A DNA stretch of 64,000 nt, taken from NCBI RefSeq assembly GCF_000217935.1, contig NZ_AFHI01000016.1, positions 1 to 64,000 of the forward strand. The letters run 5' to 3'. Positions 1 to 64,000 of this stretch are shown piece by piece (position 1 is the stretch's first letter; every line of letters begins with the position of its first letter). The notes beneath the pieces were generated by a model. It was given only the letters and a program-made list of their open reading frames with translations, ran no database searches and had not been told where the DNA came from. The position numbers and the translations under genes were made by a program. Source of the DNA: Rheinheimera sp. A13L. GTDB lineage: Bacteria > Pseudomonadota > Gammaproteobacteria > Enterobacterales > Alteromonadaceae.

Positions 1-1
1 A

Positions 2-127
2 TTTGCGTTGCCACAGGCGGTCGCCAGGGTGAAACAGGAAAAATGGGACGCAAACAGTTTTGCGTCACGCCTGTTTCACGCCTTGAGCTATGCGAAAGGC
101 CGGACAAGACGGCCTGCTGCCGCCTGA
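2..127 (+). CDS. Possible 3' end of an unidentified gene (partial)
   Basis: An open frame enters from the left edge and stops at TGA 125–127, giving 41 residues rich in Arg and Ala with the ending RTRRPAAA. The composition looks protein-like and is more GC-rich than the following 200 bases. I do not recognise the family. The same bases form strong nested hairpins (29–79 and 97–115), so this could equally be a structured non-coding end of a mobile element. Low confidence. Confidence 0.25.
   Translation, partial: FALPQAVARVKQEKWDANSFASRLFHALSYAKGRTRRPAAA
29..115. repeat. Nested hairpins at the left edge
   Basis: GTGAAACAGG (29–38) is matched by its perfect reverse complement at 70–79. Inside it, GACGCAAA and TTTGCGTC form a second perfect 8-bp stem around a CAGT loop. 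A further hairpin pairs AGGCCG (97–102) with CGGCCT (110–115). Such clustered stems are typical of transposon ends or structured RNAs; which applies here cannot be decided because the left part is cut off. Confidence 0.6.
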
Positions 128-141
128 CCGCCCGCAATAAT

Positions 142-224
142 GTAGTTCACCGCACTGAATTCAGAACAAATCCGCTGTTCAAGTAGTTCACCGCCCCCGA
201 ATTCAACACCAATCCGCTCTTAAA
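142..224. repeat. Two-copy direct repeat, about 41 bp
   Basis: GTAGTTCACCGC followed by GAATTCA and AATCCGCT occurs at 142–182 and again at 183–224, with a 41-base period and several mismatches. It lies between the hairpins at the window start and the first small gene. No function is recognised. Confidence 0.6.
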
Positions 225-314
225 ATCCCAAACTACCGCCCCTACAGGCGATTGCACCCTATTTATATTTATGTAAAAGTATTTCAATTCAAACAGATAA
301 AACCAAGGCCAACC

Positions 315-593
315 ATGCCCAATTCCCTACGCACCTACAGCAACAACATCTTTATCGCTCTAAGCCGTTTACTGAATGCCTTACTGGGTGGTAATCCAAG
401 CTTAACGTTAAGCGCAAGGGCGGGCTTGAATTATAGAAAAGGGCTGTGGAGCCAACAAAGACGATTGATTAATACAGTATTCTGGTTACAGCAGGACCAT
501 TGTGAATTTGCGATACGGCTGGATACAGACAGAAATCAGCAAGCGCTAAGAGATGTTACAGAAGGGTATACAGAAAAAACAGAGCCTTTGTGA
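315..593 (+). CDS. Small conserved basic protein of unknown function
   Basis: This 92-residue protein starts at ATG 315 (MPNSLRTYSNN), because small proteins of this kind that I recall begin with an MPNSLRTY-like sequence; the longer frame from 252 adds an unlikely N-terminus. Visible features are the N-terminal NSLRTYSNN segment, the GGNPSLTLSARAG stretch (about 25–37) and FWLQQDHCE near the middle. Similar short proteins occur on many gammaproteobacterial chromosomes and phages and are often misannotated; no biochemical role is known to me. Its last codons form one arm of a 9-bp hairpin. Confidence 0.6.
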   Translation: MPNSLRTYSNNIFIALSRLLNALLGGNPSLTLSARAGLNYRKGLWSQQRRLINTVFWLQQDHCEFAIRLDTDRNQQALRDVTEGYTEKTEPL

Positions 594-613
594 CATCAAC
601 GACATCACAAAGG
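585..613. terminator. Hairpin between converging genes
   Basis: CCTTTGTGA (585–593) pairs perfectly with TCACAAAGG (605–613) across an 11-base loop. No T-run follows on either strand, so it would be a weak terminator. It sits between the small plus-strand gene and the minus-strand lipoprotein gene. Confidence 0.45.
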
Positions 614-624
614 CATCAGAATGA

Positions 625-1731
625 TTAATTAAGTGCAGGCCTCATTTCAACCACAACTTCGTTGTTATGGAAAAGTTGTAACTTATCACCATTTAACTCA
701 ATACGATCAGCCATCTGTAAGTGTTGAGTAAAGTTTGATTCATAGTAGTTACTTTGAGCGCAGTACTTCTTAGTGCTGACTAAAGGGTTTACTTTCAATA
801 GGTTAGAACTTTGACTGTAGCTTGCATTAAAGACATTACAGCCTGAAAAACCATAGAGTTTGGCATTATCATTGAACAGCATACGTAAGTTGTAGTGTTG
901 TGGTACCTGGATAAACTTCACCCGCTCTACCCGCCAGACAATACCTTGTACCTTAGCTACATTCAATTTGTCAGGGCAGGTTGCTCCAGGCCAAAATTGT
1001 TCAAACTTTTCGACAAACAACATCTTGTCTTCTTTTGGGCTTTGACGTGCAACCATAGTGGCAATGACTGCTTTTCCGTTCAGATTTTTGTCTGTCTGGT
1101 AATTACGCAGCATAGGGATATGATGCTGAGTCATGGCGACAGATGATTTTTCACCATTGCTACATGAGGTAAAAAAAGCATTATTATCAACAACCTGATA
1201 CATACCTAGCATCTGCATACTGGTATCAAGTTTAATAAAATCATTGGAGCGTACTAACTCATAGTTATCTTTAGACACTACAGGTTTACCAGCTTCATCC
1301 AATAGTACAACTTTGTTATTGCTGACAAACTGGAACGAGGGAATCTTTGCCTGCTGAGACATCAGATGGATCACCCGGCCTTCCAGTAACCAGGTGCCTT
1401 TCACCAGATTTACTTCATGCTGATCAATAAATTCCTGACGGGCTTCAAACTTGCCATCCTGGAACAGATTGACATGATATTTTATGCCCGGGCAGCCTTC
1501 ACAAGGTAAAGTGCCAGTAAAACTCATATCCCGGTCGATAAAAATATGGCCAAAGTCAGTCGCTTGCGCCTGCGCAATGTTGTCATTTAATACTTCATTT
1601 TCGACTAAATCAGGTTCCGGAGCGACCACAGGTTCAATGACTTTCTTCATGGGAGCAGGCGTCTGCTGAGGTAATTGGCTACAACCAGCCAAAGCCAGCA
1701 ATACAGCACTCACAATAATACTATGTTTCAT
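625..1731 (-). CDS. NlpE-like/META-domain outer-membrane lipoprotein
   Basis: This is a 368-residue lipoprotein. The start at 1731 (MKHSIIVSAV) gives a proper signal peptide ending in the lipobox LALAGC, with lipidation at Cys17; the longer frame puts extra residues in front of the signal. The middle shows the copper-homeostasis NlpE pattern LPCEGCPGIKYHV with a following GKFEARQEF strand, and the C-terminus carries a META/HslJ-like segment (YGFSGCNVFNASY, then KKYC). NlpE senses envelope stress through Cpx in E. coli, and META domains accompany heat-shock or secreted proteins. The combination points to envelope stress sensing; the exact function is inferred. Confidence 0.75.
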   Translation of the reverse strand: MKHSIIVSAVLLALAGCSQLPQQTPAPMKKVIEPVVAPEPDLVENEVLNDNIAQAQATDFGHIFIDRDMSFTGTLPCEGCPGIKYHVNLFQDGKFEARQEFIDQHEVNLVKGTWLLEGRVIHLMSQQAKIPSFQFVSNNKVVLLDEAGKPVVSKDNYELVRSNDFIKLDTSMQMLGMYQVVDNNAFFTSCSNGEKSSVAMTQHHIPMLRNYQTDKNLNGKAVIATMVARQSPKEDKMLFVEKFEQFWPGATCPDKLNVAKVQGIVWRVERVKFIQVPQHYNLRMLFNDNAKLYGFSGCNVFNASYSQSSNLLKVNPLVSTKKYCAQSNYYESNFTQHLQMADRIELNGDKLQLFHNNEVVVEMRPALN

Positions 1732-1760
1732 ATTTATCTGGATCCGGAGAAAATTGGCGC

Positions 1761-1772
1761 CATTATAAAGCA
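1761..1772 (-). promoter_or_regulatory. Candidate -10 element of the NlpE/META gene
   Basis: On the minus strand the sequence TTGCTTTATAATGG lies about 30–40 bases upstream of the start codon at 1731 and contains a consensus TATAAT. The -35 region 17 bases further up is poor (TTCGAC-like). This placement also argues against the longer reading frame, whose start would overlap the promoter. Confidence 0.4.
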
Positions 1773-1812
1773 ACTGCGCAGACAGTCGAATGGTATTACT
1801 GATTAAAAATTG

Positions 1813-2703
1813 TCATATTTCGTTCTTTTGCTGTGGTAACAGAAAGTCCCGTATCAAACCCGAGCTTTCTTTTGGATTTTCCTGCATAAAACAATGACCA
1901 CCAGTTAGCTTATGCAACTGAACAGAATGATTTAAGTTGCGCCATTTTTCTGCCGACTTGCTGACAAATGGGTAGGTTTTGTTGCCATAAATCAAAAGAG
2001 TAGGGCTACAGGGTTGCTTTAACTGAAACCAAAGCTTTTTTGGGTATGAGCCAAATATTTCGGCTTCGCGTTCAGCTTTGCATTTTAGTTCCAGGCCGTC
2101 ATTACTATGATACAAGGCATGATCGATGTAACTTGCCAACGCATCATCCTGCCAGTTTTTAAACATACCTCTTTGGTGTAAGTAGGTATAAGCAGAATCT
2201 TTATCTGGCCACTGCTGACGGCGGTTGAGCGCCTTTTTAACCATTGGATTTTTTTTGTAAAAACCCAGCCAATCCAGAGTTTGCATCAGGGTCAGCATCC
2301 CAGGAGTAAATAGCACCGGATCAAGTAAAACTACGGCATCAAATGGACTGGTTGTTTTACTGTTAATAAGTGCTGTTAATACTCCACCAAAACTATGTCC
2401 AACAGCATAACAGGGGGCATCAGAAAATAAGTCTTTGTGCGCCAGCCAGGCATCATGAGCCAGATCTGCACTTTGATTCCAACCTATAAAAGTGCCGCCA
2501 TGGTCGCTATCCCCATGACCCTGAGCGTCGGATAGAAATAAATCAAAATAGGGAACAAGTTGGGCTAAAAAGGGTTGGTACATCCGACTGCAATAGCCGT
2601 TGCCATGCAAAATATGCAACACCGGTTTACCACTGGGACAGGTGTAAAATCCTCTTAAGGTAAAACCGTATTGTGTCGCGTAGCTCCAGGGAATTAAGTC
2701 CAT
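1813..2703 (-). CDS. Alpha/beta hydrolase
   Basis: A 296-residue cytoplasmic alpha/beta-hydrolase without a signal peptide. The oxyanion-hole HGNG lies at about 33–36, the nucleophile elbow GHSFGG at 102–107 makes Ser104 the nucleophile, and the catalytic His is His270 in GGHCFMQENP. An acid residue is expected near the strand LLIYGN. The Q-G-H-G-D-S segment (61–66) resembles esterases and lactonases. The substrate cannot be told from sequence. It is transcribed in the same direction as the TonB receptor gene upstream but is separated from it by a terminator and a 51-bp repeat array, so it is probably its own unit. Confidence 0.85.
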   Translation of the reverse strand: MDLIPWSYATQYGFTLRGFYTCPSGKPVLHILHGNGYCSRMYQPFLAQLVPYFDLFLSDAQGHGDSDHGGTFIGWNQSADLAHDAWLAHKDLFSDAPCYAVGHSFGGVLTALINSKTTSPFDAVVLLDPVLFTPGMLTLMQTLDWLGFYKKNPMVKKALNRRQQWPDKDSAYTYLHQRGMFKNWQDDALASYIDHALYHSNDGLELKCKAEREAEIFGSYPKKLWFQLKQPCSPTLLIYGNKTYPFVSKSAEKWRNLNHSVQLHKLTGGHCFMQENPKESSGLIRDFLLPQQKNEI

Positions 2704-2860
2704 CTTTTGTCTTTCGTATCTAAATCTGAAAGCACTTTGCCATGGTCATACCAGATCTGCAATGACTAAATCGGAGGGGGGATGTTGAATATCATGCGTG
2801 TCCATCTTCGCAACAAGCATCCGGCCTGCGCCAGAGGCGAAAGACCGTTATCACCCCGAC

Positions 2861-2992
2861 AATTGCGACATACCGTCCATCCATGGACATCGTCGCAACA
2901 ATGTTCCCAACAGTTGCGACATACCGTCCATCCATGGACATCGTCGCAACAATGTTCCCAACAGTTGCGACATACCGTCCATCCATGGACAT
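2861..2992. repeat. 51-bp tandem repeat with nested hairpin units
   Basis: Copies begin at 2861, 2912 and 2963; the third is truncated after 30 bases. Each full unit contains GTTGCGAC...GTCGCAAC (for example 2913–2920 with 2943–2950) enclosing GTCCAT–CC–ATGGAC. Because 51 is a multiple of three, every frame stays open and produces spurious repetitive ORFs on both strands. The stretch 2704–3038 contains this array and the following terminator, and no gene that I can support. Confidence 0.9.
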
Positions 2993-3023
2993 AAAAAAGC
3001 CCGGTATCAAACCGGGCTTTTAG
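2993..3023. terminator. Rho-independent terminator after the TonB receptor gene
   Basis: AAAGCCCGGT pairs with ACCGGGCTTT around a short ATCAA-type loop. A-rich and T-rich flanks occur on both sides, so it can act for the minus-strand TonB receptor gene ending at 3039, and it also limits read-through into the repeat array. Confidence 0.8.
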
Positions 3024-3038
3024 CGGGAACACTTCTGA

Positions 3039-5666
3039 TCAGAAGCTATAGTTTAGACGGGCATAATAGAAACCACCGTTAATGCCCATTACTGCAGTAG
3101 TTGGGTATTTAGAACCCGCTATACCCTGCCATTTATGTTCATCAGGGTAGGCGTCAAATAAGTTTTGCGCACCAACACTGATTTCATAACTATCGTTGAT
3201 ACTGTAGCTGATTTCCGCATCAACGGTAATTGCTGAACCTACTTCAATAGGTATGCCGCCGTCAGCTTCCAATAACACACCATTGTCTAAGTGGTCTTCA
3301 TAAAAGGCACCAAAATGGTTAAAGCGAACATAACCTTTCCAGTCACCATAGTTCTGATTCACTGTGAAGCTGCCCCGAACCCGAGGTAAACCACGTTCTA
3401 ACTGCTCTTTTTTGGCATCACTGATATTGGTTGTCAGCTCGCCATCGATCAGGTATTCGCTGATACGATCCACCGTAGTGTCAGTCCAGTTATATGCAAA
3501 AGCCAGAGTAGTGCGGCCATCCCACAGATCAAATCCATAGTTAGCTACTAAATCCAGGCCTTGAGTCGTGGTATCAAAATCGTTGGTGAAATATTTTACG
3601 CTGGTAAAGCTGCTGGCATCATTTACGCCTAAGGCCAGCAAAGCGTCTATGTCTGCCTGATTTAGTTTTAAGCCAGATGTTTGACTGATGCGGTCATCTA
3701 CTTTGATATGGAAATAATCCAAAGTGACGTACCAATCATTCACTTCAAGCACTGTACCTATAGAGAAGTTTTTTGATTTTTCAGGAGTTAATGGCTTGCC
3801 ACCCTTTTGCAGTGAAATAGGATGATCAGGCGGTAAAGTTGCTGTATCAACTAAGCCTTCAGGGCTAAAGGATGTGGTTACGTTACGCACATGGCTTTGA
3901 CCCACAGTAGGAGCACGGAAGCCAGTACTGACTGCTGAACGGAATGCTATTTCATCGGTAGCCTGATAACGCGCTGTCAGTTTACCGTTGGTGGTATTGC
4001 CAAAGTCTTCAAAGTCTTCAAAACGTAAGGCAAAGTCCATACGGAAATCGTCACTGAATTCAGCGCCTAACTCGGTGTAAGCTGCATAGCTATAACGATT
4101 AAAAGAACCAGCATCTTCAGGTTTAAAGCCAGGGAAACCATTTGAGCCTATACCAAAACCTTGTGAAGCCAATGGGCCCACTTCAAATGATGCTGCATCA
4201 CCGGCATAAATCTCAAAGGTTTCATCGCGATACTCAACACCACCAGCTACGTTCAGCGGGTAAGGTAAAGCATCTACGTCAATTGGTTTGTTAAAATCTA
4301 AGTTGGCTGCTTTTTCCAACTGTACATACTTACCAGGACTGAAATCACGCGGAGTATCTTTGCCTAAAGAAGGGTTCAGGGTATCTTTTATATAAAACTC
4401 TACTTCGCTGCGGCCAATCGACATACTGGCATCAAAAGCCCAGCCTGATTCCAGTTCACCTTTTACACCTGAAGCTATAGCTGTATCTGTAACTACGCCA
4501 CCAAACTTGGGTGTAAAACCACCCGGCAACATACTGTAATACGTAAAGCAGTGTGCTGGAAGTGCATCCACGTCAGCCATAATATCTGCATGGTCACGGA
4601 TACGGGTATTGTCACCTGTACCTGTTCTCGCTGCAATAGTTCCGCAACTGCCTAAGCTCTCATCCAGATTACCAATCAGCAGGCTTGCACCGTCATCATT
4701 AGAGTAGACACCACTGCGTGTGGTCGGATGGCGAAAATAAAAACCACCTTCTACATCACGTTCTGCCCAGTTAGTGAATAAATAAAATTCACGATCTTTT
4801 GCTACTTCCAGACCTATATTGGCAAATAGCTTTGCATCCCGCTTAAATTCAGGTGAACCCCATACCTGAGCCGGATCTGCAATAAAAGGATTCCCAGCAG
4901 CAGCAGAGCCTGCAGCATCACTACGTTGCACAGAGCGGCTGGTAGGATCGGCTTGTTTATATTCTCCACTGATATTGGCAAAACCATTATCTGTAAAAGG
5001 CAAACCTATGTTACCGGAAATCTGGCGCAAATCACCGTCGCCTTCATAATGTTGGCCAGTTTTTACTTCAAAAGAGCCTCCTTCATCAGCATCTTTTAAG
5101 CGGAAGTTAATCACACCAGCAATAGCGTCTGAACCGTATTGAGCGGCTGCGCCATCCCGTAAAATTTCAACTTGTTTTAATGCAATAGAAGGGATAACAG
5201 AAATATCAGGGCCTTGTGAGCCGTCAGAAATACCACTGCCTAAAAAGGTAATCACAGCGGCACGGTGGCGTCTTTTGCCATTAACTAATACCAGGGTGCT
5301 GTCTGGTGGTAAGCCACGTAAGTTAGCCGGGCGGATAAGGGTTGAAGCGTCATTAATAGGTTGAGCATTAACGTTGAAAGATGGCACAGCTGCAGTCATC
5401 AGGCTAACCATATCGCTGGTGCCGTTTTTTGAAAACTCTTCACCGCCTATAACATCAACAGGAACAGCAGAATCACCTACAGAACGTGGAGCACCACGAG
5501 CACCTATAACCGCAATTTTTTCAACTGCAGCGTTTTCTGCTTTTTGTTCAGCAGCGGCTTCGGTTGTTTCCTGAGCTATTAAAGAAGTACTGAACAATAA
5601 ACTGCCGCATAAAGCGATTTTTATGGCGGCAGCAACTGGATGGTAGTTGGTTATTTCTTTCTTCAT
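3039..5666 (-). CDS. TonB-dependent outer-membrane receptor
   Basis: An 875-residue receptor that imports a ligand across the outer membrane using TonB energy. The start at 5666 (MKKEITNYH) is preceded by GAGAAGG and gives a signal peptide ending near LIAQE. The plug domain is clear: VIGARGAPRSVGDSAVPVDV, then LRGLPPDSTLVLVNGKRRHR, DISVIPSIALKQVEILRDGA and YGSDAIAGVINF. The barrel ends in the aromatic YARLNYSF. The plug resembles receptors of peptide- and sugar-using marine bacteria. The divergent dipeptidyl peptidase gene suggests peptide uptake, which is inference only. Confidence 0.9.
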   Translation of the reverse strand: MKKEITNYHPVAAAIKIALCGSLLFSTSLIAQETTEAAAEQKAENAAVEKIAVIGARGAPRSVGDSAVPVDVIGGEEFSKNGTSDMVSLMTAAVPSFNVNAQPINDASTLIRPANLRGLPPDSTLVLVNGKRRHRAAVITFLGSGISDGSQGPDISVIPSIALKQVEILRDGAAAQYGSDAIAGVINFRLKDADEGGSFEVKTGQHYEGDGDLRQISGNIGLPFTDNGFANISGEYKQADPTSRSVQRSDAAGSAAAGNPFIADPAQVWGSPEFKRDAKLFANIGLEVAKDREFYLFTNWAERDVEGGFYFRHPTTRSGVYSNDDGASLLIGNLDESLGSCGTIAARTGTGDNTRIRDHADIMADVDALPAHCFTYYSMLPGGFTPKFGGVVTDTAIASGVKGELESGWAFDASMSIGRSEVEFYIKDTLNPSLGKDTPRDFSPGKYVQLEKAANLDFNKPIDVDALPYPLNVAGGVEYRDETFEIYAGDAASFEVGPLASQGFGIGSNGFPGFKPEDAGSFNRYSYAAYTELGAEFSDDFRMDFALRFEDFEDFGNTTNGKLTARYQATDEIAFRSAVSTGFRAPTVGQSHVRNVTTSFSPEGLVDTATLPPDHPISLQKGGKPLTPEKSKNFSIGTVLEVNDWYVTLDYFHIKVDDRISQTSGLKLNQADIDALLALGVNDASSFTSVKYFTNDFDTTTQGLDLVANYGFDLWDGRTTLAFAYNWTDTTVDRISEYLIDGELTTNISDAKKEQLERGLPRVRGSFTVNQNYGDWKGYVRFNHFGAFYEDHLDNGVLLEADGGIPIEVGSAITVDAEISYSINDSYEISVGAQNLFDAYPDEHKWQGIAGSKYPTTAVMGINGGFYYARLNYSF

Positions 5667-5720
5667 GGATGTTGCCTTCTCATCTGGATTTTTGTGTTGG
5701 CTCATTTTTTTTCTACGAGC

Positions 5721-5758
5721 TCTGTACAGACCATATTTGAAAAACTTTTGTTTGTCTA
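5721..5758 (-). promoter_or_regulatory. Candidate promoter of the TonB receptor gene with a palindrome at its start
   Basis: Reading the minus strand, TAGACA (5758–5753) is followed after exactly 17 bases by TATGGT (5735–5730), a reasonable sigma-70 arrangement. The perfect palindrome TCTGTACAGA (5721–5730) overlaps the predicted transcription start and could be an operator. Confidence 0.4.
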
Positions 5759-5958
5759 TCGTGATTTCATGTTAATTGAACGCGCTATTTTGGTAAGTTG
5801 TCGCACCAAGCTGGTGCTTTCACTGGTTTTTAGCGCTTTTTTTCGGAAAATGAACGAAAAATTTGAACCTAAATAAATGAAAAATGTCCGATCCGACTTG
5901 CTGTTTTTCTCAAAGTCGATTCAGATAGGGTGGTTATTCAAATCAAGGATCTTCACTG

Positions 5959-8175
5959 GTGAAAAAACTTCTTACTCCGGCTGCTTTAGCAACACTGCTA
6001 CTTTCAGCTACAGCTTATGCAGATGCCACTTTACCTTTAGAACGTTTGTTCGCTGAACCCGCATTAAGCGGCACAGCGCCTCGTTCTTTAAGCTTTTCAC
6101 CTGATGGCAGTCGTGTGACTTACCTCAAAGGCAAAGAAACAGACGCCAACAGGCTGGATTTGTGGCAATACCAGATTGATACAGGTAAACACAGTCTTTT
6201 AGTTGATTCAGATCAATTGTTTAGCGGTCCTGAGCTATTGTCAGATGAAGAAAAAGCAAGGCGTGAACGTTTACGCTTATTTGCCAGCGGTATTGTCAGC
6301 TATAACTGGTCCAAAGATGGTAAAGCCTTGCTGTTTCCGCTGAATGGCGACTTGTATTATTACGACTTAGTCAGCCAAAAAGCCCGCAAGTTAACAAACA
6401 CTGAAGCTTTTGAAACCGATGCACAAATATCGCCCAAAGGCCGGTATGTATCTTTTATCCGGGAGCAAAATATTTTTGTATTGGATCTCAAATCGGGCAA
6501 AGAAAGCCAATTAACCACAGATGGCAAAGGTCTGATAAAAAATGGTATGGCTGAATTTGTTGCTCAGGAAGAAATGGGCCGAATGACAGGTTACTGGTGG
6601 GCACCTGATGACAGCAAAATTGCCTTTAGTCAGATTGATGAGTCGCCTGTAGCTGAAGCTGTTCGTAATGAAATTTATGCCGACGAAATTAAGCTTTTTA
6701 ATCAGCGTTATCCTTTTACCGGCACAGCGAATGTGAAGGTAAAGCTGGGAGTTGTAGGCATTGAACAGCCTCAAGTGCAGTGGCTTGATTTAGGCAAAGA
6801 GCAGGATATTTACCTGGCGCGGGTGAACTGGAGTAAAACAGCCTCTTTGTTAACCTATCAGTGGCAAAGCAGGGATCAGCAGCATCTGGAATTGCGCTCT
6901 GTTGAATTGCCTTCAGGTTTAACTAAGGTGTTGCTGAAGGAACAAAGCTCAACCTGGCTTAACTTAAATGACGATTTGCATTTCTTAAAAGATAGGCAAC
7001 ATTTTGTCTGGGCGTCGGAGCGGGACGGTTATAAACATTTGTATTTGTATAAACTGGATGGCACTTTGGTGCGTCAGTTGACCCAGGGGGATTGGGTTGT
7101 TAATAAAATAGAAGCGATCAACGAAACGCAAGGCATGATTTATTTCTCTGGCCGCAAAGATACACCGCTCGAAAGTCATCTGTATTCAGTACCAGTCAAA
7201 GGGGGCGAAGCGAAGCGTTTAACTCAGGCTGATTTTTCGCATGCAGTGGTTATGGCTGAAACAGGCCAGAGTTTTATTGACAGCTATTCCAGCGTACTAC
7301 AGCCAACTAAAGTTGAACTTAAGACTGTGGAAGGCAAAGTGCTGACTGTACTGGAAAGCAATGATGTCAGCGGTTCTCATCCATTAGCTCCATTTAAAGA
7401 TACTTTGGTTAAACCGCGTTTTGGCACCTTAAAAGCAAAAGATGGCCAGACCTTACATTACCGTATATTTGAACCAAAACAGCTTGAAAAGGGCAAAAAG
7501 TACCCTGTTGTAGTAGGGGTCTATGCTGGGCCAGGTGCACAGCGTGTGACCAATAGCTGGAGTGCAAGGGATCTGTATTTCCAGTATCTGGCACAAAATG
7601 GTTACGTGGTATTTCAACTGGACAACAGAGGCTCGGACAATCGCGGTAAAGCTTTTGAAGACCCGATTTACAAAAAACTGGCCGATATAGAGCTTGTCGA
7701 TCAAATTACCGGTGTTGAGTATCTGCGGACTTTACCTTATGTCGATGCAAAGCGTATTGGCATTTATGGCCACAGCTATGGTGGTTACATGGCTATTATG
7801 GCGATGTTTAAAGCCGGAGATTATTTTAAAGCTGGTGTAGCAGGTGCTCCTGTGACCGATTGGGCTTTGTATGACACCCATTACACTGAGCGTTATTTAG
7901 GTCATCCTGTGACAAATAAAGCGGGCTACGAGCAAAGCTCAGTCTTTCCTTATGTGAAAGACTATCAGGGCAATCTGCTGATTTACCATGGTATGGCGGA
8001 TGACAACGTGCTTTTTACCCACAGCACTAAGTTGTACTCTGAATTACAGCACCAAGGTAAATTATTTGAAAGTATGGATTACCCGGGCAGCAAACACTCT
8101 ATGTTTGGTCAGCCGGTGCAAACCCATTTACATAAAACTATTACTGCGTTTTTTGAACGTCAATTAAAACAATAA
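5959..8175 (+). CDS. Dipeptidyl peptidase IV-like S9 serine peptidase
   Basis: A 738-residue exported peptidase that would release X-Pro or X-Ala dipeptides from peptide N-termini. The GTG start is supported by AAGGA nine bases upstream and begins a signal peptide (MKKLLTPAALATLLLSATAYA). An N-terminal beta-propeller (about 40–460) holds the S9B double-glutamate motif at Glu204–Glu205 (AQEEMGR), which binds the substrate amino terminus. The hydrolase domain has the GHSYGG nucleophile Ser606, the acid at Asp681 or Asp682 (HGMADDNV) and His713. All catalytic residues are present. It is divergent from the TonB receptor gene. Confidence 0.92.
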   Translation: MKKLLTPAALATLLLSATAYADATLPLERLFAEPALSGTAPRSLSFSPDGSRVTYLKGKETDANRLDLWQYQIDTGKHSLLVDSDQLFSGPELLSDEEKARRERLRLFASGIVSYNWSKDGKALLFPLNGDLYYYDLVSQKARKLTNTEAFETDAQISPKGRYVSFIREQNIFVLDLKSGKESQLTTDGKGLIKNGMAEFVAQEEMGRMTGYWWAPDDSKIAFSQIDESPVAEAVRNEIYADEIKLFNQRYPFTGTANVKVKLGVVGIEQPQVQWLDLGKEQDIYLARVNWSKTASLLTYQWQSRDQQHLELRSVELPSGLTKVLLKEQSSTWLNLNDDLHFLKDRQHFVWASERDGYKHLYLYKLDGTLVRQLTQGDWVVNKIEAINETQGMIYFSGRKDTPLESHLYSVPVKGGEAKRLTQADFSHAVVMAETGQSFIDSYSSVLQPTKVELKTVEGKVLTVLESNDVSGSHPLAPFKDTLVKPRFGTLKAKDGQTLHYRIFEPKQLEKGKKYPVVVGVYAGPGAQRVTNSWSARDLYFQYLAQNGYVVFQLDNRGSDNRGKAFEDPIYKKLADIELVDQITGVEYLRTLPYVDAKRIGIYGHSYGGYMAIMAMFKAGDYFKAGVAGAPVTDWALYDTHYTERYLGHPVTNKAGYEQSSVFPYVKDYQGNLLIYHGMADDNVLFTHSTKLYSELQHQGKLFESMDYPGSKHSMFGQPVQTHLHKTITAFFERQLKQ

Positions 8176-8177
8176 TT

Positions 8178-8203
8178 TGTGGCGGGTATCAAACCCGCCC
8201 TTG
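8178..8203. terminator. Hairpin between dipeptidyl peptidase and ldhA
   Basis: GGCGGGT and ACCCGCC form a stem around ATCAA, between two converging genes. No long T-run follows, so termination strength is uncertain. The arms match the GC-rich palindromes seen near 34.7 and 52.5 kb. Confidence 0.5.
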
Positions 8204-8204
8204 A

Positions 8205-9188
8205 TCACAATTCGTTGCCACTTAATCTGTTGGCCTTAAAAGCCAGCAGATTATCACTGGTCACCTGACAAATTTGCTGTAAAGCTTCGGCCGTAAAAAA
8301 CGCCTGGTGTCCGGTGATCAATACATTAGGGAAAGTCAGTAGCCGCTTGAACACTTCATCGTCTATCAGTTGTCCGGACAAATCCTGAAAAAACAAATCG
8401 GCTTCCTGCTCGTACACATCCAGACCCAAATAACCAATCTTGCGGCCCTTCAACGCTTTAATCACAGCTTTAGTATCAATTAAGCCACCTCTGCTGGTGT
8501 TGATCAGCATGACACCGTCTTTCATCAGTGCCAGGCTATCAGCGTTGATCATATGCTGAGTTTGAGGATTTAACGGACAATGCAGGCTGATCACATCTGA
8601 TTTTGTCCAAAGCTCTTCAAGAGTTACATAACGTACCCCTGCTTTGACCAGTTCATCATTCACCTGAATGTCGTAACAGAGCAGCTCCATACCAAATCCA
8701 AGCAGAATTTTAGCCGTGGCCGCTCCTATACGGCCTGTACCGACCAGACCTGCAGTTTTGCCATGCAGGTTAAAACCCAGTAAGCCATCGAGCGCAAAGT
8801 TATCGTCCCGCACTCTGTTGTAAGCTTTATGTAATTTACGGTTTAAACACAGGATCATTGCCACTGTGTGTTCTGCGACAGCTTCAGGTGAGTAAGCGGG
8901 AACGCGGGCAACCCGCAGGTCAAGCTCTTTGGCCGCAGCCACATCGACATTATTAAAACCAGCGCAGCGTAAGGCGATCATGCCCACTCCCGCAGCTTTT
9001 AATTCAGTAAGCACTGGGGCAGACAGATCGTCATTTACAAAAACACAGACGGCTGCATAACCCTGGGTTAATTTAGCGCTTTGTTGATCCAGTGGGCCAT
9101 CAAAAAAGCTGAACTCAAGGCTTGGGTCTGCCCAATCAGCAAAACTTGTCTGATCGTATTTTTTTGCGCTAAAGACGGCAACTTTCAT
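8205..9188 (-). CDS. ldhA: D-lactate dehydrogenase (fermentative, LdhA-type)
   Basis: A 327-residue D-2-hydroxyacid dehydrogenase that reduces pyruvate to D-lactate with NADH. The sequence tracks E. coli LdhA closely: MKVAVFSAKKYD, ALRCAGFNNVD, RVPAYSPEAVAEH, then the Rossmann GTGRIG, the catalytic Arg in NTSRGG, the Glu in the DVYEQEADLFF region and the His in TGHQAFFTAEAL. AAGGAG-like bases sit just before the start. It is monocistronic and faces the dipeptidyl peptidase gene tail to tail. No FNR site could be recognised upstream. Confidence 0.93.
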   Translation of the reverse strand: MKVAVFSAKKYDQTSFADWADPSLEFSFFDGPLDQQSAKLTQGYAAVCVFVNDDLSAPVLTELKAAGVGMIALRCAGFNNVDVAAAKELDLRVARVPAYSPEAVAEHTVAMILCLNRKLHKAYNRVRDDNFALDGLLGFNLHGKTAGLVGTGRIGAATAKILLGFGMELLCYDIQVNDELVKAGVRYVTLEELWTKSDVISLHCPLNPQTQHMINADSLALMKDGVMLINTSRGGLIDTKAVIKALKGRKIGYLGLDVYEQEADLFFQDLSGQLIDDEVFKRLLTFPNVLITGHQAFFTAEALQQICQVTSDNLLAFKANRLSGNEL

Positions 9189-9266
9189 TTTGTGGCTCCT
9201 TGCTTATTGATCCGAAACTCAGAGTAACGCAAAAAGTCGCTGTCTATATTGTTTTTAATCAAAGCG

Positions 9267-9752
9267 TCAGCTGTTCAGCACTTCTTCAACCGATTGATGC
9301 AGGCTGGACGGCTTGGTGCGTGGGGCATAACGTTTAACGACATCACCCTCGCGATTGACTAAAAACTTGGTGAAGTTCCATTTAATAGCGCGGGTTTTCA
9401 TTAAACCACGGGCCTGATCTTTCAGGTATTCAAACAAAGGGTCTGAATCCAGGCCATTGACCTGTACCTTGCCAAAAACCGGAAAACTAACACCATAATT
9501 CAGCTGACAAAATTGTTGTATTTCTGCGTTGGACCCAGGTTCTTGGGCACCAAATTGATTACAGGGAAAAGCTAGTACCACAAAGCCACGATCCTTGTAC
9601 TGCTGATATAAGGCTTCCAGTTCCTGATACTGCGAGGTAAAACCACACTGACTGGCTGTGTTGACAATCAGTACCACTTTATCCCTGTATTGGGCTAAAT
9701 CAACGTCCTCGCCTTGACTGTCTTTCACTTTAAAATGGTGAACCTTTGGCAT
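9267..9752 (-). CDS. Glutathione peroxidase (BtuE/GPx family)
   Basis: A 161-residue thiol peroxidase that reduces hydroperoxides. The start at 9752 (MPKVHHF) has AAAGGAC upstream; the longer frame adds 28 unlikely residues. Catalytic residues are Cys36 in NTASQCGFT (cysteine instead of selenocysteine), Gln66 in FPCNQFG, and Trp125–Asn126 in KWNFTKFLV. In bacteria such enzymes often use thioredoxin as much as glutathione. No signal peptide is present. It is divergent from the dehydrogenase gene that follows. Confidence 0.92.
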   Translation of the reverse strand: MPKVHHFKVKDSQGEDVDLAQYRDKVVLIVNTASQCGFTSQYQELEALYQQYKDRGFVVLAFPCNQFGAQEPGSNAEIQQFCQLNYGVSFPVFGKVQVNGLDSDPLFEYLKDQARGLMKTRAIKWNFTKFLVNREGDVVKRYAPRTKPSSLHQSVEEVLNS

Positions 9753-9853
9753 AACTGTCCTTTTCTGCAACTCGTCTGATGCTTTTGCGTCAGAGGCCCT
9801 GATTCTAGTAAGCTTCTTGGCATTCAAGTCTGTCACAGAAATAAGTCAAAATT

Positions 9854-10741
9854 ATGTCAAATTTATCACAACAAAAAGTAGCCTTTATTGGTTTGGGTGT
9901 TATGGGCTTTCCTATGGCCGGGCATTTGCAGCAAAAAGGCGAGCAAGTGTGCGTGTACAACAGAACAAAGCAGAAGGCGCTGGATTGGGTGCAGCAGTAT
10001 GGCGGTACTTGTGCATCAACTCCGGCTGAAGCGGCCGCAGGCGCTGATCTGGTGATGATATGTGTAGGCAATGATGACGATGTGCGTTCAGTCGTTTATG
10101 GCGAGCAGGGTGTTTTAGCCTCTATGGCCCCAGGCTCTGTATTGATTGATCACACCACAGCCTCAGCCGATTTAGCCCGCGAACTGACTTTGGCCTGCAA
10201 AGCAAAAGGCATAGGGTTTTTAGATGCACCTGTATCAGGTGGTCAGGCTGGTGCTCAGAATGGTCTGCTGACCATTATGCTGGGCGGGGAAGCCGCTGAG
10301 TTTGCAAAAGCTGAAAGTACGCTGATGAAATACGCCCGCAGTGCCCGTTTATTAGGGCCTGCAGGTTGTGGTCAACTGGCCAAAATGGTGAATCAAATTT
10401 GTATTGCCGGCGTGGTACAAGGCTTGGCTGAGGCTATGCATTTTGCCCAACAAGCCGGATTAGATGGTCAGGCTGTTTTGGATACCATCAGCAAAGGGGC
10501 TGCTCAGTCCTGGCAAATGGAAAACCGTGGCTCCACTATGTTACAAGGCAAATACGATTTTGGTTTTGCTGTTGACTGGATGCGTAAAGATTTAGCTATT
10601 ACCTTAAATGAAGCCCGTCACAACGGTGCTACTTTGCCCCTGACATCTTTAGTTGACCAGTTTTACGCCCAGGTGCAGGCGATGGGCGGTGGTCGTTGGG
10701 ATACATCCAGTTTACTGACTGTATTGCAACGCAAAGCCTGA
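9854..10741 (+). CDS. 3-hydroxyisobutyrate dehydrogenase-family oxidoreductase
   Basis: A 295-residue beta-hydroxyacid dehydrogenase. The N-terminal nucleotide site GLGVMG lies at 13–18, the substrate motif DAPVSGGQAGA contains Ser128, and the catalytic lysine is Lys177 in GCGQLAKMVNQ. The family includes 3-hydroxyisobutyrate, tartronate semialdehyde and succinic semialdehyde reductases. A second member, in the valine cluster at 28 kb, is the better mmsB candidate, so this one probably acts on another small hydroxyacid or semialdehyde. It is a standalone gene and its substrate is unknown. Confidence 0.85.
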   Translation: MSNLSQQKVAFIGLGVMGFPMAGHLQQKGEQVCVYNRTKQKALDWVQQYGGTCASTPAEAAAGADLVMICVGNDDDVRSVVYGEQGVLASMAPGSVLIDHTTASADLARELTLACKAKGIGFLDAPVSGGQAGAQNGLLTIMLGGEAAEFAKAESTLMKYARSARLLGPAGCGQLAKMVNQICIAGVVQGLAEAMHFAQQAGLDGQAVLDTISKGAAQSWQMENRGSTMLQGKYDFGFAVDWMRKDLAITLNEARHNGATLPLTSLVDQFYAQVQAMGGGRWDTSSLLTVLQRKA

Positions 10742-10749
10742 TTGATAAA

Positions 10750-10920
10750 CTAGTCATCCAGGCTGGTGCTGGCCAACCCTAAGGTCAGCACCAGTAATAT
10801 CGGAATTTGCACCAGATGCAGCAAAGGATCCGGCTGTATTTGCCACGCCAAACCCACCACCATAGCCCAGACCAGAGCCAATAAAGCCAACACCGTTGTG
10901 CGTTTTGATAGTTGAAACAT
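10750..10920 (-). CDS. Small hydrophobic membrane protein (56 aa)
   Basis: A 56-codon frame starting MFQLSKRTTV and ending ASTSLDD. It is preceded by a near-perfect Shine–Dalgarno AAAGGAGGTG five bases from the ATG, which is the main reason to believe it. Two hydrophobic stretches (about 10–26 and 36–51) flank a short QIQPDP loop, so it should be a two-helix inner-membrane protein with a positive N-terminus. It lies convergent to the dehydrogenase gene and divergent from the GlxA-type regulator. No family is recognised. Confidence 0.65.
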   Translation of the reverse strand: MFQLSKRTTVLALLALVWAMVVGLAWQIQPDPLLHLVQIPILLVLTLGLASTSLDD

Positions 10921-10976
10921 AAGCACCTCCTTTTATTGATGCTGCTACTTTACTTTGGGGGTAATCAGGTCTAAAG

Positions 10977-11011
10977 TGTCACTAATGACGTAATTGAGGC
11001 TGTAAGTGACA
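10977..11011. promoter_or_regulatory. Inverted repeat overlapping the glxA-type start region
   Basis: TGTCACT (10977–10983) and AGTGACA (11005–11011) form a 7-bp dyad with 21 bases between the arms. The right arm ends two bases before the ATG of the regulator at 11014 and covers the position of its ribosome-binding site. This would suit an autoregulatory operator or a translation-blocking stem. Confidence 0.35.
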
Positions 11012-11013
11012 AT

Positions 11014-12039
11014 ATGAAACGCATTGGTATTTGGGTCAATCAAGACGTAGTGATGAGCAGTGTGACAGGGGTGATCGATTTTTTTACCTTCTGTAATAAA
11101 TACTGGCAACTGATACAACACAGTGATCAACTGCTATTTGAAACCCTGTTAATAGGTCCACAAGCAGAATTACAGCATGGGCCTTTTACTATTAAGGTTG
11201 AAGCTGCAGATTTCAGTCAGATTGATATTTTGTTGATCCCGGGTTTCTATGCCTACAACTCAAAGGATCTGCTGCGTGTCAGTCAGGAATTGCATCCTTA
11301 CAAAACAGAATTGCAATTGATGTTGCAGCAAGGCAAATGGCTGGGAGCTTTTTGCAATGGTACTTTTGCCTTGGCCGGCACTGGTTTGTTAGATGGTTTA
11401 CAATCCACTTCGGTCTGGTTTTTTAAAGACTATTTCCGCCAGATGTTTCCGCAAGTCAAATTGGATTTACAGCAGTTGGTGGTGCAGCAGCAAAGCATCT
11501 TAACTGGCGGCGCTACTACCTCTTACCTGAACTTATGCCTGCGTTTTGTCGAGCTGTGTATGGACACAGCTTTTGCTCAGCAAATGGCAAAGATTATGTT
11601 GACTGATCCTAACCGGACGTCACAGTTACCCTATTTGTCACTGCAACTGGCACCACAGCATAAAGACGCTAAGTTAGCTGAAATTCAGCACTATTTGCAG
11701 CACCATCTTGCAGAACCTCTTAGCCTGGAGCAAGTAGCCGAAACTTTTGCCATGACACCCCGCACTTTGATCCGGCGTTTTAAGCAACATCTGGACGAAA
11801 CGCCTATGGCTTATTTACAGCGTTTACGTATTGAGAGGGCAAAATCCCTGCTGGAAAATACCTTGTGGACAGCAGAGGAAATTATGCAACAGGTAGGCTA
11901 TGAAGATATCTCATCTTTTCGTAAGTTGTTTGTGCATTACACCAGCCTGACACCTAAGGCTTATCGGCAAAAATTTATGTTTGAACCTCAGATCCACTGT
12001 TGTTCTGTGTCGGGTGAACAGCAAGGATCGGCAGCCTGA
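11014..12039 (+). CDS. GlxA-family AraC-type transcriptional regulator
   Basis: A 341-residue regulator with an N-terminal DJ-1/PfpI-like domain (about 1–190) and a C-terminal AraC HTH domain (about 225–325). The PfpI nucleophile-elbow cysteine is Cys114 in GAFCNGTFALAG. The HTH part contains LSLEQVAETFAMTPRTLIRRFK and the second helix pair IMQQVGYEDISSFRKLF. In this family the N-terminal domain binds a small metabolite, often an amine or amino-acid derivative, and is normally not catalytic. The Shine–Dalgarno is weak and overlaps a dyad. The target gene is unknown; the divergent 56-aa protein gene is the nearest candidate. Confidence 0.88.
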   Translation: MKRIGIWVNQDVVMSSVTGVIDFFTFCNKYWQLIQHSDQLLFETLLIGPQAELQHGPFTIKVEAADFSQIDILLIPGFYAYNSKDLLRVSQELHPYKTELQLMLQQGKWLGAFCNGTFALAGTGLLDGLQSTSVWFFKDYFRQMFPQVKLDLQQLVVQQQSILTGGATTSYLNLCLRFVELCMDTAFAQQMAKIMLTDPNRTSQLPYLSLQLAPQHKDAKLAEIQHYLQHHLAEPLSLEQVAETFAMTPRTLIRRFKQHLDETPMAYLQRLRIERAKSLLENTLWTAEEIMQQVGYEDISSFRKLFVHYTSLTPKAYRQKFMFEPQIHCCSVSGEQQGSAA

Positions 12040-12142
12040 CTAGTAAAGCTACTAAATATTTAACAATGTTTAACAAATGGGTTAGGAAAAGTTTGATTTG
12101 TGCTATTATCATGTGGCCAATTCATTGATGAAAGTAAATTAA

Positions 12143-12658
12143 ATGTATTTATCTGAGATCGGCTGGCATCTTTATGCGCTGCTTTTTATTGTTTGTGTGC
12201 TGCTTCCAGCTTTGGTTTTATCGGCTCTGGTGTATTTTAAACCCCTTTGGTTAAGACAATCCTTATGGGTTTTCAGCTGTTGTACTTTGTGTTTTTTACT
12301 ACTGAGTCTTAAGTTCAGTGATAACACTTTGTTAATGACTGACAACGCTCTGGAGCTGAAAGCGGGTTTATATAAAACGAAGATTGATGATATCCACTCT
12401 GCGCAAAGTAAAGTTTCAGTGGTCATTTGTGAAGAGCTGGGTGAGTTTAAACCTGAAGTTGCAGTAAACGCCATCAACCTTCCTAATTACAAAGTAGGTT
12501 GGTACAGGTTAGCTAATCAGCAGACAGCTTTTGTGATGCTGATTGGTAATATCGACAAAGTGACAGTGGTCAGCACTAAAAATGCGATTGCCTTAATTAG
12601 TGGCGATATTAACAGGGATAATGCTGGTGCTGGCTTACAGGCCAAGGCATTTCGTTAG
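12143..12658 (+). CDS. Membrane protein with PH-like C-terminal domain, unknown function
   Basis: A 171-residue protein with two N-terminal membrane helices (about 10–32 and 40–56), followed by a beta-rich soluble region beginning NTLLMTDNALELKAGLYKT. The alternation of short strands, with KVTVVSTKNAIALIS near the end, resembles the bacterial PH-like domains that follow two TM helices, but I cannot assign a family firmly. It stands alone between the GlxA-type gene and the convergent CoA-transferase operon. Confidence 0.6.
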   Translation: MYLSEIGWHLYALLFIVCVLLPALVLSALVYFKPLWLRQSLWVFSCCTLCFLLLSLKFSDNTLLMTDNALELKAGLYKTKIDDIHSAQSKVSVVICEELGEFKPEVAVNAINLPNYKVGWYRLANQQTAFVMLIGNIDKVTVVSTKNAIALISGDINRDNAGAGLQAKAFR

Positions 12659-12683
12659 AGCCGGAGCTTGAGCTCCGACTCTA
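12656..12683. terminator. Hairpin between converging genes
   Basis: AGAGCCGGAGCT and AGCTCCGACTCT form a long imperfect stem with a two-base loop, immediately after the membrane-protein gene and before the end of the CoA-transferase operon. It could terminate both transcripts; no T-run is obvious. Confidence 0.5.
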
Positions 12684-12697
12684 ACATCAGTTTTACA

Positions 12698-13354
12698 TCA
12701 GAACTGCATTTCCGGAATATCACCCGAAACAACTAACTTACCCGCAGTTTTTTGCTGAATTTCCTCTACGCTGATGCCAGGTGCCCGTTCCAGTAAATGG
12801 AAAGCGCCGTCTCTTACTTCCAGTACAGCTAAATCAGTCACAATCTTTTTCACACAGTTCACGCCAGTCAAAGGCAAAGTACAGTTATCCAATAGCTTGG
12901 AGCTGCCGTATTTGTCAGCGTGAGTCATAGTGACAATAATGTTTTGTGCACCTGCGACTAAATCCATAGCGCCGCCCATGCCTTTCACCAATTTGCCTGG
13001 GATCATCCAGCTGGCGATATTGCCGTTTTGATCCACTTCAAAAGCGCCCAAGACGGTTAAATCAACATGGCCGCCACGGATCATGGCAAAGCTTTCGGCT
13101 GAGCTGAAAATCGCCGCGCCTTTAATAGCTGTCACTGTTTCTTTGCCTGCATTGATCATATCTGCATCTAATTCAGCTTCGGTTGGGTAGGGGCCCATAC
13201 CTAATAAACCGTTTTCCGATTGCAGCATCACTTCAATGCCTGCTGGTACATAGTTCGCAACTAATGTTGGGATACCAATACCTAAATTGACGTAATAACC
13301 GTCCTGTAATTCCTGAGCCACCCGCATAGCGACCTGTTCACGTGATAATGCCAT
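12698..13354 (-). CDS. scoB: 3-oxoacid CoA-transferase subunit B
   Basis: A 218-residue beta subunit of succinyl-CoA:acetoacetate CoA-transferase. The active-site glutamate is Glu47 in the conserved SENG motif, and GIGIPT (25–30) and a [15 protein letters not shown] segment are present. With subunit A it moves CoA from succinyl-CoA to acetoacetate, the product of leucine breakdown by LiuE. It is the last gene of the minus-strand liu operon, 12 bases after scoA, with an AAGGAG-type site before the ATG. Confidence 0.93.
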
Positions 13355-13366
13355 TTGCTGTGCTCC

Positions 13367-14068
13367 TTAAGCCTGACGGACCATACGACGTTCAATGCGT
13401 TTCTCAAAGCTGGCTTTGATCACACGTTGCACATAAATACCTGGTGTGTGAATTTGGCTTGGCTCAAGTTCACCCGGCTCAACAATTTCTTCCACTTCAG
13501 CCACAGTGATTTTGCCTGCAGTCGCAGCCATAGGATTGAAGTTCATTGAGGTATGGCGGAAGACCAGATTGCCGTAACGGTCGGCTTTCCAGGCGCGAAC
13601 TATGGCAAAATCACCGGTAATGGATTCTTCCAGTACATAGTTACGGCCATTAATCTCGCGGGTTTCTTTGCCATCAGCCACAGGTGTACCGTAGCCTGTT
13701 GCGGTGTAAAAAGCCGGAATGCCAGCGCCACCAGCACGGATTTTTTCAGCCAGAGTGCCTTGAGGGGTCAGAACTACTTCGAGTTCACCGGATAACAGCT
13801 GCTTTTCAAATAATGCATTTTCGCCAACATAAGAGGCCACCATCTTTTTGATTTGGCGGTCTTCTAACAACACACCTAAACCAAAACCATCAACACCACA
13901 GTTATTGGAGACGACTGTTAAGTCCGTAGTGCCCATTTTTTTTATCTGAGCAATCAGGCCTTCCGGAATACCACATAAACCAAAACCACCGGCTATCACT
14001 GTCATACCGTTGCTCAGACCTGCCAGCGCTTCTTCATAGCTGGTCACAACTTTATTAAACCCTGCCAT
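13367..14068 (-). CDS. scoA: 3-oxoacid CoA-transferase subunit A
   Basis: A 233-residue alpha subunit of the same CoA-transferase. The N-terminus has the glycine-rich [13 protein letters not shown] motif; [11 protein letters not shown] and FHRKAM-equivalent F-R-H-T-S-M-N-F (in RHTSMNFNP) are family landmarks. It lies between liuE and scoB with short gaps. Placing the transferase next to HMG-CoA lyase lets acetoacetate be activated at once and then cleaved by the thiolase encoded on the opposite strand at 21.7 kb. Confidence 0.93.
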
Positions 14069-14097
14069 TTTTTATCCTTAATAGATGCTATCAATAG

Positions 14098-15036
14098 TTA
14101 ATTCTGCTGGCATTTGGCCTTAAGCGCCAATCCTACTTTAGAACTAGGGGCTTTTCCCAACTGCTCGCTGATAAACCAGCCAACTGAAGCCAGCTGTTGT
14201 AAATCAACACCTGTCTGAATGCCAAGGCCGTTCAGTAAATACACCACTTCTTCAGTGGCAACATTGCCTGACGCACCGGCAGCGTAGGGACAGCCGCCTA
14301 AACCTGCAACTGAGCTGTCGACTACAGCAATACCGCGTTGCAGCGCCACGTAAATATTACTTAACGCCTGACCATAAGTGTCGTGAAAATGCACAGCCAG
14401 TTGTTGTACCGGCACTACCGCCAGCACCGCATCCAGCATGGCATTCACTTTAGATGGAGTGCCAACGCCTATAGTGTCACCTAACGAAATTTCGTAGCAG
14501 CCCATCTCCAGCAGCGCTTTAGCAACCCTGGCTACTTCAGCAGGAGTTACCTCACCCTGATAAGGGCAACCCACCACACAAGAGACATAACCCCGAACCT
14601 TGATACCATCCAGCTTAGCGCGCGCCATCACAGGGACAAAACGCTCCAGGCTTTCAGCTATGCTGCAGTTGATGTTTTTTTGGGTAAAAGCCTCTGAAGC
14701 AGCACCAAATACGGCCACTTCAGTAGCTCCTGCTGCTTTGGCTGCTTCATAACCTTGCAGATTGGGCGTAAGAGCCGCATAACTGATATCGCTCTTACGT
14801 TTGATGTGTGCGAACACAGCGGCTGAATCGGCCATTTGCGGCACCCACTTAGGGGAGACAAAAGCGCCGGTTTCAATAGTGCGCAAGCCAGTTTCTGCAA
14901 GGCGGTTCACCAGCTCCACTTTGGCTTCCAGCGATACAGCTTTTTCATTTTGCAGACCATCGCGTGGGCCTACTTCAACAAGTCGCACGGCTTTGGGTAA
15001 AGCTGCTGTATGTTCTGGGTTTAGTATCAGTGACAT
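14098..15036 (-). CDS. liuE: Hydroxymethylglutaryl-CoA lyase
   Basis: A 312-residue TIM-barrel lyase that splits HMG-CoA into acetyl-CoA and acetoacetate, the final step of leucine catabolism. The start at 15036 (MSLILNPEH) has AAGGAAAG upstream; an upstream in-frame start would overlap liuD. Motifs are [12 protein letters not shown] near residue 20 (with the catalytic Arg–Asp), the metal-binding [10 protein letters not shown], and the lyase signature loop GLGGCPYA...GNVATEE with its catalytic cysteine. Full length for the bacterial family. Confidence 0.94.
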
Positions 15037-15061
15037 GCATCTTTCCTTAAAAGGGGCTGCG

Positions 15062-17038
15062 TTAGTCCGCAGCCGTAAAATCGACCAGCTGAGCACCGTC
15101 TTTGACTAAATCACCAGCGGCATAAAACAGCTGATTAACCACACCATCTTTAGGCGCCTTGATGCTGTATTCCATTTTCATCGCTTCCATCACTAAAAGC
15201 GTCTGGCCAGCACTGACAACAGCGCCTTTTTCGACCATCACTGCGACTATGGTGCCGTTCATTGGTGCCGTCAGGCTGCCAGCAGAGGCGCTATCATCGA
15301 CCTGGGTTTGCACCTGCGTCTGGTAAATAAAGTCATATCTATGATGTTTGATAAAAACCGACACCGTATCCTGATACTGGCTGACCCGCACTTTGACCCT
15401 ATGGCCATTTAAATTGGCCTGCAGTTCATCGTTTTGTAAGCTGGCAGTGGCAGGGGTGATCACCGCTTGCTGGGTTAAGCTGAGTGCTTTGCCTTCAGAG
15501 CTGATGCTAACTACACGCGTCTCTTCCTGATAAATCAGCGGGAAAGACACTGTAGAGACTTCATTTAAACGCCAGCCTGAACACAAGGCCCATGGGCTTT
15601 GGTCGTTCGTCGTGTCTGAACGTTCCTTTAAAAACAAATAAAGCGCAGCCAATAAGCTGGCTTGTTCGGTTTCAGACTGACCTGGTGCAAACAAGGATTC
15701 TTTATGCCGTTCAATAAAATGGGTATCCAGCTCGGCTTTGGCAAAAGCAGGTTGCTCGACTAAACGGGTTAAGAAATTCAGGTTGTTTTTTACACCAGCA
15801 ATGCGGTAATCATCCAAAGCACGCAACATCCGGGCTATAGCGCGATCGCGATTTTCATCCCAGACAATCAGTTTGGCAATCATAGGATCGTAAAAAGGCG
15901 AAACTTCGTCGTTTTCGACCACACCAGTATCGACCCGCACATAACGGCTTTGCTCTGGCTGGCGTAAATAGGTCAGTTTACCTGTGGCAGGCAGGAAATC
16001 ATGATCCGGATCTTCAGCATAAACACGCACTTCAATGGCATGGCCATCAATGGTGACTTGCTCCTGAGTCAAAGGCAAAGGCTGGCCGCTGGCGACTAAT
16101 AACTGCCATTTCACCAGATCCTGACCTGTGATCATTTCTGTCACAGGGTGTTCGACCTGCAGACGGGTATTCATTTCCATAAAATAGAAGGAGCCGTCTT
16201 CGTCAAATAAAAATTCAACTGTGCCTGCGCCCTGATAGGCAATAGCCTGAGCGGCTTTCACTGCAGCTTCACCCATGGCTTTACGCTGCTCGCTACTGAA
16301 ATTTGGTGCTGGTGCTTCTTCAATTACTTTCTGGTGACGGCGCTGAATAGAGCAGTCACGCTCTGCTAAATACACCGCATTGCCAAAACTGTCGGCAAAG
16401 ACCTGAATTTCAACATGGCGTGGTTTAGTCAGGTAACGTTCCATCAGCACTTTGTCATTGCCAAAGCCGTTTAGGGCTTCACGTTTGGCACCTCCCAAGG
16501 CTTCGGCAAATTCGCCACTGTTCCAGACCACGCGCATACCTTTGCCACCGCCACCATAAGCGGCCTTTAACAGCAGGGGGTAACCCACTAAATCAGCTTG
16601 TTGCTGTAAAAAGGCGGGGTCCTGATTGTCACCATGGTAACCTGGCACTAAAGGCACACCGGCCTGGGTCATAATCTCTTTGGCGGCACTTTTGCTGCCC
16701 ATAGCGGCTATGGCAGACACTGGCGGGCCAATAAAGACCACACCTGCTTTGGCACAAGCCTCTGCAAAACCTTCGTTTTCTGATAAAAAACCATAACCAG
16801 GGTGCACTGCTTCGGCGCCACTTAATTTGGCGATTTCCAGAATTTTATCAGCCCGTAAATAGGACTCTTTACTTGGTGCAGGGCCTAATAAAAAGGCTTC
16901 ATCGGCCATATGCACATGACGGGCATTGGCGTCAGCTTCTGAGTACACAGCCACACAACGAATGCCAAGTTTATGGGCGGTTTCTATGACACGGCAGGCG
17001 ATTTCGCCCCGGTTGGCGATCAAAATTTTGCGAAACAT
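15062..17038 (-). CDS. liuD: 3-methylcrotonyl-CoA carboxylase alpha (biotin) subunit
   Basis: A 658-residue biotin carboxylase plus carrier subunit. It starts with [18 protein letters not shown] (biotin carboxylase N-domain), then the ATP-grasp region with GGGGKGMR and the [14 protein letters not shown] signature, a middle BT-type domain, and a C-terminal biotinyl domain whose VMEAMKM motif puts biotin on Lys621. With LiuB it carboxylates 3-methylcrotonyl-CoA. The gene sits between liuC and liuE in the liu operon. Geranyl-CoA carboxylase is an alternative, but the surrounding genes favour leucine degradation. Confidence 0.94.
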
Positions 17039-17052
17039 CAGTCTGTTTTTCC

Positions 17053-17850
17053 TTATTCTGACCGGATCCAGGCCGGAGTACGTTTTTGTAAAAAGGCGTT
17101 TAAACCTTCCTGACCTTCAGCCGACACCCGAATAGCGGCAATACGGGCTGAAGTGCTGTCTATAAGCTGCTGATTAATCGGCTGATGATTCACAGCTGCC
17201 ATCAATTCTTTAGCGCAGCGCAAAGCTGCAGGGCTGTTGTTCAGCAAAATACCAACAAAGTGTTCTGCGGCATCTGCAAGACCACCAGCTTCCACCAACT
17301 GATGCACTAAACCTAAATTTAAGGCTGTGTCGGCGTCAAAACGTTCTGCGGTTAAGAAGTAACGGCGGCTGGCACGTTCGCCAATAGCGCGCATCACGTA
17401 GGGGCTGATCACGGCTGGTATTAAACCAATTTTCACTTCGCTTAAACAAAAGCTGGCGCCTTGTTCGGCAAGGGCTATGTCACAGCAGGAGACTAAACCT
17501 AAAGCGCCGCCAAAAGCTGCACCTTGCACTAAAGCTATGGTTGGGGCAGGGAAGCAATCCAACTGGCGCATCAGCTCTGCTAACTGGCCTGCATCTTCTA
17601 AGTTCTGCTGGTAGTTTTTCTCAGCCATAGAGCGCATCCAGTTCAGATCTGCACCTGCACTGAAGTTTTTACCAGTGGATTTGAGCAACAGCACCCGTAC
17701 AGCGGGATTAGCTGCCAGACTTTTTAAGGCACTGATGAGTTCGCCAATCATGCTGTCGTCAAAGGCGTTATGCACTTCGGCGCGGTTGAGTACTAATTCT
17801 GCAACACCAGCTGTAGTTAACGAGGTAGTAATAGTTTTATAGTTTTGCAT
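17053..17850 (-). CDS. liuC: Methylglutaconyl-CoA hydratase
   Basis: A 265-residue crotonase-fold enzyme. The oxyanion motif NFSAGADLNWM lies near residue 65, followed by the GAAFGGALGLVSCCDIA segment and the SEVKIGLIPAVISPYV motif that carries a family-specific acid. It hydrates 3-methylglutaconyl-CoA to HMG-CoA between the carboxylase and the lyase. Position between liuB and liuD gives the assignment; an ordinary enoyl-CoA hydratase would look similar. Confidence 0.9.
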   Translation of the reverse strand: MQNYKTITTSLTTAGVAELVLNRAEVHNAFDDSMIGELISALKSLAANPAVRVLLLKSTGKNFSAGADLNWMRSMAEKNYQQNLEDAGQLAELMRQLDCFPAPTIALVQGAAFGGALGLVSCCDIALAEQGASFCLSEVKIGLIPAVISPYVMRAIGERASRRYFLTAERFDADTALNLGLVHQLVEAGGLADAAEHFVGILLNNSPAALRCAKELMAAVNHQPINQQLIDSTSARIAAIRVSAEGQEGLNAFLQKRTPAWIRSE

Positions 17851-17873
17851 TTTTTACTCCTGTGCCTTTTGCA

Positions 17874-19481
17874 CTACATGCGGAACACGCCAAATTTGGA
17901 TTCGGCGACTGGCGCATTCAGCGCTGCGCTCAGTGCAAGGCCCACCACCATACGGGTTTGTGACGGGTCGATAATGCCGTCATCCCATAACCGCGCACTG
18001 GCGTAATAAGGGTGACCTTGTTGCTCGTACTGGGCGACAATAGGTTGACGTATAGCCTGTTCAGCTTCAGCTGTCAGGGTTTCACCTTTGCGGGCTAAGG
18101 CATCTTTAGTCACTGTCGCCATCACACCAGCGGCCTGTTCACCACCCATCACAGAAATACGGGCATTGGGCCACATCCACATCATGGTTGGGTCGTAAGC
18201 GCGGCCACACATACCGTAGTTACCTGCGCCATAAGAGCCACCGATGAGCACAGTAAATTTCGGCACATTGGCACAAGACACTGCCATCACCATTTTGGCG
18301 CCGTGTTTGGCAATACCTTCAGCTTCGTACTTTTTACCGACCATAAAGCCGGTGATATTTTGCAGGAACAACAATGGGATTTTGCGCTGGGCACAGAGCT
18401 CAATAAAGTGCGCGCCTTTTTGTGCTGACTCAGAAAACAGAATGCCGTTATTGGCCACTATGCCGATGGGCTGACCAAAAATGCGGGCAAAACCACAGAC
18501 CAAAGTAGCGCCATAGAACTGTTTAAATTCATCAAAGTCAGAGGCATCCACAATACGGGCTATCACTTCACGCACATCAAAAGGCTTTTTCAGATCGGTG
18601 CCGACTATGCCGTACAGCTCGCCGGCATCATAAAGTGGTGCTTCGACAGGGCGCACATCACCTTGCACTGGTTTTTGATGATTCAGGCGGCTGACGGCAT
18701 TACGTGCCAGTTGCAGAGCATGTTCATCATTGAGTGCATAGTGATCGGCCACACCAGAAATTTTGCAGTGCACATCAGCGCCACCTAATTCTTCTGCCGT
18801 GACTTCTTCGCCTGTAGCAGCTTTCACCAAAGGCGGGCCAGCTAAAAAGATAGTGCCCTGATCTTTGACGATAATACTTTCATCGGCCATAGCTGGCACA
18901 TAAGCACCACCTGCAGTACAAAGCCCCATCACCACCGCAATTTGCGGAATACCCTTGGCAGACATACGTGCCTGATTAAAGAAGATACGCCCAAAGTGCA
19001 GTTTATCGGGGAATACATCGTCCTGGCGGGGCAGGTTAGCGCCACCTGAGTCGACCAGATAAATACAAGGCAACATGCAGGTTTCGGCAATCTCCTGAGC
19101 ACGTAAGTGTTTTTTCACGGTCAGCGGGTAATAAGTGCCGCCTTTGACTGTCGCATCGTTGGCTACAATCATGCACTCGACACCATTCACCCGGCCTATG
19201 CCAGCGACCACACCTGCAGCTGGTACATAGTCGTCATAACATTGCCAGCCAGCAAACTGACCCACTTCTAAAAAGGGGGAACCAGGGTCCAGCAATTTCT
19301 GAATACGATCACGGACAAACAGCTTGCCGCGCGAAGTATGACGGGCAATCAAGGCTTCGCCGCCGCCTAACTTGATTTGTTGTACTTTTTGCTCTAAATC
19401 ATCCACCAGCAGCTGCATCGCCTGAGCGTTCTGGATAAATTCGTCACTGCGTGGATTAATTTTGCTGTTCAGTCTGGCCAC
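17874..19481 (-). CDS. liuB: 3-methylcrotonyl-CoA carboxylase beta subunit
   Basis: A carboxyltransferase subunit of about 535 residues that transfers CO2 from biotin to 3-methylcrotonyl-CoA. Three in-frame GTG codons occur at 19490, 19487 and 19481; AGGTGG lies six bases before the one at 19481, so I prefer [12 protein letters not shown] as the N-terminus. Landmarks are [11 protein letters not shown], the [18 protein letters not shown] segment and the C-terminal [16 protein letters not shown]. It follows liuA after an unusual 241-base gap that holds a hairpin element. Confidence 0.94.
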
Positions 19482-19490
19482 GTTCACCAC

Positions 19491-19722
19491 CTTTGGCTAT
19501 CGGGATTTGCTTTTATCTTCTCTCCACCTACGGATCGAACGGACTTGACTCGACCTTCAAAAGTAGTGGGAAAAGATATGAAACGTCAAAAGGGAAATAC
19601 GTAACAAATAAGCCGACCGTAGAGCGCCAGGGATGGCAGCGACACGAGCCCCCCAAGGACGGGTTTACGGGCGTGTCGGCGTTTTGCTTCGGATTTCCCC
19701 TTCACCTTTGCTGGTAAAGAAA
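19491..19722. repeat. Structured intergenic segment between liuA and liuB
   Basis: This gap is far longer than the other spacings in the operon. It contains CGACACG (19640–19646) paired with CGTGTCG (19672–19678) around a loop with C-rich and G-rich runs. A 74-codon plus-strand frame crosses it antisense to the operon and looks spurious. The CCCCCCAAGGACGGGTTTACGG core resembles intergenic elements I remember from related genomes, so it may be a dispersed repeat; the window holds no second copy. Confidence 0.4.
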
Positions 19723-20892
19723 TTAGTTCGATTCGTTAAATAACTCGCGGCCTATTAACATGCGGCGAATTTCTGAAGTGCCAGCACCTATTTCGTACAG
19801 CTTGGCATCACGTAACAAACGTCCTGTAGGGTATTCATTGATATAACCATTGCCACCTAACAGCTGGATTGCATCCAGTGCCATCTGGGTGGCCAGCTCT
19901 GCGCTGTATAAAATAGCGCCAGCTGCATCTTTACGGGTGGTTTCACCACGGTCACAGGCTTTGGCGACTGTATAGACATAAGCGCGGGCTGCATTCATTT
20001 TGGTGTACATATCCGCTACTTTGCCCTGGACCAGTTGGAATTCACCAATAGACTGACCAAACTGTTTCCGGTCGTGGATATAAGGCACGACTACATCCAT
20101 ACAAGCTTGCATAATGCCAAGCGGACCGCCGGATAACACCACACGCTCATAGTCCAGACCTGACATCAGTACACGGGCGCCTGTGCCTATGGTGCCTAAT
20201 ACGTTTTCTTCCGGTACTTCACAGTCTTCAAACACCAGCTCACAGGTATTTGATCCACGCATACCCAGTTTGTCGAGTTTCTGCGCCTGGCTGAAGCCTT
20301 TAAAACCACGTTCAACAATAAAAGCTGTCATGCCTTTAGAACCGGCATTGATGTCGGTTTTGGCGTAAATGACGTAAGTGTGAGCGTCAGGGCCGTTGGT
20401 TATCCACATTTTGTTGCCGTTTAAAATATAACGGTCACCTTGTTTATCGGCGCGTAATTTCATCGAGACTACATCTGAACCTGCGTTTGGCTCAGACATC
20501 GCCAGAGCGCCAATATGTTCACCAGAACATAACTTGGGCAGGTACTTTCGTTTTTGCGCTTCGTTGCCGTTACGGGCGATCTGATTGACACATAAATTCG
20601 AATGCGCGCCGTAGGACAAAGCCACAGAAGCAGAAGCGCGGCTGATTTCTTCCATCGCCACTATGTGTTCCAGGTAACCCAACCCTGAGCCACCATATTG
20701 TTCGTCAACCGTAATACCTAATAAACCCAGGTCGCCAAATTTACGCCATAAGTCATTTGGGAATTCGTTGTCATGGTCGATTTGTGCTGCACGCGGCGCA
20801 ATCTCATCACGGGCAAAGCTGTTCACCTGTTCACGGATCATGTCGACTGTTTCGCCCAGATCGTAATTTAATGTTTTGTATGTGCTAATCAT
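19723..20892 (-). CDS. liuA: Isovaleryl-CoA dehydrogenase
   Basis: A 389-residue FAD-dependent acyl-CoA dehydrogenase that starts leucine-branch degradation by converting isovaleryl-CoA to 3-methylcrotonyl-CoA. The catalytic base is Glu249 in [14 protein letters not shown], the position special to isovaleryl-CoA dehydrogenases; the usual C-terminal site reads GAGTSEI and lacks the Glu. Other motifs are [11 protein letters not shown] and [14 protein letters not shown]. It follows liuR by 61 bases and is probably cotranscribed with it. Electrons go to ETF, encoded elsewhere. Confidence 0.94.
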
Positions 20893-20953
20893 GACTGTTG
20901 ATCCCTATCTGCAGGTTATTGCAATGTTTGATTTTGTTTAATTTAGTTTTTAA

Positions 20954-21385
20954 TTAATTCGGTTCTTTAACTTGTTTGGCCTGATCCAGAGTTTCGCGGC
21001 AGCGTTTTTCCACTGTCACTAATTCCATTAGCACCACTTTGATGTCATCCATCTGCTGGTGCAGTTCAGCTTTTTTATGTTCTATCAGTTTCAGCATGGT
21101 GCTCAGTTGCGTCACGCTGCTTTTATCTGCATCGTACAACTCAAATAACTGGCCTGTTTCTGACAAACTAAAACCCAGTCGTTTACCACGTAAAATTAAT
21201 TTCAGTCGTACCCTGTCTCTGCGGCTGTAAATACGGGTTTGTCCCTGTCGTAAAGGCGTCAGTAAGCCCTGGTCTTCGTAGAAACGAATACTACGGGTGG
21301 TGATATCAAACTCTTTTGCCAGCTCGCTGATGCTGTAGGTTTTATCGTCTGTTTCAGTCTTTTTGGCAGTCATTTGGGTCGTCAT
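20954..21385 (-). CDS. liuR: MerR-family regulator of the liu genes
   Basis: A 143-residue MerR-type repressor or activator. The HTH spans about 17–85 (YSISELAKEFDITTRSIRFY, then the RIYSRRDRVRLKLI wing), followed by a dimerising coiled coil (about 95–140). No metal-binding cysteine cluster is present, as expected for LiuR, which senses a pathway intermediate. It heads the liu operon. A LiuR-type box lies inside its own promoter (21424–21441), so it likely regulates itself and, through a second box, the divergent valine block. Confidence 0.93.
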   Translation of the reverse strand: MTTQMTAKKTETDDKTYSISELAKEFDITTRSIRFYEDQGLLTPLRQGQTRIYSRRDRVRLKLILRGKRLGFSLSETGQLFELYDADKSSVTQLSTMLKLIEHKKAELHQQMDDIKVVLMELVTVEKRCRETLDQAKQVKEPN

Positions 21386-21411
21386 TTTGGCCTTGTGCTA
21401 AAGTGGCGACA

Positions 21412-21441
21412 ACTATAAGTGAAGTTTACGTAAAGGTAAAG
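21412..21441 (-). promoter_or_regulatory. liuR promoter with LiuR box
   Basis: On the minus strand TTTACC (21440–21435), a 17-base spacer and TATAGT (21417–21412) form a promoter. The spacer and -35 contain CTTTACCTTTACGTAAAC, matching the TTTACGTAAACGTAAA-type operator known for LiuR. A bound LiuR would therefore sit directly on the RNA polymerase site. Confidence 0.75.
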
Positions 21442-21484
21442 CTGTGTTCGCGTCCAATAAGGGCTGGAGGCGGATTGCGCTACT

Positions 21485-21501
21485 CCTTTGTAAAGTTAAA
21501 G
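21485..21501. promoter_or_regulatory. Possible degenerate LiuR box
   Basis: CTTTGTAAAGTTAAAG aligns with the better box TTACGTAAAGGTAAAG with four or so differences. It lies between the two strong boxes, midway in the liuR–thiolase divergent region. Weak on its own. Confidence 0.3.
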
Positions 21502-21573
21502 TGCCAAAGAAGGGCTGCAGAGCGTGCATTTTTCTGAACCTTTAGTACTGTATAGGACCATAGTGTTAGCTAG

Positions 21574-21596
21574 TTGACGTTGGCGTAAACGTAAAT
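21574..21596 (+). promoter_or_regulatory. LiuR box upstream of the thiolase gene
   Basis: GTTGGCGTAAACGTAAAT (21579–21596) follows TTGACG, a plausible -35. The site has the GCGTAAACGTAAA core of LiuR operators and lies 59 bases before the thiolase start. It links the plus-strand thiolase and valine genes to the leucine regulator. A matching -10 is not clear (TGTAGT at 21601 is the best candidate, with a long spacer). Confidence 0.7.
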
Positions 21597-21654
21597 TTGG
21601 TGTAGTCTCAGGCCCAACTTTTTCATCATGCTTCTGAACGACGGAGAAATGAAC

Positions 21655-22839
21655 ATGGCGCAGCACGAAAAAATTGCCATAGTGGCAGCCAAAAGAACGG
21701 CAATGGGTGGATTTTTAGGCGGCTTAGCTGACGTCAGCAGCACAGATTTAGGCGCACAAGCTATTAAAGCTGCTTTAGAACAAGCTGCTATTGATGGAGC
21801 CAGGGTCAGTGAAGTGATTATGGGGTGTGTATTACCTGCAGGTTTAGGTCAGGCTCCAGCTCGTCAGGCTACGTTAAAAGCGGGTTTACCTTTATCAGCC
21901 GGTGCTACCACTATCAATAAAGTCTGTGGTTCAGGTTTAAAATCTGTGATGTTAGCTGCTGATCTGTTGCGTGCTGGTTCTGCTGATGTGGTGGTTGCTG
22001 GTGGCATGGAGTCTATGTCTAACGCGCCTTATATTCTGCCAAAAGCCCGCGCTGGTATGCGTATGGGTCATGGTGAAGTCAAAGATCATATGATGCTGGA
22101 TGGTCTGGAAAACGCCTACGATGGCAAAGCCATGGGCTGTTTTGCTCAGAAAACTGCCGACGAGCACGATTTTAGCCGCACTCAGATGGATGAATTTGCT
22201 GTGTTGTCACTCACACGTGCTCAGCACGCCATCAATTCTGGCGCTTTTGTTGAAGAAATCACCCCTGTGATTTTCCAGACGCGTAAAGGCGATGTGACTT
22301 TTGCCACAGACGAACAGCCTGGCAACGCTAAAGTCGACAAAATTCCTACCTTAAGACCTGCCTTTGCGAAAGACGGCACTATCACTGCAGCCAACTCCAG
22401 TTCTATTTCTGACGGCGCTGCAGCTTTAGTCCTGATGCGTGCTGACGAAGCCAAAGCGCAAAACAAAACCGTATTGGCTCATGTAGTGGGTCATGCCACT
22501 CATTCGCAAGAACCAGAGCTGTTCACTGTAGCACCAGTAGGCGCTGTGACTAAGCTGTTAGCCAGCTTAGGCTGGGCAACAACAGATGTGGACTTGTGGG
22601 AAATTAACGAAGCTTTTGCCATGGTGACTATGCTTGCGATTAAAGAGCTGAATCTGGATGTGAATAAAGTCAACGTCAACGGTGGCGCTTGTGCTTTGGG
22701 TCATCCTATAGGTGCTTCAGGCGCCCGTATTCTTGTGACTTTAATTCACGCCTTAAAAGCACGCGGCTTAAAACGTGGTGTCGCTACTTTATGTATAGGC
22801 GGTGGCGAAGCAGTGGCTTTAGCGGTAGAGCTGCCGTAA
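21655..22839 (+). CDS. Acetyl-CoA C-acetyltransferase (thiolase)
   Basis: A 394-residue thiolase. The start at 21655 is nine bases after GGAG; upstream ATG codons are too close to that site. The catalytic residues are Cys91 (NKVCGSGLKS), His350 (GHPIGASG) and Cys380 (CIGGGEAV), spaced as in biosynthetic-type acetoacetyl-CoA thiolases. Together with the CoA-transferase encoded at 12.7–14.1 kb it converts acetoacetyl-CoA to two acetyl-CoA; it may also cleave 2-methylacetoacetyl-CoA from isoleucine. A terminator follows, so it is probably monocistronic under a LiuR box. Confidence 0.92.
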   Translation: MAQHEKIAIVAAKRTAMGGFLGGLADVSSTDLGAQAIKAALEQAAIDGARVSEVIMGCVLPAGLGQAPARQATLKAGLPLSAGATTINKVCGSGLKSVMLAADLLRAGSADVVVAGGMESMSNAPYILPKARAGMRMGHGEVKDHMMLDGLENAYDGKAMGCFAQKTADEHDFSRTQMDEFAVLSLTRAQHAINSGAFVEEITPVIFQTRKGDVTFATDEQPGNAKVDKIPTLRPAFAKDGTITAANSSSISDGAAALVLMRADEAKAQNKTVLAHVVGHATHSQEPELFTVAPVGAVTKLLASLGWATTDVDLWEINEAFAMVTMLAIKELNLDVNKVNVNGGACALGHPIGASGARILVTLIHALKARGLKRGVATLCIGGGEAVALAVELP

Positions 22840-22844
22840 CTGAT

Positions 22845-22877
22845 AAAAAAGGCGCGGTAGACACTGCGCCTTTTGCT
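22845..22877 (+). terminator. Rho-independent terminator after the thiolase gene
   Basis: AAAAGGCGC and GCGCCTTTT form a nine-base stem around a ten-base loop, followed by TGCTTT. It begins just six bases after the stop codon. Confidence 0.85.
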
Positions 22878-22930
22878 TTAAAAGTTTAATAAAAAATATA
22901 TTCAAATCAACAGGTTTAATTTAACAACAG

Positions 22931-22982
22931 ATAGCCTTCGTCATTAACGTTGCAGAACTGTGGCATCAAGTACGAAGGCTAT
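22931..22982. promoter_or_regulatory. 11-bp inverted repeat in the mmsA leader
   Basis: ATAGCCTTCGT (22931–22941) and ACGAAGGCTAT (22972–22982) are perfect reverse complements separated by 30 bases. The right arm ends a few bases before the AAGGGGAG ribosome-binding site of mmsA. It could be an operator dyad or a leader RNA stem; nothing else in the window shares the arm sequence. Confidence 0.6.
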
Positions 22983-23001
22983 AAAGGGGAGAGAAGTAGT
23001 T

Positions 23002-24498
23002 ATGGCCCATCAGGTTCAGTTATTTATCAACGGTGAATTTATCCCGTCCAAGTCCGAACGCTTTATTCCTGTGACGGATCCTGCTACTCAGGACGTCATA
23101 GCTCAGGTGCCTTGCACTACAGCAGAAGAAATGGCTTTTGCTATTGCATCGGCCAAAGAAGCTTTTAAAAGCTGGAAAGAAGTGCCGGTATCAGAGCGTG
23201 CCCGTTTAATGATGCGTTTTGCACATTTATTAAAAGAACACCAGGCGGAAATCGCTGACATTATTTGCCGTGAATTAGGCAAAACAGTGGAAGATGCCAA
23301 AGGCGACGTCTGGCGTGGTATTGAAGTGGTAGAACAAGCCGCCAATATTCCTTCGTTAATGATGGGTGAGACTGTTGAAAACGTAGCGCGCAGCATTGAC
23401 ACCTACAGCTACATTCAGCCTTTAGGCGTCTGTGCTGGTATTACGCCATTTAACTTCCCGGCTATGATCCCGCTGTGGATGTTCCCTATGGCTATTGCCT
23501 GTGGTAATACTTTTATTTTAAAACCCTCCGAACAAGACCCAATGACAGTGAATAAAATCGCTGAGCTGTTTGCTTTAGCTGGCGCACCTAAAGGCGTACT
23601 GCAGGTTGTGCATGGCAATAAAGAACAAGTCGATGTGTTATTACGTCACCCGGATATCAAAGCTATTTCTTTTGTCGGCTCGGTAAACGTGGGCCAATAC
23701 ATCTACAAAACAGGCACTGATCATTTAAAACGTGTGCAGGCTTTTGCCGGTGCCAAAAACCATATGGTCGTAATGCCGGATGCGAATAAACAGCAAGTGA
23801 TCAATGCGTTAGTTGGTGCTTCAGTAGGTGCTGCAGGTCAGCGTTGTATGGCCATTTCTGTGGCTGTATTTGTTGGTGAGTCGCAGCAGTGGATCCCTGA
23901 AGTAGCTGCTGCGATCGCCAAAGTTCGCCCTGGCGTTTACACAGACCCGGAAGCGGCCTACGGCCCACAAATCAGCCCTCAGGCCAAAGCCCGTATTTTG
24001 TCTTTAATAGAACAAGGCAAAGTAGAAGGCGCCACTTGTTTAGTGGATGGCTCCGATGTCAAAGTAGCTGGTTATCCAAACGGCAACTGGGTAGGTCCTA
24101 CCGTATTCAGTGATGTCACTGCAGATATGACCATCTATAAAGAAGAGATATTTGGCCCTGTGCTGGCTACTGTTAACGCTGCCTCTTTGGAAGATGCCAT
24201 AGCTCTGGTGAATAACAGCCCATACGGCAACGGTACTTCTATTTTTACTGCCAGCGGCGCAGCTGCACGTAAATATCAGCATGAAATTGAAGTAGGTCAG
24301 GTCGGTATTAATATTCCAATTCCTGTGCCTCTGCCATTTTTCTCTTTCACTGGCTGGAAGGGATCGTTTTATGGCGATCAACATGCTTATGGTAAACAAG
24401 CTGTGCGTTTTTATACTGAAACTAAAACCATCACAGCCCGTTGGTTTGATGACTCCATTCCGGTGTCAGGCCCAAATATGTCGATCAACCTGCGTTAA
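23002..24498 (+). CDS. mmsA: Methylmalonate-semialdehyde dehydrogenase (CoA-acylating)
   Basis: A 498-residue aldehyde dehydrogenase that turns methylmalonate semialdehyde into propionyl-CoA at the end of valine breakdown. ATG 23002 has AGGGGAG upstream; the longer GTG frame from 22960 would run through the inverted repeat. Catalytic Cys282 lies in [16 protein letters not shown], which is characteristic of MmsA, with [14 protein letters not shown] near 150–165 and GFTGWKGS-like [12 protein letters not shown] near the C-terminus. A terminator follows, so it may be transcribed alone. Confidence 0.94.
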
Positions 24499-24513
24499 TT
24501 AACGTCAGGGTAC

Positions 24514-24545
24514 AAGCGTTCTGTGTAAAAACAGAACGCTTCTTT
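24514..24545 (+). terminator. Rho-independent terminator after mmsA
   Basis: AAGCGTTCTGT (24514–24524) pairs perfectly with ACAGAACGCTT (24531–24541), loop GTAAAA, followed by CTTT. A second, imperfect hairpin (CTGAGG with CCTCAAGG) follows at once. Confidence 0.85.
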
Positions 24546-24682
24546 AAAAAAGCCTGAGGAAAAAAGCCTCAAGGCAAACAACCAAGCCAGACAAAAACGC
24601 GTAAAAACGTGTATAGCAACAAATCAGCAGGAACGTAAAAAGTGCATAGACACTGTTCTGTAGCTAATTGCAGGGTGATGTG

Positions 24683-25840
24683 ATGAATTTTAATTTAACA
24701 GACGATCAAAAGGCCTTTGTTGAGGTCGCTAAACAATTCGCTGACCAGGAACTGGCGCCACATGCTGCAGCCTGGGATCGGGATCACCATTTTCCAAAAG
24801 CTGTGATCCAAAAAGCCGGTGAGCTGGGTTTTTGTTCTTTATACACGCCTGAAGATCAAGGTGGTATGGGTTTATCCCGTTTAGACTCCAGCATTATTTT
24901 TGAACAGTTGTCTATGGGCTGCACCGCAACAACTGCAATGTTAACCATCCATAATATGGCGACATGGATGATTGCAACCTGGGGCACTGAAGATGCCAAA
25001 GCACAGTGGTGCCCGGAGTTAGTCACAGGTGAAAAGCTGGCCTCTTATTGTTTAACTGAACCAGGTTCCGGTTCAGATGCGGCGTCTTTGCGTACCAGCG
25101 CAAAAAAAGATGGCGATCACTATGTGCTCAATGGCTCCAAGATGTTTATCTCTGGTGCTGGCGAAACTGAAGTTTTAGTGGTGATGGCACGCACCGGTGA
25201 AGCCGGTCCTAAAGGCATCTCCGCTTTTATCGTACCAGCGGATGCACAAGGCGTCATTTACGGCAAAGCCGAAGAGAAAATGGGCTGGAATGCTCAGCCA
25301 ACCCGCTTAATCACTTTTGATAATGTACGAATTCCCGCCCATTACCTGCTCGGAAACGAAGGTGAAGGTTTTGGTTTTGCGATGAAAGGCTTAGACGGCG
25401 GCCGTATTAATATTGCCACTTGCTCTATTGGCACAGCGCAACAAGCGTTAAATACAGCCCGTAACTATATGCTGGAACGTCAGCAGTTTGGTAAACCACT
25501 GGCAGCTTTTCAGGCCTTGCAATTTAAACTGGCAGATATGGCAACAGAACTGGTTGCAGCCCGTCAATTAGTGCGTTTAGCCGCTTTTAAACTGGATTCA
25601 AACGACCCGGAAAAAACAGCCTACTGCGCTATGGCCAAACGTTTTGCCACAGATGTGGGTTTTGCGGTCTGTGATCAGGCGCTACAAATCCACGGTGGTT
25701 ATGGCTATATCAAAGAATATCCGCTGGAAAGGCATTTCCGTGATGTACGGGTGCACCAGATTTTGGAAGGCACCAATGAAATTATGCGACTGATTATAGG
25801 TCGACGTTTACTAGACGAAGCAGCCAACGAGATCTTATAA
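24683..25840 (+). CDS. Acyl-CoA dehydrogenase, probably isobutyryl-CoA dehydrogenase
   Basis: A 385-residue FAD enzyme. ATG 24683 follows AGGGTG; the longer TTG frame adds five residues. The catalytic base is the usual C-terminal Glu362 in LEGTNEIM, unlike LiuA, which carries its base at Glu249. Motifs are CLTEPGSGSDAASL and KMFISGAGETEVLVV, close to mammalian ACAD8. With mmsA, a hydratase, an HIBCH-type hydrolase and mmsB around it, oxidation of isobutyryl-CoA from valine is the best assignment; 2-methylbutyryl-CoA is a possible second substrate. Confidence 0.88.
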   Translation: MNFNLTDDQKAFVEVAKQFADQELAPHAAAWDRDHHFPKAVIQKAGELGFCSLYTPEDQGGMGLSRLDSSIIFEQLSMGCTATTAMLTIHNMATWMIATWGTEDAKAQWCPELVTGEKLASYCLTEPGSGSDAASLRTSAKKDGDHYVLNGSKMFISGAGETEVLVVMARTGEAGPKGISAFIVPADAQGVIYGKAEEKMGWNAQPTRLITFDNVRIPAHYLLGNEGEGFGFAMKGLDGGRINIATCSIGTAQQALNTARNYMLERQQFGKPLAAFQALQFKLADMATELVAARQLVRLAAFKLDSNDPEKTAYCAMAKRFATDVGFAVCDQALQIHGGYGYIKEYPLERHFRDVRVHQILEGTNEIMRLIIGRRLLDEAANEIL

Positions 25841-25850
25841 ATTTAAGCCC

Positions 25851-25985
25851 GTCGTACTTGAAGCCGCAGCTTTGTTAGCTGCCTGATTGTAGATAAAAAG
25901 CACGCCTCAGTCACATAGGTAAACTATGCTCCTGGGGTCTCGTGCGCTTGTCGTCGCGCTGCAACTCCAATTACTTAGGGTTATA
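25851..25985. repeat. ERIC-like intergenic element, copy 1
   Basis: The segment runs from GTCGTACTTGAAGCCGCAGC to the TTACTTAGGG end. Its centre, CAGTCACATAG–GTAAA–CTATGCTCCTGGGG, is a palindrome, and it also holds GCTTGTCGTCGCGCTGCAAC. The same modules recur at 53.2 kb and, inverted, at 58.0 kb. The architecture and end sequences recall enterobacterial ERIC (IRU) repeats. It fills the gap between the acyl-CoA dehydrogenase and hydratase genes. Confidence 0.75.
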
Positions 25986-26053
25986 GTGCGCGTAATTATC
26001 GGTAAAAAGCTAACCGGCCAAATTCAATGAAGCCCGGTAGAAACGGAGATTTT

Positions 26054-26827
26054 ATGGCACAACTCAAACTCGAAAAACGCGGCCATACCGCTTTAATTAC
26101 CATGGCAAATCCTCCTGCCAATACCTGGACCAAAGACACCCTGACGCAATTGCGTGATGCTGTGAAATCTTTGGAGCAGGACAAAAACATTTATGCTTTA
26201 GTGATCACAGGCGAAGGTGAAAAATTCTTTTCAGCTGGTGCTGATTTAAATTTGTTTGCCTCAGGTGACAAAGCAGTTGCTGCTGATATATCGGCTATTT
26301 TTGGCGAAGCTTTTGAAACCTTAACGGCCTTTCGTGGTGTGTCCATTGCGGCCATCAACGGCTATGCCATGGGCGGCGGCCTGGAAGTAGCTTTAGCCTG
26401 TGATATCCGTATTGCTGAAACTCAGGCGCAAATGGCTTTACCTGAAGCCAAAGTTGGTTTATTGCCTTGTGCAGGTGGCACTCAGAATCTGGCGATCTTA
26501 GTCGGTGAAGGCTGGGCAAAACGAATGATCTTGTGTGGTGAACGTCTAACAGCAGACAAAGCCTTACACATAGGTTTAGTCGAAGAAGTGGTAGGCACAG
26601 GAATGGCACTTGAAGCCGCTTTATTGCTGGCTGATAAAGTGGCAGAGCAAAGTCCACCCGCAGTGGCTGCCTGTAAGCAGCTGATCCAAAAGGGCCGCAG
26701 TGCTCCTGTGCAAACGGCTTTGCCTTTGGAGCGTGAGCTGTTTGTGAAGTTGTTTGATACTCAGGATCAGGTGGAAGGGGTGCAGGCGTTTTTGCAAAAA
26801 CGTAAAGCCAGCTGGATTAATGGATAA
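26054..26827 (+). CDS. Enoyl-CoA hydratase
   Basis: A 257-residue crotonase. ATG 26054 has CGGAG upstream, so the longer frame is unnecessary. The oxyanion motif FFSAGADLNLF lies near 60, GGGLEVALACDIR near 105 carries the first catalytic Glu position, and PEAKVGLLPCAGGTQ near 130 the second. In the valine pathway it would hydrate methacrylyl-CoA to 3-hydroxyisobutyryl-CoA. The next gene starts six bases after its stop, giving a tight operon with hibch, mmsB and the SDR gene. Confidence 0.9.
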   Translation: MAQLKLEKRGHTALITMANPPANTWTKDTLTQLRDAVKSLEQDKNIYALVITGEGEKFFSAGADLNLFASGDKAVAADISAIFGEAFETLTAFRGVSIAAINGYAMGGGLEVALACDIRIAETQAQMALPEAKVGLLPCAGGTQNLAILVGEGWAKRMILCGERLTADKALHIGLVEEVVGTGMALEAALLLADKVAEQSPPAVAACKQLIQKGRSAPVQTALPLERELFVKLFDTQDQVEGVQAFLQKRKASWING

Positions 26828-26833
26828 AGCACT

Positions 26834-28018
26834 ATGACAGAATTGAACACAAAAACAGAACAAGCTGTAACAGATCAATCTCCACAACGGGATGTGGTGC
26901 TGTTTGAAGAAATCGCCAGTGTGGGCGGTAAAATTATTGGCATAGCCACTTTAAACTCAGAGAAATCTTTAAATGCGCTGAGTTTGCCCATGGTTGAACT
27001 CTTGCTGCCGCAAATGCAGCAATGGAAAAACGACAACAACATTGCCATGGTGATACTGCAGGGCGCTGGTGATAAAGCCTTTTGCGCCGGTGGCGATATC
27101 CGCGATTTATATCAGGCGATGAAAGCAGCGCCAGGTACTTTTCAGCCTTATGTCGAAGACTTTTTCACTAAAGAATACAATCTTGACTATTTAATTCATA
27201 CCTTTGAAAAACCAGTACTGGTTTGGGGCAATGGCATTGTCATGGGCGGTGGTTTAGGCCTGATGGCAGGTGCTTCACATCGTATTGTTACTGCAACCAG
27301 TCGTATTGCTATGCCGGAAATGGCCATAGGTTTATACCCTGATGTGGGCGGCAGCTGGTTTTTAAACCGTATGCCGGAAGGTTGTGGCTTGTTTTTGGGT
27401 TTAACGGGCGCATCCATCAATTCATCCGACGCCAAACTCATTGATTTAGCCGATCATTTTTTAACTCATGACAAAAAAGCTGCGCTGCTGGATAAATTAA
27501 CTCAAGTGAAATGGGGCAATACCATAGCGCTGAATCATCAGAAGCTGACCGATTTATTATTAGGCATGGAAGATATGTGCCGCAGTCAGATGCCGCCAAG
27601 CCAAATTCGTTTGCACCAGAATTCTATCAGCGCCGTAGGCCGTGCTACTTCCTTGCAGCAGGCGGTTGAACTGATCCAGGCGATGCCAAACGAAGACAGC
27701 TGGCTGACCAAAGCCAAAGCCTCTTTGCAGTACGGTAGCCCTATTACCGCTCATATTGTGTATCGCTTGTTGGAGCTTGGCCAAAGCAAAATTCTGGCCG
27801 ATTCGTTCCGGCTGGAGCTGGGCTTAAGTGTGCAGTGTGGCAAACTGGGTGAATTCACCGAAGGGGTAAGGGCGCTGCTGATTGATAAAGATCAAAAGCC
27901 AGACTGGCTGTATAAAACCGTAGCTCAAGTGCCTGCAGATGTGATTAATCAGCTGTTTCATTCACCCTGGGCTGCCGACTTACATCCATTACAACATTTA
28001 GGTTCATTGGAGCATTAA
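26834..28018 (+). CDS. 3-hydroxyisobutyryl-CoA hydrolase
   Basis: A 394-residue crotonase-superfamily hydrolase, longer than a hydratase as usual for HIBCH. It shows FCAGGDIRDLYQA near 85, NGIVMGGGLGLMAG near 135 and PEMAIGLYPDVGGSWFLNR near 160, all HIBCH landmarks. It removes CoA from 3-hydroxyisobutyryl-CoA, which lets MmsB oxidise the free acid and avoids accumulation of toxic methacrylyl-CoA. The following gene starts two bases after the stop (TAATATG), indicating translational coupling. Confidence 0.93.
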   Translation: MTELNTKTEQAVTDQSPQRDVVLFEEIASVGGKIIGIATLNSEKSLNALSLPMVELLLPQMQQWKNDNNIAMVILQGAGDKAFCAGGDIRDLYQAMKAAPGTFQPYVEDFFTKEYNLDYLIHTFEKPVLVWGNGIVMGGGLGLMAGASHRIVTATSRIAMPEMAIGLYPDVGGSWFLNRMPEGCGLFLGLTGASINSSDAKLIDLADHFLTHDKKAALLDKLTQVKWGNTIALNHQKLTDLLLGMEDMCRSQMPPSQIRLHQNSISAVGRATSLQQAVELIQAMPNEDSWLTKAKASLQYGSPITAHIVYRLLELGQSKILADSFRLELGLSVQCGKLGEFTEGVRALLIDKDQKPDWLYKTVAQVPADVINQLFHSPWAADLHPLQHLGSLEH

Positions 28019-28019
28019 T

Positions 28020-28925
28020 ATGCACGCTACTCTTCAAACAACGGTCGCATTTATTGGTTTAGGCAATATGGGCGGCCCAATGGCCAGCAATTTATTAAAA
28101 GCAGGCTTCCAGGTTCAGGCTTTTGATTTGTCAGAAACAGCTTTAGAACAATTAGCCTTAGAAGGCGCTACAGCTTGTACTTCGGCAGCCGAAGCCGCAA
28201 CAGGGGCAGATTTTGTGATCTCTATGCTGCCTGCTGGTAAACATGTGGCTATGGTGTACACAGGCGAAAATGGCATAGCTTCAGTGATTGGCAAAGATGC
28301 CTTAGTCATCGATTGTTCAACTATTGACGCCACTACGGCCCGCAAAGTAGGGGCTGAGCTGGCAGAACAGGGCATAGCCTTTATCGACGCGCCAGTCTCT
28401 GGTGGTGTAGGTGGTGCTAAAGCCGGCACTCTGACCTTTATTGTCGGTGGTTCAGAGCAAAACTTTAACCGGGCCGAACCTGTACTTTCTGTGATGGGAA
28501 AAAACCTGTTTCATGCAGGAGATGTAGGCGCGGGCCAGGTGGCGAAAATTTGTAATAATATGCTGTTGTCTATTTTAATGGTGGGCACCAGTGAAGCGCT
28601 GCAAATGGGCATAGACAATGGTCTGGATCCAAAAACTTTGTCCGATATTATGCTGAAAAGCTCAGGCCGCAACTGGACTTTAGAGCTGTATAATCCGTGC
28701 CCGGATGTGATGCCAAATGTACCTTCAAGCAATGCGTATCAGGGCGGCTTTATGGTGGATCTAATGGCAAAAGATTTATCGCTTGCCACAGAAACAGCCT
28801 TATCGAGCCAGTCCAGCACCCCTATGGGAACCTTAGCCCGCAGCTTATATGTGGCACATCAACGTCAGGGCCACGGCAAAGAAGATTTCTCCGGTATTTT
28901 TAAGATGTTTGCCAAAAAGAACTAA
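28020..28925 (+). CDS. mmsB: 3-hydroxyisobutyrate dehydrogenase
   Basis: A 301-residue NAD-dependent dehydrogenase producing methylmalonate semialdehyde for MmsA. GLGNMGGP (13–20) binds the cofactor, DAPVSGGVGGA holds the substrate serine, and GQVAKICNN holds the catalytic lysine; the C-terminal KDLSLATETA segment is typical of mmsB proteins. Its place directly after the HIBCH gene makes it the valine enzyme rather than the paralogue at 9.9 kb. Confidence 0.94.
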   Translation: MHATLQTTVAFIGLGNMGGPMASNLLKAGFQVQAFDLSETALEQLALEGATACTSAAEAATGADFVISMLPAGKHVAMVYTGENGIASVIGKDALVIDCSTIDATTARKVGAELAEQGIAFIDAPVSGGVGGAKAGTLTFIVGGSEQNFNRAEPVLSVMGKNLFHAGDVGAGQVAKICNNMLLSILMVGTSEALQMGIDNGLDPKTLSDIMLKSSGRNWTLELYNPCPDVMPNVPSSNAYQGGFMVDLMAKDLSLATETALSSQSSTPMGTLARSLYVAHQRQGHGKEDFSGIFKMFAKKN

Positions 28926-28964
28926 GACTTTTGGTATCAGCTGGTTTTAGCAGGTAAAAAGATA

Positions 28965-29726
28965 ATGAATTTAAAAGACAAAACAATAGTAGTGACAGGC
29001 GGCGCTCAGGGGCTGGGTTTAGAAATGGCTCGTATGTTAGCCGCTGAAGGCGCGCATCTGGCTTTGCTCGATATGAATGCAGAGCAACTGGCCTCAGCTA
29101 AAGAGGAATTGTCAGCGACAGGCGTTAGGGTACGGACTTATGTTTGTAACGTTGCCAATGAAGAAAGTGTTGAAACCACTTTTGCCGCTATTGCAGCAGA
29201 TTTTGGTGCTATCGATGGCCTGATTAACAACGCTGGTATTTTGCGTGACGGCTTATTGCTGAAATTTAAAGATGGCGAGCTGGTCAGCAAAATGTCGCAT
29301 CAGCAGTTTCAGTCTGTGATTGATGTGAATTTAACAGGCGTATTTTTATGTGGCCGTGAAGCTGCGGCTTTGATGGTGAAATCAGGCCGTAAAGGCGTGA
29401 TTATCAATATGTCGAGCGTGGCCCGTTCAGGCAATATGGGGCAAACCAACTATGCAGCGTCCAAAGCTGGTGTTGTCGCTATGACAGTGACCTGGGCGCG
29501 TGAGTTAGGTCGTTACGGTATCCGTGTGGGTGCTATAGCACCGGGTGTGATCCGCACTGCCATGACAGATGCGATGAAACCAGAAGCCCGTGATCGTTTA
29601 GTGGCGATGAAGCCTGTGGGTCGTTTAGGCGAAGCCACAGAAATTGCGCATACTGCGAAGTATATTTTTGAAAACGACTTCTTTACTGGTCGTGTCGTAG
29701 AAGTGGATGGCGGTATTAGTATGTAA
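28965..29726 (+). CDS. Short-chain dehydrogenase/reductase
   Basis: A 253-residue classical SDR with TGGAQGLG (11–18), NNAG (88–91), catalytic Ser150/151, Tyr163 and Lys167 (YAASK), and the C-terminal GRVVEVDGGISM. Genes of this type close branched-chain amino-acid clusters in marine gammaproteobacteria as I recall them. A 3-hydroxy-2-methylbutyryl-CoA dehydrogenase role in isoleucine breakdown would fit the neighbours, but general 3-oxoacyl reductase activity is equally possible. A strong terminator follows. Confidence 0.85.
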   Translation: MNLKDKTIVVTGGAQGLGLEMARMLAAEGAHLALLDMNAEQLASAKEELSATGVRVRTYVCNVANEESVETTFAAIAADFGAIDGLINNAGILRDGLLLKFKDGELVSKMSHQQFQSVIDVNLTGVFLCGREAAALMVKSGRKGVIINMSSVARSGNMGQTNYAASKAGVVAMTVTWARELGRYGIRVGAIAPGVIRTAMTDAMKPEARDRLVAMKPVGRLGEATEIAHTAKYIFENDFFTGRVVEVDGGISM

Positions 29727-29728
29727 CT

Positions 29729-29763
29729 TTATAGAGGCGGAGTGATAAACTCTGCCTCTATAA
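29729..29763 (+). terminator. Terminator of the valine operon
   Basis: TTATAGAGGC (29729–29738) pairs perfectly with GCCTCTATAA (29754–29763), and the inner bases extend the stem with GGAG and CTCT. It follows the SDR stop codon immediately. Confidence 0.75.
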
Positions 29764-29786
29764 AATCTGGTTACAGGACTTCACTA

Positions 29787-30215
29787 ATGAAACTTATTCT
29801 GCTGCCTTTGCTGCTTCTGGCCTCTGCTTTTACCTCTGCCCAGCAACTGGATACCCCAAATTATAAGGTCGAAATTCAGCAGCTTTGTCCTGAAGGCGAA
29901 GTGCAATGTCAGAATGTGTCGTACAAAGGCACCTCTAAAATTTCAGGTGCGAGTATTGAGTTAAAAGGTTCTGCCTGGCACAGCCTTTGTGCTGATGGCG
30001 TGACGCCTTGTCGCTTTTTAGGTTATCAGTTCAATAATGGCCGTATTCGTTATCTGGTGTTTGACTCAGGTTTACTGCAAGTGATAGGTAGCTCTGGCAA
30101 AGTAGTGCTGGAAGAGCAGGGTGTGTGGGATTATCAACAGCAAGATGAACCAACACCAGATCCTCAGTCCCAAAGCACATCAGGCACTACGCCTGAAGCA
30201 AAGGGGCAGCCATGA
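29787..30215 (+). CDS. Exported small protein of unknown function
   Basis: A 142-residue protein with a signal peptide (MKLILLPLLLLASAFTSAQQ); start 29787 is preceded by ACAGGA. The mature part has four cysteines, in LCPEGEVQCQNV and SLCADGVTPCRF, probably forming disulfides in the periplasm, and a Pro/Gln/Ser-rich low-complexity tail. No family is recognised. Its stop overlaps the start of the next gene (ATGA), so the two are translated together. Confidence 0.65.
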   Translation: MKLILLPLLLLASAFTSAQQLDTPNYKVEIQQLCPEGEVQCQNVSYKGTSKISGASIELKGSAWHSLCADGVTPCRFLGYQFNNGRIRYLVFDSGLLQVIGSSGKVVLEEQGVWDYQQQDEPTPDPQSQSTSGTTPEAKGQP

Positions 30216-30754
30216 AACCGCTGGATGCCGGCAGTTTAACTCTGCGGTTGCTGACGGAAGCCGACTGGCCCTTGTTTTTGCAATTGCATCGCCATGAACA
30301 GGTATTGCAGTATGTGGCAGACCCTTTAGCTAATGAACAAATCCGCCAGCGTTTTGAAGAACGATTACAGCCATGGCAAGCCGGTGATTTGCATTGGTTT
30401 TGTTTAGTCGTTGTGGAAAAGAAAAGTGGCACTGCAGTTGGTGTTTGTGGTTTTCATGGATTGGATGTAGCGCCAGATACAGGGGTAATTGCTGAAGTTG
30501 GTTATCTATTTTTGCCAGAGTTTTTTGGTAAGGGGTATGCGACTGTGGCGTTAAAAGCGGCTTTGGATTATGGAACTACCCTTGGCATAAAACAGTGGCA
30601 GGCTGTGGTGACCGAAGGCAATATAGCTTCTGGCCGTGTGCTGGAAAAATGTGGTTTTAGTCTGGTCGATCGTCAGCATAATGGTTATCAGATAGGTGAT
30701 ACATTCTTCGCAGATTTAATTTATAAAAAGTTACCTGTCGAACCGGCTCTGTAA
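30212..30754 (+). CDS. GNAT acetyltransferase, RimJ/RimL type
   Basis: A 180-residue N-acetyltransferase. It begins LTLRLLTEADWPLFLQLH, has the acetyl-CoA loop region EVGYLFLPEFFGKGYATVAL (about 93–112) and the C-terminal NIASGRVLEKCGF motif, all typical of the RimJ/RimL subfamily acting on protein N-termini or small amines. It overlaps the preceding exported-protein gene by four bases. The substrate cannot be named. Confidence 0.88.
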   Translation: MKPLDAGSLTLRLLTEADWPLFLQLHRHEQVLQYVADPLANEQIRQRFEERLQPWQAGDLHWFCLVVVEKKSGTAVGVCGFHGLDVAPDTGVIAEVGYLFLPEFFGKGYATVALKAALDYGTTLGIKQWQAVVTEGNIASGRVLEKCGFSLVDRQHNGYQIGDTFFADLIYKKLPVEPAL

Positions 30755-30898
30755 AACCTGGGCCGCTTTAGAAAGACATGTGAAGGCGCTCAACTGTTAT
30801 TGTTGTCAATTCTGCCCCTTAAAAGGTCAATAAGAACGCTTTTGTTGGCTGTAATACCAAGTTAAAGTAAACGCGAATTACAACACAGGAGTAATGGC

Positions 30899-31789
30899 GT
30901 GATCCCAGTTGAATTTATTTTGTTGCTGCTTAGCCCGATTTTTTTCATTTTTATCGCCTCTGAATGGCTTTACAGTGAAAAGCGCGGCAAAGCTTTGTAC
31001 CAGTGGCGTGATACAGCTGCTAACTTTGGTTTAGCCGCTTTGCATCAGGCGGGCGATTTTATTGCCTTGCTGGTGCTGCTGCCGCTGATGTTATGGTTAT
31101 CGCAGTTCGCCTTGTTTTCTATTGAGTTTTCAGCGCTGAATTTGTTTCTGGTTTTTATCGCCCAGGACTTTTTGTATTACTGGTTTCACCGCTGCTCGCA
31201 CAGAGTACGCTGGTTATGGGCCTCTCATGTGGCGCATCACAGCTCACGTTTAATGAATTTCAGTACGGCTTTTCGTCAGTCTTTAACTTATCCAATTTCC
31301 GGTATGTGGTTATTCTGGTTACCGCTAGTGCTGCTTGGTTTTGAGGTGCAGCTGGTGCTGGCCGTTGTGGCTATTAACCTGGCCTTTCAGTTTTTTGTGC
31401 ATACTCAGTCCGGTAAACACTGGGGCATTTTGGGCTGGGTGCTGAATACTCCTGCCTGGCATAGAGTGCATCACGCCTGTAACCCTCAGTATATAGACCG
31501 GAATTATGCGGGTGTTTTGGTGATTTGGGACAGACTCTTTGGTACTTTTGTACCTGAAGAAGAAGCCTGTCGTTATGGTATTACCGACGATTTTCAGTCG
31601 AACAACCCCATCACTATTACCTTTTATGAATGGCGAAAAATCACCTTGTTATGGCCACGGCTGCATGGCTGGCGTAATAAATTCAAACTTTTATTTGGCC
31701 CACCAGAAGCTTTTGCTGAAGTCAGGCTGTCGGATGCCCCAGCACTAACCACTGATCCATCGACTGAGCAACAGCATGCTAAACACTAA
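30899..31789 (+). CDS. Sterol desaturase/fatty-acid hydroxylase superfamily membrane protein
   Basis: A 296-residue integral membrane di-iron enzyme. The GTG start has AGGAG nine bases upstream; ATG 30894 in another frame stops after two codons. Membrane helices fill about 3–20, 45–75 and 80–100. The eight-histidine signature is complete: FHRCSH, HVAHHS and WHRVHHACN. Such enzymes hydroxylate or desaturate lipid chains; the exact lipid is unknown. Its end overlaps the start of the deacetylase gene by 14 bases. Confidence 0.88.
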   Translation: MIPVEFILLLLSPIFFIFIASEWLYSEKRGKALYQWRDTAANFGLAALHQAGDFIALLVLLPLMLWLSQFALFSIEFSALNLFLVFIAQDFLYYWFHRCSHRVRWLWASHVAHHSSRLMNFSTAFRQSLTYPISGMWLFWLPLVLLGFEVQLVLAVVAINLAFQFFVHTQSGKHWGILGWVLNTPAWHRVHHACNPQYIDRNYAGVLVIWDRLFGTFVPEEEACRYGITDDFQSNNPITITFYEWRKITLLWPRLHGWRNKFKLLFGPPEAFAEVRLSDAPALTTDPSTEQQHAKH

Positions 31790-32498
31790 GCTATGGCTGA
31801 AACTGGTTCTGGTGCTTTTGGTTAGCTTTATCACCCTCTGGCAGCTCTCATCAAGCAGGCAATTTCAGCTGTTTGGTGAGCTTGTTCATAAGGTGGACAC
31901 AGAACAAAAACTGGTGGCTTTAACTTTTGATGATGGCCCAACACCCCATTACACGGCCGGTATTTTGCAGCTGTTAGAGCTGTATCAGGTGAAAGCGACC
32001 TTTTTTGTCACAGGTGCAGAAACCCAACGGTATATGACTCAGGCCAAACAAATAGTGGCTGCGGGTCATCAGCTTGGCAACCACAGCTGGTTTCATAACC
32101 GCATGCTGTTGATGCCTCTGGATGACATCAGCCGCGAAATTGAAGCTACGGATCATCAAATTCGCGAGGCTGGTTTTCAAGGCGACATTTTATTCCGGCC
32201 ACCTTATGGCAAAAAACTGCTGATGTTGCCCTGGTATCTGGCACAGACCAACAGAACCACTGTGATGTGGGATCTGGAGCCTGAAAGCTATGGCGATATA
32301 GCAGATGATCCACAAACCATTGCCAGTTATGTACTGGAGAATGTTCAGCCTGGTTCCATTGTTTTACTGCATTTAATGTACAAAAACCGCGAAGCATCGC
32401 GCGCGGCTTTACCTCTTATTCTCAAAGGTTTAAAAGAAAAAGGTTACCGTATGGTCACCTTGTCTGAATTGTTGGCAGCGCAGGAACAACAACTTTAA
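31776..32498 (+). CDS. Polysaccharide deacetylase (NodB domain), membrane-anchored
   Basis: A 240-residue protein with an N-terminal hydrophobic anchor (about 7–24) and a NodB homology domain. Motif 1 is TFDDGPTPHY (catalytic Asp and metal Asp), motif 2 is GNHSWFHNRM (metal histidines), and RPPYGK gives motif 3. It would remove N-acetyl groups from peptidoglycan or a surface glycan in the periplasm. It overlaps the hydroxylase gene, which suggests a joint role at the envelope. Its stop codon overlaps the stop of the convergent gene on a shared TTAA. Confidence 0.9.
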   Translation: MLNTKLWLKLVLVLLVSFITLWQLSSSRQFQLFGELVHKVDTEQKLVALTFDDGPTPHYTAGILQLLELYQVKATFFVTGAETQRYMTQAKQIVAAGHQLGNHSWFHNRMLLMPLDDISREIEATDHQIREAGFQGDILFRPPYGKKLLMLPWYLAQTNRTTVMWDLEPESYGDIADDPQTIASYVLENVQPGSIVLLHLMYKNREASRAALPLILKGLKEKGYRMVTLSELLAAQEQQL

Positions 32499-34234
32499 TC
32501 TCGCGTCGCCTGCACCTGGAATTTTTGGTCTGCTATCTGCAACAACGGCCATTCTGGCGCTAGTGGTTTTAGCTCCAGAGTGTCGAGTTGCGGCTCAGGC
32601 TGTTCTTTAGACTTATCTGCACCAGAAATTAGCGCGAAAGAGGCTCGTTGCCAGACTGAACCATTCAAACGAAATAGCTCTGCATGAATGGCATCATAAG
32701 AGTAAGTGAGCAGCACATACTCTTGCACTCCATCATTATTTAAGTCGATAGGACGCAGATGATACTGGCTGATAAGACTTAACTGCCAGCCCTTATACTT
32801 CTGCCAAGCAAACAAAGCCTCTTCTAATCCGGGTGGCAAAATCAGATCCTTTGGTAGTTTGAGGGCTGTCAGCAATTGTTGCTCTTGCTGACTGCTGGTA
32901 TTTACTCTTTTGTTACTAAGCCAATCCTTATAGAGCGTGTTAATCCGCAGCACTAATGCAGGATCTGTTTCACTGTACCTGGCTTTTAATTGCTGCAAAG
33001 CGTCGTAACCTGGTTTGGCGAGATCGTGACGGAAATAGCGAAGGTCCATATCTGCCAAGAGAGTTCTGCCATCTTCAAGCCGTGCCATCTGGCTTTGTAC
33101 TGTGATTTTTCGAAAATCTATCAAAGGGGAGTTCACCAGCAAAATCACGGCCAGCAACACCAAGCCCATTCGGACATTGATCCAACTTAAATGCTTTAAC
33201 CACAGATCACGTTTTTTCAGTATGCCCCACAAATAACCCACAGAAAACAAAGCCAGTACTGCCCATAACACCAAACCCCAACAGCGACTGACACTCCAGC
33301 CATATTGTTCTACCCGCAGCATCAGGCCATAACAGGCGATCAGGCTATAGACAGGTAACAGAACAATAGCAAGGTAAATGGCGCGATGTAACCAGAGTGG
33401 GTAAGGGCGGCTATCGGTGTCAGCCTGATACACGGCATTGACGAAAAACAGCATCAATGCTTGTAACCATAAAATTAATATACTACCGTGCCCGGTTTTC
33501 CAGAGCGGTTCTAAGCCGGTAAAGGGCAAGGCCAGCATAAAAAGTACAGAAACCAGTGCCAAAATCACCAGCAAAAACTTCATCAGCGCTTGGTGAATGC
33601 GGGTAATAGTGTCAATCACACTGGCTTGATTACGAAAAATAAGAACGCCAAAGCCAAATGCCAGATTCAGAGTGGGGTAATAAAACCATGGTTTGGCAAA
33701 CAAGTCGGTGAAAAACTCAATTTGTATCACTTTAAACAGAGCTGCCCACAACATCAGCACGGCCCAAACGGCCAAAGTAAAAAGCAGAGACAATCCCAGA
33801 GTTAAAAAATTACGCCAGGAGTATAGAAACAACAGGTTGTAACTTAATGGCATGCCTGACGCCTGCTGTTGGATATACAGCAAGGCTTTAAAACTGGCGA
33901 TCAGCATGGAAAAAATAAAGCCAAACAGCAGAGGCTCATAACTGATGTGTTCGAGTGGCGTGACCTGTAAACCCGCATAAAAACCAAGAACGGCAACAAG
34001 CAAAGCAAAAGGCACTAAGCGCAGCGCTAGTTTCAGTTCCTGGCCTTTTTCCAGTGACAGTAACAAGGTTAAAGGTGCAACAAAAACCAGGCTATACAGG
34101 AAAAACAGCCACTCTGGTTGGGTCGAAGGCCAAAAATCAAAACTGATCGACTGATGTAACAGATAAAGCGACAATCCCTGCAGTAAAGCAAGCAGGAGCA
34201 TCATGGATCTGGGTAGCTGTTGTTGGCCTGACAT
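32495..34234 (-). CDS. DUF4153-family multi-pass membrane protein
   Basis: A 579-residue protein starting at 34234 (MSGQQQLPRS), with AGGGAAG upstream; the longer frame adds 42 residues that do not look membrane-targeted. About ten to twelve hydrophobic helices cover residues 10–400, then a soluble C-terminal part begins near KITVQSQMARLEDGRTLL and includes DLNNDGVQEYVLLTY. The pattern fits DUF4153, whose function is unknown. It is monocistronic and convergent with the deacetylase gene without a visible terminator between them. Confidence 0.8.
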   Translation of the reverse strand: MSGQQQLPRSMMLLLALLQGLSLYLLHQSISFDFWPSTQPEWLFFLYSLVFVAPLTLLLSLEKGQELKLALRLVPFALLVAVLGFYAGLQVTPLEHISYEPLLFGFIFSMLIASFKALLYIQQQASGMPLSYNLLFLYSWRNFLTLGLSLLFTLAVWAVLMLWAALFKVIQIEFFTDLFAKPWFYYPTLNLAFGFGVLIFRNQASVIDTITRIHQALMKFLLVILALVSVLFMLALPFTGLEPLWKTGHGSILILWLQALMLFFVNAVYQADTDSRPYPLWLHRAIYLAIVLLPVYSLIACYGLMLRVEQYGWSVSRCWGLVLWAVLALFSVGYLWGILKKRDLWLKHLSWINVRMGLVLLAVILLVNSPLIDFRKITVQSQMARLEDGRTLLADMDLRYFRHDLAKPGYDALQQLKARYSETDPALVLRINTLYKDWLSNKRVNTSSQQEQQLLTALKLPKDLILPPGLEEALFAWQKYKGWQLSLISQYHLRPIDLNNDGVQEYVLLTYSYDAIHAELFRLNGSVWQRASFALISGADKSKEQPEPQLDTLELKPLAPEWPLLQIADQKFQVQATRD

Positions 34235-34380
34235 AGGTCTTCCCTGAGGTTGATAAAGGCTGGGTAGTATTGCCCGTCGTTGAACACAAATACGGCTTGA
34301 GTTCCTGATGCAGTGCAGGTTGAAAAATAGATGATTTACGTCATAGTGTACAGGGATCAAAGCAAAAACAAGGGGTTAGT

Positions 34381-34728
34381 ATGATGTATCAAGGTAGTTG
34401 TCATTGCGGTGCTGTGGCTTATCAGGTGGAAGCTGATATCAGCTCTGCTTTAAGTTGTAACTGTTCGATTTGTAGCAGAAAAGGCTATTTGTTGGCTTTT
34501 GTACCTGGCTCTAGCCTGACCATATTAAAAACTGATGTGCCCTTAAGTAGTTACACCTTTAATACTCATAAAATAAAACATCAGTTTTGCCCTGTTTGTG
34601 GTTGTGCACCTTTTGGCTTAGGTGTGGATCCAGAAGGCAATGAAGTCGCGGCTATTAATGTACGCTGTGTACAGGAGATCGATTTGGATACGTTAGAGAT
34701 CCATAAATACGACGGTAAGCAAAGCTAG
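34381..34728 (+). CDS. GFA (glutathione-dependent formaldehyde-activating-like) zinc protein
   Basis: A 115-residue GFA-fold protein. Zinc-binding cysteines are visible in GSCHCGAV (7, 9), CNCSIC (26, 28, 31) and CPVCGCAPF. AAGGGG precedes the start; ATG 34384 is an alternative. GFA family members bind glutathione adducts or zinc and most have no proven substrate. A second GFA protein is encoded at 37.2 kb but shares only the motif pattern. Flanked downstream by GC-rich palindromes. Confidence 0.88.
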   Translation: MMYQGSCHCGAVAYQVEADISSALSCNCSICSRKGYLLAFVPGSSLTILKTDVPLSSYTFNTHKIKHQFCPVCGCAPFGLGVDPEGNEVAAINVRCVQEIDLDTLEIHKYDGKQS

Positions 34729-34730
34729 TA

Positions 34731-34799
34731 GGGGCGCGGGTTTATCCCCGCCCGTCCAACATCCAATTCCAAACCTATAGGGTTTATCCCCGCCCCTGT
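34731..34799. repeat. GC-rich palindromic repeats downstream of the GFA gene
   Basis: GGGCGCGGG–TTTAT–CCCCGCCC forms a hairpin at about 34734–34756, and a related TAGGGTTTATCCCCGCCCC follows at 34779–34798. The same sequence type (GTAGGGGCGGGT, ACCCGCCC) occurs at 52.5 kb and, shorter, at 8.2 kb. It may terminate transcription between these converging genes. Confidence 0.55.
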
Positions 34800-34809
34800 T
34801 GTGTTCAAA

Positions 34810-35151
34810 TCACTGCTTTTTAACAAACTCAGACTTTAGCTTCATAGCGCCAAAACCATCAATTTTGCAGTCGATATCGTGATCACCTTCCACTAAACGA
34901 ATGCCTTTCACCTTAGTGCCAATTTTAACCACCAAAGAGGAGCCTTTTACTTTTAAGTCTTTGATCACAGTGACAGTGTCACCATCCTGCAATAGATTGC
35001 CTGCGGAATCCCGGATGACTTTTTCGCCTTCTGCTGCATCAGCAGTGGCCGTTGTCGACCATTCATGGCCACATTCAGGGCAAATAAACAGACTGTTGTC
35101 TTCGTAAGTATAGGCAGAGTTGCATTGTGGGCAGGCAGGTAACTGGCTCAT
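34810..35151 (-). CDS. phnA: PhnA/YjdM zinc-ribbon protein
   Basis: A 113-residue protein with an N-terminal zinc ribbon (Cys7, Cys10, Cys24, Cys27 in CPQC...CPEC) and a C-terminal SH3-like PhnA domain containing [13 protein letters not shown] and the ending [21 protein letters not shown]. The old name refers to the E. coli phosphonate operon, but no phosphonate genes are present here and the real function is unknown. Monocistronic. Confidence 0.92.
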
Positions 35152-35228
35152 GACGGGTCCTGATTTAATTCGGTACAGCTTTAAAAGGGCGCGTAGTGTA
35201 GCCGAAAGGCCTTACTTTTTACAGGGCT

Positions 35229-35702
35229 TTACAGCAATAAGTCCGTTTCAATAGGGCGCCACAAAGCACAGCTTTGTTGCAGTGACTGAGCCGTTAAACC
35301 CGGCACGCTGTATACCACTGTATCAACTCCATGTTGTTTGTAGACAGCCTGTAACAGCAAATCAAAATCACCATCACCAGATAACAAGACGACAGTGTCC
35401 ACTTCGGCGGCTAAGGTTAAGACATCAATGGTAATACCAACATCCCAGTCGCCTTTGGCAGAGCCGTCGGCACGCTGAATAAAAGGTTTTAGTTTTACTT
35501 CAAAGCCAATATGCCGCAAAGCGTCCTGAAATTTAATTTGCTGATCGTCTTTTCTATCAATGGCATAGGCATAGGCATAACTGATATCACCCCGAAGCTG
35601 CAATTGCTGCCAGAACTTACGGTAGTTAAAAGAGCGGCCATAAGCCTGCTTTGTGGTGTAGTAGATGTTTTGTACATCGACAAAAACAGCGATCTTAGTC
35701 AT
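35229..35702 (-). CDS. NYN-domain (LabA/DUF88) putative ribonuclease
   Basis: A 157-residue PIN-like protein. I start it at ATG 35702 (MTKIAVFVDVQ) because the upstream TTG lacks family similarity; no good ribosome-binding site is visible for either. Acidic residues expected in the metal site occur in FVDVQNIYY, GDWDVGITIDVL and LLSGDGDFDLLLQAV. LabA/NYN proteins are predicted or proven RNases or RNA-binding proteins. Divergent from the YehS-type gene, with about 136 bases between. Confidence 0.88.
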   Translation of the reverse strand: MTKIAVFVDVQNIYYTTKQAYGRSFNYRKFWQQLQLRGDISYAYAYAIDRKDDQQIKFQDALRHIGFEVKLKPFIQRADGSAKGDWDVGITIDVLTLAAEVDTVVLLSGDGDFDLLLQAVYKQHGVDTVVYSVPGLTAQSLQQSCALWRPIETDLLL

Positions 35703-35838
35703 AAAAAGCAGAACCCAAAACAAGATGAACTGGACTATAACATGGCATCTGTTTGAAACCGCGAAAGAAAATCAGCAAGCATGGCTTTGTGTCTGTTAAA
35801 ATGCCGGCAACTTGACTGGAGCGCTTTGCGAATTTTTT

Positions 35839-36309
35839 ATGAATAACAACGATGTACTACGCCGTTTACGTTACGCCTTTGATTTTGGCGATCAACAAAT
35901 GATGAATTTATTTACCCATGCAGGCTTAACAGTGAGCCGGGCGCAGGTGAGTGACTGGCTGAAAAAAGATGAAGATGAAGCCTTTCAGGCCTGTGATGAT
36001 GTCACTTTAGCTAATTTTTTAAATGGCCTGATCATCGAAAAACGGGGTCGTAAAGACGGCGAACAGCCAGTGCCGGAAAGCCGTTTAAATAACAATATTA
36101 TTTTCCGTAAGTTAAAAATTGCGCTGGATTTAAAAGACGACGACATAGTGCAAATGATGACGGATATTGGTTTTCGCATCAGTAAACCCGAATTAAGTGC
36201 GTTTTTCCGTCGGGCTGATCATCATCATTTCCGTCAGTGTCAGGATCAAATTCTGCGTAACTTTATAAAAGCTGTGCAGATCAAATACCGCGAAAGCTCT
36301 GAAGACTAA
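35839..36309 (+). CDS. DUF1456 (YehS) family protein
   Basis: A 156-residue protein made of two repeats of the DUF1456 fold: NNNDVLRRLRYAFDFGD with AQVSDWLKKDEDEAFQ, and NNNIIFRKLKIALDLKD with PELSAFFRRADHHHF. Start 35839 matches the family N-terminus; the longer frame adds nine residues. Function is unknown; the repeats resemble small helical modules that could bind nucleic acid or protein. The next gene follows after 26 bases. Confidence 0.9.
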   Translation: MNNNDVLRRLRYAFDFGDQQMMNLFTHAGLTVSRAQVSDWLKKDEDEAFQACDDVTLANFLNGLIIEKRGRKDGEQPVPESRLNNNIIFRKLKIALDLKDDDIVQMMTDIGFRISKPELSAFFRRADHHHFRQCQDQILRNFIKAVQIKYRESSED

Positions 36310-36335
36310 AGGCAAGAGCTAACAGGGGCGAACGC

Positions 36336-37130
36336 ATGGAAGCGCAGCTGTATTTTTTTAAAGTTTTTACCGACAACCCAAAAAGCGGTAATCCGGCCGC
36401 TTGCGCTTTATTAAGTCATTGGCCTGATCCTGATGTATTACAGGCTATTGCTTCCGAAGCCGAACAGGTGGTGACAGCTTTTATAGTGCCCATTGCGGAT
36501 GCTCCTTATCAATACCAGATCCGCTGGTTTTCCTGTTCGCAGGAAATCAACTTATGTGGCCATGGCACTTTAGCTGCGGCTGCATTGGTGCGTCAGCTTA
36601 AAGGTGAGGGCTGTTATCAGTTTTTAAGCCAGCATGGTGATTTAGAGGTAACAGCCAGCTTTGCTGCTTTGCAGATGGTTTTGCCGCAGTGGTTTGCTTG
36701 CCCTGAAACACAGACTGAATTACCCCAGGCTTTGCTGGCTTGTCAGAGCATCGATTATTTTCAGACCCGCGATTTAGTACTGGTGCTTGCCGACGAGCAG
36801 GCCGTACAGCAATTTCAACCCGACTTCACTTTGATACAACAATTAGAACAACATGCATTGATTGTTACCGCCTTTAGCCCACCAGACACCTATGTATTAC
36901 GTTATTTTGCCCCCCGCATTGGTATCAACGAAGATATAGCCACAGGCTCTGCCCAATGTTCACTGGCTCCTTATTGGTTTAAAAAAACCGGGCGTACTGA
37001 ATTTAAAGTGCGGCAGTTATCGCTGACAGACGCCAGTTTTTCGGTCGTGATTAACACTCAACAGCTGCTTTTACAGACTCAGGCTGTGAATTTACCGCAT
37101 CTGACCCGGCTTATTGCAACAATTGCTTAA
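36336..37130 (+). CDS. PhzF-family isomerase
   Basis: A 264-residue protein of the diaminopimelate-epimerase fold. It opens with YFFKVFTDNPKSGNPAACAL, has the catalytic glutamate region ASEAEQVVTAFI near 45, the GHGTLAAAALV motif near 71–81 and the C-terminal GSAQCSLAPYW. Bacterial PhzF paralogues isomerise small metabolites; no phenazine genes are nearby, so phenazine synthesis is not implied. It may be cotranscribed with the YehS-type gene. Confidence 0.9.
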   Translation: MEAQLYFFKVFTDNPKSGNPAACALLSHWPDPDVLQAIASEAEQVVTAFIVPIADAPYQYQIRWFSCSQEINLCGHGTLAAAALVRQLKGEGCYQFLSQHGDLEVTASFAALQMVLPQWFACPETQTELPQALLACQSIDYFQTRDLVLVLADEQAVQQFQPDFTLIQQLEQHALIVTAFSPPDTYVLRYFAPRIGINEDIATGSAQCSLAPYWFKKTGRTEFKVRQLSLTDASFSVVINTQQLLLQTQAVNLPHLTRLIATIA

Positions 37131-37189
37131 CAGCTAAAACAAAATCCAGTAGGCTGAACCTCTGTATGGTCTCCAGCGGGTAATGGTGT

Positions 37190-37636
37190 ATGTCAGCGTC
37201 CTCTTCAACAGTTCAGCCTTCATTGCAAAAAGCTCATGGTCAGTGTTTATGTGGCAAAGTAAAAATTCAGGCAGGCGCAGTGGTAGTGCAGGCCGGAGTT
37301 TGCCATTGTCAGTATTGCCAGAAGTGGGGCGGTGGACCGCTTTTTACTCTGGATGCCGGCACAGAGGTAAAACTGGATGGGGCTTGTTTTGTCTCCACTT
37401 TTAATTCTTCTGACTGGGCCGAGCGGGGTTTTTGCAATAACTGTGGCACTCATTTGTTTTACCGGCTGAAACAAAATGGTCAGTATTTTATTCCTGTGGG
37501 TTTATTGGACCAACTGACTGATCTGGTGCTCGATCATCAGATTTTTATTGAACAAAAACCAGACTGGTACTGTCTGGCCAACCAAACCACTGAACTGACC
37601 GGTGCTGAAGTGTTTGCTGCCTTTAGTTCAACTTAA
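37190..37636 (+). CDS. GFA-family zinc protein (second)
   Basis: A 148-residue GFA-fold protein. Zinc ligands appear as GQCLCGKVKI, CHCQYCQKWGGGP and NNCGTHLFYRL. Compared with the 34.4-kb protein it has a longer N-terminus and the KWGG sequence characteristic of a GFA subgroup. An overlapping frame from 37183 is a shadow. Substrate unknown. Follows the phzF-type gene by 59 bases. Confidence 0.9.
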   Translation: MSASSSTVQPSLQKAHGQCLCGKVKIQAGAVVVQAGVCHCQYCQKWGGGPLFTLDAGTEVKLDGACFVSTFNSSDWAERGFCNNCGTHLFYRLKQNGQYFIPVGLLDQLTDLVLDHQIFIEQKPDWYCLANQTTELTGAEVFAAFSST

Positions 37637-37758
37637 AGCTTTAAATAAGGCTTTGGATCAAACAAAATCAGCTGATCTTCAGTGCTATTTTTGTAGTGGT
37701 TAAGTCCTTGTTTATATTGGCTGCTTATAATGGTGGATGTTGGAAGGCAAGCATCAGA

Positions 37759-37770
37759 GGGGGATCCCCC
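37759..37770. repeat. GGGGGATCCCCC palindrome upstream of pldA
   Basis: A perfect 12-bp palindrome lies about 40 bases before the phospholipase start codon, inside the 170-base gap after the GFA gene. It could act as part of a terminator or as a binding site; no second copy is seen nearby. Confidence 0.35.
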
Positions 37771-37809
37771 CTTGTCATGCAGGACAGTATTTAGGCTACG
37801 GGAGTGAGC

Positions 37810-38883
37810 GTGAAAAAACTACAGAAAGTATCAACACTAACAGGCATTGTGCTGATAAGTTCAGTCAGTGCCGGGGTTTGTGCTCAGGACGTTAAACATT
37901 GTCGTGAAACCACAAATAAAGACCAACGTCTGGCCTGTTATGACCGTATTTTTGGCACCAGTGATGCTGAAACTTCAGCTGTGGCGGAAACAGATGTTGA
38001 AGTAAAAGAACATACAACAGCTTTGGCGCCTGAAGTCAGTGCAGCCCAAATTCCCATTGCCACAGTGATGCAGAAATACTGGGAGCTGACGCCTGAAGAA
38101 AAACGTGATCGTTTTGTATTTCGCACTTACCAGCCTAACTTCTTTTTACCTGCGCATATCACGTCCAATATCAATAAAGCGCCACAAAGTCCAACCCGGG
38201 GGCAGGCGGAAGCGAACGAAAACTACAAACAAATGGAAAGTAAAATCCAGGTGTCATTACGCGCCAAGCTGATGACAGAGTTACTGTTGCCCGGTGCTGA
38301 CTTATGGTTTGCTTTTAGCCAGAGATCGATGTGGCAATTGTGGAATGATCAGGATTCTGCTCCCTTTCGCAATACCGACTATCAACCCGAGTTGATGTAT
38401 ATAGTGCCTGTGGCTGATGCGTGGGGAGACTTACCCGGCGAATGGCAAATACGTATGTTGCAATTTGGTATAGCCCACCAGTCAAACGGACAAGCAGATC
38501 CATTGTCACGCAGCTGGAATAAAGTCTATGCAGGATTTGCGGTGGATAAAGGTGAGTTTGGTTTGAACTGGCGTTACAACCAGCGTATTTCTGAAAGTGG
38601 TGATGATGACGATAACCCGGATTTAATTGACTATATAGGCAGTCATGAAATCAGCGCTAACTGGTTACCCGGTGATGCAACAGCTCAGCTGACCTGGCGG
38701 AACGATTTTTCCTATTTAAGTCGTGGTTCCTGGCAGTTGGACCTGACCTATCCGGTCGACAGCAGCAAACTGGACGGATTACGCTGGCACTTACAGGTGT
38801 TCTCCGGCTACGGCGAAACTTTGCTGGATTACAACTTCCGCCAAAACAGTATGGGCATAGGGGTGATGTTATTTAATTTCTAA
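37810..38883 (+). CDS. pldA: Outer-membrane phospholipase A (OMPLA)
   Basis: A 357-residue outer-membrane beta-barrel phospholipase. Two in-frame GTG codons occur; I chose 37810 (VKKLQKVST) because GGGAG lies six bases upstream. A signal peptide ends near GVCAQ. Before the barrel there is a small CRETTNKDQRLACYDR motif also seen in other exported proteins. The catalytic motif HQSNGQADPLSRSWNKVY gives His223 and Ser225, and the chain ends with a Phe as barrels do. It hydrolyses outer-leaflet phospholipids when asymmetry is lost. Confidence 0.92.
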   Translation: MKKLQKVSTLTGIVLISSVSAGVCAQDVKHCRETTNKDQRLACYDRIFGTSDAETSAVAETDVEVKEHTTALAPEVSAAQIPIATVMQKYWELTPEEKRDRFVFRTYQPNFFLPAHITSNINKAPQSPTRGQAEANENYKQMESKIQVSLRAKLMTELLLPGADLWFAFSQRSMWQLWNDQDSAPFRNTDYQPELMYIVPVADAWGDLPGEWQIRMLQFGIAHQSNGQADPLSRSWNKVYAGFAVDKGEFGLNWRYNQRISESGDDDDNPDLIDYIGSHEISANWLPGDATAQLTWRNDFSYLSRGSWQLDLTYPVDSSKLDGLRWHLQVFSGYGETLLDYNFRQNSMGIGVMLFNF

Positions 38884-38949
38884 GTGAGAAGTGTAAAGAG
38901 GAAAGTAAGGCGTAAATCGCATCTTAGAGATCAGTAGCTTGTAACTTTT

Positions 38950-38990
38950 ACAATAACACCGCCTCCAATCAAAGAGGCGGTGGTTGTATT
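38950..38990. terminator. Bidirectional terminator between pldA and the BON gene
   Basis: CACCGCCTC (38957–38965) pairs perfectly with GAGGCGGTG (38974–38982), with A-rich bases on the left and GGTTGT on the right. It lies between converging genes and ends just before the stop of the BON lipoprotein gene. Confidence 0.75.
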
Positions 38991-39360
38991 AACGCTTTAC
39001 TGTCAATTCGTTATGCACAGCTTTCACACCTACAACACCTTCAGTGATCAGTATCGCCTGGCTAATCTGGCTTTGGCTGTCCAGCTCACCCGTCAGGCGA
39101 ACATCGCCTTTGGTGGACACAACATTGATCTCAAAGTTCTTTAAATCATCATCACGCAATAAAGCTGTTGTCACATCATTGTTGATGTTGGCGTCTGAAA
39201 TTGCCACAGGCACAGCACTGTCTGCAATTGGCACTACTGCACTTTGATCGTCCGTTGTTTTAACTGCACCAGGATAGGTTGGTGTGGATTTATCGCAAGC
39301 AGTCAGTGTAACTGCTGAAAGCAATAATACAGATAAGGTAAAACCAGTAGTTAATTTCAT
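38989..39360 (-). CDS. BON-domain lipoprotein
   Basis: A 123-residue lipoprotein; the signal peptide ends in LTAC with the lipidated Cys22. A single BON domain follows (about 55–122) with NNDVTTALLRDDDLKNF, the GDVRLTGELDSQSQ core and GVKAVHNELTVK. BON domains bind phospholipids in OsmY- and DolP-type envelope proteins. GGAGAC precedes the ATG. Proximity to pldA, separated by a shared terminator, hints at outer-membrane lipid maintenance, which is inference. Confidence 0.9.
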   Translation of the reverse strand: MKLTTGFTLSVLLLSAVTLTACDKSTPTYPGAVKTTDDQSAVVPIADSAVPVAISDANINNDVTTALLRDDDLKNFEINVVSTKGDVRLTGELDSQSQISQAILITEGVVGVKAVHNELTVKR

Positions 39361-39540
39361 AATAAAGTCTCCGTTGGGCCATGCGAGGGGGCTGGGTTAT
39401 GTAGATACTGGCCCCTCCAGTGCTTGCCGTCTGTGCGCTAACGTACTTCTTGCTTGGCGCATTCAGAAACACTTGCGTGAGTTCAGCTAACTAAGGTAAA
39501 ACGACGATAGTAGCTTCAAAGCCTAACAAAGCAGGTGATC

Positions 39541-39936
39541 GTGACATCAGAACAATATCAAGCCTTAACAAATCATTTGATTGCACTGGAATTACAGCTG
39601 CATCAACCGGAAACAAGGCGAAGTCAAACCCGGTTAAATCTGTTGCTGGCCAATGGTTTTGAAGAAATTGCAGCCTCTGGCGTGCGTTTTGATAAAGCTC
39701 ATGTGTTGCAGCGACTACCGGAAGAGCAAGCCCCTTCGGTGGAAGCTTTTGATTTTGAGGTCAGATTGTTGTCCGCCGATTTAGCTCAGGTATTGTATAA
39801 AGCCAAATTACGTAAAGCAGGAGAGATGCAAAGCAAGTTGTCGTTACGCAGCTCTTTATGGCAACTCAATAGCTTAGGCTGGCAAATGGTGTTTCATCAG
39901 GGCACAGCTGTTTTGCCATCAACCGGACCAGTGTAA
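39541..39936 (+). CDS. DUF4440/NTF2-like small protein
   Basis: A 131-residue protein of the cystatin/NTF2-like type, recognised from ETRRSQTRLNLLLANGFEEIAASGVRFDK, and SLWQLNSLGWQMVFHQGT at the C-terminus, which is typical of DUF4440. The start is set at GTG 39541 because AGGTGATC overlaps the earlier GTG. No signal peptide. The next gene begins directly after the stop codon, so the pair is cotranscribed. Confidence 0.8.
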   Translation: MTSEQYQALTNHLIALELQLHQPETRRSQTRLNLLLANGFEEIAASGVRFDKAHVLQRLPEEQAPSVEAFDFEVRLLSADLAQVLYKAKLRKAGEMQSKLSLRSSLWQLNSLGWQMVFHQGTAVLPSTGPV

Positions 39937-40449
39937 ATGTCTGCTTATACAATCCGTGCTTTGTTGCCAGATGATGCCGATCTGGTGTTGCAATTTGAAC
40001 TGGCCCACAAAAGCTTTTTCGAACAAAAAATTGATGCCAGAGCCAATGAGTTTTACCAGCTTGAAGCTGTGCAGCAGCATATCGCCGACTTTTTGTTGTT
40101 AAAACAGCAACTGTTGGCCTGGCCTGCTCTGGTGTTTAACGCTGCAGAAGAGTTAATTGGCAGAGCCAATATCAAAGATATAAACCAGAGCCAGCAATCG
40201 GCTTATGTGGGGTACCGTATTGCTGAAGACTGGTCGGGCAAAGGTGTTGCCAGCTTTGCTCTGGAGCAGTTGATACAGCAGGCAAAACAGATGGAACTGA
40301 AAACCTTATATGCCTGTGTTTCAGCCGAAAATCCGGCATCTGAGCGGGTTTTACAAAAGGCTGGTTTCCGGCAGATAAAGCAGATCCCACAAGTGGCGAT
40401 AGTGCAAGACAAGGCAGTGTCAGGTTATCTGTTGCAGCTGGACATTTAA
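39937..40449 (+). CDS. GNAT acetyltransferase
   Basis: A 170-residue acetyltransferase of the RimJ/RimL type. Visible motifs are YTIRALLPDDADLV at the N-terminus, YVGYRIAEDWSGKGVASFAL (about 88–107), which holds the acetyl-CoA loop, and ENPASERVLQKAGF. It starts on the base after the stop codon of the DUF4440 gene. Substrate unknown. Confidence 0.88.
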   Translation: MSAYTIRALLPDDADLVLQFELAHKSFFEQKIDARANEFYQLEAVQQHIADFLLLKQQLLAWPALVFNAAEELIGRANIKDINQSQQSAYVGYRIAEDWSGKGVASFALEQLIQQAKQMELKTLYACVSAENPASERVLQKAGFRQIKQIPQVAIVQDKAVSGYLLQLDI

Positions 40450-40476
40450 GGTATTGAAAATTAGTTTAAACTTCGC

Positions 40477-40507
40477 TTGACCTCAAGTTAGCTTGAGCTT
40501 TTACAGT
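40477..40507 (+). promoter_or_regulatory. SoxR-type operator/promoter of the exporter–flavodoxin operon
   Basis: TTGACC (-35), a 19-base spacer and TACAGT (-10) give the over-long spacing used by MerR-family activators. The spacer carries the dyad CTCAAG–TTAG–CTTGAG, and CCTCAAGTTAGCTTGAGC matches the E. coli soxS operator CCTCAAGTTAACTTGAGG at 16 of 18 positions. The start codon of the DMT gene lies 53 bases downstream with AAAGGAGAG before it. No soxR gene is in the window. Confidence 0.82.
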
Positions 40508-40559
40508 GGCGGCAGATTTTAAGTCTGTGCGCTTCGCATTGTAAAAGGAGAGTCTGGTT

Positions 40560-41453
40560 ATGAGTTCAGTTGTATCCCGTTGGTATGATCCCTGGTTAAC
40601 CGCTTTAGCCCCGCTGATATGGGGCAGCACCTATTTAGTCACCACAGAGTTTTTGCCTGCCGATGTCCCCTTATTGTCTGCGGCTTTACGTACCTTGCCG
40701 GTCGGTCTTCTTATGTTGTTATGGTTACGTCAGTTACCAGAGTCCGGCTGGTGGGGCAAAATTCTGCTGTTAGGTTTTTTAAATATTGGTGTGTTCCAGG
40801 CACTGCTTTTTGTCGCTGCTTATCGTTTACCTGGTGGTGTAGCTGCGACAGTAGGCGCTATTCAGCCTTTGGTGGTGGTGATATTAAGCTGGGCAGTACT
40901 GGGTGGCCGCACCTCATGGCTAAGCTGGATTGCTGCTTTGTTGGGTTTATTGGGGGTGGCTCTGTTGGTGTTAGGGCCTGCAGCTCAGTTGGATGGCATA
41001 GGTGTAATAGCAGCTGCAGCTGGTGCTTTGGCAATGGCCTGTGGCACCTTATTAACGAAAAAATGGCAACCTCCGGTCAGTGCTATGGTACTCACCAGCT
41101 GGCAGCTAAGTGTTGGTGGCTTGTTTTTATTGCCGCTTGTCGTAGGTGTTGAAACCCTGCCGCAAAGCCTTAACCTGACTCATATTTTGGGTTACCTCTG
41201 GCTTGGCCTTATTGGGACTGGCCTGACTTATATTTTCTGGCTACGGGGTGTGATGCGAATGTCTGCCAGTGCTGTCACGGGTTTTAGTTTACTCAGCCCT
41301 TTAAGTGCGACTGTGCTTGGTATTGTGGTGCTGGATCAGCATCTGACCCTGCTGCAAAGTCTGGGTATGCTGTTGGTGTTGACCGGTGTCTGGCTTGGTC
41401 AGCATAAAATGGCAGCTCCGGTCATGTCAGTGAAAGCGGAGGCAAGCCAATGA
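40560..41453 (+). CDS. EamA/DMT-family transporter
   Basis: A 297-residue inner-membrane exporter with ten predicted helices arranged as two EamA repeats; PLIWGSTYLVTTEFLP opens the first and GTLLTKKW lies at the repeat junction. The family exports amino acids, purines or dyes. A SoxR-type promoter upstream suggests that it removes redox-active compounds or products of oxidative stress. It overlaps the flavodoxin gene by four bases (ATGA), so the two products are made together. Large ORFs in other frames here are shadows. Confidence 0.9.
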   Translation: MSSVVSRWYDPWLTALAPLIWGSTYLVTTEFLPADVPLLSAALRTLPVGLLMLLWLRQLPESGWWGKILLLGFLNIGVFQALLFVAAYRLPGGVAATVGAIQPLVVVILSWAVLGGRTSWLSWIAALLGLLGVALLVLGPAAQLDGIGVIAAAAGALAMACGTLLTKKWQPPVSAMVLTSWQLSVGGLFLLPLVVGVETLPQSLNLTHILGYLWLGLIGTGLTYIFWLRGVMRMSASAVTGFSLLSPLSATVLGIVVLDQHLTLLQSLGMLLVLTGVWLGQHKMAAPVMSVKAEASQ

Positions 41454-42022
41454 AGATAGCTATTGTTTATCATTCAGTCACAGGTACTACAGCACAGTTG
41501 GCTGAAGCAGTGGCCGCAGGTTGTCGTTCAATCGCAACTGCACAACCTCAATTGCTTCGCATTGAAGGAGTGGATATACAGCAAGGACGTTTTAAAAACT
41601 CTTCTGTGCTTGAAATCATTGATCACTCTGAAGCTGTCATTTTTGGTTCTCCCACTTTTATGGGCTCTGTCTCGGCGCAGTTTAAAGCTTTTGCTGATGC
41701 CACGGCTGGCGATCATTGGGTTGAGCAGCTTTGGGCTGACAAAATCGCAGCCGGTTTTACTGTGGGTAATGGCTACTGTGGCGATACATTACATTGCCTG
41801 CATTATTTGCAAATTTTGGCAGCGCAGCACGGTATGTTGTGGGCAGGGCTGGATTTAGCTGGTGCTGGTGATGCAAAGGCGCCGAATCGGCTTGGTGCCC
41901 AGGCTGGTTTGATTGCCAGAGCTGTGGATGGCGCAATAGAAGCGCCAGATCTGGAAACTGCTTTTTATCTGGGGCAAAGGGTGGCTCGTATGGTCGGTCT
42001 ATTCAGGCGGTCCGGACACTAA
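41450..42022 (+). CDS. Flavodoxin/WrbA-like NAD(P)H:quinone oxidoreductase
   Basis: A 190-residue flavodoxin-fold protein. The FMN phosphate loop is YHSVTGTTAQLAE (8–20), followed by FGSPTFMGSVSAQFKAFAD (about 65–83) and VGNGYCGDT, as in WrbA and related quinone reductases. Two-electron quinone reduction protects against redox cycling, which agrees with the SoxR-type control of the operon. It is translationally coupled to the exporter gene. Nitroreductase-like roles are also possible. Confidence 0.87.
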   Translation: MKIAIVYHSVTGTTAQLAEAVAAGCRSIATAQPQLLRIEGVDIQQGRFKNSSVLEIIDHSEAVIFGSPTFMGSVSAQFKAFADATAGDHWVEQLWADKIAAGFTVGNGYCGDTLHCLHYLQILAAQHGMLWAGLDLAGAGDAKAPNRLGAQAGLIARAVDGAIEAPDLETAFYLGQRVARMVGLFRRSGH

Positions 42023-42119
42023 ATAGCGCTGATACTGCCACTCAAAGCTTTTTCAGCTGTACTGGTGTTTTAGCGCGCTTTTGGTCATTATCTGAGTTTT
42101 ATTGCAAGGTAAAGCTCAG

Positions 42120-42494
42120 ATGACAGACAGCAAAAAACAGATCACAGCAGAGCAACTGATACAGCAGCAACTGGATGCTTATAACAGCAAAGATATCTCA
42201 GCCTGGCTGGCTTGTTATCACCCAGACGCAGTTCAGTTGGATTTTCACGGTGCAGTGTTGGCACATGGCCACGACGAAATGCAGCAGCGGATCAGCCAGC
42301 GTTTTGCTGAAGCTGATTTGCATGCACAGCTATTAAAAAGAATAGTGATGGGGGAGTGGGTCATAGACCACGAACTTATTCAGCGTAATTTCCCTGAAGG
42401 TCGTGGTCAGGTTGAACTCTTATGCAGTTATCAGGTGAAACAAGGCCTTATTGTAAAGGCCTTGTTTCAGTTCGGAGAAAAAGTGCTGTTTTAA
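42120..42494 (+). CDS. SnoaL-like (NTF2-fold) protein
   Basis: A 124-residue protein; ATG 42120 has AAGGTAAAG upstream. The sequence QLIQQQLDAYNSKDISAWLACYHPDAV is the classical SnoaL/NTF2 opening, and the strands QVELLCSYQVKQGLIVKALFQF close the cone. Such proteins are small isomerases, hydrolases or steroid-binding folds. No partner is obvious. A perfect 13-bp stem (42437–42449 with 42556 minus 100, that is 42456–42468) lies inside its last codons. Confidence 0.82.
   Translation: MTDSKKQITAEQLIQQQLDAYNSKDISAWLACYHPDAVQLDFHGAVLAHGHDEMQQRISQRFAEADLHAQLLKRIVMGEWVIDHELIQRNFPEGRGQVELLCSYQVKQGLIVKALFQFGEKVLF
42437..42468. repeat. Perfect 13-bp hairpin inside the SnoaL-like gene
   Basis: GAAACAAGGCCTT (42437–42449) and AAGGCCTTGTTTC (42456–42468) are exact reverse complements around a six-base loop. 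The hairpin ends 26 bases before the stop codon and no T-run follows. It could terminate or protect the transcript, or be chance plus codon choice. Confidence 0.6.
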
Positions 42495-42523
42495 GCACAG
42501 AACTTTTATTCAGTAGCGGCTTG

Positions 42524-44614
42524 TCAGTTGGATTTAGCGCCATCAGGCATCAGCTTATAAATATCGCCTTTGGGCAAGCCTGCTTTGACATAAAAAAGCT
42601 GCTGGTTTTCAATGGCGTAATGATGGACAAATCGCTCTGGTGTCGCCAATAGCAGGTTGTTTTCCTTGCTCTGTAGCTGGTACTGCCGTATGCCCTGATC
42701 CGGCTGGTAATAATAAATCTGCCCTTGCGACAAGCTCCAGTTCAGCCAGTTGATTTTGTTAAAGTCGGCGATCAGTAACTGCTCTTCTCCAGTGGTTAAA
42801 TCCAGCTGAAATAAACCGTCCTGATGAAACTTGCTGAAATACAGCTGATCCTTTAGCAGATAACCGCTGTAACCACCCTGAGTCGTCAATTGAGTGGTGG
42901 CTGCTGTGTTTAAATCCAGTTGCCATAATTGCCAGTCACCACTTTGTTGACTGCTGTAGATAATGCCTGAACCATCCGCTATCCAGTTAGCCACTTCCAC
43001 CTGATGTTCAGGCGCTATCAATACCCGCTGTTGGCCTGAAGCTACAATAAGTTGCCATAAGGCGCCGTCTTTGCTGAAAATTAACGACTCGCCATCCGGG
43101 GACCACTGCAAACGCACAAAAGCCGGGACGCCGGGTAAATCCGCCAACAGGTATTCGTTTTGACCATCAGGCTGCAGCCAGATCTGATCTTTGCCATGAC
43201 GCTGGCTTAAAAAAGCTAAATCGCCTTTGTGATTCACCCGAGGCATACGGTCAATTTTACTGCTGCCTATACGGATCCTGGCTTTATTGTTGCTCAAATC
43301 ATGTTGCCAGATATCAGCGTCCAGCTCGTAGTCAGCGTAGTAGATCTGCTGTTGAACCACAGCCAGAGACTGCACAGTACGGCCTGTATAAAATAAAAAC
43401 TCCAGCTGGTCTGTGTCGAAACTGTATTGCAGCAATTCAGCACCTTTGCTCAGTAACAACTGATTGCCTAACCAGTCTATCTGCGTGGCTTGCAGCGGCA
43501 GAATTTTTTGCTGTAACACCACAAAACTGCTGCTGTCGAGGATCAATAGCAAAGTCTGCTGATTTTCCAGATAACGTAAAACTGCCAGCTTTTTGCCATC
43601 ATCGGATTCAGCAAAAGCCAATTCTCCGGTAGGGCTTTCTGAACTGAGCGGATTGGTGATCTGCTGTTTGGCTGTGGTATCCAAACGATAACGGCTCAAG
43701 GTATAAGGCTGGGTTTTATCGGCTCTGTCGCGCAGATAAAAACCCTTACTGTCGTTTTGCCAACTGAGTTTCACCACTGCATCTGTAGCGCACTGGGCTA
43801 CTGCTTTTTTCTGCTCTGGCTTAGCCAGTAAAAACCATTCGACCACACAGCCCTGCGGGTTTTGTTTCACCCATAACAGCTGCAAAGCATCAGGGCTTAA
43901 AGCTGCGGTGCTGATGTCATTGTCTTCGGCTAACAGCTGTAGTTGGTCTTTACCCTGCTGTAACAGCAGCTGTTTTTTTTCTGCTTGTGAAGAGAAATAC
44001 AACAGCACAGAGCCATCGGCGCTAAGGCTGAGATCATACTCAACACCCTGAGCATGGCTGACGGGCACTGGGGCCGTCATATAAGGCGTAGTCAGTTGTT
44101 CTGGCGCAGGCGCTAACGTAATAAAAAACCACCAGACAAAAAATAACAAAGGGGATGCCCAAAGTAAGCCTAATCCCAATTTGGTTTTAAAGCCGGAGCT
44201 TTTCACTGCAACTACTGCAGGTGCTGCTGTTTGAGTTGTGATGGCGGGTTCTGCAACGAATTCGACGGCTTGCTGTTGTGGCGCTTTAATAGTCAGGGGC
44301 TGACAAAGCCGATAGCCTACCTTGGGCAGGGTTTCAATATAAGGGCTTGCAGGGTCAAGCTGAGCAAAGGCTTTGCGTAATAAAGACACTGACTTATTAA
44401 TGGCGCTTTCGCTGACCACGCGACCAGCCCACAGCTGTTCAATCATTTGATCGCGGCTCAGTTGGCCTTGTTCTGTTGCAATAAAAAGCGATAACAGCTG
44501 ATAGGCCTGGGGGTCCAGATACAAAGTTTCTGTCGCCGAGCTTAGCTCACGGCTGTTAGGATCAAAGGTCAGTTGACCAATCAAAAATCGCTGATGGGTG
44601 TGTTGTTCAGGCAT
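42524..44614 (-). CDS. CadC/ToxR-like membrane-bound regulator with beta-propeller sensor
   Basis: A 696-residue one-component regulator. The start at 44614 (MPEQHTHQRF) opens the winged-helix Trans_reg_C domain (10–105; SRELSSATETLYLDPQAYQLL, INKSVSLLRKAF, PYIETLPKVGYRL). After a linker comes one membrane helix (146–167), then a large periplasmic TolB/WD40-like propeller with repeated SPDG-type strands such as LQWSPDGESLIFS and IADGSGIIYSS. It probably senses a periplasmic signal and controls nearby genes. The divergent beta-lactamase-fold and lysophospholipase genes are candidate targets. Confidence 0.88.
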   Translation of the reverse strand: MPEQHTHQRFLIGQLTFDPNSRELSSATETLYLDPQAYQLLSLFIATEQGQLSRDQMIEQLWAGRVVSESAINKSVSLLRKAFAQLDPASPYIETLPKVGYRLCQPLTIKAPQQQAVEFVAEPAITTQTAAPAVVAVKSSGFKTKLGLGLLWASPLLFFVWWFFITLAPAPEQLTTPYMTAPVPVSHAQGVEYDLSLSADGSVLLYFSSQAEKKQLLLQQGKDQLQLLAEDNDISTAALSPDALQLLWVKQNPQGCVVEWFLLAKPEQKKAVAQCATDAVVKLSWQNDSKGFYLRDRADKTQPYTLSRYRLDTTAKQQITNPLSSESPTGELAFAESDDGKKLAVLRYLENQQTLLLILDSSSFVVLQQKILPLQATQIDWLGNQLLLSKGAELLQYSFDTDQLEFLFYTGRTVQSLAVVQQQIYYADYELDADIWQHDLSNNKARIRIGSSKIDRMPRVNHKGDLAFLSQRHGKDQIWLQPDGQNEYLLADLPGVPAFVRLQWSPDGESLIFSKDGALWQLIVASGQQRVLIAPEHQVEVANWIADGSGIIYSSQQSGDWQLWQLDLNTAATTQLTTQGGYSGYLLKDQLYFSKFHQDGLFQLDLTTGEEQLLIADFNKINWLNWSLSQGQIYYYQPDQGIRQYQLQSKENNLLLATPERFVHHYAIENQQLFYVKAGLPKGDIYKLMPDGAKSN

Positions 44615-44852
44615 ATCAGAAAAAGTCCGGAAAGAAGCTTTGGCCAAGGCTAAGCTTTTTATCATAAAAATGGCTTTCGCTGTTGTATTTGCTATGACTT
44701 TCTGCGGTGAAACCCACTTTAAATCAAAAGAATGGCTCAGATCTCTGTTGCTTGTCGCAGTCAAAATAAATAAAGCTGCTGTTGGTTACAAAGATAGCAG
44801 CAGAGGTTAGACTTGGGCCTTATTTTAAGACTGGTGATGGGTTCAGTCACTT

Positions 44853-45887
44853 ATGTTTAAACTTTGCTATTTGCCTTTTTTAGTTTTTTCAGGCTGCACA
44901 GCGGCCACCGAATCGACATTATCTGACAAAGATTTTGGTATTTTAACCGCTCAAATCCAGCAGAAAGTTGCAGGCCGACCTGCTTTTCAGGGGGCTGCTT
45001 TGTTAATGCGTGGCAACGAAGTGCTGTGGCAATATCAACAAGGGCCCTTTTCACCACAGCATTCACAGCAGATTGTGCAAGGTCCGTCTTTTGATCAACA
45101 GAGCGTATTTTTTGTTGGCTCCATTAGTAAAACTCTGGCCGCCATGTTGGTGATGCAACAAGTACAATCAGGCACTGTCGATTTACAGGCGCCGGTAAAG
45201 CGCTACTTGCCTGAACTGAAACAGCCATGGGCAGCATCAGTGCGCGTTGCTGATTTATTGAATCACAGCTCTGGTCTGGTGGATATCAATACCCAGAATA
45301 ACTATGGCGAGTTCCGCTATAACAATTTAAATTTTCAGCTGCTTGGACAAATTCTGACGGCTGTCACAAAGCGTCCTTATGCTGAATTAGCAGCGCAATT
45401 ATTGCAACAATGCCAGATGCACAGCTCTGGTTTTGCGGACAAGGCAGACAGGGTCAGTCAGGGCTGGTATGAAGAGCAGGGGCAGTTAAAAGCCATCACA
45501 GCTTTTATACCGGTTGAAGCAGAGCCCAGTGGTGGCTTGATTGCATCTGCAGCTGATATAGCCGTATTGCCTTTGTGTATGCAGCAACAGCTGAACAAAA
45601 CCAGTCTGCACCAAATGACAACTTCACAGATGCTACGTCAGCATCGATGGGGTGAGGTGTATTACGGTTATGGGGTGCAAATTACACAAACTGCGGCAGG
45701 TGTTGAATGGAGCCATGGCGGCTATATTCCGGGTTTTGTCTCGGTATTTAATTATTTTCCTCAACATCAACTGAGCTTAGTGGTGCTGGAAAATCAAGCG
45801 CTGAACCCGGCAGATTTAGCCAGAGCTGCTTACTATCATGACAAGTTAAGAGGCTCAGTCATTCAGATCCTGAGCCAGAGTCACTAA
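44853..45887 (+). CDS. Beta-lactamase-fold serine hydrolase lipoprotein
   Basis: A 344-residue class C-like serine hydrolase with a lipoprotein signal (VFSGC, Cys15). The active site is complete: Ser90-x-x-Lys93 (SISK), Tyr156-x-Asn158 (YNN) and HGG at 288–290. This family includes esterases and D-amino-acid peptidases as well as AmpC; a true beta-lactamase cannot be inferred. Nine bases separate it from the next hydrolase gene, so they form an operon divergent from the CadC-like regulator. Confidence 0.88.
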   Translation: MFKLCYLPFLVFSGCTAATESTLSDKDFGILTAQIQQKVAGRPAFQGAALLMRGNEVLWQYQQGPFSPQHSQQIVQGPSFDQQSVFFVGSISKTLAAMLVMQQVQSGTVDLQAPVKRYLPELKQPWAASVRVADLLNHSSGLVDINTQNNYGEFRYNNLNFQLLGQILTAVTKRPYAELAAQLLQQCQMHSSGFADKADRVSQGWYEEQGQLKAITAFIPVEAEPSGGLIASAADIAVLPLCMQQQLNKTSLHQMTTSQMLRQHRWGEVYYGYGVQITQTAAGVEWSHGGYIPGFVSVFNYFPQHQLSLVVLENQALNPADLARAAYYHDKLRGSVIQILSQSH

Positions 45888-45896
45888 GGACAAGGC

Positions 45897-46940
45897 ATGA
45901 AATTTCGTTATTCATTGATCGCTACAGCACTGTTATGCGGAGTAATGACAGCTGACGTACAAGCCGTGGATAATTTTGCCACACTGTATCAGCAGCAAGT
46001 CCAACCCTTTTGGCAGACTGTGACACCACAACAGCTGAAGTTGTCTGATGGCACTAGCTTGCATTATGTATTGATGAGACCTGAGCAAGTGAAAGCTACT
46101 GTGGTTGTAGTGAATGGCCGCACTGAGTCTTATCTGAAGTATCAGGAACTGGCTTATCAGCTGACAGAGCAAGGTTATCAGGTGCTGATGTTTGATCACA
46201 GAGGACAGGGTTTATCGGCTCGTTTAACAGATAACCCACATAAAGGTCATATCGAAGATTTTCAGCACTATATTGATGATATGCACCAGCTCATTAGCCG
46301 CGTTGTGTTGGCGGATAAAGTACAAGCGGATCAAAAGCTACCTATGTATCTGATAGGCCACTCTATGGGGGGCGCAATCAGTACTTTGTATTTGCAGCAG
46401 CACCCGGGTCTATTTCAAAAAGCAGCTCTGTCAGCACCCATGCATGGTATTAATGGCAAGCTGGCTTATGATGAGTGGGATGCCTGTCGTCTGGCATCCA
46501 CAGTCACGCTGTTTTCGACAGAAGGTTACGCAGGTTTTGCTGATAAAGCTTATGCCGCAGGACCTTTTGAAGGCAATGAGTTAACAGGTTCGAAAGAGCG
46601 TTATCAGTGGATGCAAAGGTTGTATCAGGATAATCCACAGATCCAGTTAGGTGGAGCTACCTGGGGCTGGCTGGAGCAGGCTTGTGCTGTGTTACCCCAA
46701 ATGCAACAGCAAGCGGATAAGATCAAAATTCCTTTGCTGGTGATGCAGGCAGAGCTGGACACTATAGTCTCAGCAGATGCACAGCATGAGTTTTGCACTG
46801 CATTGGCAGAGAATCCAAATTCAGGTTGTGTCGGCGGTTTACAGCTGATTAAAGGCGCTAAACATGAGTTGCTGTTTGAACAGGATGACATTCGTCAGCA
46901 AGTGCTTGAGAAAGTACTGGCGCATTTTACATCAGAATAA
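45897..46940 (+). CDS. Secreted lysophospholipase-like alpha/beta hydrolase
   Basis: A 347-residue PldB/monoacylglycerol-lipase-type hydrolase carrying a signal peptide that ends near DVQA, unusual for this mostly cytoplasmic family. Motifs are VVNGRTESYLKY (oxyanion), MFDHRGQGLSAR, the nucleophile elbow GHSMGG with Ser156, and the C-terminal KGAKHELLFE with the catalytic His. AAGGAC-type bases precede the ATG. It is cotranscribed with the beta-lactamase-fold lipoprotein gene and ends at a strong terminator. Confidence 0.87.
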   Translation: MKFRYSLIATALLCGVMTADVQAVDNFATLYQQQVQPFWQTVTPQQLKLSDGTSLHYVLMRPEQVKATVVVVNGRTESYLKYQELAYQLTEQGYQVLMFDHRGQGLSARLTDNPHKGHIEDFQHYIDDMHQLISRVVLADKVQADQKLPMYLIGHSMGGAISTLYLQQHPGLFQKAALSAPMHGINGKLAYDEWDACRLASTVTLFSTEGYAGFADKAYAAGPFEGNELTGSKERYQWMQRLYQDNPQIQLGGATWGWLEQACAVLPQMQQQADKIKIPLLVMQAELDTIVSADAQHEFCTALAENPNSGCVGGLQLIKGAKHELLFEQDDIRQQVLEKVLAHFTSE

Positions 46941-46965
46941 AAGGCTGAGCGGCTCAGGATAAAAC

Positions 46966-46997
46966 AAAAAGGCCACCTTGCGGTGGCCTCTCTTTTG
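46966..46997. terminator. Bidirectional terminator between the lysophospholipase gene and rne
   Basis: AGGCCACC–TTGC–GGTGGCCT forms an eight-base GC-rich stem with CTCTTTT on the plus side and an A-rich stretch on the left, which becomes a T-run for the minus-strand rne transcript. Confidence 0.9.
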
Positions 46998-47010
46998 GCT
47001 TTCAACCAGC

Positions 47011-50000
47011 TTATTCAGCTGAACCAGGTTTTGTCATAGGAGCAACACTCATCTGACGGGCAGAGGCTGAGCCACCAGGACGTTCTGAACTGATCACCAG
47101 AGGTCGTTCGCTGTTATCCATAGCTGCGGTTTGAGCTGCAGTTTCTGTAGCTGCCACAGTTTCAGCTTTGGCTACTGGTTTAGTCATATCTGCAGTCACC
47201 ATTCTGGCGTATCTGTTACCAGCAACAACCGGAGCTTTCACTTCAGCAACTACCTTTTTCACAGCTGCTTTACGCGTGCGGGCCTTTGGTGCTTCTTCAA
47301 CTACAGCAGATGGTTCAGCAGCAACTGGTGTTGCTTCAACAGCAGGGGCTGGTTCAGCAGCAACTGGTGTTGCTTCAACTACAGGAGTTGGTTCAGCAGC
47401 AACTGGTGTAGCTTCAACAGCAGGGGCTGGTTCAGCAGCAACTGGTGTAGCTTCAACTACAGCAGCTGGTTCAGCAGCAACTGGTGTAGCTTCAACAGCA
47501 GGGGCTGATTCAGCAGCAACTGGTGTAGCTTCAACAGCAGGGGCTGGTTCAGCAGCAACTGGTGTAGCTTCAACAGCAGGGGCTGGTTCAGCAGCAACTG
47601 GTGTAGCTTCAACTACAGCAGCTGGTTCAGCAGCAACTGGTGCGGTTTCAACAACAGCAGCAGTTTCAGTGACTGTTTCAGTAATCGGCAGATCCAATTG
47701 CTGTTCAGTGCTTAGTGTAGCGTCCTGATCTTCAGGGTAACGCGCAGCTAAAGCTTCTTCAGCTTCCTGGTCCTGTTGCTCTTTTTTACGTTTCTGACCA
47801 GCAGCACGTAAATGACGAGGAGAACGACGGCTGCGGCTGCGACCTTCAGCGGCTTCTTTTTCCGCATCAGTGCTTTCAACAGCATCAGTATCGACAGTTT
47901 CAGCTTCAACAGCATCTGCCTGAACAGGTGCTTCAGTCACCGCAACAGCTTCTTTTATTTGTGCTGCTACCGCAATTTCAGCCACAGCTGTGTCGATGGC
48001 GACTGGTGCAACTACTGCGGTTTCGACCATAGGAGAGGCGACTACTGCTGCTTCCACTACAGTTGTTGCTGCTACAGCTGCAACGCCTTCTTTTTCATGA
48101 CGCACAGACTTGCGCATCTGACGGCGTTGACGGCGCTCAACAATTTTAGTGCTGTGCTCTTCGTCGTTTTCTACGGCTTTAACCGGAGCTGGACGTTCTG
48201 ATACAGGTTTTTTCTGTTCCGGACGTTCAGTACGTTCTGGTCTTTCGGCACGCTCTGGTCGCTCAGTTCGTTCTGTGCGCTCTCCACGTTCCGGGCGTTC
48301 ACCACGTTCCTGACGAGGTTTATCCTGTCTTGGCGCTCGTTGTTCCGTAGTACGTTCAGTAGTGCGCTCAGCTTTCGCTGGAGTAGCGTTGTCGTCTTTT
48401 GCAACTTTTTCATCCCCTTCCTGACGGCGGCGATTTTTGTTGTTACGACGTCTGTTGTTATCACGGTTATTCGTGCGGCGTGGTGCTTCTTCTACTTTTT
48501 TCTCTGGAGCAGGAGCTGCAGCGAATAAAGATTTAAACCAACCCACTACAGAATCGACCAGGCCTGGGCCTGCTTCTTTTACTTCGGCTACTTCAACTTT
48601 ACGAGCTGCAGCAGCTACAGCGGGCGCGGCAGCAGCAGAGGCCGAAGCTTCAGCCATATTAATAGCTGAGACTGCAGGCTTTTCTTTGACGTTTTCGCCA
48701 ATAGGGTGATAGACAGCACTGCCGATAGCAGGAGCTTTCACCATGTTGTAGCTGGACTCTTCAATTTCTTCGTCGATACGGATGCGCGTCACTTCATAGT
48801 TTGGCGTTTCCATATGTTCGTTAGGAATGATGTAAATCCGGATACCGTGACGGCTTTCAATACGACGCACTGAATCACGTTTTTCATTCATCAGGTAAGT
48901 AGCAACAGAAACCGGCACCTGAGCATGAATTTGACTGGTGTTGTCTTTAATGGCTTCTTCTTCGATTAAACGCAAAATCGACAGAGCGGAAGACTCGGTG
49001 CTGCGGATAGTACCGCGGCCATGACAACGTGGACACACATGAGTGGCAGATTCGCCCAGTGACGGACGTAAACGCTGACGTGACATTTCCAGTAAACCAA
49101 AACGTGAAATGCGGCCAATCTGTACGCGGGCACGGTCTTGTTTTACGGCGTCTTTTAAACGGTTTTCTACTTCACGTTGATGACGCACTGGCGTCATATC
49201 GATGAAGTCGATCACAATCAAACCACCTAAGTCACGTAAACGTAACTGACGGGCAATTTCATCTGCCGCTTCTAAGTTGGTATTAAAGGCTGTTTCTTCG
49301 ATATCACCGCCTTTGGTTGCTTTTGACGAGTTAATGTCAATGGCAGTTAAAGCTTCAGTGCTGTCGATAACGATTGAGCCACCAGAAGGTAAACGCACTT
49401 CACGACGGAAAGCGGATTCAATCTGAGTTTCAATCTGGAAGTGCATAAAGAGTGGCACTTCGCCCTGATACATTTTGACGCGGTGGGCAAAATCAGGACG
49501 GAACTGCTGAATATAAACTTTGGCTTCTTCGAAAATACGTGGGTTGTCGATCAGTATTTCGCCCACATCACGGCGCAGGTAATCACGGATAGCACGGAAG
49601 ACCACGTTGCTTTCCTGATGGATCAGAAATGGTGCAGGGCGGTTTTGAGCTTCGTGCGTAATAGCAGACCAGTGTTTTAATAAGGCTTTTAAATCGTAAT
49701 CCAGCTCTTCGTGAGATTTACCCACACCAGCGGTACGAACAATTAAACCCATGCCGTCTGGCAGTTGTAATTGATCCAAAGAGTCTTTTAAATCCTGACG
49801 CTCGTCACCTTCAATACGACGGGAAATACCACCGGCGCGAGGGTTGTTAGGCATCAGCACTAAATAAGAACCAGCTAAAGAAATGAATGTAGTTAAGGCT
49901 GCGCCTTTTTGACCACGTTCTTCTTTATCGATCTGGATAATAACTTCCTGACCTTCTTTAACTACTTCTTTAATATTGGGGCGACCGTCAAAGGTATAAC

Positions 50001-50241
50001 CGGCTGGGAAATATTCGCGGGAGATTTCTTTCAGAGGTAAAAAGCCATGGCGTTCAGCACCATAATCAACAAAAGCAGCTTCCAGACTGGGCTCAACCCG
50101 GGTGATTTTTCCTTTGTAGATATTTGCTTTTTTCTGTTCGTGTCCTGGGCTTTCAATATCCAGGTCGTATAATTTTTGTCCATCGACTAGTGCTACGCGG
50201 ATTTCTTCTTCCTGCGTGGCGTTAATTAACATTCTTTTCAT
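47011..50241 (-). CDS. rne: Ribonuclease E
   Basis: A 1076-residue endoribonuclease, scaffold of the RNA degradosome. The N-terminal half follows E. coli RNase [19 protein letters not shown]1 domain (about 35–120), the catalytic DNase-I-like region with [18 protein letters not shown] and [14 protein letters not shown] (both Asp present), and the Zn-link CPRCHGRGT. The C-terminal half is disordered: an Arg/Glu-rich RNA-binding stretch ([19 protein letters not shown]-type), then nine 13-residue Ala/Pro/Glu/Val repeats, and a conserved end ([14 protein letters not shown]). Likely autoregulated through its leader. Confidence 0.96.
47312..47662. repeat. 39-bp tandem repeat within rne
   Basis: Nine in-register 39-base units, each starting GGTTCAGCAGCAACTGGTG on the plus strand, encode [13 protein letters not shown]-type 13-residue repeats (about residues 860–977). 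The ninth unit is diverged. Open frames on the opposite strand over this region are by-products of the repeat. The near identity of units implies recent slippage or recombination. Confidence 0.95.
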
Positions 50242-50856
50242 TGTTTTGTGACTCTGTTACATAGGCCACAACGCAACGACATCCTGCGTCCGCGTTTCAG
50301 ATGGTCAAACATATCAATGCTGCAGTCTCTCGACTGGGAATGCTTGAGCTAACTCATTTTATACTTTTGCGGGCTACTGTTACCTGTAGTTGACTGCTTT
50401 TGCTCTGCCTGTTTAATGGGTTATGAACCCAACCTGGTTTGCGTGCTTGTCGACTTAATTTAACTTAAACCTGCTTCAGTATATTTTGCGCCGCCTTGTC
50501 AGGGCCGCACTTAAATGTTTTTTGCTGTGATCTGACACAGAGATCGCGCGATACCGCGCTGCGTTGTCGCAATTTTTTTTTGCCTAAGTGACCGGAAGCT
50601 GTGTTTTGTCTCTGTCAGTAATAAATTACGCAGCATTACTTCAGACAAATAGCGTTATTCTCGCCCGCAGAGTATAAATACGTTGGTTTTCCCAACGAAT
50701 TCGGTATGATCTGCCTCCCGAACGGTGCCTCACATTTTCTCTTACGTCACTTTGAGCGCCCTAATTGCCATTTTTGGCATAATTAGCCCGGTAATTATCC
50801 CACTAATTAGCGAACAATAGCAACTTAATTTAAGCTTAGCAGAGTAACTGAAACGC
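50242..50856. promoter_or_regulatory. 615-base divergent rne–rluC region
   Basis: No gene is seen here. The rne side is long enough for the extended structured leader by which RNase E controls its own mRNA in E. coli; a TATACT-like -10 for rne lies at 50478–50483. On the rluC side TTGGTT (50683–50688), 16 bases and TATGAT (50705–50710) form a weak promoter, and CTAATTGCCA–TTTT–TGGCATAATTAG (50761–50786) makes a hairpin in the rluC leader. Promoter calls are tentative. Confidence 0.5.
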
Positions 50857-51816
50857 ATGACTGAAAATATCAAAACTCCGGTGCAATATATTGATGTAGA
50901 AGAAGATTATTCCGGTCAACGCATAGATAACTTCCTAATGGCACGGCTGAAGACCGTACCAAAGAGTGTGATTTATAGGGTTTTGCGCAAAGGTGAAGTG
51001 CGGGTTAATAAAAAAAGAATAAAACCTGAGTACAAGCTGCAAGCCGGCGATCAGGTGCGGGTGCCTCCACTTATTGTTCACGACGAGCCGGAAAAAGAGC
51101 CGGTGTCGACAGGTCTTTCTATGGTGAAAAACCTCGAAAGCCATATTATTTTTGAAGACAACGACTTAATAGTTCTGAACAAACCCACAGGCATGGCAGT
51201 GCATGGTGGCAGTGGTTTATCTTTTGGCGTGATTGAAGCATTAAGGGCCTTACGTCCGACTGCCCGTCATCTGGAATTGGTGCATCGTTTAGACCGTGAT
51301 ACCTCAGGTTGTTTACTGATCGCAAAAAAACGCTCTGTGCTGACCAATCTGCATGAACAGCTGCGCTTAAAAACAGTAGAGAAAAAATACTGGGCTTTAG
51401 TGGCAGGCCAGTGGGACAGCAAAATAAAAAAGGTGACAGAGCCGCTGCGCAAAAACACCTTACAAAGTGGTGAGCGGGTGGTGCGTGTTGATGAAGCTTT
51501 AGGCAAACCTTCAGAAACCCGTTTTAAAATTCTGCAGCGTTATGAAGAAGGCACCTTAGTGGAAGCTTTCCCTGTCACAGGCCGTACTCACCAAATTCGG
51601 GTGCATACCGCCTGTAAAGGTCATGCTATTGCTTGTGATGATAAATACGGTGATAACGAATTTACCTCACAAATGCAGAAACTGGGTTTAAACCGTTTGT
51701 ATTTACATGCCAAAACTTTGTCTTTTACCCACCCGGGCACAGGCGAAACCTTAACTTGTGAAGCGCCTTTGGATAAAGCATTAAGCAGCGTGCTTGAAAA
51801 ACTGAAGAGAAAATAA
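50857..51816 (+). CDS. rluC: 23S rRNA pseudouridine synthase RluC
   Basis: A 319-residue synthase that makes pseudouridines 955, 2504 and 2580 of 23S rRNA (E. coli numbering). The S4 RNA-binding domain spans about 17–75 (QRIDNFLMARLKTVPKS, then VRVNKKRIKPEYKLQAGD). The catalytic motif is HRLDRDTSG with Asp146. Divergent from rne, as in E. coli. Its stop overlaps the start of the HAD phosphatase gene (TAATG). Confidence 0.95.
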   Translation: MTENIKTPVQYIDVEEDYSGQRIDNFLMARLKTVPKSVIYRVLRKGEVRVNKKRIKPEYKLQAGDQVRVPPLIVHDEPEKEPVSTGLSMVKNLESHIIFEDNDLIVLNKPTGMAVHGGSGLSFGVIEALRALRPTARHLELVHRLDRDTSGCLLIAKKRSVLTNLHEQLRLKTVEKKYWALVAGQWDSKIKKVTEPLRKNTLQSGERVVRVDEALGKPSETRFKILQRYEEGTLVEAFPVTGRTHQIRVHTACKGHAIACDDKYGDNEFTSQMQKLGLNRLYLHAKTLSFTHPGTGETLTCEAPLDKALSSVLEKLKRK

Positions 51817-52463
51817 TGAGTTCGGACATCGCTTTAGTAGTATTTGACTGGGACGGCACAGTGATGGACTCAGTGGGTCGTATTGTCTCCTCGATGCGTT
51901 CTGCTGCAGAACTGTCTGGTTTAGTAGTGCCCACCGAACATCAGGTCAAACAAATTATTGGCCTGAGTCTGGACCCTGTATTTGATATTTTGTTCCCAGG
52001 TATCAATGCAACACAGCGCCAGACCGTATTTGAGCATTACCGCGACCAGTATTTGTCGCATGAGCATCCGCCGACCCCTTTATTCGAAGGTGCTGAGCAG
52101 GTGATGCAGGAGCTGACGCAACAAGGTATTGTGTTAGCTGTAGCGACAGGCAAAGCACGTAAAGGCTTAAAGCGGATGTTTGAAGAGACAGGTTTAGAGT
52201 CGTACTTCAGTACCAGTCGCTGCGCCGATGAAGCCGAATCCAAACCCAGCCCTGATATGCTGAAGCAAATTCTGGCAGAACTTAAGTTACCCGCTCACCG
52301 CGCTATTATGGTGGGGGACACTATTCACGATATGGCAATGGCGCAAGCCATAGAGATGCCACGTATAGGGGTTACTCATGGCGTGCATGGCAGGGAAGAG
52401 CTAAGCCGTTACCAGCCCAAAGCTATTATTGATTCGTTGCCAGAGTTATTAAATGCGCTCTGA
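51816..52463 (+). CDS. HAD-family phosphatase
   Basis: A 215-residue HAD hydrolase of the phosphoglycolate phosphatase/YjjG type. Motif I is FDWDGTVMDS (catalytic Asp12 region), motif II is the Thr in AVATGKARKGL, motif III a Lys near SKPSPDML, and motif IV is MVGDTIHDMAMA. A small alpha-helical cap follows motif I. It is translationally coupled to rluC, an arrangement kept in related genera. The substrate is not known. Confidence 0.92.
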   Translation: MSSDIALVVFDWDGTVMDSVGRIVSSMRSAAELSGLVVPTEHQVKQIIGLSLDPVFDILFPGINATQRQTVFEHYRDQYLSHEHPPTPLFEGAEQVMQELTQQGIVLAVATGKARKGLKRMFEETGLESYFSTSRCADEAESKPSPDMLKQILAELKLPAHRAIMVGDTIHDMAMAQAIEMPRIGVTHGVHGREELSRYQPKAIIDSLPELLNAL

Positions 52464-52469
52464 TTATCC

Positions 52470-52575
52470 GTAGGGGCGGGTCTTGCACCCGCCTGTCTAA
52501 TGATACCGCGGTGCCAATGGTCGGGCCGGGACAAGCCTAGGCCCCTACACCCGCCCGTCTATTGATACCGCGGGC
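52470..52575. repeat. Direct and inverted GC-rich repeats between HAD and yceF genes
   Basis: CACCCGCC(C/T)GTCTA(A/T)TGATACCGCGG occurs at 52486–52514 and again at 52548–52575, period 62. GGCGGGT–CTTGC–ACCCGCC is a hairpin at 52475–52493, and GTAGGGGC (52470–52477) is inverted at 52541–52548. The element separates two converging genes and shares sequence with the palindromes at 34.7 kb. Confidence 0.8.
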
Positions 52576-52580
52576 TCAAG

Positions 52581-53174
52581 TCAGGGCTGGGTTAATAAAT
52601 CTACGCCTTCCAATCTGAGCATTTCAAGCAAACGAATAAGCGGCAGGCCTATTAAACTGTTTGGGTCGTCGCCTTCGAGCTTTTCAAACAAACTAATACC
52701 CAAACCTTCACTTTTAAAACTACCGGCACAGTTCAGAGGTTGCTCTCTTTCTATATAAGCAAGGATCTCTGCGTCTGTTAACTCACGAAAATGCACTTTA
52801 AAGGGCTCAACACAAAGCTGATGCTGTTTGGTTTGTGCATTGACCAAAGCGAGGCCTGTTAAAAAGGTGACACTATGGCCGCTGAAGCTTTTTAACTGTG
52901 TATAGGCATTTTCGGCGGTATGAGGTTTACCGAGGATTTGACCGTTAAATACAGCCACCTGGTCTGAGCCTATAACTAAACCTTCAGTTAAGTTATTCGC
53001 CACAGCTTGTGCTTTTAATACAGCTAAGCGGCTGACCAGTTGCTCCGGTGTTTCGCCTGACAGAGCAGTTTCGTCTACTTCGGGTTTTGCGGTAGAAAAG
53101 TTCGGTGTAAGTTTTTCCAATAAAGCCTTACGATACACAGAAGTAGAGGCTAAATATAAAGCTTTGGTTGACAT
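52581..53174 (-). CDS. yceF: Maf-like nucleotide pyrophosphatase (YceF)
   Basis: A 197-residue Maf-family enzyme that hydrolyses non-canonical nucleotides, 7-methyl-GTP for the YceF branch. GAGGTG precedes ATG 53174. Motifs are [16 protein letters not shown] at the N-terminus (S-x-x-R-x-x-L-L), the [13 protein letters not shown] segment, [12 protein letters not shown] with the catalytic Asp, and [11 protein letters not shown]. It lies between rluC and yceD, as in E. coli, but is transcribed away from yceD. Confidence 0.94.
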
Positions 53175-53206
53175 AAAAGCACCTCGTTGGGACAATGCGC
53201 CGCACT

Positions 53207-53332
53207 ATACCCTTCCTACCTGAAGTTGCAACTTTGTTGACTGCACTTTTTCGCCCCAATCACATAGTTTATCTATGCTCATGGGGTCTCAAAAGCTTGT
53301 CGTCGCGCTGCAACATCAGTTACTTTGGGTAG
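53207..53332. repeat. ERIC-like intergenic element, copy 2
   Basis: The element runs from TATACCCTTCCTACCTGAAG to ACTTTGGGTAG. Its centre CCCCAATCACATAG–TTTAT–CTATGCTCATGGGG is palindromic and it carries GCTTGTCGTCGCGCTGCAAC, identical to copy 1. It fills the space between divergent yceF and yceD and ends about 70 bases before the yceD promoter. Confidence 0.8.
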
Positions 53333-53402
53333 ATTAAGCCAGAACGGCCGTCAGAACAGCGGTTTAGGCGGGAATAATTAACAAAAAAGAGGCAGGAATC
53401 CT

Positions 53403-53431
53403 TTGACAGCTTTAGCCTCGATCTATATGAT
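53403..53431 (+). promoter_or_regulatory. Near-consensus sigma-70 promoter of yceD–rpmF
   Basis: TTGACA (53403–53408), a 17-base spacer and TATGAT (53426–53431). The expected transcription start (about 53437–53439) is only a few bases before the yceD ATG at 53441, so the mRNA would be leaderless or nearly so, and no Shine–Dalgarno precedes yceD. Confidence 0.8.
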
Positions 53432-53440
53432 GCGCGCCTT

Positions 53441-53968
53441 ATGCAAAAGGTAAAAATTCCAATTACCCTTGATCCAACCCGAGCTGCGCAGAAACGTGCA
53501 ACCTTTGATGGTATAGTTCCTCTGGTTACTTTAACCAGATTAACTGACTCGTTAGTAAGCTCTGAGGGTGATGTAGACGTAGTAGTAAATTGCGGAACTG
53601 ATGAACAGGGTTTGGTCTTCATTGAAGCTCGGGCTCGTTGTCAGGTACAAGTGAAGTGTGAACGCTGTAGCGAACACATGAGCCTGGAACTGAACACCAG
53701 TTTTGCATACACTCCGATAAGGAGTGACAAAGATTCGGCTCATGACGATATTCCAGAGCGCTACGAAGTGGTCGAAAAAAACGAACACGGCGAAGTTAAC
53801 TTGAGGCAATTGGTTGAGGACGAATTAATTCTGGCTTTACCCTTGTTTCCGATGCATGACGAAGGATCTTGTGATCCAACCAAAGTGCAGATGAGCTGGG
53901 GAGTAATAGAACCAGAACCAGAAAAACCGAACCCATTTGCAATATTGCAAGAATTGAAGAAAAAATAG
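53441..53968 (+). CDS. yceD: YceD family (DUF177) protein
   Basis: A 175-residue protein linked to 23S rRNA accumulation. The N-terminus [19 protein letters not shown] matches E. coli YceD, which fixes the start even though no ribosome-binding site is present. Two cysteines in [10 protein letters not shown] form a zinc-knuckle-like motif, and the C-terminus [13 protein letters not shown] is conserved. rpmF follows after 19 bases, the standard bacterial pair. Confidence 0.94.
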
Positions 53969-53987
53969 TTTTTTTAGGAGAAAGGCA

Positions 53988-54155
53988 ATGGCTGTACAGC
54001 AAAACAAAAAATCTCGTGCAAGACGTGACATGCGTCGTTCTCATGATGCGTTGACTGGGCCAACGCTGTCTGTAGACGCAACTTCAGGTGAGACGCACCG
54101 TCGTCACCACATCACTGAAGATGGTTACTACAAAGGTCGTAAAGTAATTAAGTAA
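53988..54155 (+). CDS. rpmF: 50S ribosomal protein L32
   Basis: A 55-residue basic protein ([20 protein letters not shown]..., ending YKGRKVIK), the large-subunit protein L32. TAGGAG lies nine bases before the ATG. The zinc-ribbon cysteines of some L32 proteins are absent, as in E. coli. It sits between yceD and plsX, linking ribosome and lipid synthesis in one transcript. Confidence 0.97.
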
Positions 54156-54161
54156 GGTTGG

Positions 54162-55202
54162 ATGCACTTGTTGCAACCACTACGACTTAAAATAGCTTTA
54201 GACATGATGGGGGGCGACCATGGCCCCCAATCAACTATTCCTGCAGCAATAGAAGCGCTGTGCGAATTTCCCCATGTAGATCTAGTCCTCTGCGGCGATT
54301 CCGAAATCCTTACACATGACTTAGAACAGGCTGGATATTTAAATCATCCTCAGCTTTCTGTTCAGCATGCTTCCCAAACTGTTCTGATGACCGACAAACC
54401 TTCTGTGGCTTTGCGCAATAAGCGCCAGTCGTCGATGCGTATTGCTCTTGATTTGGTCGAACAAAACAAAGTGGCTGCTTGTGTCAGTGCCGGTAATACC
54501 GGGGCTTTGATTGCTATGGCGCATTTTGTGTTAAAAATGCTGAATGGTGTCGAACGTCCTGCTCTGATCAGCGCTTTGCCTTCTACTGTCGGCAGTCCGG
54601 TCTTTATGCTGGATTTAGGCGCTACGGTGAATTGCGATTCAGATACCTTATTTCAGTTTGCCGTGATGGGCGCAGTGATGGCCGAAGAAGTGGAAGGCAT
54701 AGTCAAACCCAAAGTGGCTTTGCTGAACATGGGCGAAGAAGAAATCAAAGGTTCGGATCAAATCAAACGCACCTCCTTACTCTTATCCGAATGTGCGGAT
54801 ATCAATTACATTGGCTATATCGAAGGCAATGACATTTTTTCCGGCAAAGCTGACGTCATTGTTTGTGATGGTTTTGTCGGCAATGTAGCGCTGAAAACCT
54901 GTGAAGGTGTAGCGAAACTTATCTTAAAACGCTTAGAAACTGCACTGAAAAACTCCATGTCTGCTCAACTTTTCGGCTGGTTGATCAAACCTTTCCTGAA
55001 AAGTATCTCTTTAGGTGTGAACCCCGACCAGTATAACGGGGCAAGTCTGATAGGATTGCGCGGAATTGTAGTGAAAAGTCATGGAAATGCGACAAAAGAA
55101 GCATTTCTTAGTGCCATCCGTCAGGCCGTGCGCGAGGTTGAACGCCAGGTGCCGGTGAAGATCAAAGACAGGCTGGAACACGTATTAATTGACAAAGCGT
55201 AG
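54162..55202 (+). CDS. plsX: Phosphate acyltransferase PlsX
   Basis: A 346-residue enzyme that makes acyl-phosphate from acyl-ACP for phospholipid synthesis. Landmarks are LKIALDMMGGDHGP near the start, SAGNTGALIAMA near 110, LDLGATVNCD near 152, MGEEEIKGSD near 190 and VCDGFVGNVALK near 230. The ATG is six bases after the rpmF stop with AAGG upstream. fabH follows after six bases. Confidence 0.96.
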   Translation: MHLLQPLRLKIALDMMGGDHGPQSTIPAAIEALCEFPHVDLVLCGDSEILTHDLEQAGYLNHPQLSVQHASQTVLMTDKPSVALRNKRQSSMRIALDLVEQNKVAACVSAGNTGALIAMAHFVLKMLNGVERPALISALPSTVGSPVFMLDLGATVNCDSDTLFQFAVMGAVMAEEVEGIVKPKVALLNMGEEEIKGSDQIKRTSLLLSECADINYIGYIEGNDIFSGKADVIVCDGFVGNVALKTCEGVAKLILKRLETALKNSMSAQLFGWLIKPFLKSISLGVNPDQYNGASLIGLRGIVVKSHGNATKEAFLSAIRQAVREVERQVPVKIKDRLEHVLIDKA

Positions 55203-55208
55203 GGCCCA

Positions 55209-56168
55209 ATGTATTCACGCATTATTGGAACCGGAAGTTACTTTCCGTCTCAGGTCAGAACCAATGCTGACCTTGAAACCATGGTTGAAACCACAGACGA
55301 GTGGATTATTGAACGTACTGGTATCAAAGAACGCCGCATTATAGCTGACAACGAAACTGTTGCTACTATGGGGGCTCAGGCTGCACTCAAAGCTATTGAA
55401 GCAGCCGGCATCGAAAAAAACTCCATCGATATGATTGTCATGGCTACCACCAGCGCTTCCCGTGCTCTGCCAAGTGCAGCTTGCGAAGTGCAGCGTGAAC
55501 TGGATATTCCGGGCATTCCGGCTTTTGACGTAGCCGCAGCCTGTGCAGGCTTCTGCTACGCCTTAAGTATTGCTGACCAGTATGTAAAAAGTGGTATGGC
55601 AAAACGAATATTGGTAATAGGGGCAGATTGTTTATCGCGTTTAATGAGCCCTGAAGATCGCAGCATGGTGATTTTATTTGGTGATGCCGCAGGCGCTGTT
55701 ATTTTAGAAGCCTCTGAAGAGCCGGGTATTTTATCTACTCATATTCATGCTGACGGTAAACATTCCGAATTATTGTATGTCGACAACCCAATACGTGGTG
55801 TTGAAGCTTCAGTGCATAGCTCATGGGGCGCGATGAAAGGCAACGAAGTATTTAAAGTTGCAGTCACCCGTTTATCTGAAGTGGTGGAGCAAACCCTTGC
55901 TGCCAACAACATGGATAAATCACAAATTGACTGGTTAGTACCGCATCAGGCTAACCTGCGCATTATCTCTGCTGTAGCCCGTAAACTGGATATGTCGATG
56001 GATCAGGTAGTGATCAACCTCGACAGATACGGCAATACGTCGGCGGCGACAGTGCCTACAGCTTTAGATGAAGCTGTGCGTGATGGCCGTATTCAGCGTG
56101 GACAAACTATATTGCTTGAAGCATTTGGCAGTGGTTTTGCCTGGGCTTCGGCTTTAGTACGTTATTAA
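55209..56168 (+). CDS. fabH: 3-oxoacyl-ACP synthase III (FabH)
   Basis: A 319-residue condensing enzyme that starts fatty-acid synthesis from acetyl-CoA and malonyl-ACP. The catalytic triad is Cys112 ([10 protein letters not shown]), His246 (VPHQANLRI) and Asn276 ([10 protein letters not shown]). Length and spacing match E. coli FabH. Located in the plsX–fabH–fabD–fabG–acpP operon with a 28-base gap to fabD. Confidence 0.97.
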
Positions 56169-56196
56169 CTATATTACGAGAAGAGTTGCAGGAAAA

Positions 56197-57135
56197 ATGA
56201 TGAACAATAAACTTGCATTGGTATTTCCGGGACAGGGTTCACAAAGCGTCGGCATGTTAGCTGAACTTCACGCTGAGTTTGCGACTGTTCGCGACACCTT
56301 CGCCGAAGCTTCTGCTGCTTTAGGTTATGACTTATGGGCGCTGGTCGCCAACGGTCCTGATACAGAGCTTAATGAAACGCACCGTACTCAGCCTGCTTTA
56401 TTAACAGCTTCTGTTGCTGTCTATCGGGTATGGCTGGAGCAGGGCGGCGCAACTCCTGCTTATTTAGCGGGTCACTCTTTAGGTGAATACTCCGCCTTAG
56501 TTTGTGCTGGTGTATTCAGCTTGGCTGATGCCGTCAAGCTGGTGGAAAAACGCGGTCAGTATATGCAACTGGCTGTGCCTGCTGGTACTGGTGCTATGTC
56601 GGCCATTATTGGTCTGGACGATGCATTGATTGCCAAAGCTTGCGCAGAAGCAGCACAAGGTGAAGTGGTTTCTCCTGTCAACTTCAACTCACCTGGTCAG
56701 GTGGTGATTGCTGGTAATAAAGCCGCAGTTGAACGTGCGAATGAACTTTGTAAAGCCGCAGGTGCCAAACGTGCGCTGCCTTTACCTGTGTCTGTGCCGT
56801 CACACTGCGCTTTAATGAAGCCAGCAGCAGATAAACTGGCAGATGATTTAAACAGTATTTCGTTTCATACAGCTGTCATACCCGTAGTGAACAATGTCGA
56901 CGTTGTTGCAGCTGCGGATGCTGAAGCTATTAAAGATGCCTTAGTGCGCCAGCTGTATAGCCCGGTGCGCTGGACAGAAAGTATTGAATTTTTAGCTGCT
57001 AAAGGCGTGGATACAGTGATTGAACTGGGCGCAGGCAAGGTATTAAGTGGCTTAATTAAACGTATTAACAAAGAACTGAACACTGCTTCAGTCACAGATG
57101 TAGCGTCGTTAAAAGACGCTTTAGCTGCAGAATAA
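56197..57135 (+). CDS. fabD: Malonyl-CoA:ACP transacylase
   Basis: A 312-residue transacylase that loads malonate onto ACP. The N-terminus has LALVFPGQGSQSVGM, the nucleophile is Ser94 in GHSLGEYSAL, and the partner His lies in VPSHCALMKPAA. GCAGGA precedes the tandem ATG ATG start. fabG follows after 15 bases. Confidence 0.97.
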   Translation: MMNNKLALVFPGQGSQSVGMLAELHAEFATVRDTFAEASAALGYDLWALVANGPDTELNETHRTQPALLTASVAVYRVWLEQGGATPAYLAGHSLGEYSALVCAGVFSLADAVKLVEKRGQYMQLAVPAGTGAMSAIIGLDDALIAKACAEAAQGEVVSPVNFNSPGQVVIAGNKAAVERANELCKAAGAKRALPLPVSVPSHCALMKPAADKLADDLNSISFHTAVIPVVNNVDVVAAADAEAIKDALVRQLYSPVRWTESIEFLAAKGVDTVIELGAGKVLSGLIKRINKELNTASVTDVASLKDALAAE

Positions 57136-57150
57136 AAGGCTGAACAGATT

Positions 57151-57900
57151 ATGACGACTCCATTTATTTCTTTAGAAGGTCAGGTAGCTTTAGTCACTGG
57201 TGCAAGCCGTGGTATTGGTCGTGCTATTGCTGAACAATTAGCCGCTTTAGGCGCTAAAGTGGTTGGAACTGCAACAACTGAATCAGGTGCTGCTGCTATT
57301 TCCGCTTATTTAGGTGACAAAGGTTTGGGCCTGGTGTTAAATGTCGGCGATACCGCTTCTATTGAGCAGTGTTTAGAGACTATTAAAGCTCAGTTTGGTG
57401 ATATTGATATTCTGGTGAACAACGCTGGTATTACGCGCGATAACCTGTTGATGCGCATGAAAGAAGAAGAATGGTTCGACATCATGCAAACCAATTTGAC
57501 ATCAGTGTACCGTTTAAGTAAAGCTGTGCTGCGTAGCATGATGAAAAAGCGTCACGGCCGGATCATCAGCATAGGTTCAGTAGTTGGTTCTATGGGGAAT
57601 GCGGGTCAGACGAACTATGCTGCAGCGAAAGCGGGCGTGTTAGGTTTTACCAAGTCATTAGCTAAAGAAGTGGCCTCCCGTGGTATCACGGTGAACGCTG
57701 TTGCACCAGGTTTTATCGACACCGATATGACCAAAGAATTGTCAGAAGAGCAAAAAGAAGCAATTTTCAGCCAGGTCCCGGCGAATCGTCTGGGCCAGCC
57801 GGAAGAGATAGCAGCCGCTGTAGCCTTTTTGGCTTCAGGTCCGGCAGCCTATATTACGGGTGAAACCATTCATATCAACGGTGGTATGTATATGGTGTAA
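57151..57900 (+). CDS. fabG: 3-oxoacyl-ACP reductase
   Basis: A 249-residue NADPH-dependent SDR. TGASRGIG (16–23), NNAG (90–93), Ser143, Tyr156 and Lys160 (YAAAK) form the active site, and the C-terminus HINGGMYMV is the FabG ending. After this gene the operon is interrupted by about 300 bases holding an ERIC-like element before acpP, much longer than the other gaps. Confidence 0.97.
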   Translation: MTTPFISLEGQVALVTGASRGIGRAIAEQLAALGAKVVGTATTESGAAAISAYLGDKGLGLVLNVGDTASIEQCLETIKAQFGDIDILVNNAGITRDNLLMRMKEEEWFDIMQTNLTSVYRLSKAVLRSMMKKRHGRIISIGSVVGSMGNAGQTNYAAAKAGVLGFTKSLAKEVASRGITVNAVAPGFIDTDMTKELSEEQKEAIFSQVPANRLGQPEEIAAAVAFLASGPAAYITGETIHINGGMYMV

Positions 57901-57917
57901 GCTTTTGCCCATGTGGC

Positions 57918-58085
57918 TGAAGTTGCAGTCAATAAAGCTGCGGTTTCAGGAACTAAGGCAAGTTTGCCAAAGTCATTGGTGTCGCAGCGCGACGACAAGC
58001 GAAGAGTTCCCATGAACATAGTTATCTATGTGATTGGGACGACAGAGCGCAGTCAACAAAGCTGCGGCTTCAAGGACAAAGGCAA
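57918..58085. repeat. ERIC-like element, copy 3, inverted and with a duplicated end
   Basis: From 57962 the segment GTCGCAGCGCGACGACAAGC, the palindrome CATAG–TTAT–CTATG, and AGTCAACAAAGCTGCGGCTTC repeat copies 1 and 2 in reverse orientation. The terminal piece AGTCAATAAAGCTGCGGTTTCAGGA at 57926–57950 is a second, partial copy of that end. It lies between fabG and acpP; the 307-base gap holds no gene that I can support. Confidence 0.75.
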
Positions 58086-58207
58086 ATGGTTTGACCAGCA
58101 GGAAAAGCGAAGTGCTTTGCTTGCAACAAATCAGGCTTACGCATAAACTAGCCGCCACACAAAATTGCACCAATTGTTGCGATTTACATGAGAAAAAGGA
58201 AGAAAAG

Positions 58208-58444
58208 ATGAGCAACATCGAAGAACGCGTTAAAAAAATTATCATCGAGCAGTTAGGCGTTAAAGAAGAAGAAGTGAAGCACGAATCTTCTTTCGTTGAC
58301 GATTTAGGCGCTGACTCTCTGGACACAGTAGAATTAGTTATGGCTCTGGAAGAAGAATTCGACACAGAGATCCCAGACGAAGAAGCTGAAAAAATTACAA
58401 CGGTACAGTCTGCTATCGACTATATCAAGGCCCACGCTGAGTAA
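58208..58444 (+). CDS. acpP: Acyl carrier protein
   Basis: A 78-residue acidic carrier protein; the phosphopantetheine is attached to Ser37 in [12 protein letters not shown]. The start [10 protein letters not shown] follows AAGGAAGAAAAG. The longer frame from 58034 runs through the repeat element and is not real. A strong terminator follows within 15 bases, so ACP is probably made in excess of downstream FabF. Confidence 0.97.
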
Positions 58445-58458
58445 GCGTTGAGCTGACA

Positions 58459-58492
58459 AAACGGGTAGCCTCTGCTACCCGTTTTTGTTTCT
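58459..58492 (+). terminator. Terminator between acpP and fabF
   Basis: ACGGGTAGC–CTCT–GCTACCCGT is a nine-base perfect stem followed by TTTTGTTT. It can end most acpP transcripts and leaves a smaller share for fabF. Confidence 0.9.
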
Positions 58493-58568
58493 GAAGCTGT
58501 CTGCTACGTACTAAATGCAGGAGTGGATTGACAGCTTTAAAGATTATTTTTCGACTGCGGAGGATTCT

Positions 58569-59807
58569 GTGGCAAAACGTCGAGTGGTTGTGACGGGCTT
58601 AGGTATGCTAACGCCCCTGGGGAACGATGTAACGTCGACCTGGCAGGCTTTATTACAAGGTCAAAGTGGAATAGCGCTGTTTGATCATATTGATCCAGAG
58701 GCTTACACCACCAAATTTGCAGGTTTAGTCAAAAATTTTGACGTCGAACAGTTTTTCCCGGCCAAAGAAGCCAAAAAAATGGATTTATTTATCCAGTACG
58801 GAGTGGCTGCCGGTGTGCAGGCCTTTCGGGATTCCGGACTGGAAATTAACGAAGAAAACGCCGAACGTATTGGTGTTGCTGTAGGTTCAGGCATTGGTGG
58901 TTTAGGTTTAATTGAAGAAAACCACACCAAATTATTGAACAGCGGCCCACGTCGTTTATCGCCGTTTTTTGTGCCTTCTACCATTATCAACATGATTTCC
59001 GGTCATTTATCCATTATGTTAGGTCTGCAAGGTCCAAATATCAGTATTGTGACCGCTTGTACTACAGGTGTGCATAACATTGGTCAGGCCGCCCGTATGA
59101 TTGCTTACGGTGATGCGGACGCGATGATTGCAGGTGGTGCAGAAAAAGCATCGACCACTTTAGGTATGGGTGGCTTTGGTGCAGCCCGTGCTTTATCAAC
59201 CCGTAACGACGCGCCTCAACAGGCCAGCCGTCCATGGGATAAAGACCGTGATGGTTTTGTATTAGGCGATGGCGCTGGTGTGGTAGTACTGGAAGAGTAT
59301 GAACATGCCAAAGCCCGTGGCGCTAAGATTTACGCAGAGCTGGTCGGTTTTGGTATGAGTGGTGATGCTTATCATATGACATCTCCTCCAGAGAATGGTC
59401 GTGGTGCTGCTTTGGCGATGAAAAATGCCTTGCGTGATGCCGGCGTGAACGCTGAGCAAGTGCAATACATTAACGCTCATGGTACCTCTACGCCAGCAGG
59501 TGACATTGCTGAAACTATGGCGATTAAATCTATTTTTGGTGCTAAACCAGAAGGATTAATGGTCAGTTCCAGCAAGTCGATGATGGGGCACTTGTTAGGT
59601 GCTGCGGGTTCTGTTGAATCCATCATTACGATTTTGTCCCTGATCGACCAGAAAGTATCACCAACCATCAACCTGGATAATCCGGATGAAGGTTGTGACT
59701 TAGACTATGTGCCGCATACGGCCCGCGACTCCAAAATGGAATATGCTTTATGTAATTCTTTTGGTTTTGGTGGTACTAACGGTTCTATTCTGTTTAAGAA
59801 AATCTAA
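58569..59807 (+). CDS. fabF: 3-oxoacyl-ACP synthase II (FabF)
   Basis: A 412-residue elongating condensing enzyme. I use GTG 58569 ([18 protein letters not shown]) because GCGGAGG lies five bases upstream and the length then equals E. coli FabF; the ATG at 58515 would add 18 unrelated residues. The active site is Cys164 (TACTTGVHN) with histidines in [12 protein letters not shown] and [11 protein letters not shown] terminator hairpin follows. Confidence 0.96.
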
Positions 59808-59811
59808 AACT

Positions 59812-59842
59812 TTGGGGTCAGAGCTTCCACTCTGACCCCTTA
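59812..59842 (+). terminator. Terminator after fabF
   Basis: GGGGTCAGAG–CTTCCA–CTCTGACCCC forms a ten-base perfect stem followed by TTATCTG. It separates fabF from pabC, unlike in E. coli where the genes are closer; 114 bases then precede the pabC start. Confidence 0.8.
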
Positions 59843-59955
59843 TCTGCGTTATCCATTTTGAGTCTGAACCATGACTCGGCCTCTGCATTCCCAAAGTCAC
59901 TGATTTCAGGCATACTTTCGGCCAGAATTTTTTCAAATGATGTGGACTGGCATTG

Positions 59956-60720
59956 ATGCTTTACCTACAGGCTCCCAACAGCACAGATCGCAGTTTTCAG
60001 TATGGTGACGGACTTTTTACCACAGTGCGGGTAAAAGACGGCAAAGTCATGTTGTGGGATTTGCATCTAAAACGTTTGGAGTCGGGCGCCAGACGTTTGC
60101 TTATTGGCGATTTTGATACACATGAACTGACCAGAAAAGTACAGCAAAGTATTTCAGCGTCAGAGCAAGTGATTAAAGTACTGATCAGTCGTGGTCAGGC
60201 AGGCCGGGGTTATAGTCCACAAGGTATTGAATCGCCTTGCTGTTATATCAGTACTGCAGCTCTACCTGATTACACCAATTGGCAACAGCAAGGTATTCGC
60301 CTGGGGGTGGCACAATTTAAACTGGCACAGCAACCTGCTTTGGCGGGTTTAAAACACAACAACAGGCTGGAACAGGTGCTGATCAAAGCCGAATTAGCTC
60401 AAAGCGGTTTTGATGAACTTGTGGTTCTGGATCAATGTGGCGCTGTGATTGAAGTGTCAGCCGCCAATCTGATGTTTTGTAAAAACGGCCCGTGGTTTAC
60501 GCCGCAGTTGGATCAGGCTGGTGTCTGTGGGGTTATGCGTCAACATTTGATGGCTCATCTCCTGGTCACCGAAGGCAACTTTAGCCTTGTTGATCTGCAG
60601 CAAGCCGATGCCCTATTGATTTGTAATGCCCTGATGGGTGTAGTGCCGGTGAAGGAATTTGTCGGGCAAACTAAAAATATCGAACTGGTACGTCAGTTTG
60701 TCAGCGGAGTTGAGCTTTGA
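59956..60720 (+). CDS. pabC: Aminodeoxychorismate lyase
   Basis: A 254-residue PLP-dependent fold-type IV enzyme that releases pyruvate from 4-amino-4-deoxychorismate to give p-aminobenzoate for folate. FQYGDGLFTTVRV is the N-terminal signature, the PLP lysine is in LAGLKHNNRLEQV, and EVSAANLMF contains the phosphate-binding region. ATG 59956 is preferred to the adjacent TTG. Its stop codon overlaps the TTG start of mltG (TTGA). Confidence 0.93.
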   Translation: MLYLQAPNSTDRSFQYGDGLFTTVRVKDGKVMLWDLHLKRLESGARRLLIGDFDTHELTRKVQQSISASEQVIKVLISRGQAGRGYSPQGIESPCCYISTAALPDYTNWQQQGIRLGVAQFKLAQQPALAGLKHNNRLEQVLIKAELAQSGFDELVVLDQCGAVIEVSAANLMFCKNGPWFTPQLDQAGVCGVMRQHLMAHLLVTEGNFSLVDLQQADALLICNALMGVVPVKEFVGQTKNIELVRQFVSGVEL

Positions 60721-61757
60721 TCCGAACTTTATTTGTTGTCCTGTTAGTTGCGCTGCTTAGTTATCTGGGGTTAAGTCATGTATGGCAACAGTACAGCCAA
60801 AGCACTTTGCCGCTGACTGAAGCTTATATCGAAATTAAAGCGGGCGACAGCGCGATGAAGCTGTGTCGTAACTGGCAGCAACAACAGCTGCTGAGTAACG
60901 CCCAGTGCCGTTGGTTGTCCATTTACTTACGTATGCACCCTGAATTGGCCAAACTACATCAGGGCGTATACAGGGTACCGCAGGATCAAAAGCCAACCCG
61001 CTTATTACAAATGCTGCATTTATTCGCCAGTGGCAAAGTGGCGCAGTTTTCTTTTAGCATCAAAGAAGGGGAAACCTTAAGCCAAAGCTTAAAACGTTTA
61101 GCCGAAGCAGAATATTTAAAACACGATCTGACCGAAGATACGGATATGGTCGCTTTGGCTGTCTGGCCAGAAAGCTGGGGTGAAAAACCAATCAATGCCG
61201 AAGCGCTGTTTTTTGCTGAAACTTATAATTACACCGCCAACAGCACCAGCACCGAATTATTAAAACGCGCTAACCAGTTGTTGCTGCAACGTTTACAACA
61301 GGCCTGGGATAGTCGTCAGCCTCAATTGCCCTACAAAACCCCCTATGAGCTGTTGATCATGGCTTCTATTATCGAAAAAGAAAGTGGCCACGAACCCGAA
61401 AAACCGCTTGTCAGTTCGGTGTTTGTCAATCGCTTAGCGCTTCGTATGAGACTACAAACAGACCCAACTGTTATTTATGGTTTGGGGGATAGTTTTAATG
61501 GCGATATCACCAGAGCTGATTTACGTAATCCACATCCTTATAATACGTACCAGCATTTTGGTTTACCGCCAGGCCCTATAGCTGCGCCAAGTGGCAGTTC
61601 TATTATCGCCGCAGCTCAACCAGCGCAAAGTGACTGGTTGTATTTTGTCTCCAAAGGGGATGGAACTCATCAGTTTTCCCGCACTCTGGCAGAGCATAAT
61701 GCTGCAGTGCGGCAATATATTTTAAGCAAGAGAATGTTGGAAAAGAAAAAACCATGA
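60717..61757 (+). CDS. mltG: Endolytic murein transglycosylase MltG
   Basis: A 346-residue inner-membrane lytic transglycosylase of the YceG family that cuts nascent peptidoglycan. One N-terminal helix (about 3–20) anchors it, a LysM-like region follows, and the catalytic glutamate lies in [16 protein letters not shown], with the downstream [13 protein letters not shown] and NPYNTY-type [17 protein letters not shown] motifs. The TTG start overlaps pabC by four bases, and the stop overlaps tmk by four. Confidence 0.95.
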
Positions 61758-62425
61758 CAACTTCAGGTCGTTTTATTGTAGTGGAAGGGCTGGAAGGTGC
61801 CGGTAAAACCAGTGCTATCCGCACTATTCAACAATGGCTGAACGAACATCAGATCCCATTTATCAGTACCCGTGAACCTGGTGGTACGCCTTTAGCTGAA
61901 CAAATACGCACTATAGTCAAACAAGTGCAGGATGAAAAAGTAGCACCTGAAACCGAGCTTTTATTGATGTACGCCTCCCGGGTGCAACTGGTCAAAACAG
62001 TGATCCAGCCCGCTTTGCAGCAAGGCAATTGGGTACTGGGCGATCGCCACGATTTATCATCACGGGCTTATCAGGGAGGCGGCCGTCAACTGGATGAAAC
62101 CCTGATTAACAGCATCCGTCAGGTGGTTTTAGGGAATTTAAAGCCGGATTTAACGCTGTATCTGGATATAGATCCGGCCATCGGCTTACAACGTGCTCAG
62201 GCCCGGGGTGAGCTGGACCGCATTGAATTAGAGCAACTGGCGTTTTTCCAGCGCACCCGTGCTAAGTATCAACAAATCGCAGCCACTGAAGCCAATATAG
62301 TTACTATTGATGCCAGCCAGTCGATGCAGCAGGTGCAACAGCAAATTCTGGATGCGTTGCAACAAGCTTATCAAAACGGGTCTTTAAGCTGTGATGCAAA
62401 GGCGGATCTTAACCCTGATGTCTGA
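61754..62425 (+). CDS. tmk: Thymidylate kinase
   Basis: A 223-residue kinase that makes dTDP. The P-loop is [10 protein letters not shown] (11–20), the DR motif is in [16 protein letters not shown], and the LID region has RGELDRIE. Longer than E. coli Tmk (about 213) at its C-terminus. Start and stop overlap mltG (ATGA) and holB (ATGTCTGA), indicating a tightly coupled operon. Confidence 0.96.
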
Positions 62426-63323
62426 TTTTCCCTGGCTGGACTCTTACCAATACAAACTGACTGAATTGGCAGAAGCAGGGCATTTGCATCATGCGATATT
62501 GCTGACAGGCCCTGTAGGTATTGGCAAGTTAGCTCTGGCCAAGCGTCTGGCAGCCTATTTGCTCTGTAAAACACCACAGAAGCAGTTACCTTGTGGTTTA
62601 TGCAAAAGTTGCCAGCTAATGGCATCCGGCCATCACCCGGATCTGTGGCAATTGCCTACTGAAGGCAGCAGCAGTATTGGCGTTGATCCTATACGTGCGC
62701 TTGGTCAGTTTATGCAGGGCGCTTCACAACAAGGTGGGGTGAAGCTGGCGCTTATTCCGCATGCCGAGTTAATGACGGAAGCCGCAGCCAATGCGTTATT
62801 AAAAACACTGGAAGAGCCACCGCAAAACAGTTTTCTGATCTTGCAAAGTGCCCATCCGGCTCAGCTGTTGCCAACTATCTTAAGTCGTTGCCAAAGCTGG
62901 GCTTTAGCTCCTGTCTATGGCGAACAGATAGAACACTGGTTGCAGGAGCACAGCAGCAGACCTGTGCCTGATTTTTTGCTGCAATATGTCGGTGGTGCGC
63001 CTTTATTAGCGCTGAAGTTGCTGGAAAACGACGAAGCAGCAGCAATTTCTGCACAATTGGTTATGCTGAAGAAGTTCGTGTCCGCTCAGTTGGATATGTA
63101 TGAGCTGCTGGCGCATTTGCCGGATACAGAACAATTACCTTCCACCTTATTCTGGTTTGTACGACAGGAGCTGTGGAACAGAGGCAAAGAGATGCAGCTG
63201 AAACATCATCAGTTGTTGTTGTCTTTACAACAATGGGGCCGTGACCGGCAGTTGATCACTGGGCAAAATGCCACGCTGAATTTATCGGCCTTGTTAGTGC
63301 AACTCCGTTCTGCTTTGTTGTAA
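62418..63323 (+). CDS. holB: DNA polymerase III delta' subunit
   Basis: A 301-residue clamp-loader subunit. The start at 62418 ([11 protein letters not shown]) fits the family and overlaps tmk by eight bases. It has the Walker-A-like [12 protein letters not shown], the zinc module [17 protein letters not shown], and the SRC motif LSRCQSW. Delta' is the stator of the clamp loader at the replication fork. Thirteen bases separate it from the pilZ gene. Confidence 0.95.
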
Positions 63324-63335
63324 CAGGAGCCTGTT

Positions 63336-63662
63336 GTGGACGAAATTACACTGGATTTTACTGAGCTGAAAGAGCTGTATCGCTGCTATATGCCGTTTCT
63401 GAAAAATGGTGGCTTATTTGTACGCACAGCGAGGCCTTATCGTATGGGGCATTCATTGTCTTTGGTTGTGACTTTACCTGATGCGCTCGAGCCGGTAAGA
63501 GTATCCGGCAAAGTCGCCTGGCTGACACCCCAAGGTGCGCAAAGCTCGACACCAGCCGGTATTGGTGTGGCTTTTATTGACGATAAGTTTCAGCTGCAGG
63601 ATAAAATTGAGAAACTACTGGGTGGTATGCTCGATTCGACTGAACCTACGTACAGCCTTTAG
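63336..63662 (+). CDS. pilZ: PilZ-domain protein (type IV pilus PilZ type)
   Basis: A 108-residue single-domain PilZ protein. The GTG start is preceded by AGGAG. Its beta-barrel segment (about 18–100) includes LKNGGLFVRTARPYRMG and GKVAWLTPQGA. The RxxxR and D/NxSxxG motifs needed for cyclic-di-GMP are not both present, so it resembles the pilus-assembly PilZ, which does not bind the nucleotide. The holB–pilZ–tatD order is the same as in Pseudomonas. Confidence 0.9.
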   Translation: MDEITLDFTELKELYRCYMPFLKNGGLFVRTARPYRMGHSLSLVVTLPDALEPVRVSGKVAWLTPQGAQSSTPAGIGVAFIDDKFQLQDKIEKLLGGMLDSTEPTYSL

Positions 63663-63702
63663 AGTTCAGTGGTTGTTTTAACTATTTTTTTGGAGAAATC
63701 TT

Positions 63703-64000
63703 TTGTTTGTTGATTCACATTGCCACCTCGATCGCCTTGAATGGGATAAATTAGCCCTGACCTTACCAGAAGTTTTACAGCAAGCTACGGCTGCCAAAGT
63801 AGAACATATGCTTTGTGTCTCGGTCAGTCTGAAAGAATTCCCCGCGATGAAACAACTGGTGGCTGCTTATCCGCAAGTGTCAGTATCCTGTGGTGAACAC
63901 CCGCTGCATCAGGAAGATCAAATTGATGCTGAACTGCTGCGCCGTTATTGCGCTGATCCTGCGGTAGTGGCTGTAGGAGAGACGGGCCTGGATTATTTTT
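63703..64000 (+). CDS. tatD: TatD-family metal-dependent DNase (partial, 3' end beyond window)
   Basis: The first 99 codons of a TatD/YcfH-type hydrolase, running off the right edge. The TTG start has GGAG seven bases upstream. The metal-binding DSHCHLDRL motif occurs at residues 4–12, and SCGEHP and VGETGLDYF follow, which are family signatures (GlyGlu...). TatD proteins cleave DNA ends or D-aminoacyl-tRNA-like substrates. Order after holB and pilZ is conserved. Confidence 0.92.
   Translation, partial: MFVDSHCHLDRLEWDKLALTLPEVLQQATAAKVEHMLCVSVSLKEFPAMKQLVAAYPQVSVSCGEHPLHQEDQIDAELLRRYCADPAVVAVGETGLDYF

Follow-up and report, generated by a model that had tools for sequence, protein, structure and literature searches.

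ERIC repeats are widely used to type bacteria. Three similar intergenic segments in the window (the whole 64,000-nucleotide stretch of Rheinheimera sp. A13L DNA analyzed here) had been put forward, from their end motifs and palindromic core, as an ERIC-like family outside the enterobacteria. The locus raises the question of whether these repeats are genuine ERIC elements and, if so, what preserves their form.

Window repeats and their relation to ERIC

A covariance model, R1, was made from 32 aligned Rheinheimera copies. The elements in the window are as follows.

25846-25984, + strand: ERIC copy 1 (R1 131.4 bits, E 2.6e-29)
25904-25937, + strand: core palindrome of copy 1, GCCTCAGTCACATAG...CTATGCTCCTGGGG (direct sequence reading; stem pairs counted)
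53208-53333, + strand: ERIC copy 2 (R1 136.1 bits, E 1.8e-30)
57843-57961, - strand: decayed fourth ERIC copy, in tandem with copy 3 (R1 25.9 bits, E 0.0035; direct sequence reading)
57962-58085, - strand: ERIC copy 3 (R1 121.8 bits, E 6.3e-27)

The three segments form one family at the places originally noted: R1 matches them with E 6e-27 to 2e-30 (rough values, and scores that are not independent because all three copies belonged to the 32 training rows of R1), a repeat finder pairs them, and blastn with copy 1 alone agrees. The core described for them, CACATAG...CTATG between CCCC and GGGG, is present together with the GCTTGTCGTCGCGCTGCAAC arm, except that copy 1 has CCTC for CCCC, and the ends really lie a few bases further out than had been drawn, as TACCC...GGGTA. 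Rfam returned nothing at gathering scores in the window, so there was no curated RNA model to rely on.

Copy 1 has a 13-nt insertion within its left arm (139 bp in all). It separates two + strand genes, one for an acyl-CoA dehydrogenase (24668-25840) and one for an enoyl-CoA hydratase (26027-26827); the nearest named relatives of the enoyl-CoA hydratase protein (95-97%) are from Rheinheimera soli, Rheinheimera sp. YQF-1, and R. tangshanensis. Copy 2 occupies the divergent spacer that separates a Maf-family gene (52581-53195, -) from a YceD-family gene (53441-53968, +), and copy 3 is flanked by genes for a short-chain dehydrogenase/reductase (57151-57900, +) and a beta-ketoacyl synthase (58515-59807, +), all gene assignments being from Pfam. 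Orthologous copies of copy 3 were found in five relatives, and the number of copies at the tandem site that it shares with the decayed copy varies between relatives.

Other repeats are present in the window. Positions 2855-3007 hold three tandem 51-bp units (CCCGACAATTGCGACATACCGTCCATCCATGGACATCGTCGCAACAATGTT), of which units 2 and 3 are 96% and 71% like unit 1, and a 39-bp repeat array at 47209-47747 falls within the long reading frame 47011-50241 (-). A second dispersed repeat at 52460-52580 (TAGGGGCGGGTCTTGCACCCGCCTGTCTAATGATACCGCGG...) has 25 matches at E ≤ 0.001 in the genome, itself included; by eye, stretches like it occupy the site of one ERIC copy (L246) in several relatives.

A blastn search of E. 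coli with copy 1 gave partial, weak matches (3332 of 5426 genomes at E ≤ 10, none covering 80%, best E 3e-3), so the comparison had to rely on R1 and the published consensus. Over its full length, the Rheinheimera consensus is identical to the 127-nt E. coli ERIC consensus (PMC2759123, Table 1a) at 104 of 127 positions with one gap; the alignment score of 78 compares with -22.3 ± 5.4 for 500 dinucleotide shuffles, of which the maximum was -7 (z 18.7). Window copies 1, 2, and 3 score 38, 45, and 31 against the same consensus, with 94, 89, and 82 identities, and maxima among 300 shuffles per copy of -14, -8, and -6. R1, which is built from Rheinheimera only, detects the E. coli ERIC between ybhI and ybhJ at 84.6 bits over model positions 1-126. 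The proposed resemblance to ERIC/IRU is thus borne out from end to end. The suggestion that the middle differs holds chiefly for the inner core stem, which is CATAG/CTATG here and CTTAC/GTAAG in E. coli; both versions pair. The Rheinheimera consensus ends in TACCC...GGGTATA, mostly preceded by TA, and a lenient test places TA at both ends of 63 of the 96 copies.

The window repeats are, in all probability, genuine ERIC/IRU elements, that is, non-coding mobile hairpin repeats of about 126 bp whose ends are imperfect inverted repeats (TACCC...GGGTA), inserted at TA and present in about 100 mostly intergenic copies. The difference in the inner core stem and at about 18% of positions could be taken as a sign of a separate palindromic family that came to look like ERIC by convergence. 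Co-linear identity over the whole length with a single gap and a z of 18.7, and the existence of intermediates in other genera, speak against such an origin, which is extremely improbable and is effectively refuted by the R1 match to E. coli ERIC and the consensus alignment.

A scarcity of further copies genome-wide would have counted against the prediction; they are plentiful in the 4.52-Mb host genome (71 contigs). Copy 1 alone finds 49 matches there by blastn, the second best at E 1e-31, and R1 gives at least 127 matches at E ≤ 1 (among the best 150 of 2161 candidates scored), a few of which fall on the opposite strand of copies that also match in the forward sense. Run over 95 genome stretches, R1 gave 110 matches at E ≤ 1e-4, from which the 96 copies with at least 72 bits were taken as the working set; tandem copies are undercounted among the 110 (C69:51248-51372, for example, is absent). 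Some copies stand in tandem with common ends, as at C59:39346-39594 and C69:51125-51495, and the copy number of tandem arrays differs among relatives. The length between model ends is 124-127 bp in 77 of the 96 copies, otherwise 120-149 bp in nine, and 180-183 bp in ten, the ten long copies carrying about 56 bp of extra sequence inserted at or beside CCCCAGT^CACATAG. By eye, the inserts of these long copies (L262, L271, L272, L275-L278, L283, L291, and L294) are of at least two sequence types.

A full-length hairpin preserved by paired changes

The element is a single full-length hairpin whose fold is preserved by paired changes, as seen when copies within the genome are compared and again when orthologous copies are. 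A single copy folds over its entire length with a minimum free energy of -47.5 kcal/mol (z -5.4). When couplings between alignment columns were calculated with average-product correction for the first 95 of the 110 aligned matches, facing positions accounted for 14 of the 20 strongest among 7503 couplings, and for 8 of the first 10. The outermost pairs are among the strongest of these, in the forms TACCC/GGGTA, TAGCC/GGCTA, TACTC/GAGTA, AACAC/GTGTT, and TCCGC/GCGGA, and the central palindrome CCCCAGTCAC...GCTCCTGGGG is retained with the inner stem swapped for another pairing stem. Subfamily linkage as the source of the coupling was rejected, since the states of three among the strongest pairs combine freely; it is also contradicted by the lead that facing positions hold after average-product correction.

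Pair counts were based on the 36 pairs of the consensus fold in the 110-row alignment, which includes five opposite-strand matches and three clipped at stretch ends. There are 139 double-change cells, in 23 pairs, versus 30.9 ± 4.8 after shuffling (none of 500 shuffles reaches 139), and the covariation score is 0.134 versus 0.070 for shuffled and 0.021-0.054 for slid versions. Because the fold was taken from the consensus of these very sequences, the real version has an advantage over the slid ones in the percentage paired, and kinship of the copies inflates the contrast with shuffles; the test on orthologous copies therefore weighs more.

The orthologue set comprised 42 pairs of full-length copies, one from the A13L genome and one from a relative, in 20 sets drawn from 10 site clusters in 11 close relatives and from the window sites; 102 of 108 matches were used to retrieve sites in relatives, and 100 regions were obtained. 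Orthologous stretches shorter than 105 or longer than 200 bases, at most 62% identical to the consensus, or with fewer than 110 aligned positions were left out, so decayed orthologous copies are excluded. Facing positions contain 55 double-change cells versus 20-41 in slid versions and 258 single-change cells versus 311-339, with the proviso that the relatives have a common history, so that the cells do not represent independent events. If each site and pair is counted once, there are 38 double changes versus 15-28 slid, 16 of which go from one Watson-Crick pair to another versus 0-4 slid. Independent insertion or replacement turned out to explain these changes in part, L260 being just 78-79% identical to L378 and L381, and the count was therefore repeated at identities of at least 85, 88, and 90%. 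This gave 11, 9, and 6 Watson-Crick to Watson-Crick double changes versus slid counts of at most 2, 2, and 1, with 32 pairs left at 88% and 27 at 90%. Since the excess persists at high identity, compensation continues in copies after their insertion, though the changes in orthologues are mostly one-sided. Matched changes at inserted copies argue for constraint on the fold itself.

Two facing positions within the hairpin avoid pairing. In Rheinheimera, positions 6-119 are T.T in 52 cases, G.A in 29, and G.T in 9, and are paired in 10%, where the composition of the columns predicts 46%; at positions 26-99, the states are T.C in 60 and G.A in 18 (paired 4% versus 36% expected). We compared 67 distinct copies from six genomes of another genus, labeled f21/g38, in which facing positions make up 9 of the top 10 couplings. 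There, positions 6-119 are T.T in 40, G.A in 12, and G.T in 8 (paired 18% versus 42% expected) and positions 26-99 are T.C in 29 and G.A in 24 (5% versus 47%). Positions 52-74 are G-C or A.A in Rheinheimera and mostly A.A (52 of 67) in f21/g38. Most of the remaining facing mismatches are without comparable coupling.

Insertion sites, genomic context, and the cause of pairing

Clean insertion at TA is shown at one site, C60:345463-345588. Two relatives (L332 and L335) have the empty site, with AATTTAATA followed directly by AATACAG, and L330 has the filled one, AATTTAATA-TACCC...GGGTATA-AATACAG, in which TA is duplicated. Sites other than this one are often unclean, with a different hairpin or an altered flank in relatives. 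At the site of copy 2, 5 of 16 relatives are empty (TAAC; CACTATAACGCCAG), three carry an element of 126 bp, one of which is badly decayed, three carry a shortened element, and five are too diverged to classify. No ERIC was found at the site of copy 1 in 17 relatives, four of them close (L031, L033-L035) and 13 more distant (L037-L049); by eye, relatives have a different hairpin there, with a AACAAAGCAGG...CCTGCTTTGT stem, and L032 starts with the right end of a copy like copy 1. Among 80 named loci, a full copy is present in two, those of Rheinheimera sp. YQF-1 and R. tangshanensis.

At various other sites in relatives, terminator-like stems or different repeats were seen by eye. At some sites we had the impression, also by eye, that ERIC stands in place of terminators, and in L002/L115 the right end of ERIC appears to form a new terminator-like stem with the downstream flank (GGGTAGTAGGTTTACTACCCTTTTTT). 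The spacer that separates the acyl-CoA dehydrogenase gene from the enoyl-CoA hydratase gene in other Rheinheimera and in Arsukibacterium contains another hairpin-like repeat:

about positions 3825-4000 in L037, L039, L041, L044, L047, L048, and L049: spacer hairpin-like repeat

In seven of eight spacers, this repeat has a local score of 18-26 against Yersinia RU-2/YPAL versus maxima of 12-15 in 200 shuffles (L046 scored 11). Judged by sequence similarity, YPAL-like repeats may reach the Rheinheimera/Arsukibacterium group too.

With crude ORF calls (90 aa or longer), 80 of the 96 ERIC copies fall in spaces between ORFs, 13 overlap with a called ORF, and the remaining 3 sit at an edge. The 80 inter-ORF copies are sense (25) or antisense (18) between co-directional genes, convergent (20), or divergent (17), with no clear orientation bias and no preference for the 3' ends of genes. 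Hairpin intactness is 0.896 in divergent regions (15 of the 17 counted) versus 0.906 elsewhere (n = 80), and with intactness equal in divergent regions a role in one kind of mRNA is not favored. In Yersinia, ERIC is described as being co-transcribed and destabilizing upstream transcripts in an orientation-dependent manner (PMC2229807).

We searched for a source of mobility among DDE_3 (IS630-type) transposases, which gave nine matches in 8 of 22 genomes. No pairs of ERIC ends surround these nine matches; two single weak end-like matches were seen (L234 and L237). The ERIC end pattern was searched for in six genomes, and matched 157 and 108 times in two rich ones and not at all in the other four, which carry just 3-8 diverged ERIC matches, so that the lack of end matches in these four has little weight. 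Among the matches listed, inward-facing ends 0.5-5 kb apart occur at G015 693154/693879 and 3272418/3273981 and at G021 688145/689436; both ends of G015 3272418/3273981 belong to separate ERIC copies. An autonomous transposon with ERIC ends was thus not found near the DDE_3 matches of the 22 genomes, with the end-pattern search covering six. In the mechanism that we envisage, ERIC would be moved by an enzyme supplied from elsewhere, inserting at TA and spreading to about 100 mostly intergenic copies. Its constrained form would be a folded single strand, either RNA or single-stranded DNA, and a transcribed copy might, as a stem-loop in the RNA, act on the mRNA around it, by analogy with Yersinia.

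The hairpin could conceivably serve the movement of the element alone, for example as a folded single strand seen by a mobilizing enzyme, with inserted copies idle for the host. We regard this as a possible, somewhat doubtful, account: the lack of a clear orientation or context bias agrees with it, as do the outermost pairs, which are among the strongest couplings and vary in concert among copies, but it sits poorly with the nine compensatory changes, versus 0-2, at inserted orthologous copies, whose compensation means that constraint continues past insertion. The paired changes might instead be mutational, arising when the polymerase switches during replication to the facing arm of an imperfect palindrome and copies a change across. 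In favor of such arm copying, double changes occur at copies that otherwise remain orthologous, and hairpins are equally intact in divergent and other places, as context-blind mutation would give. Yet arm copying would also pair standing mismatches, and positions 6-119 and 26-99 avoid pairing in both genera; an origin of the paired changes by arm copying is accordingly unlikely. Because arm copying would close these two mismatches, we infer that selection on a defined, interrupted hairpin is the preferable reading. Our tentative proposal, which may well need revision, is that selection maintains ERIC as a hairpin with exact interruptions, in which 36 pairs are kept (23 of them changed on both sides) while 6-119 and 26-99 are kept unpaired and switch in concert between pyrimidine-pyrimidine (T.T, T.C) and purine-purine (G.A), pointing to a dedicated structure-specific partner. 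If selection of this kind operates, the partner (a nuclease, an RNA-binding protein, or a mobilizing enzyme) can be sought, and the conserved mismatches specify the exact bases for mutation.

Distribution, origin, and comparison with known repeats

Matches at E ≤ 0.001 were found in all 22 genomes of the Rheinheimera genus searched, with 3 to at least 87 each, and one of 18 other genomes matched as well. A sample of the order gave matches at E ≤ 1e-4 in 83 of 394 genomes, spread over 33 of 114 genera and 13 families (the families counted by hand), and a class sample gave matches in 4 of 369, the A13L genome among them; both counts are lower bounds because the stricter filters of these searches lose weak matches. 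It is our guess that f21/g38 is Vibrio and that family f18 is Enterobacteriaceae. In the class sample, G773 and G540 have one weak match apiece, that of G540 being absent at E ≤ 1e-6. G731, a genome from a different order within the class, has seven full-length ERIC-like matches, and those examined (L197, L200, L201, and L202) show a TGCAC/GTGCA-like core stem and diverged arms. With one copy as the query, 29 of 72,556 plasmid records match, 27 over at least 80% of its length, and the matches are in Escherichia, Salmonella, Klebsiella, Vibrio, Citrobacter, Proteus, Yersinia, Kosakonia, and Serratia.

The original prediction was right to place the family outside the enterobacteria, but ERIC of Vibrionaceae is already in print: a 2024 review, citing Zo 2011, gives Enterobacteriaceae and Vibrionaceae as hosts (PMC10969869), and ERIC is reported for V. 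cholerae and others (PMC2759123). We found no report of repetitive intergenic or miniature inverted-repeat elements of Rheinheimera in the open-licence literature, and for this reason we call Rheinheimera a new ERIC host. What is new is the host and the detailed anatomy; the element family itself is known and, as a family, ordinary. ERIC is not a marker of enterobacteria.

We considered whether Rheinheimera acquired ERIC horizontally from a Vibrio-like neighbor, followed by expansion, or inherited it from a common ancestor. The best match in the order sample outside the A13L genome (L170, 142 bits) falls in a single other genus, f21/g38, no more than a minority of the sampled genomes match (83/394), and the number of matches per genome varies widely within the genus, all of which could reflect horizontal gain. 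Against this, ERIC is present in every Rheinheimera-genus genome searched and in several other families of the order, so that old inheritance with loss fits equally well, and we consider horizontal gain rather unlikely.

E. coli K-12 has some 30 ERIC copies (PMC10969869). With about 100 copies, a strong pairwise signal, and orthologous sites that are filled in some and empty in others of 11 close relatives, Rheinheimera is a richer test bed for ERIC than E. coli K-12.

The Rheinheimera element shares with ERIC/IRU/RU-1 of E. coli and other enterobacteria its length, the TATACCC...GGGTATA ends, the full-length hairpin, a mainly intergenic location, and the terminal TA, as well as the core CCCCAGTCAC...GCTCCTGGGG and the right arm CTTG.CG...CTGCAACTC.AATTA.TT. 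It differs from E. coli ERIC in the inner core stem, as described above, and in the left arm, which is TACTTGAAG in Rheinheimera and TATTTCAAG in E. coli, and its host lies beyond both families named by the 2024 review (PMC10969869). A Vibrio ERIC, from a plasmid of Vibrio sp. HDW18, is 78% identical over its full length to one Rheinheimera copy. The core in genus f21/g38 is mostly CCCCAATCAC/GCTCATGGGG, and the same form is a minority in Rheinheimera. YPAL/RU-2 of Yersinia is likewise a small intergenic hairpin repeat, but it is described as 168 bp long and without TA ends (PMC2229807), and it has another sequence (PMC2759123, Table 1b); YPAL was rejected as an identity for the window family, as its length, ends, and sequence differ. 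Correia/NEMIS and RUP, compared here by their description (PMC2229807), are elements of the same kind in other organisms, namely non-autonomous hairpin repeats with TA ends.
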